Source: a virus. From it: DNA of 20,197 nt. Shown here piece after piece: positions 1 through 20,197 of this stretch; positions within the stretch are counted from its first letter, which is position 1; every line of letters begins with the position of its first letter. The translations under genes were made by a program, and so were the position numbers. The stretch lies in IMG/VR virus record IMGVR_UViG_3300025128_000460, positions 1 through 20,197 of that record; one strand, given 5' to 3'. The notes below the pieces were generated by a model. That model worked only from the letters and a program-made list of their open reading frames with translations. It ran no database searches and was not told where the DNA came from.

Positions 1-190
1 ATCATCCGACCCGTCACCCCCCTAACGCGCATCGCCTACCCGTCTACTATATATAGAGAAACGCTCAAATAATTACCTACTTTTTACATTTGTCCGACAA
101 TACATATCCTCTCTTCTCCCTTTTTTCTCCCTGAATGATGTCAGGAGTCCCATACCCCAAAAAAATTTTTCTAAAAAATCCGACTTTTTT
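1..190. other. AT-rich non-coding region upstream of the packaging genes
   Basis: No convincing gene lies here. The first + strand frame is open from base 1 to a TAA at 70-72, so the last 23 codons of an upstream gene are possible but unsupported. A short inverted repeat TTGTC-C-GACAA lies at 90-100, and CCTGA/TCAGG (130-134 and 141-145) could form a weak hairpin. Positions 159-190 are runs of A and T. An A6/T6 pairing around TCCGAC there is too weak to call a terminator. Confidence 0.5.
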
Positions 191-209
191 GTTGACATCA
201 TTTGTCAAC
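191..209. promoter_or_regulatory. Perfect 7-5-7 inverted repeat, candidate operator
   Basis: GTTGACA and TGTCAAC are exact reverse complements separated by TCATT. The repeat spans about -44 to -26 of the promoter inferred from the extended -10 at 220-228, so it covers the -35 region. A dimeric repressor or activator bound here would control the packaging/structural operon. The symmetry is seen directly. The operator role is inference, and no regulator gene is in the window. Confidence 0.5.
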
Positions 210-228
210 CCCTTCACCATGCTATAAT
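202..228 (+). promoter_or_regulatory. Sigma70-type promoter with extended -10
   Basis: TATAAT at 223-228 is preceded by TG-C (220-222), giving a perfect extended -10 element, TGnTATAAT. A near-consensus -35, TTGTCA, sits at 202-207 with a 15-bp spacer. That spacer is short, but an extended -10 tolerates a poor -35. The start of transcription would be near 234-236. This is the only good promoter seen ahead of the terminase and the likely driver of the long downstream gene train. Confidence 0.6.
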
Positions 229-234
229 CACCAA

Positions 235-360
235 AGTTAACAGAGAACATCAATAGAAGGCTTTCGATTCTGATGTTCTCCTAGATTGCCCCTCTGGGTT
301 CCGGGGCAATCGTAATCATACGAATGAATACGTCTTACCAGAGGACGTTCTATAGAAACT
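235..360 (+). promoter_or_regulatory. Structured 5' leader of the terminase operon
   Basis: About 125 nt lie between the predicted transcription start and the first gene. They hold three successive hairpins. The first is a perfect 10-bp stem, GAGAACATCA (243-252) with TGATGTTCTC (271-280). The second is a perfect 9-bp stem, GATTGCCCC (284-292) with GGGGCAATC (303-311). The third is ACGTC (330-334) with GACGT (344-348), which places the GAGG at 341-344 in its loop and stem edge. No hairpin is followed by a T-run, so these are not simple terminators. A translation-control or RNA-stabilising leader is inferred. Confidence 0.5.
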
Positions 361-1884
361 TTGACGGCTGATTCTATGCCTTTAGATCGCATTGATCCTG
401 ATCTTTTAAAAAAGATACCTAACCTCCCTATAGAAGAGCAGAAAGAAATTCTCTCTTTGATTGAGGAGTTAGAACAGGCTGAGAAGAAAGAAGTAGCAAA
501 AGACTCGTTTCTAGGATTCACTAAGAATGTGTGGCCCGCTTTTATTGAAGGTAGGCACCACAAGATCATGGCTGAAGCCTTTGAGAGGGTTGCTAGAGGT
601 GAATTGAAGCGTTTGATCGTGAATATGCCGCCTAGGCATACGAAGTCTGAGTTTGCTTCCTATCTACTCCCGGCTTGGTTCTTGGGCAAGTATCCTGAGA
701 AGAAGATCATACAGACGGCACATACCGCAGAGTTGAGTGTGGGTTTTGGTAGAAAGGTTAGAAACCTAGTCGATAGTGATGATTTCAAGAACATATTCTC
801 TAAAGTTGCCTTACGGGCTGACTCCAAGGCTGCTGGCCGATGGAGTACCAACGAAGGTGGCGAGTACTTCGCTATCGGTGTTGGTGGTGCGGTAACAGGA
901 AAGGGCGCTGATCTTCTTATAATCGACGATCCCCATAGCGAGCAGGAGGGTCAGAGCGCAGACCCATCAGTTTTTGATAAGGTCTATGAATGGTACACAT
1001 CCGGCCCTAGGCAGCGTTTGCAGCCCGGAGGAGCCATCGTTATGGTGATGACTCGCTGGCACAAAAGGGATTTGACTGGGCAGATCATTAAATCGTCCGT
1101 TCAACGCTCTGGCACCGATGAATGGGAAGTAATCGAGTTCCCGGCGATTATGCCTTCAGGTAAGGCGCTGTGGCCTGAGTTCTGGTCGATAGAGGAATTA
1201 ACCTCATTAAGGAACGAACTGCCTTCTCCTAAATGGAACGCGCAGTATCAACAAAACCCAACATCCGAAGAGGGTGCGCTGGTCAAACGGGAATGGTGGA
1301 AAGAATGGGAAGAAGATTCCCCGCCTCCCTGTGAGTTTATTATACAGTCTTGGGATACGGCTTTCTTAAAGACCCAACGTGCAGACTACTCGGCCTGTAC
1401 CACTTGGGGAGTCTTTTACAAGCCGGATGACGAAGGACTGCAACAACCGAATATAATACTGATGGATGCTTATAAGGAACGCCTTGAGTTTCCAGAGTTA
1501 AAGAAGACCGCATTTGAGTTCTATAAACATTGGGAACCGGATGCATTTGTGGTGGAGGCTAAAGCAGCCGGAACACCATTGATCTTTGAGTTGCGAGCTA
1601 TGGGCATTCCTGTCGCTGAGTATACCCCCTCCAGAGGGAATGATAAGATAGCTCGTGTTAACGCCGTGGCGGATCTCTTTGCAAGTGGTATTGTCTGGGC
1701 TCCTCAAACCAGATTTGCAGAAGAGGTTATCGAGGAATTCGCTGCTTTTCCGGCAGGAGAGCATGACGACTTGGTAGACTCTTCTACTCAAGCTTTGCTT
1801 AGATTCCGTCAGGGCGGTTTTTTAAGATTAACATCCGATGAGGATGAAGAGCCGTTTTACAACAGAAAGGCTAATTACTACTAA
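361..1884 (+). CDS. terL: Terminase large subunit (packaging ATPase and nuclease)
   Basis: This is the motor that packs phage DNA into the prohead through the portal and cuts the concatemer. The ATPase half has a Walker A-like NMPPRHTKS (about residues 88-96) and a Walker B LLIIDD (185-190). The C-terminal RNase H-like nuclease half shows acidic residues at D332 (SWDTA), E399 (VVEAKAAG) and D469/D470/D473 (HDDLVDS). The length of 507 aa is normal for the family. The start is uncertain: TTG at 361 lies about 15 nt after AGAGGA (340-345), while ATG at 376 has no Shine-Dalgarno sequence. The gene opens the operon and overlaps the next gene by 1 base. No small terminase subunit is visible; it may lie outside the window. 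Confidence 0.95.
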   Translation: MTADSMPLDRIDPDLLKKIPNLPIEEQKEILSLIEELEQAEKKEVAKDSFLGFTKNVWPAFIEGRHHKIMAEAFERVARGELKRLIVNMPPRHTKSEFASYLLPAWFLGKYPEKKIIQTAHTAELSVGFGRKVRNLVDSDDFKNIFSKVALRADSKAAGRWSTNEGGEYFAIGVGGAVTGKGADLLIIDDPHSEQEGQSADPSVFDKVYEWYTSGPRQRLQPGGAIVMVMTRWHKRDLTGQIIKSSVQRSGTDEWEVIEFPAIMPSGKALWPEFWSIEELTSLRNELPSPKWNAQYQQNPTSEEGALVKREWWKEWEEDSPPPCEFIIQSWDTAFLKTQRADYSACTTWGVFYKPDDEGLQQPNIILMDAYKERLEFPELKKTAFEFYKHWEPDAFVVEAKAAGTPLIFELRAMGIPVAEYTPSRGNDKIARVNAVADLFASGIVWAPQTRFAEEVIEEFAAFPAGEHDDLVDSSTQALLRFRQGGFLRLTSDEDEEPFYNRKANYY

Positions 1885-2576
1885 TGGCTTTCTTACAAAG
1901 CAATATCCCGCATTTTAAATGCTGGGTTAGAAAGGAATACACACACAATCACCAGAAGTATCATGGCGAGTTTATCCATGCAATGGCGATTGCAGTTACA
2001 TCAATCCCGTGTCGATGCTTGAGCTTCCAGATGATATTTACTGGCGCTGAGACTTATGACACGGACGAGCCTAACGTTCATGGCGGTGCCATGTGGGCTA
2101 GGATGCCGATTACAGGTTTAGTGGCAGATACGCCGCTTCAGGAATGGCCTGAGCCAATGCCGGTGTGGGCAGCGCAGCCTTGGGATTGCTCGTCAAGGAC
2201 ACATAGCGTCTATGTCTTGGACAGGGCGACACCGTGTCCTTGGCTTGCCAAGATTGATAACGAGTTCTACCCAGCCAAGTATTACTTCACGGTAGACTAC
2301 ACTGACTCGGAAATAGCAGACGACCCAGCCCAGCACAAGCAAGCCCATGTAATGGAGTTATTGGATGCCGGCAAGTGGACAGGTAATATCGTGGCACTGC
2401 CTAACAATCGTGTTAGGGTCACACATCCTGCTTGGTTTGAGGTTGGAGAGGGTGCGCCAGACTTTAGGCCATCACAATATATTCATTACAGCAAGTCAGA
2501 CCTAGACTACACGCTGGATGTAAACAAGGTTTTTGATAACTTATATGCAGAGGGTTCGGATGAAGAAGAAGACTAA
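1884..2576 (+). CDS. Unknown protein between terminase and portal
   Basis: This 230-aa protein starts at the ATG that shares one base with the terminase stop, so it is translationally coupled to it. It is rich in aromatic residues, histidine and proline, has no signal peptide or membrane segment, and ends in an acidic tail (EGSDEEED). Recognisable blocks include FIHAMAIAV near residue 30, GGAMWARMPI near 68 and ALPNNRVRVTHPAWF near 170. I recall similar proteins at this position in marine phage contigs but know of no assigned function. The place between terminase and portal suggests a role in packaging or head assembly, which is inference. Confidence 0.8.
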   Translation: MAFLQSNIPHFKCWVRKEYTHNHQKYHGEFIHAMAIAVTSIPCRCLSFQMIFTGAETYDTDEPNVHGGAMWARMPITGLVADTPLQEWPEPMPVWAAQPWDCSSRTHSVYVLDRATPCPWLAKIDNEFYPAKYYFTVDYTDSEIADDPAQHKQAHVMELLDAGKWTGNIVALPNNRVRVTHPAWFEVGEGAPDFRPSQYIHYSKSDLDYTLDVNKVFDNLYAEGSDEEED

Positions 2577-2862
2577 AGGTTACTCAGCGGGTGGCAGGAT
2601 GAAAAGCAAGATGAGTCCAAAGATGATGACTGGTGGCGGCAAGGTTAGGATGAGCACTAAGATGATGGCAGGTGGAGGTAAAACCACAGTCTCTGTAAAA
2701 GGTGATGACAGCATTACCCCCGGATTTTCTGCTAAAGCTCAAGAAAGACGCAAAAGAAAAGCGGCTGAAAAGAAAAAAATGGCTGGAGGCGGCAAAGTCC
2801 CTAAGACTGTTGCTAGAGGCAGTGGTGCGGCTAGGACACAGTATTTTAGGAAAAACGGCTAA
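2560..2862 (+). CDS. Small basic protein with Met-Gly-Gly-Gly-Lys repeats
   Basis: This is a 100-aa, very basic, low-complexity protein. The motif AGG(R/G) or GGGK recurs four times (YSAGGRM, MMTGGGK, MMAGGGK, KMAGGGK), and the C-terminus reads VARGSGAARTQYFRKNG. ATG 2560 is chosen because AGAGGG lies about 5 nt upstream. A TTG at 2533 and an ATG at 2545 in the same frame would add 9 or 5 residues. The start overlaps the 3' end of the previous gene, and the stop abuts the portal start. No enzyme signature is seen. The composition suits nucleic-acid or virion-interior binding, but function is unknown. Confidence 0.7.
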   Translation: MKKKTKGYSAGGRMKSKMSPKMMTGGGKVRMSTKMMAGGGKTTVSVKGDDSITPGFSAKAQERRKRKAAEKKKMAGGGKVPKTVARGSGAARTQYFRKNG

Positions 2863-5418
2863 GTGGCAGTAGATCGCCCCTTACAGACTCCTGATGGCCC
2901 AAATCCCTTTGCGGGTGGTCAGGATGCAATTGAGGTTGAAATTGTCAACCCTGAGTCCGTTTCGATTGAAACGCCCGATGGTGGCGTATTGCTGGATTTT
3001 GATCCAGAAGGCCCGATGGGCCGAATTCCGCATGATGCTAATTTAGCGGAGTACATTGAAGATACAGATCTTTTTTCAATTTCTCAGGATTTGATCGGTT
3101 CTTATAAAGCTGACAAAGAAAGCCGTTCAGACTGGGAAAGAGCATATATTGAAGGTTTGGACTTGTTGGGTCTCAAGCATGAAGACCGGACAACTCCTTG
3201 GGACGGAGCGTGTGGCGTATTTCACCCCTTGCTAACAGAATCCGTTATACGTTTCCAATCCCAAGCTATTCAGGAAATCTTCCCCGCTGGCGGCCCAGTT
3301 AAAACAAGCATTGTCGGGGTAGTAGATACTGAGAAAGAAAAACAAGCACATCGTGTTCAGGACTACTTGAACTACCTGTTAACTGAGAAAATGACCGAGT
3401 ACAGGTCGGAAACAGAGAAGATGCTTTTCTCTCTACCACTGGCGGGTAGTGCTTTTAGGAAGGTTTACTATGATCCTAATATGGCAAGACCTTGTAGTAT
3501 GTTTGTCCCGGCAGAAGACTTTGTGGTTAGCTATGGAGCGTCAGACCTAGAGACTTGTGAACGCGCAACTCATGTAATGAAGCGCAGCTCTAACGATGTT
3601 CGTAAACTGCAAGTATCCGGTTTCTATGTTGATGTTGATTTGCCATCACCCACACCCGATGTGGATGAGATTGAAAGAAAATATAATGAGTTAACGGGAG
3701 ACTCCGCTAACTATGATCTTGACTCGAGGCACACTATTCTTGAGGTTCAGGTCAATCTAGACCTTCCCGGCTTTGAAGATACCGAGAAGGGAGAAGAGAC
3801 AGGCATACAGTTACCGTATGTAGTAAGCATTGACCTGTCTTCACGAACGATTTTATCGATTAGACGTAACTGGTACGAGGATGATCCTGCTAAGTTAAAG
3901 CGTGAACACTTCGTTCATTACCAGTATATGCCCGGATTAGGGTTTTACGGCTTCGGATTGATCCATATGATTGGTGGATTGGCTAAATCAGCCACTTCAC
4001 TACTTAGGCAATTAGTTGATGCGGGTACATTATCCAACTTACCCGGAGGCTTGAAGTCCAGAGGGCTTAGAATCAAGGGTGATGACACGCCAATCATGCC
4101 CGGAGAGTTCCGAGATGTAGACGTTCCCGGTGGAGCGATCAAAGATAACATCAGTTTCTTGCCGTACAAGGAGCCAAGCTCCGTTTTATACCAGTTACTA
4201 GGCGATATCGTCGAAGAAGGACGAAGATTTGCCTCTGCTGCTGACGTAAAAGCAGCGGATATGAACGCTGAAGCCCCTGTTGGGACGACTTTAGCGATAC
4301 TAGAACGCTCTATGAAGGTGATGAGTGCGGTTCAGGCCCGCTTACACGCCTCTATGAGGTCAGAATTAAAGCTTTTATCGAATATTGTGCGGGACTTCGG
4401 CCCTTCATCTTATCCCTACCTTCCAGATGAGGAGCCGATAACCCGTCAAGACTTCGATGATCGCGTAGATATCATTCCAGTCAGCGATCCTAACGCCGGA
4501 ACGATGGCACAGCGCATTATGCAGTACCAAGCGGCCCTACAATTAGCCCAACAAGCGCCAGAAATGTACGATTTGCCGCTTTTACACCGCCAAATGCTGG
4601 AAATCCTGAATATTCAGGACGCAGACAAGATTGTTCCGCTTGAAGATGAAATAAAACCGACTGATCCGGTTAGTGAGAACATGAATATCATTAATGGAGA
4701 GCCGGTTAAGGCGTTTATCTACCAAGATCACGAAGCGCACATACAAACACACATGGCAATGGCCCAAGACCCGCAGATCCAAGAAATTATGGGCAAAAGT
4801 CCTAATGCTCAGAAGGTTATGGCGCAAATGGCTGCCCATATACAAGAACATTTGGCGTTTAAGTACCGTCAAGAGGTTGAAAAGCAGCTTGGAGTGGAGC
4901 TTCCGCCCCCTGACCAGCCTTTACCAGAAGATATTGAGTACAGAATCTCCAGATTGGTGGCTCCTGCGGCAGAACAAGTCCTTCAGCAGGGTCAACAGCA
5001 ACAACAACAGAAACAAGCTCAAGAACAGGCTCAAGACCCTGTTATCCAGATGCAGCAGCAAGAGCTTCAGATTAAACAACAGCAAGCTCAGACTAAAGCC
5101 CAGACAGAAATGGCTAAAATACAAATCGATATGCAGAAAACCGCTGATAAGTCTTCTATTGAAAGGGAGAGAATGAATCAGCAAGAGCGTATCGAGATGG
5201 CTAAGATTGACGCGAAGAGAGAGGCTGAGATGTCTAAGGAAGAGATGGAGCGTGATCGACTTGAGTCTAATGAAGAAATGCAAGAAGCCAAGCTTGGTCT
5301 TGAACTAGCCAAACAGGTGATGGAAAACGAAAGACAAGCAGAAGAAGTCTCTTCAAAAGAAACGATAGAAGGATTTAAGGCTGGCGTTCAGACGGCACGA
5401 GATTTAAGAAATGAGTGA
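2863..5418 (+). CDS. Portal protein, long form with Gln-rich C-terminal helix
   Basis: The portal is the dodecameric ring at one capsid vertex through which DNA enters and leaves. The 851-aa length, the position after the terminase and the core fit a podovirus-type portal. The core runs from DWERAYIEGLDLLGL near residue 90, through FHPLLTESVIRFQSQA near 119, to the helical LLGDIVEEGRRFASAADV near 443. From about residue 708 there is a glutamine tract followed by about 140 residues of charged, heptad-like helix, probably the coiled-coil barrel reaching into the capsid. The start is GTG at 2863, directly after the previous stop. The gene overlaps the next by 8 bases. Portal identity is firm; the exact subfamily is not. 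Confidence 0.9.
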   Translation: MAVDRPLQTPDGPNPFAGGQDAIEVEIVNPESVSIETPDGGVLLDFDPEGPMGRIPHDANLAEYIEDTDLFSISQDLIGSYKADKESRSDWERAYIEGLDLLGLKHEDRTTPWDGACGVFHPLLTESVIRFQSQAIQEIFPAGGPVKTSIVGVVDTEKEKQAHRVQDYLNYLLTEKMTEYRSETEKMLFSLPLAGSAFRKVYYDPNMARPCSMFVPAEDFVVSYGASDLETCERATHVMKRSSNDVRKLQVSGFYVDVDLPSPTPDVDEIERKYNELTGDSANYDLDSRHTILEVQVNLDLPGFEDTEKGEETGIQLPYVVSIDLSSRTILSIRRNWYEDDPAKLKREHFVHYQYMPGLGFYGFGLIHMIGGLAKSATSLLRQLVDAGTLSNLPGGLKSRGLRIKGDDTPIMPGEFRDVDVPGGAIKDNISFLPYKEPSSVLYQLLGDIVEEGRRFASAADVKAADMNAEAPVGTTLAILERSMKVMSAVQARLHASMRSELKLLSNIVRDFGPSSYPYLPDEEPITRQDFDDRVDIIPVSDPNAGTMAQRIMQYQAALQLAQQAPEMYDLPLLHRQMLEILNIQDADKIVPLEDEIKPTDPVSENMNIINGEPVKAFIYQDHEAHIQTHMAMAQDPQIQEIMGKSPNAQKVMAQMAAHIQEHLAFKYRQEVEKQLGVELPPPDQPLPEDIEYRISRLVAPAAEQVLQQGQQQQQQKQAQEQAQDPVIQMQQQELQIKQQQAQTKAQTEMAKIQIDMQKTADKSSIERERMNQQERIEMAKIDAKREAEMSKEEMERDRLESNEEMQEAKLGLELAKQVMENERQAEEVSSKETIEGFKAGVQTARDLRNE

Positions 5419-5611
5419 TCTGGTATCAGATAACTTGTTTGAAGCCGTTAGAAAGGGTATAAGGGCGCAGATGAATGAGATGAGCGACCACATCAGTGGA
5501 GGTGGTTGTTCTGATTTTAGCGAATACTCTAAGTGTTGCGGGATCATACAGGGTCTGGCAATAGCTGAGAGAGAACTTCTCGACCTAAAAGAAAGGTACG
5601 AGAAAGCATAA
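5411..5611 (+). CDS. Unknown 66-aa protein after the portal
   Basis: This is a small acidic-neutral protein, probably mostly helical (LFEAVRKGIRAQMNEMSDHI at the start, LAIAERELLDLKERYEKA at the end). A short central loop, GGGCSDFSEYSKCCG, carries three cysteines. It begins inside the portal reading frame and overlaps its end by 8 bases, which favours coupled translation. There is no membrane segment or signal peptide. I recall similar short proteins next to portals in marine phages, but no function is known to me. A metal-binding or disulfide role for the cysteines is only a possibility. Confidence 0.75.
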   Translation: MSDLVSDNLFEAVRKGIRAQMNEMSDHISGGGCSDFSEYSKCCGIIQGLAIAERELLDLKERYEKA

Positions 5612-5615
5612 TTCT

Positions 5616-5657
5616 CCGCATAAGCGGTGCAACGCGACTCTGGACGCGAATTTCCAG
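5616..5657 (+). promoter_or_regulatory. Two small hairpins in a 63-nt intergenic gap
   Basis: CCGC-ATAA-GCGG (5616-5627) and CTGGA/TCCAG (5640-5644 and 5653-5657) can form two short stems in the gap ahead of the GroES-like gene. Neither is followed by a T-run. They are unusual because almost every other gap here is absent. They may be an RNA processing or stability signal. The pairing is seen, but the function is not. Confidence 0.25.
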
Positions 5658-5674
5658 TGCAAAAGGTATAACTA

Positions 5675-6070
5675 ATGGCTGAAACATTAGCAATCGAAGA
5701 AGAGAGTTTGAAGCAAGAAGCTGAAGACGCTCGAAGCGCTAATCAATTACCTGACCCGAAAGGGTATAAAGTGTTAATTGCTTTGCCAGAACCAGAAGAA
5801 AAGACGGATGGAGGAATCCTGAAGGCTGTTCAAACGCTGCAACAAGAAGAAGTGGGATCAATCGTAGGCTTTGTTCTAAAGTTAGGGCCAGATGCTTATA
5901 GCGATTCACAGCGTTTCCCTTCTGGCCCCTACTGTAAAGAAGGGGATTGGATATTAATGCGTTCTTATTCAGGCACCAGATTCAAGGTGCATGACCGAGA
6001 ATTCCGTTTAATCAATGACGATAGCATTGAAGCTGTTGTTGAAGATCCAAGAGGCATTGTTAAGGTATGA
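5675..6070 (+). CDS. GroES-like co-chaperonin
   Basis: The 131-aa protein matches the Cpn10/GroES fold pattern. GYKVLIALPEPEEKTDGGIL (residues 30-49) aligns with the first strand and the GroEL-binding mobile loop of GroES. It is followed by VGSIVGFVLKLGPDA (60-74), the basic-acidic insert SQRFPSGPYCKEGDWILMR (78-96) and the closing strand FKVHDREFRLINDDSIEAVV (103-122). GroES caps GroEL and helps it fold proteins. Phage versions such as T4 gp31 replace or modify the host cap so that large capsid proteins fit. About 29 extra N-terminal residues are acidic. No GroEL gene is in the window, so host GroEL would be the partner. It sits just before the scaffold and capsid genes and overlaps the scaffold by 4 bases. 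Confidence 0.85.
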   Translation: MAETLAIEEESLKQEAEDARSANQLPDPKGYKVLIALPEPEEKTDGGILKAVQTLQQEEVGSIVGFVLKLGPDAYSDSQRFPSGPYCKEGDWILMRSYSGTRFKVHDREFRLINDDSIEAVVEDPRGIVKV

Positions 6071-7125
6071 GTGAGCTGCAACAGGAACTGGAGACTGATT
6101 CTCCTGCAAGTGCTGAAGAGAAATTCTTTGGCGTTAAAACAACTATTGGTAAGAAAGGCGAGGTTAGCCAGCAAGAGTCGGACTCAGAGGTCTCAGACGT
6201 TGAGTACGAAATTGTTGATGACAGGCCGCCTGAAGACCGAAGACCACCAAAATCGTCAGCTTCTCCTCAAGATGAAGATGATGAGTTAAGTGGTTATAGC
6301 GAAAAAGTTAAGAAGCGAATCAATAAGCTGCGTTACGAGCAAAACGAGGAACGTAGGCAACGAGAAGCTTCTGAAAGGATGCGAGATGAAGCGGTAAAGA
6401 TCGCTCAAGTCCTCGCAAACAAAAACAAAGAGTATGAAGCTTTAATCAATCGAGGCGAAGGCGCATTGATTAATACTGTTAAGCAGAAAGCTGAAATGAC
6501 TCTTGAAAACGCCAGATCTAAGTATAAGAAGGCGTATGAAGAGGGGGATACGGACAACGTAGTCTCTGCTCAGGAACAATTGATGAAGGCTCAGGCAGAG
6601 CTAACAGAGGCTGAACGGTATGAAGACAGCTTGCCCCAGCAGGGTCAGTGGCAACCACCACCCCCTCAACAGCAAGCGTATCAACCGCAACCCCCTGTAG
6701 CACCAGCGGTTTCGCAGGAAGTGCCTCCGCCTGAACCTTCTCCAGAATCGTCAGCTTGGGCTGAACGCAATCCTTGGTTTATGAATCCAGAAAATAAAGC
6801 AATGACTGCGACAGCTTATGGCTTACATGAGGAGGCGTTGAGAGATCATGGGTTAAGACCTAATTCTCCTCAATACTTCCAGTATGTGGATAATGGTATG
6901 AGAGGTTCATACCCAGATTTTGGATGGCAGGATGAAAGCGATACAGATGGACGTACCGCGACTGTGACTGCCAACCAGCCCTCGTCGGTGGTGGCACCTT
7001 CCGCAAGGAATAATGGTGCTAAACCGCGCAAAGTACAGCTAACGTCCACTCAGGTAGCTCTCGCCAAGCGACTTGGGTTAACCAATGAACAGTATGCAAA
7101 AGAACTCATTAAGGGGAATTTTTGA
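6067..7125 (+). CDS. Capsid scaffolding protein
   Basis: Scaffolds guide assembly of the capsid shell and then leave or are degraded. This 352-aa protein has the typical layout. It has an acidic N-terminal part (to about residue 75), a long charged coiled coil (about 78-187, starting at the basic VKKRINKLRYEQNEERR), a Pro/Gln-rich linker (190-227), and a short basic helical C-terminus (about 319-350) suited to binding the capsid protein. It lies between portal and major capsid protein, the usual place. The start ATG overlaps the GroES-like stop (ATGA), and its stop shares a base with the next start. The assignment rests on architecture and position rather than on a motif. Confidence 0.8.
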   Translation: MSELQQELETDSPASAEEKFFGVKTTIGKKGEVSQQESDSEVSDVEYEIVDDRPPEDRRPPKSSASPQDEDDELSGYSEKVKKRINKLRYEQNEERRQREASERMRDEAVKIAQVLANKNKEYEALINRGEGALINTVKQKAEMTLENARSKYKKAYEEGDTDNVVSAQEQLMKAQAELTEAERYEDSLPQQGQWQPPPPQQQAYQPQPPVAPAVSQEVPPPEPSPESSAWAERNPWFMNPENKAMTATAYGLHEEALRDHGLRPNSPQYFQYVDNGMRGSYPDFGWQDESDTDGRTATVTANQPSSVVAPSARNNGAKPRKVQLTSTQVALAKRLGLTNEQYAKELIKGNF

Positions 7126-7577
7126 TGTCTGAAGAGCGCACACCAAGAAACAATACTTCGCGTAAAGCGGATGAGAGACCGAGCGATAAGTGGATACCAG
7201 CTTCAACGCTGCCAGATCCAGAACCACAAGAGGGTTGGGTTTTCCGATGGGTACGAACCAGTATCCTTGGACAAGCAGACAACACTCATGTTTCGCAGAT
7301 GTTTAGAGAAGGTTGGAGTCCTTGTAAGGCCGAAGACCATCCTGAGCTAAAACTGCAACCAGATGTTGGTTCTAAGTTTGAAGGCAATCTTGAGGTAGGT
7401 GGTTTGCTTTTATGCAAAGCTCCCGCAGAAACAATGGCTGCCAGAGAGGCTCATTTCCAGAATATGGCAAATGACCAGATGGATTCCGTTGATAATAACT
7501 TTATGCGCGAAAACGACCCTCGTATGCCTCTGTTAAATCCAGAGAGAAGTACGAGAACAACTTTTGGTAGAGACTAA
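7125..7577 (+). CDS. Unknown head-region protein
   Basis: A soluble 150-aa protein starts at ATG 7125, with AAGGGG at 7111-7116 about 8 nt upstream. A TTG at 7122 would add one residue. A disordered N-terminus (first 20 residues) precedes a compact region with WIPASTLPDPEPQEGWVFRWVRT and REGWSPCKAEDHPEL. It ends in MPLLNPERSTRTTFGRD, an extended basic tail. No catalytic motif is seen. The slot between scaffold and capsid proteins suggests a virion or assembly factor. I recall related proteins in marine phage head modules, without a known function. Confidence 0.75.
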   Translation: MSEERTPRNNTSRKADERPSDKWIPASTLPDPEPQEGWVFRWVRTSILGQADNTHVSQMFREGWSPCKAEDHPELKLQPDVGSKFEGNLEVGGLLLCKAPAETMAAREAHFQNMANDQMDSVDNNFMRENDPRMPLLNPERSTRTTFGRD

Positions 7578-7593
7578 CCCAAGTTGCTGGGTT
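7576..7593 (+). terminator. Weak hairpin before the decoration-protein gene
   Basis: AACCCA (7576-7581) pairs perfectly with TGGGTT (7588-7593) around a 6-nt loop, followed only by GTTTCTATAAT. The stem starts inside the stop codon of the preceding gene. The T-tract is poor, so termination would be partial at best. A role in RNA processing or in protecting the capsid-gene transcript is an alternative. Confidence 0.3.
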
Positions 7594-7619
7594 GTTTCTA
7601 TAATTAAAGGAGGTCATTT

Positions 7620-8207
7620 ATGGCTACCACAGCAACCCCAATGGGCGCTGAACCAGTAAACACTCTTAGTGCGAGCGGCTCTTACACAGGTAAAGTTCGG
7701 CACATTAAGATTGCCAATGCTTATGGTACAGCAATTTTTTACGGTGATTTCGTTAAGCTAGTTGCCGCTGGTACTTTAGAGAAAGCGGCGGTTACAACTT
7801 CTGTTGTAGCTGGCACTGTCGGTATCTTTGTAGGATGCTCCTACACTGATCCAAGTACTAGTCAGTTAACTTTTAACCAGACTTTCCCGGCTTCTACAGC
7901 AGCAGATGACATTATGGCATATGTTGTTGATGACCCTAAACTTGTATTCCAAATGCAGGGTGATGAGGCTATTGCTCAAACCGGACTTGGAAACAATGTT
8001 TCGGCGGTTAGCACTGCTGGTTCAACCACAATCGGTAGAAGCAAGAACGCTCTTGACGGCGGTTCTATTGCTACTACTAATACTTTACCACTTCGTATCG
8101 TTGAATTTGTAGACGGCCCAACTAGTTCAGTTGGTGATACTTATACAGATTGTTTGGTGACATACTTGCCACTAAGCCATGCATACGAAACCAAGCTAGG
8201 CGTATAA
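7620..8207 (+). CDS. Putative capsid decoration/structural protein
   Basis: The gene has the strongest Shine-Dalgarno sequence in the window, AAAGGAGGT (7607-7614) about 6 nt before the ATG, which suggests very high expression. The 195-aa product is rich in Thr, Ser, Ala and Gly with predicted beta strands and no membrane segment. Blocks such as YGTAIFYGDFVKLVA and GTVGIFVGCSY suggest a small beta-barrel head-decoration or stabilising protein. Placement directly before the major capsid protein, with comparable expression signals, supports a virion role. The decoration function is inference by position and composition. Confidence 0.65.
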   Translation: MATTATPMGAEPVNTLSASGSYTGKVRHIKIANAYGTAIFYGDFVKLVAAGTLEKAAVTTSVVAGTVGIFVGCSYTDPSTSQLTFNQTFPASTAADDIMAYVVDDPKLVFQMQGDEAIAQTGLGNNVSAVSTAGSTTIGRSKNALDGGSIATTNTLPLRIVEFVDGPTSSVGDTYTDCLVTYLPLSHAYETKLGV

Positions 8208-8219
8208 GGAGAATAACGA

Positions 8220-9131
8220 ATGGCTATTTCTAGAGCGCAAATGCTTAAAGAACTCCTGCCGGGACTTAATGCCCTTTTTGGTTTGGAGTATGGAAAATAC
8301 GAAGACGAGCATGAACTCATTTATGAGACAGAAAGCTCCGAGCGTAGTTTTGAAGAGGAAGTGAAGTTGAGCGGCTTTGGTGCTGCTCCTGTGAAAAACG
8401 AAGGTTCTGCAATCTCTTATGATTCAGCGCAAGAAGCTTTCACTGCACGATACAATCACGAAACTATTGCTATGGGATTCGCAATTACGGAAGAAGCGAT
8501 GGAAGATAACTTGTATGACTCACTGTCTGCACGTTATACCAAAGCTCTTGCCCGTGCTATGGCGTATACCAAGCAAGTTAAGTCGGTTAATCCTCTTAAC
8601 AACGGTTTTACGACAGCTTACAGCTCAGGTGACGGTGTTGCTTTGTTCAGCGCTTCTCACCCGCTTGTAAATGGCGGTACGAATGCGAATCGTCCATCGA
8701 CTGGCGCAGACCTTAACGAGACATCATTAGAAAATGCAATCATCTCGATTGCTGCTTTCACTGATGAGCGTGGTTTGTTAATCGCTGCACGGCCTCGTCG
8801 TTTGATTGTTCCGCCCGCTTTGATGTTTACAGCAACTAGATTGCTGGAATCCACTCAACGTGTTGCTACAGCAGACAATGATGTTAACGCTATCCAGAAC
8901 ATGGGAGCTATCCCTGAAGGATACGCGGTAAATCATTACCTGACTGACTCAAATGCATTTTTCATCATTACGGATGTTCCTAATGGTCTGAAGCATTTCG
9001 AGCGTACCGCGCTTGAGACAAGCATGGACGGAGACTTCGATACTGGTAACGTGAGATACAAGGCAAGGGAGCGATACTCTTTTGGAGTAAGTGACCCACT
9101 TGGAATTTACGGTTCACCCGGATCAAGCTAA
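8220..9131 (+). CDS. Major capsid protein (probable HK97 fold)
   Basis: The 303-aa protein is the likely shell subunit. It lies after the scaffold and decoration genes, has a good ribosome site (AAGGAG at 8206-8211, 8 nt from ATG) and is followed by a strong terminator, as highly expressed capsid genes often are. The N-terminal half has a helical arm and an acidic loop (EDEHELIYETESSERSFEEE). The middle carries the long helix LYDSLSARYTKALARAMAYTK. The second half has the pattern RRLIVPPALMFTATRLL followed by beta strands, as in P-domain/A-domain regions of phage capsids. The HK97 fold is expected of all tailed-phage capsids; it is not proven here. Confidence 0.85.
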   Translation: MAISRAQMLKELLPGLNALFGLEYGKYEDEHELIYETESSERSFEEEVKLSGFGAAPVKNEGSAISYDSAQEAFTARYNHETIAMGFAITEEAMEDNLYDSLSARYTKALARAMAYTKQVKSVNPLNNGFTTAYSSGDGVALFSASHPLVNGGTNANRPSTGADLNETSLENAIISIAAFTDERGLLIAARPRRLIVPPALMFTATRLLESTQRVATADNDVNAIQNMGAIPEGYAVNHYLTDSNAFFIITDVPNGLKHFERTALETSMDGDFDTGNVRYKARERYSFGVSDPLGIYGSPGSS

Positions 9132-9138
9132 CGGATAT

Positions 9139-9165
9139 GGGGGTGCTTTGCGCCCCCTTTCTTTC
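9139..9165 (+). terminator. Intrinsic terminator after the capsid gene
   Basis: GGGGGTGC (9139-9146) pairs with GCGCCCCC (9150-9157) as an 8-bp stem with one U-G pair and a 3-nt TTT loop, followed by TTTCTTTC. This is a clear rho-independent terminator 7 bases after the capsid stop. As genes continue on the same strand with no strong promoter behind it, partial read-through that lowers distal expression is likely. Confidence 0.85.
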
Positions 9166-9174
9166 CTGACTAAT

Positions 9175-9190
9175 TGTTCCACATGGAACA
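9175..9190. promoter_or_regulatory. parS-like 16-bp palindrome
   Basis: TGTTCCACATGGAACA has perfect 7-base arms around a central CA. It differs at one position (A for G in the centre) from TGTTCCACGTGGAACA, a form of the bacterial chromosome-partition site parS. It lies between the capsid terminator and the next gene. It could bind a ParB/Noc-like protein or be an operator for a promoter reading into 9220. The palindrome is seen; the binding partner is inference. Confidence 0.45.
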
Positions 9191-9219
9191 TTAGACAATA
9201 GCCAAGACAGGAGACACAC

Positions 9220-9840
9220 ATGGCTAAGACTACTTTTACAGGCCCAGTCCGTTCGGAAAATGGGTTCCAACAAGTTTCTAAGAACACAACTACTGGTGCT
9301 ATTACAGTTACTAGTGGTGACAAAATGGCTACTGAGGCTACCTCAAGTGCTGGTATTGAAGGCACTGCTGCTGTTTATGTAACTCAAGTTAATCGCTTAA
9401 AGAGTGATGTTGACACTAATGTAAATATTGTTAAGACGACAATTATGATCGATCTTACCGATTTGCGAGATGGCGGCACTGCTGGCGACATCATTGGTAA
9501 AGATGGTGATGGAGTTGCGTTTATTGGCCGAGTAACCACTGCTAACCAAGGCGTTGTATTTGGTGTAACTATGACTTGCACAGAGACACCCGCTGGCGGC
9601 GGCACGGATATAGACTTATATTCTGCTACTGAAGGCACTGGTGTTAACGATACAGCCATTGGTGATTTAACTGAAACTCAAATCATTAACGCTGGCGCTG
9701 CTTCCGCAGGAACAATGGTTGCTGGCGGCACTATAGCTGCTGACCAATACTTATACTTAGTGGGTCAAGGAACCGGCCACGCTGCCTATACGGCAGGACG
9801 CTTCCTGATTGAGATCACTGGGTATGACGTAGCTTCGTAG
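9220..9840 (+). CDS. Putative virion structural protein
   Basis: The ATG at 9220 follows AGGAG (9209-9213). The 206-aa product starts MAKTTFTGPVRSENGFQ and is a Thr/Gly/Ala-rich beta protein with no membrane segment, catalytic motif or cysteine cluster. The opening and the composition resemble head-associated structural proteins I recall from marine phages, but no exact role is known. It is the first gene after the capsid terminator, so it is probably made in smaller amounts than the capsid protein. A head-decoration or vertex protein is possible. Confidence 0.65.
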   Translation: MAKTTFTGPVRSENGFQQVSKNTTTGAITVTSGDKMATEATSSAGIEGTAAVYVTQVNRLKSDVDTNVNIVKTTIMIDLTDLRDGGTAGDIIGKDGDGVAFIGRVTTANQGVVFGVTMTCTETPAGGGTDIDLYSATEGTGVNDTAIGDLTETQIINAGAASAGTMVAGGTIAADQYLYLVGQGTGHAAYTAGRFLIEITGYDVAS

Positions 9841-9850
9841 GGAGTAATTT

Positions 9851-10255
9851 ATGGCTGATGCGGTAGCGACTCAAACGATACAGGATGGCGGTAAAAACGC
9901 CATCTTTCGTTTTACAAATGTAAGTGATGGAACTGGCGAGTCTGCTGTTACCAAAATAGATGTGTCTGCTTTGTCTAATGATCCTATGAGCGGCAAAGCC
10001 TGCTCGTCTGTTGTTATTGAAAAGATTTACTACCAAACCATTGGTATGGGCGTAAAGATATTTTTTAATGCATCAACAGATGTTTTGGCATGGCAGTTAG
10101 CCGCTGATTGGTCTGACACTTTGGACTTTTCAGAATTTGGTATACCAGATACTGAGGCAACTGGAACAACAGGTGATATTCAGTTTACAACTGTTGGTCA
10201 TTCTAGTGGTGATGTATATGTAATCGTCATGCAAGTAAGGAAGCGATATGGCTAA
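9851..10255 (+). CDS. Putative structural protein, unknown
   Basis: The ATG follows GGGAG at 9840-9844. The 134-aa product is beta-rich with the blocks KNAIFRFTNVSDGTGES, VVIEKIYYQTIGMGVKIFF and GDVYVIVMQVRKRYG, a pattern fitting a compact beta-sandwich. The gene overlaps the next by 8 bases. There is no signal peptide or membrane segment. It lies in the capsid-to-connector stretch, so a virion component is likely. I do not recognise the family. Confidence 0.65.
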   Translation: MADAVATQTIQDGGKNAIFRFTNVSDGTGESAVTKIDVSALSNDPMSGKACSSVVIEKIYYQTIGMGVKIFFNASTDVLAWQLAADWSDTLDFSEFGIPDTEATGTTGDIQFTTVGHSSGDVYVIVMQVRKRYG

Positions 10256-10535
10256 ACTTGAGATGTTTGTTAATGGTAACTTTGCTGATGGCGAAGAGGT
10301 TTATCAGATTGGCACTAAAAACAAAGATGGTAGCGGTCAGACTGCTGATGGCGAATATGACATTGTTGTTTTTGATCCAATGCGTAAACCTGAAGCTGAG
10401 GCTAAGTTAAAGGAGCTTTTAAAAGGTGCTGACGAGCCAGCAAAGAAAAAAACGGAAACGAAGGCGGCTAAGAAAGATCCAGAGACTAAATCGGCTCCGA
10501 GAAAAAGAAAGGCTTCAGCAAAAGCTAAAGGCTAA
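10248..10535 (+). CDS. Small protein with Lys/Ala-rich basic tail
   Basis: The N-terminal half of this 95-aa protein looks folded (MFVNGNFADGEEVYQIG, EYDIVVFDP). From about residue 63 the rest is a histone H1-like tail of Lys, Ala, Pro and Thr (AKKKTETKAAKKDPETK, APRKRKASAKAKG). It overlaps the preceding gene by 8 bases and shares a base with the next start. The tail should bind DNA or RNA non-specifically, or be packed with the genome. It is the first of four consecutive small basic proteins. The function is not known. Confidence 0.65.
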   Translation: MAKLEMFVNGNFADGEEVYQIGTKNKDGSGQTADGEYDIVVFDPMRKPEAEAKLKELLKGADEPAKKKTETKAAKKDPETKSAPRKRKASAKAKG

Positions 10536-10765
10536 TGGCTAGAAACTACAAAGAAGAGTACAAGCACTTTCACTCAAAGCCAGATCAAAAGAAACGTCGA
10601 GCAGGTAGAAATGCCGCTCGACGTAAGCTTTTGAAGACAGGCGCTGTTAGCAAAGGTGATGGAAAGGATGTTCATCATAAAGACGGTAACGCCTTGAATA
10701 ATAAGAAGAAAAATCTTAAAGTGGTTTCTAAGAAAAAGAACAGAGGTTCTTTGAGAGTCAAGTGA
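10535..10765 (+). CDS. Small basic protein with HNH_3-like motif
   Basis: This 76-aa, strongly basic protein has DVHHKDGNALNNKKKNLKVV at residues 45-64. That matches the His-His, Asn-Asn, Asn-Leu pattern of the HNH_3 family (beta-beta-alpha metal fold, usually a nicking or homing endonuclease). The N-terminal 40 residues are a basic helical stretch (KKRRAGRNAARRKLL). It lacks a long DNA-binding repeat region, so a free-standing homing endonuclease is unlikely. A structural DNA-binding or packaging-linked nuclease is more plausible. It is coupled by 1-4 base overlaps to both neighbours. The motif is seen; nuclease activity is not established. Confidence 0.7.
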   Translation: MARNYKEEYKHFHSKPDQKKRRAGRNAARRKLLKTGAVSKGDGKDVHHKDGNALNNKKKNLKVVSKKKNRGSLRVK

Positions 10766-10950
10766 CGATTTCTAGAGCGCAACAAAAGAAACAAACTTCC
10801 AGCTCGCCCGCCAAGCGTAAAGTGAAAAAGGTGATGGGTGAGTATAAACAGGGAAAGCTTAAATCTAGCTCAGGTAAAAAGGTAACAAGCAAAAAGCAAG
10901 CTGTTGCTATCGCTTTGTCTGAGTCCAGAAAAAAGAAAAGGAAAAAGTAA
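10762..10950 (+). CDS. DUF6496-like small basic protein
   Basis: The start is GTG at 10762, overlapping the previous stop (GTGA). The 62-aa product has VKKVMGEYKQGKLKSSSGKK followed by VTSKKQAVAIALSESRK. From memory this resembles the bacterial and phage DUF6496 family, whose function is unknown. The tail is KKKRKK. Codons 3-7 (ISRAQ) are identical base for base with codons 3-7 of the major capsid protein. It is probably a nucleic-acid-binding virion or assembly accessory. The family match is my recollection, not a computed hit. Confidence 0.65.
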   Translation: MTISRAQQKKQTSSSPAKRKVKKVMGEYKQGKLKSSSGKKVTSKKQAVAIALSESRKKKRKK

Positions 10951-10951
10951 T

Positions 10952-11242
10952 ATGCCAGATAAAATACTTGCGGCTATAAGTCCTGCTTACGGGATTGCTA
11001 CCGGAACCGGCCCTTACAAACATCTTCTCGGAACTCTTGGCCGTGACCATTACGATAAGAAAGCAAATGAAAGAAAAGAAAAAGAAGAAGAAGCGAAAGA
11101 GCTGGCTAAAAAAGACATGATTAGGCGAGGAATAGAATCCGCAGCTTCACACACTACAACCGTTCAGAAAAAAGCTGGCGGTAGAGTTAGGGCTATTGAT
11201 GGCAAGGCTATAAAAGGCAAGACTAGAGGTAGGTTTATCTAG
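10952..11242 (+). CDS. Small protein with charged helix and AGGR...GKTRGR tail
   Basis: ATG 10952 is chosen (AAAGGAAA at 10937-10944 upstream); the open frame extends upstream to a TTG at 10904, but that lies inside the previous gene. In this 96-aa protein a glycine-rich N-terminus (AISPAYGIATGTGPYKHLLG) leads to a highly charged helix (NERKEKEEEAKELAKK). The C-terminus is KKAGGRVRAIDGKAIKGKTR followed by GRFI. This AGG(R/K) plus GKTRGR tail echoes the Gly-Lys motif protein at 2560. No enzyme signature is seen. It is probably a virion-associated or assembly protein of unknown role. Confidence 0.65.
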   Translation: MPDKILAAISPAYGIATGTGPYKHLLGTLGRDHYDKKANERKEKEEEAKELAKKDMIRRGIESAASHTTTVQKKAGGRVRAIDGKAIKGKTRGRFI

Positions 11243-11243
11243 G

Positions 11244-11939
11244 ATGGCTACTAGCGGAACATATGCATTTACATTAGATCTTGGCGATGCCATTGAAGAG
11301 GCTTTTGAAAGGGCTGGGCTTCAGCTTCGAGGCGGCTATGACTATCGTACAGCGAGAAGAAGTATTGATCTGCTAATGCTTGAATGGCAAAACAGAGGAT
11401 TAAACCTGTGGACGGTTCAAGAAGGCAGCCAAGCTCTTACTGCTGGCACTAGCAGATATACTTTGTCTGGTGATGTGCTTGATATTGTAGAAGCATTTAT
11501 AAGAACTGATGCTGATGATGTAAGCAATCAGTTTGACCAAACCCTTAACAGAATGTCTATAAGTCAATACGCTCATCTTTCAAACAAGCTTACTCAAAGC
11601 AAGCCTCTTCAGTATTACGTTGAAAAAGATCCTTCTGCGATTTCTGTGAATCTTTGGCCTTCTCCAGACAGCCAAAAGACTTATACGCTCATTTATTATT
11701 ATATGCAGAGGGTCGAGGATGCCGGTTCTCCTGCCTCCAACAACATGGATGTTCCATCTAGATTCCTTCCTTGCTTGGTTGCCGGTTTGGCTTACAAGCT
11801 AAGTATTAAGTATGGGCCAGACACCAATAGAAGCACTTTCTTAAAAGCAGATTATGAAGAGCAGTGGGTTGAAGCTGCCGATGCCGATAGAGGAAAAGCA
11901 TCTTTGTATATTTCACCGGGAGGCTATGCAACAGTATGA
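11244..11939 (+). CDS. Putative head-tail connector/adaptor
   Basis: This 231-aa protein begins with helices (LGDAIEEAFERAGLQ, RRSIDLLMLEWQNRGLNLW), then beta segments (SRYTLSGDVLDIVEAFIR, SISQYAHLS, PLQYYVEKDPSAISVNLWPSP) and a closing helix with WVEAADADRG. The helix pattern with a terminal LEW, near the start of the tail genes, is like the small adaptor proteins (P22 gp4-like and related podovirus connectors) that dock below the portal. Position after the capsid block and before fibre genes fits. It overlaps the next gene by 4 bases (ATGA). Adaptor identity is inferred from layout and helical pattern. Confidence 0.6.
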   Translation: MATSGTYAFTLDLGDAIEEAFERAGLQLRGGYDYRTARRSIDLLMLEWQNRGLNLWTVQEGSQALTAGTSRYTLSGDVLDIVEAFIRTDADDVSNQFDQTLNRMSISQYAHLSNKLTQSKPLQYYVEKDPSAISVNLWPSPDSQKTYTLIYYYMQRVEDAGSPASNNMDVPSRFLPCLVAGLAYKLSIKYGPDTNRSTFLKADYEEQWVEAADADRGKASLYISPGGYATV

Positions 11940-12280
11940 CAAGCTTTGCTGCTGGAAAATATGCTTTTGGCTACTGTGATCGAACAGGTTTTCGGTACGC
12001 AAAAAAAGACCTTGTTCCTCAGATCGAGAATCAAAGACCGACAGGGCTGTTGGTTGGTAAAGATGTATTAGATGAAGATCAACCGCAATTACAGCTTGGA
12101 AAGATCCGTATGGATGATCCTCAAGCGTTAAGGAATCCGCGACCAGATCAATCTCTTGATGAAAGTAGAAGGCTTTTTGCTTGGAATCCTGTTGGCGGAG
12201 GAGTCACTTCTCTTGGTAGCAGGACGGTTGGTCTTGATATAGAAGCTAAATTAGGAAGAGTAACGGTGACAACAAGCTAA
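11936..12280 (+). CDS. Unknown protein between two adaptor candidates
   Basis: This 114-aa soluble protein shows the distinctive blocks FGYCDRTGFRYAKKDLVPQI, QRPTGLLVGKDVLDEDQPQL and DPQALRNPRPDQSLDESRRL, with a beta-rich end (LDIEAKLGRVTVTTS). It starts at ATGA overlapping the preceding stop and ends sharing a base with the next start. I recall this block order from marine phage tail modules, but it has no known function. A connector or tail-ring accessory is the most reasonable guess from its place between two adaptor candidates. Confidence 0.7.
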   Translation: MTSFAAGKYAFGYCDRTGFRYAKKDLVPQIENQRPTGLLVGKDVLDEDQPQLQLGKIRMDDPQALRNPRPDQSLDESRRLFAWNPVGGGVTSLGSRTVGLDIEAKLGRVTVTTS

Positions 12281-12921
12281 TGGCGTGGACATATACAACA
12301 TTAAAGAGTGCGATTCAGGACTACCTAGAGACAACTGAAACTACGTTTGTCAATAATCTAGGCGTTATTGTTAAGCAAGCTGAAGATAGAATATTAAAAA
12401 CAATACAGCTTCCTGATTTCCGCAAAAACGTTACAGGCACAACTACTGATGGAACCGCTTATCTTAGTATGCCCTCAGATTTCTTGGCTCCGTATTCTCT
12501 TGCTGTAGACAATAGCGGCTACGAATTTCTTTTATTCAAAGATGTCAGTTTTATAAGAGAGGCTTATCCAGTAGGCACGACAGAAGGTGTGCCAAAACAT
12601 TATGCTGTGTTTGACGAAAATAGTTTTATTTTAGGGCCAACGCCTAGCTCAAACTTAACGGCAGAACTTCATTATTTTTATAAGCCAGAGTCTATTACAG
12701 CGTCCGGTGATGGTACTAGTTGGCTTGGAGACAACGCTGAAAGCACATTGCTATATGGTTGCTTGGTCGAGTCATACACCTTTTTGAAGGGTGACCCGGA
12801 TATGCTTAATTTGTATATGTCTAGATATGAGGACGCTCTAGGTAAGCTTAAAATTCTTGGGGAAGGGTATAGTACTACCGATAGTTATAGATCTGGATCA
12901 GTGAGGCAAGCAAGACAATGA
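12280..12921 (+). CDS. Putative second connector/adaptor protein
   Basis: This 213-aa protein opens MAWTYTTLKSAIQDYLETTE, a helix pattern seen in podovirus adaptor proteins, followed by IVKQAEDRILKTIQLPDFR. The middle is beta-rich with LSMPSDFLAPYSLAV and FILGPTPSSNLTAELHYFY. The C-terminal helices include STLLYGCLVESYTFLKG and MSRYEDALGKLKILGEGY. It broadly matches the adaptor family that forms the ring between portal and tail nozzle in phages such as SU10 or T7. It shares a base with the previous stop and overlaps the next gene by 4 bases. Confidence is moderate because no definitive motif exists. Confidence 0.65.
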   Translation: MAWTYTTLKSAIQDYLETTETTFVNNLGVIVKQAEDRILKTIQLPDFRKNVTGTTTDGTAYLSMPSDFLAPYSLAVDNSGYEFLLFKDVSFIREAYPVGTTEGVPKHYAVFDENSFILGPTPSSNLTAELHYFYKPESITASGDGTSWLGDNAESTLLYGCLVESYTFLKGDPDMLNLYMSRYEDALGKLKILGEGYSTTDSYRSGSVRQARQ

Positions 12922-13205
12922 TGGATGTAGGTGTAGGAGAAGTTGGGAATGTTAATGTTGTTACAACTAACAACGCTGGACTCCCTATTGAGCATTGGGC
13001 TGAAAGAGCGACAAATACAATTGTTTCTGTAGGATCAAACAGTCATCCGCTAATCAAAGAACAGGCAGAAGCTTTTAAAGAACAGGTTCGTCATGTGGTT
13101 AAGTACTATATGGATGAGGCTGTAAAGAGCGATAGAACGACTTTAATTGCCGAACTGGAAATGAATAATCAAAAAGACATGGCCGATATTTTAAGGAGAC
13201 TATAA
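12918..13205 (+). CDS. Small helical unknown protein
   Basis: This 95-aa protein is mostly helical after a short flexible start. Blocks include LPIEHWAERATNTIVSVGSN, ALIKEQAEAFKEQ-type helices (HPLIKEQAEAFKEQVRHVV) and the acidic LIAELEMNNQKDMADILRR end. There is no membrane segment. Its ATGA start overlaps the adaptor stop and its own stop shares a base with the next ATG, so it is translated with its neighbours. I recall similar small proteins in podovirus-like tail modules. The function is unknown; head closure or packaging completion is possible. Confidence 0.7.
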   Translation: MMDVGVGEVGNVNVVTTNNAGLPIEHWAERATNTIVSVGSNSHPLIKEQAEAFKEQVRHVVKYYMDEAVKSDRTTLIAELEMNNQKDMADILRRL

Positions 13206-13681
13206 TGGCGATCACCCAAGCTGTGGCGACCTCGTTTAAATCTGAGCTTTTACAGGGAATTCATAATTTCCATAATGGCTCTGGTGGAGGAACGACTACT
13301 ACAACAGGCACAGGCAATACCTTTAAGATTGCTTTGTATACAAGTAGCGCAACGATGTCGGCATCTACTACCGCTTATGCGACTACTAATGAGGTGTCTG
13401 CTACTGGTACGGGCTACACGGCTGGCGGTAATACGCTTACCAATGTAGATCCGACTACTTCAGGAACTACAGCGTTAACAGATTTTTCTGACAGCACTTG
13501 GTCAAGCAGCTCGATTACTGCAAGAGGAGCATTAATTTATAACTCCTCTACTACAGCAGGATCAGCTAACAGGGCAGTAGTTGTATTAGACTTTGGCGCA
13601 GACAAAACTTCAACAAGTGGTGACTTTACTATTGCATTTCCAACACCGGATGCGAGTAACGCTATAATTAGGATTGCGTAA
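13205..13681 (+). CDS. Putative tail/structural beta protein
   Basis: In this 158-aa protein a short N-terminal helix (SFKSELLQGIHNFHNG) is followed by a Thr/Ser/Gly-rich beta domain with the blocks NTFKIALYTSSATMSAST, NEVSATGTGYTAGG, ARGALIYNSST and FTIAFPTPDASNAIIRIA. The FKIALY...GYTAGG pattern is familiar from phage tail-associated structural proteins. It precedes the repeat protein and the fibre, so it is probably part of the tail or the fibre attachment. No catalytic motif is visible. Confidence 0.7.
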   Translation: MAITQAVATSFKSELLQGIHNFHNGSGGGTTTTTGTGNTFKIALYTSSATMSASTTAYATTNEVSATGTGYTAGGNTLTNVDPTTSGTTALTDFSDSTWSSSSITARGALIYNSSTTAGSANRAVVVLDFGADKTSTSGDFTIAFPTPDASNAIIRIA

Positions 13682-13689
13682 GGCATAAT

Positions 13690-14391
13690 GTGGCAGATGT
13701 CAAAGTTGCATTTGATGGATGGAATTCGTCCTCTCACGGATGGGGCGATGGAACGTGGGGCAATGGGTCTGCATTCCCGGCTAGTACAACGTCTGTCGGC
13801 TCTGTCTCGGTCAGCGCGGATGCAAATGTTACGCTTACTGGCAACTCGGCAACAGTCTCTGTCGGCTCAGTATCTGTATCCGCTGATGCGAATGTCTCTC
13901 CTTCTGGTAATTCTGTTACTGGGAGCGTTGGTTCGGTTAGTGTCTCGGGTACGGCAAATGTATCACCAAGCGGAAACGCGGCTACAGCATCCGTTGGATC
14001 GGTTTCGGTATCGGCTGATGCAAATGTATCGCCAAGTGGTAATGCGGGTACAGTTGGGCTGGGATCGGTTACAGTTACAGGGACAGCGACAGTATCCCCT
14101 ACAGGAAGTTCTGCAACGGTATCTGTTGGCAGCGTTACGGCGATTACAAGCAATACGATTCCTGTCACCAGTACAGAGCTTGTCGCGTCTACAGCAAGCG
14201 TTAGTATCAACGGTGACTCGATTGTTGGAGTCACAGGAAATTCGGTCACGGTTTCAACAACAACTCCCCTTGTCTGGAGCTTGGTTGACGACAGTCAAAC
14301 AGCAAGCTGGTCAGGGGTTAGCACAAGTCAAACACCAAACTGGACGGCTATTGACGACAGTCAAACGCCTAATTGGAAAGAGGTAGCATAA
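13690..14391 (+). CDS. Tandem-repeat structural protein (22-aa and 11-aa repeats)
   Basis: The 233-aa product has a Trp/Gly-rich start (DGWNSSSHGWGDGTWGNG), five 22-residue units beginning VGSV(S/T)V, a degenerate sixth unit, and three 11-residue W...DSQTPN units at the end. The GTG start at 13690 overlaps an ATG at 13688 that opens a different, equally long frame. The GTG frame is the real one because repeat copies differ mostly at its third codon positions while the amino acids stay fixed. AAGG at 13680-13683 is the ribosome site. Probably a beta-rich tail or fibre-linking protein. Function is inferred only from position before the fibre. Confidence 0.7.
   Translation: MADVKVAFDGWNSSSHGWGDGTWGNGSAFPASTTSVGSVSVSADANVTLTGNSATVSVGSVSVSADANVSPSGNSVTGSVGSVSVSGTANVSPSGNAATASVGSVSVSADANVSPSGNAGTVGLGSVTVTGTATVSPTGSSATVSVGSVTAITSNTIPVTSTELVASTASVSINGDSIVGVTGNSVTVSTTTPLVWSLVDDSQTASWSGVSTSQTPNWTAIDDSQTPNWKEVA
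13795..14124 (+). repeat. Five 66-bp in-frame tandem repeats
   Basis: Units start at 13795, 13861, 13927, 13993 and 14059, each encoding 22 residues of the form VGSVSVSADANVSPSGNxxT. A sixth, degenerate copy begins at 14125. The fifth unit is more diverged (LGSVTVTGTATV). Repeat length is exact, so the array arose by tandem duplication. Its differences are largely synonymous. Confidence 0.85.
14275..14373 (+). repeat. Three 33-bp tandem repeats encoding a Trp motif
   Basis: Units at 14275, 14308 and 14341 each encode 11 residues beginning with Trp and containing SQT, ending before a fourth Trp at 14374. Each unit contains AGTCAAAC. Regular Trp spacing suggests a small beta-solenoid or interaction tail at the C-terminus of the 13690 protein. 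Confidence 0.8.
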
Positions 14392-17300
14392 ATGGCAACT
14401 TACGTTAATGACCTAAGATTAAAGGAAATCGCCACTGGCGATGAATCAGGAACTTGGGGAACAAGTACAAATACAAATTTGGAGCTAATCGCTGAAAAGT
14501 TTGGGGCAGCAAGCGAGGCTCTTTCGGACGCTAGTACCGCCACCATTACGATGCAGGATGGAACTAGTGATGCATTTCGCTCGATGGCTCTTACCCTTAC
14601 AGGATCTCTCTCACAGGCTTGTACGGTCACGTTAGCTCCAAATACTCTTTCTAACGTCTGGGTAGTTCAGAACTCCGCTGGCGATACAGTCACATTAACC
14701 GCAGGAACAGGCGCAAATGTGGTCATACCAAATGGCGGTATCCGTATGGTCGCTACTGACGGTGGCGGTTCTGGTGCAGCGGTTACAGATGTACTCGATG
14801 TACTAGGCGGTACAGGCAACGTAGGACTTGGTTCAGGTGCGTTTGGCACAGGGCTGACTACAGGCACAGATAACGTAGCTATCGGTGAGGCTGCGGGTGA
14901 TGCGCTTACAAGCGGTTCTGACAACACGTTTGTTGGCGACAACGCTGGTGGGGCAACAACCACAGGAGCCTTTAACACTGCTATTGGAGCAAACGCATTA
15001 GATGCGAATACTACGGCTTCTAGTAATACCGCAATGGGAATGAACTCGTTAAGCTCAAACACGACTGGTGCAAGCAACACGGGAATTGGCGTAAATGCAT
15101 TGTTTACTAATACTACAGGGACTCAAAGTGTTGCGATTGGAGAGCAGGCTTTATACCTGAATAACGGTGCAAGCAACACAGCGGTTGGATATGACGCATT
15201 ACGCGCTAATAGTACCGGCACAGGCAACGTAGCGGTTGGACATAATGCTTTAGATGCAAACACTACTGCAAATTACAACGTAGGTATTGGTATTAGTGCA
15301 GGGACTTCTATTACAACGGGTAGTGAGAATATATTAGTAGGAGGCTTTGCAGGCGATGCGATTACAACGGGAGCGGAAAATACGGCAGTTGGTTCTGTTG
15401 CTCTTTCAGCTAACACCACCGCTACCGGCAACACAGCGATTGGATATGCTGCTCTTACGGCCAACACCACAGGTGCAAACAATGCCGCAGTTGGTAAGAA
15501 TGCACTAGATGCTAATACCACTGGTGCAGACAACGTGGCGGTTGGATATGATGCGCTAGGAGCTAATCAGACAGGTGGACAAAACACTGTAGTAGGGGTT
15601 GCTGCACAAGATGCAGCTACGGCAAACGATTATGTTACGGCTATAGGTTACGCAGCGTTAAGTAACAGCACGGCTAGTTATAACACCGCTTTAGGAAGGT
15701 ATGCGGGGTTGGCGAACACCACTGGGACTAATGCTGTATATCTCGGATATAACGCTGGTAAGGCAGTCACTACTGGTAATGGCAACACTGTTGTTGGAAC
15801 AGAAGCATTACAGGCAGTCACTACTGGACAGTACAACGTAGCTATGGGTAATGCAGCACTGTACTCTAATACTGCGACAGGAAATGTTGGCATAGGTCAT
15901 GTTGCACTTTATGCCAACACCACGGGTACGGGCCATGTTGCCGTTGGCTATGCCGCATTAGACGCGAACACCACGGGCAATAACAGTACAGCTATTGGCT
16001 ATAACGCATTAACGGCTGCTACGACAGGAAATCAAAATACGGCTATAGGTACTCAAGCACTACTCGCGATGACTACTGCTAGTGACAACACCGCAGTTGG
16101 GATGAATGCTGGTTTAGCTATAACGACAGGCCCGCAAAACACAGCTATGGGTTCTTCTGCTTTATCTCATGTAACAACAAGTTCAAGAAACGTAGCAATC
16201 GGATATCACGCTTTAGAAGAATGCACAAACGATGAAAACACCGCAGTTGGTACACAGGCTCTGCAAGATAACACCACTGGGTATTACAATATTGGGTTGG
16301 GTTATTTGGCAGGAGGTGCAATAACCACAGGAAATTCTAATGTCGCAATCGGGTCGTTTGCATTAGATGCAGCGACCACCGCCTCAAACAACGTGGCAGT
16401 GGGAACTTCAGCTTTAGGAGCCAACACCAGTGGGGCGCAAAATAATGCGCTAGGTGGCGGTGCGCTTGCAGCAAACACTACAGGGGCTAACAATCTTGCT
16501 ATCGGATATAGCACACTTAATGACAATACAACAGGTGGCCGAAATGTCGCTGTTGGAAACTATGCTTTTGACACCCAAGTAGGTAGTGGTAGCTATAACG
16601 TAGGCCTTGGTTATGCGGTAGGCGATGCGGTGTCTACGGCGCAATACTGCACATTTATTGGTGATGTGGTAGGTGACGCGGTTACTACTGGATCCGGTAA
16701 TACAGGGGTTGGTGGTGCTGCTATGAGTGCGGTAAGTACAGGTAGTTATAACACCGCATTGGGCTATGGTAGTTTTTCATCAGCAGTAACAGCTTCAAAT
16801 AACATTACTGTTGGAGCTTTTTGTGGAGATCTTATTACCACTGGAGCAAACAATGTCCTTGTAGGGTTTGATGCAGGTTCTTACAGCGTTAATTTAACAA
16901 CGGGTCTTTACAATGTAATAGTGGGTAATTACTCCAGAGTAAGCACTGACGCTGGAGAATCCCAAATTGCTATTGGGTATAACGTGCAGTGTACAGGCAA
17001 TAGTAACTTTACATTTGGAGGTGGCACAAATGACAGCAACATCGCTTTTGGTGCAACTTCAATAACAGCCCCTTCAGATATTCGCCTTAAAGAAGATATT
17101 CAGGATGAAAAAGTAGGTCTTGAGTTTATAAACGGACTACGCCCTGTTACCTATCTTTGGAAAAAAGAAAAAGACATTCCTGAAGACATGGAAACTCATA
17201 AGCCTGACTCTGAAGAGCGGGTAATGAATGGCAAATATAATCATGGATTTGTTGCTCAAGAAGTTAAAGAGCTGATTGATAAAACGTCTGACCTGAAGGA

Positions 17301-17451
17301 AGGTTTTGATATGTGGTCTGAGTCTGGTGAAGATAAAAGGCAACGAATTGGTGAGGGTGCTTTAATGCCGATAATGGTAAAAGCCGTACAGCAGTTATCT
17401 GAAAAGGTAGATGAGTTAACTGAAAAACTTAACAACTGTAATTGCGAATAG
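14392..17451 (+). CDS. Tail fibre with YadA-like repeats and S74 chaperone domain
   Basis: This 1019-aa receptor-binding fibre has three parts. The N-terminal anchor (about 1-138, ATYVNDLRLKEIATGDESGTW) should bind the tail. Residues 143-887 are about 45 repeats averaging 16-17 residues of the form NTA(V/I)GYxALxANTTG, resembling the left-handed beta-roll of YadA heads. Residues 895-1019 are a Peptidase_S74 intramolecular chaperone: SDIRLKEDI at 895 with the Ser895-Lys900 spacing of the catalytic dyad, GLEFINGLRPVTYLWK, HGFVAQEVKELI and a final coiled coil. This domain trimerises the fibre and then cuts itself off. It follows the repeat protein with no gap and is the largest gene in the window. 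Confidence 0.9.
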   Translation: MATYVNDLRLKEIATGDESGTWGTSTNTNLELIAEKFGAASEALSDASTATITMQDGTSDAFRSMALTLTGSLSQACTVTLAPNTLSNVWVVQNSAGDTVTLTAGTGANVVIPNGGIRMVATDGGGSGAAVTDVLDVLGGTGNVGLGSGAFGTGLTTGTDNVAIGEAAGDALTSGSDNTFVGDNAGGATTTGAFNTAIGANALDANTTASSNTAMGMNSLSSNTTGASNTGIGVNALFTNTTGTQSVAIGEQALYLNNGASNTAVGYDALRANSTGTGNVAVGHNALDANTTANYNVGIGISAGTSITTGSENILVGGFAGDAITTGAENTAVGSVALSANTTATGNTAIGYAALTANTTGANNAAVGKNALDANTTGADNVAVGYDALGANQTGGQNTVVGVAAQDAATANDYVTAIGYAALSNSTASYNTALGRYAGLANTTGTNAVYLGYNAGKAVTTGNGNTVVGTEALQAVTTGQYNVAMGNAALYSNTATGNVGIGHVALYANTTGTGHVAVGYAALDANTTGNNSTAIGYNALTAATTGNQNTAIGTQALLAMTTASDNTAVGMNAGLAITTGPQNTAMGSSALSHVTTSSRNVAIGYHALEECTNDENTAVGTQALQDNTTGYYNIGLGYLAGGAITTGNSNVAIGSFALDAATTASNNVAVGTSALGANTSGAQNNALGGGALAANTTGANNLAIGYSTLNDNTTGGRNVAVGNYAFDTQVGSGSYNVGLGYAVGDAVSTAQYCTFIGDVVGDAVTTGSGNTGVGGAAMSAVSTGSYNTALGYGSFSSAVTASNNITVGAFCGDLITTGANNVLVGFDAGSYSVNLTTGLYNVIVGNYSRVSTDAGESQIAIGYNVQCTGNSNFTFGGGTNDSNIAFGATSITAPSDIRLKEDIQDEKVGLEFINGLRPVTYLWKKEKDIPEDMETHKPDSEERVMNGKYNHGFVAQEVKELIDKTSDLKEGFDMWSESGEDKRQRIGEGALMPIMVKAVQQLSEKVDELTEKLNNCNCE
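14818..17052 (+). repeat. About 45 degenerate repeats in the fibre gene
   Basis: I counted 45 occurrences of an N-x-(A/G)-(V/I/L/M)-G core between residues 143 and 887, spaced about 16 residues apart (about 48 bp). Copies diverge mostly in exposed positions (Y, H, Q, E, S after the Gly), and the ANTTG turn is often repeated. This creates long open frames on the other strand with no coding meaning. Confidence 0.85.
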
Positions 17452-17463
17452 GAGACAAAAGCA

Positions 17464-17814
17464 ATGGCAATAAAGAAAACTTTAACTTCCGCAGTTCCTT
17501 ATTCTGAGGATGGAAAGGTAACACGATGGGAGTTTGAAATGCAGTACGAGCAAGGTACTGAAGGCAAAGCTGATTATTATACAAATACTAAAAGAGCTAT
17601 TGTTCATGCTGTTGAAGTAAAATATCTTCCTGATGGAGATGAAACAATTAATAATTTTACTCCTAAAGCAGCCGCTGATTGGACTAAGAAAGAACTTGAA
17701 GATCTTTGCCCAATAGCGCATTGGGATGTCATATTTGCTAGTCAATACGATTCTGTGATTACTAACCCGCCTAAAGACCCTGTGCGTGATGACAGCTACG
17801 CTATCCCTAGTTAA
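17464..17814 (+). CDS. Unknown protein after the fibre
   Basis: The ATG follows AGGAG at 17450-17454. The 116-aa product has beta strands in the first half (KVTRWEFEMQYEQG, IVHAVEVKYLPDGDE), a helix (AAADWTKKELEDLCPI) and the end HWDVIFASQYDSVITNPPKD. It has no membrane segment or signal peptide. Its stop shares a base with the oxygenase start. Small genes directly after fibres often encode fibre-assembly or attachment proteins, so that is the leading guess. I do not recognise the family with certainty. Confidence 0.7.
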   Translation: MAIKKTLTSAVPYSEDGKVTRWEFEMQYEQGTEGKADYYTNTKRAIVHAVEVKYLPDGDETINNFTPKAAADWTKKELEDLCPIAHWDVIFASQYDSVITNPPKDPVRDDSYAIPS

Positions 17815-18518
17815 TGGAACCGCAACCTTATAATTTTCATACGCTTCCAGCAGTCTTTATGCTAGAGACTCAGCTGCCTGAGAACATGGTGGGTGATCTG
17901 AATACTTATCTCGATAAGCTGATGGTTGCCGAAGAGCGTAAGAGTCATGCGGGTACGTTAGTAGGTCAGATAGGCCACGGACAGCAGCTTACGATGGATC
18001 ATCTTTGTGAAGAAATGAAAGACTTCAACATAATGATTCAAGGGTTGGCGATGGACTATGTAAAGCAGTTCTGTGCTGCATCTGGCAATCCCTTAGAAGG
18101 TAATCGGGAGGTAATGACTGATGAGCTTTGGAGTGTTCATTCTTATATGGGCGACTACAATCCTATACACGATCATGGTACTAAAACGATTATGGGAGTC
18201 TCCTGCACCACATGGACAAAAGTACCGCAACAAATCCTAGATCAGCCTACAGCGGGAAGTCCTGAATACAGCCTGTATAATTCCAGTGGTAATGCGGATG
18301 GTTGCCTTGCTTTTAGCTATGGTCGAAACAGTTTATTAGATGTGGAACGGTTAGCGCCCCCGCAGAGCTTTATTGTCAAGCCAGAGGTAGGAAAGCTATT
18401 AATGTTTCCTAGTTGGTTAACACATATGGTTTACCCTTTTGAGGGTGATGGAGAACGGCGCACAGTCGCTGCAAATTTAAATGTATGGAAGGTAAAGGAA
18501 GATGGAACAAGACACTAA
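17814..18518 (+). CDS. 2-oxoglutarate/Fe(II)-dependent oxygenase
   Basis: This family uses Fe(II), 2-oxoglutarate and O2 to hydroxylate proteins or small molecules. The 234-aa product matches the 2OG-FeII_Oxy_5 type. It has the motif NPIHDHG (residues 116-122, candidate iron ligands H119 and H121), a distal His at 204 in SWLTHMVYPFEGDGERRTVA, and Arg215/216 placed to bind the 2-oxoglutarate carboxylate. The core strand VHSYMGDYNP precedes the motif as expected. It lies directly after the fibre and its small neighbour. The substrate is unknown; a virion protein or a host target are both possible. The family call is good, the substrate call is not. Confidence 0.8.
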   Translation: MEPQPYNFHTLPAVFMLETQLPENMVGDLNTYLDKLMVAEERKSHAGTLVGQIGHGQQLTMDHLCEEMKDFNIMIQGLAMDYVKQFCAASGNPLEGNREVMTDELWSVHSYMGDYNPIHDHGTKTIMGVSCTTWTKVPQQILDQPTAGSPEYSLYNSSGNADGCLAFSYGRNSLLDVERLAPPQSFIVKPEVGKLLMFPSWLTHMVYPFEGDGERRTVAANLNVWKVKEDGTRH

Positions 18519-18732
18519 AGAAGACACAGTTACAGTTACGGCCCCAGAAGAAGAGGTTGTTCAGCTTCCCCCTAATCCTGAGATGTTAACTGCTCGTATG
18601 GAGGAGCTTAGAGAAGAGATTGGTCAGATCACCAATGTAATCAATGCAAACCAAAAGCAGCTTGATACTTATGTAGCGGCATTTAATTGGTATTCACAGC
18701 AGCTAGAAGCAGCCAATGCGGAGCAACAGTAA
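18502..18732 (+). CDS. Small acidic coiled-coil protein
   Basis: This 76-aa protein is acidic at its N-terminus (TKEDTVTVTAPEEEVVQLPP), then forms a helix with heptad-like pattern (MLTARMEELREEIGQITNVI, NANQKQLDTYVAAFNWYSQQL). The start at 18502 lies 17 bases inside the end of the oxygenase gene, and the stop shares a base with the next ATG. There is no membrane segment. It opens the small-gene cluster. A self-associating adaptor is plausible, but the function is unknown. Confidence 0.65.
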   Translation: MEQDTKEDTVTVTAPEEEVVQLPPNPEMLTARMEELREEIGQITNVINANQKQLDTYVAAFNWYSQQLEAANAEQQ

Positions 18733-18938
18733 TGGACTTTATCGCTGATATCTTAATCTATGCGAGCCTTTTTGTGACAGTGAGCAGTGCGATATGTGCA
18801 GTTACGCCTACCCCTAAAGACAATGAGTTTATGGGTAAGTACATCTATCCCATCCTTGAAACTATTGCTTTAAACATTGGCAAAGCTAAGGAAGGCTCGA
18901 CTGTTACTCCAATTAAGTTCGTGAAAAGATCAGACTAA
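18732..18938 (+). CDS. Small single-membrane-segment protein, holin-like candidate
   Basis: ATG 18732 is preferred because it overlaps the preceding stop by one base; the open frame continues further upstream, inside the previous gene. The 68-aa product has one hydrophobic segment (residues 5-24, ADILIYASLFVTVSSAICAV), then TPTPKDNEFMGKYIYPILE and a basic end. A conserved-looking TPTPKD block after the membrane segment is familiar from small phage membrane proteins. It lies in a run of tiny membrane genes, where holins and antiholins are usually found. Holin function is inference. Confidence 0.6.
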   Translation: MDFIADILIYASLFVTVSSAICAVTPTPKDNEFMGKYIYPILETIALNIGKAKEGSTVTPIKFVKRSD

Positions 18939-19159
18939 TGCCAGCAAAAAAGGCTACTGCTAAAAACAAAACTGCTACTCCTAAATCGCAGGATGCTTTG
19001 TCTGAAATAAAGACGCATCAAAGAGAATGCGCCATTCGATATGAGTATATTGAGAAGCGTCTTGATGAAGGCTCAGAAAAGTTTAAGCGTTTAGAGATGC
19101 TTATATGGGGAGTATACCCATTCATAGCTGCTAGCATTTTTGCCACCAAATTCCTATGA
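18938..19159 (+). CDS. C-tail membrane protein, XhlA-like candidate
   Basis: This 73-aa protein has a basic disordered start (AKKATAKNKTATPKSQ), a charged amphipathic helix (ECAIRYEYIEKRLDEGSEKF) and one membrane segment at the C-terminus (residues about 53-72, MLIWGVYPFIAASIFATKFL). This order of helix then C-terminal anchor resembles XhlA-type haemolysin/holin partners. The start shares one base with the previous stop. A lysis-related role is inferred from topology and neighbours; the family match is not confirmed. Confidence 0.6.
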   Translation: MPAKKATAKNKTATPKSQDALSEIKTHQRECAIRYEYIEKRLDEGSEKFKRLEMLIWGVYPFIAASIFATKFL

Positions 19160-19162
19160 CCG

Positions 19163-19390
19163 ATGAAAGGTGCAATTCTAGCATTTATGCTAATAACAGT
19201 CGTAGAAGGCAATGTTGTTGATGGCGCAGAGAGTATGTTGTTTAAAGACATTCATCGTTGCCAGCAGTTTGCTTACTGGATTGAGCATAATTGTAGAGAC
19301 GCTATTTGCAGAGGCGGAGTTAAGCAGCAAAAGATAACGGCTTATTGCAAGCCGGTTATGGCTGGAGCAAATCAAAAGTTTTGGGATTAG
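19163..19390 (+). CDS. Small secreted or membrane-anchored four-cysteine protein
   Basis: The 75-aa product has an N-terminal hydrophobic segment (MKGAILAFMLITVVEG, about residues 3-14) that could be an uncleaved anchor or signal peptide, with no lipobox. Four cysteines (33, 44, 49, 62) lie in the outer part and could form two disulfides in the periplasm. ATG 19163 is the first start after the previous gene. It sits in the candidate lysis cassette, so a spanin-like role can be considered, but no clear Rz or Rz1 pattern is visible. The function is unknown. Confidence 0.55.
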   Translation: MKGAILAFMLITVVEGNVVDGAESMLFKDIHRCQQFAYWIEHNCRDAICRGGVKQQKITAYCKPVMAGANQKFWD

Positions 19391-19392
19391 TG

Positions 19393-19497
19393 ATGAGTGT
19401 ATACAACGCTTTGTTTTATATAATGGAGGAGAAACGCTTTGTCCGATGGGATGAGTATATTAAATACTATCGGAATCAAGGTGTTGAAGATAAGTGA
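19393..19497 (+). CDS. 34-aa microprotein
   Basis: The open frame ATG 19393 to TGA 19495-19497 encodes 34 residues with VYNALFYIMEEKRFVRWDEY as its core and a basic-acidic end. It starts just after the previous stop, and its TGA overlaps the GTG start of the next gene (GTGA), the same coupling used elsewhere here. It has no membrane segment. It is small enough to be chance, but the tight fit between two genes makes a real gene more likely. Confidence 0.45.
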   Translation: MSVYNALFYIMEEKRFVRWDEYIKYYRNQGVEDK

Positions 19498-19817
19498 GTT
19501 CAAAAAAGCTACAACAAGACTCTGTATGGGCTAAGTACGATATAGATAATGATGGAACCGTTAGCGATGAAGAGTTAGAACGGGCTACTCAAATGATCGA
19601 ATTAGACCTTAGAGAAGAAAAGCAAGACTCCCAGCGCAGGATTGCTTGGGTAGCTATGGCTTCTATGGTTGCGTATTCATTGTTGCCTTTAATGCCGTTT
19701 GTCCCAGAAGACAGGCTTTCAACCCTTTCATCATTAAGTGATATGTTATTTCTTAGCCAAGCTTCAATTATAGGTCTTTATTTCGGCGCTACCGCCTATA
19801 TGTCTCGCAAACCATAG
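19494..19817 (+). CDS. EF-hand protein with two membrane segments
   Basis: The start is GTG at 19494, overlapping the 34-aa frame. Residues 16-27 (DIDNDGTVSDEE) form a canonical EF-hand calcium loop: Asp at positions 1, 3 and 5, Gly at 6, Ser at 9, Glu at 12. A charged helix follows (ELDLREEKQDSQRR), then two membrane segments at about 50-68 and 83-103, with a short proline-rich turn between. With 107 residues and an EF-hand outside the membrane, the topology suits a holin or other small membrane protein whose assembly might respond to calcium. The calcium-binding loop is seen; the function is inferred. Confidence 0.75.
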   Translation: MSSKKLQQDSVWAKYDIDNDGTVSDEELERATQMIELDLREEKQDSQRRIAWVAMASMVAYSLLPLMPFVPEDRLSTLSSLSDMLFLSQASIIGLYFGATAYMSRKP

Positions 19818-19830
19818 CCGGAGGTGAGCC

Positions 19831-20197
19831 ATGATTATCGAAAGCGTAGCTGCGGCTGCGGCAATCCTGAACCAAATCGGCAAATTAATAGAGACTGCCA
19901 GTGAAGCTCAAGGCGGGGCGCAGCGAGTCATGTCTGCCATCCTTGATTTTGGTCAGGGTTTAGATGATCTTGAGAAAAACGAAAGAGAAAAGTTTGTTAA
20001 TGTCAGCCATAGTGATCTGCTCAAAATTTCTATGATGCGTAGGCAACAGGAAAGGTACGAGAAGGATCTCGAGAATATGCTCATAGTGGTCGATCCGGCT
20101 CTTCACACAACCTATGTGAAAGCCAAGGCTGACCAAGCAGCAAAACGCAAGCGACACATGGAGATGCTGGCCCAGCAGAAAAAACAACGGGCAGAGT
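19831..20197 (+). CDS. Helical protein of unknown function, cut by the window edge
   Basis: ATG 19831 has GGAGGTG (19820-19826) just upstream. At least 122 residues are visible with no stop before the end of the window. The protein is alanine- and charge-rich and almost all helical: ESVAAAAAILNQIGKLIET, SAILDFGQGLDDLEKNE, DLLKISMMRRQQERYEK and TTYVKAKADQAAKRKRHMEM. I recall similar helical proteins in phages without a known role. An internal virion or ejection protein is one possibility, given the place after the lysis-like cluster, but this cannot be tested without the remainder. Confidence 0.65.
   Translation, partial: MIIESVAAAAAILNQIGKLIETASEAQGGAQRVMSAILDFGQGLDDLEKNEREKFVNVSHSDLLKISMMRRQQERYEKDLENMLIVVDPALHTTYVKAKADQAAKRKRHMEMLAQQKKQRAE

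Follow-up and report, generated by a model that had tools for sequence, protein, structure and literature searches.

A protein of 107 residues, encoded at positions 19,494–19,817 (+ strand) of the virus record IMGVR_UViG_3300025128_000460, carries a calmodulin-type EF-hand loop ahead of two transmembrane (TM) segments, and its membership in a phage lysis cassette is established by comparative evidence. The window, that is the whole stretch of DNA analyzed, comprises 20,197 nucleotides. The EF protein is probably a holin or the controller of one. Its size, its two TM segments, its position and the rarity of any other recognized holin nearby make a holin or pore component the likely identity. 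We assign a probability of about one half to the fuller reading, in which it is a lysis-cassette membrane protein, most likely a holin or that member of a holin pair which forms the pore, with a cytoplasmic EF-hand that takes part in triggering. The novelty lies in the presence of a calmodulin-type loop in a previously unannotated phage lysis membrane protein, the holin status of which is putative.

The open reading frame begins with GTG, and most relatives begin with ATG. Residues 16–27 (DIDNDGTVSDEE; 19,539–19,574, +) form the loop, D16-I-D18-N-D20-G21-T-V23-S-D-E-E27, in agreement with the canonical 12-residue pattern D-x-D/N/S-x-D/N/S-G-x-I/L/V-x-x-x-E. The initial annotation described this loop as perfect, and it is indeed correct at positions 1, 3, 5, 6, 8 and 12. 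The same annotation took the rest of the protein to be two membrane segments. These are present on the + strand as TM1, at about residues 50–70 (19,641–19,703; hydropathy and structure model), and TM2, at about residues 84–104 (19,743–19,805; alignment and structure model), but a charged exit helix of 22 residues, 28–49 in the structure model (19,575–19,640, +), separates the loop from the membrane and runs on into TM1. By hydropathy TM1 is strong; TM2, which is rich in small residues (GLYFGATAYM), is weakly hydrophobic and is not detected with a Kyte-Doolittle threshold of 1.6.

The AlphaFold2 model has a mean pLDDT of 80, with values of 86–92 over most of two long helices. It contains an entering helix (residues 11–15, low confidence), the loop, an unbroken helix of residues 25–66 made up of the exit helix and TM1, and a helix of residues 72–104, in which TM2 is helical despite its weak hydropathy. 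Helices 11–15 and 25–66 give the helix-loop-helix arrangement of an EF-hand. A Foldseek search of the PDB with this model returned generic helical bundles only, with no match below E = 1. Lysine and arginine are more frequent in the N-terminal flank and C-tail than in the inter-helix turn in all 34 members of a diverse family set; this positive-inside count, a rule of thumb rather than a measurement, predicts an N-in/C-in topology with a cytoplasmic loop. Two TM segments with both ends predicted inside correspond to the topology of class II holins, and the size of the protein, its number of TM segments (one to three are expected) and its charged termini also fit a holin.

The EF protein is a member of a large, widespread family of phage proteins without annotation. 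Relatives in IMG/VR numbered 409 with the window protein as query, 204 with that of CRP-9, 324 with that of DC31 and at least 594 with that of CRP-207, counts that are given per query, as the four sets may overlap. A scan anchored on phiN3 gave only two loci, and a scan of genome contigs gave three from metagenome-assembled genomes (MAGs). In PHROGs the direct family match is phrog_27150, with E = 9.5e-9 for the window protein and matches to 27 of the 34 diverse members. It has no assigned function there, and neither the NCBIfam nor the PHROGs searches gave a function label for the EF family. In the stretches read of the closest terminase relatives, HTVC027P and 023Pt_psg01, there was no EF match and no annotated holin. 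A search for the same fusion in other phages had been proposed with the initial annotation; the 337 loci that were fetched yielded 221 distinct homologues, and 220 of these keep a strict loop, D.[DNS].[DNSTG]G.[ILV]...E, the exception being phage DLP6. The loop core was absent from all seed patterns of the window-protein scan.

Scored as a single sequence, the window protein reaches only 21.2 bits against Pfam EF-hand_1 (E = 1.9e-4), under the curated cut-off of 25.4 bits, as might be seen if an unrelated membrane protein resembled an EF-hand by chance. The family argues otherwise. EF-hand models match 32–33 of the 34 diverse members, and a profile built from the alignment of these 34 (A1) matches calmodulins among PDB sequences at profile positions 9–34 (E = 3e-8 to 4e-7). 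Seven columns of A1 are invariant (D16, D20, G21, E27, Q47, A51 and A54) at a mean column identity of 30%. Four of the seven, D16, D20, G21 and E27, belong to the loop, and the family has no better conserved columns than those of the ligands. The mean entropy of the six key loop columns is 0.23 bits vs. 1.6 for residues 28–107, and in 200,000 permutations random sets of six columns never reached so low a value. Within the window subfamily no nonsynonymous differences were seen at five ligand and glycine positions, although synonymous sites are saturated; this saturation makes pN/pS a rough measure. The low entropy and the absence of such differences indicate, as judged by sequence comparison, strong purifying selection on the loop. 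Chance resemblance, which we consider exceedingly improbable, was rejected on the grounds of family-wide conservation, column entropy and the calmodulin profile match.

It was stated at the outset that homologues with the membrane part but without the loop residues would refute the initial proposal. They exist, in DLP6, Limnohabitans phage DC33 and MW202520, the last two being short, but they are rare; these three homologues indicate that calcium is not universally needed. The DC33 homologue of the membrane part (L492:3490–3690) is a gene missed in the record, flanked by Xhl-like and Rz/endolysin genes. The loop might also be a static site for calcium or magnesium that serves folding or oligomerization of a lysis-cassette membrane protein and not sensing. 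A single unpaired EF-hand is usually a weak binder, the ligands do not vary among marine and freshwater members, and the entering helix is nearly missing in CRP-9-type members, all of which would suit a static site. The exit helix, which in the model passes unbroken into TM1, is, however, a plausible coupling element, and the homologues without a loop show that the membrane part can manage without the site. We regard a purely static role as unlikely.

The initial annotation connected the loop with the high calcium of sea water. The freshwater Limnohabitans phage DC31 and phages of Sinorhizobium, a soil bacterium, retain the loop, which is also predicted to be cytoplasmic, and sensing specific to sea-water calcium was therefore rejected.

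Several small genes lie ahead of the EF gene on the + strand. The first (18,732–18,938) encodes a one-TM protein that matches phrog_9685 and is found in the same cassette in the gene order of relatives. It is followed by a small coiled-coil protein with a C-terminal TM (18,938–19,159), which is XhlA-like by architecture only, with no profile match; its counterparts occur in freshwater cassettes, some in the same sequence cluster. A protein of 75 residues with a signal-like N-terminus (19,163–19,390) is a constant upstream neighbor in the window subfamily, according to neighborhood clusters. On the downstream side is ccTM (19,831–20,196, +), a protein in which a coiled coil is combined with a C-terminal TM; it is incomplete at the window end, and a relative has the complete copy of 154 residues (L002:5332–5796). 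Because the window ends within ccTM, the downstream lysis genes were invisible when a link to lysis was initially proposed. Beyond the window the neighborhood bears this link out with spanins and an endolysin, and the isolates are alike. In L002, with an EF protein 99% identical, the order is the phrog_9685 one-TM protein, the Xhl-like protein, the signal-bearing 75-residue protein, the EF protein and ccTM, followed by a 68-residue protein, an i-spanin-like protein, a lipoprotein that resembles an o-spanin and an endolysin of the lysozyme family (Phage_lysozyme, E = 8e-13). The two spanin clusters have profile support as Rz-like proteins (phrog_739, E = 9e-11, and phrog_812, E = 1.5e-14, respectively).

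Directly upstream of the lysis cassette a 2OG-Fe(II) oxygenase gene (17,814–18,518; Pfam 2OG-FeII_Oxy_5, E = 3e-13) is kept in relatives. The window also encodes a protein of 1019 residues (14,392–17,451) that contains numerous degenerate repeats of the NTAIG type and probably ends, as judged by eye, in a chaperone-like tail-spike domain. A repeat-rich gene occupies 13,690–14,391, where an overlapping frame (13,688–14,386) is open for 232 codons; an open frame is expected from the repeats, and its length is unusual.

The order of the cassette differs among groups. It is EF/ccTM/Rz/Rz1/GH24 in the window group, Xhl-like/ccTM/EF/Rz/M15 endolysin in the freshwater group, and EF/M15 endolysin in the roseophage group. 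Among isolates, the EF gene is followed by an endolysin in CRP-1 and CRP-9, by spanin2 and endolysin in CRP-345, and by an Rz-like gene and an L-Ala-D-Glu peptidase in DC31. A named endolysin cluster lies within four genes of the EF gene in at least 198 of the 337 loci, a lower bound since many contigs are short and some hydrolase clusters were uncounted. The EF gene is thus in a lysis cassette beside endolysin or spanin genes, as expected for a holin, with the exception of the T4-like loci. Across unrelated phages ccTM is a near-constant neighbor, in three sequence-divergent versions (clusters 2, 6 and 24), one of which is phrog_32327.

In order to avoid circularity, the i-spanin was used as query in place of the EF protein. 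This search gave 80 loci, and the EF gene was present in all 47 of those with 1.5 kb or more of upstream sequence. With a freshwater spanin (Rz-A) as anchor, the EF gene was present in 29 of 43 loci; the other 14 carry distant Rz relatives of 35–46% identity. In at least two of these 14 (L475 and L479), ccTM lies near a two-TM protein with no EF-hand, phrog_25359, which suggests that this protein may functionally replace the EF protein there. These gene orders are compatible with a two-TM holin slot that is filled by the EF protein here and differently in other phages.

In T4-like phages, among them HTVC008M, Melnitz, phiN3 and DLP6, the EF gene has gp51 on one side and a large gene on the other, which is tape-measure-like in Melnitz and HTVC008M (L488 and L489). 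It is there among tail-hub genes, with no stand-alone endolysin adjoining, and in DLP6 the neighboring gene carries a GH108 domain. This position counts against a holin and would suit a tail-hub or virion-associated membrane protein, active in assembly or DNA entry and merely linked to peptidoglycan-degrading genes. Given the spanin and endolysin surroundings in other phages and the invariable co-occurrence with the spanin in the i-spanin loci, such a role seems very improbable.

Searches with the window protein gave no match to a holin-family profile, including those of NCBIfam. Among the 34 members, Phage_holin_3_6 gave weak matches to 12 (best E = 2e-4) and the holin family phrog_565 matched two (best E = 0.016). 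The EF protein may instead be a regulator of lysis, either an antiholin or a calcium-dependent accelerator, with the pore formed by ccTM or by a separate two- or three-TM holin. As a near-constant neighbor and itself a membrane protein, ccTM could be the holin. In CRP-810 the EF gene, a three-TM holin gene (phrog_3427, E = 7e-33) and a GH108 endolysin gene are consecutive, a separate holin-family protein with three TMs likewise adjoins the EF gene in L286, and six loci of the DC31-type group have a second two-TM protein directly after the EF gene. Yet L080 has the spanins and endolysin directly after the EF gene and no ccTM, and a three-TM holin like that of CRP-810 is near the EF gene in only one of the 337 loci. 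A regulator is a possibility that we hold at well under even odds, and the assignment as a holin or pore component is preferred.

Among known systems, class II holins of the phage 21 S21 type share with the EF protein two TM segments, a short external turn, a basic C-terminal tail, the predicted N-in/C-in topology and a cassette position ahead of spanins and endolysin. The EF protein differs in its 48-residue N-terminal EF-hand domain, its pore activity is putative, and a sequence match to the named class II families was not found. The freshwater cassettes resemble the PBSX XhlA-XhlB-XlyA operon, in which the order is a small coiled-coil/TM protein, a two-TM protein and an endolysin. In contrast to PBSX, EF cassettes are of Gram-negative type with spanins, an additional ccTM gene and an EF-hand, and there is no detectable sequence relation. 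Calmodulin and other EF-hand proteins share the loop and residues of the flanking helix (E about 3e-8 for the profile), whereas in the EF protein a single EF-hand, with no partner, is joined to a membrane hairpin. The phrog_3427 proteins, GTA-holin-like by resemblance, also lie beside endolysin genes, but they are separate genes of other sequence and another number of membrane segments.

Full-text searches found no EF-hand holin, in accord with the initial statement that no well-studied phage holin of such a design is known. Co-mentions of EF-hand and holin, judged by titles and abstracts, came mostly from endolysin papers. The screen in the TP-84 paper was limited to structural proteins, among which none was found, and term searches of the papers on CRP-1, CRP-9 and DLP6 found no mention of a holin or EF-hand. 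For the T4-like methylophage Melnitz no holin was named, and curli pores were proposed as a holin analogue (PMC9004378).

A trigger mechanism can be proposed for a holin of this kind. Bacterial cytosolic calcium is low, in the sub-micromolar range, so that the loop would be empty or filled with magnesium as the EF protein builds up in the inner membrane before lysis. The first leak would admit calcium, which would bind to the loop and stiffen or reorient the helix joined to TM1. This change would promote all-or-none hole formation and release of the endolysin encoded downstream. Calcium entry could in this way speed or synchronize triggering. We infer calcium as the trigger from its low cytosolic level, its admission by a leaking membrane and the continuous helix between loop and TM1; pore formation and calcium binding by the EF protein are likewise putative. 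More tentative still is the general proposal of a calcium-gated holin, which reads the influx from the first lesions to give synchronized, all-or-none lysis in abundant pelagic, roseobacter and freshwater phages, and which would be the missing holin of HTVC008M and Melnitz.

Little is known of the lysis genes in those phages that are most abundant in the ocean. The EF family provides a testable candidate for Melnitz and HTVC008M, as well as for several roseophages and for freshwater phages, and the timing of phage lysis might, on this view, be set by a second-messenger ion.
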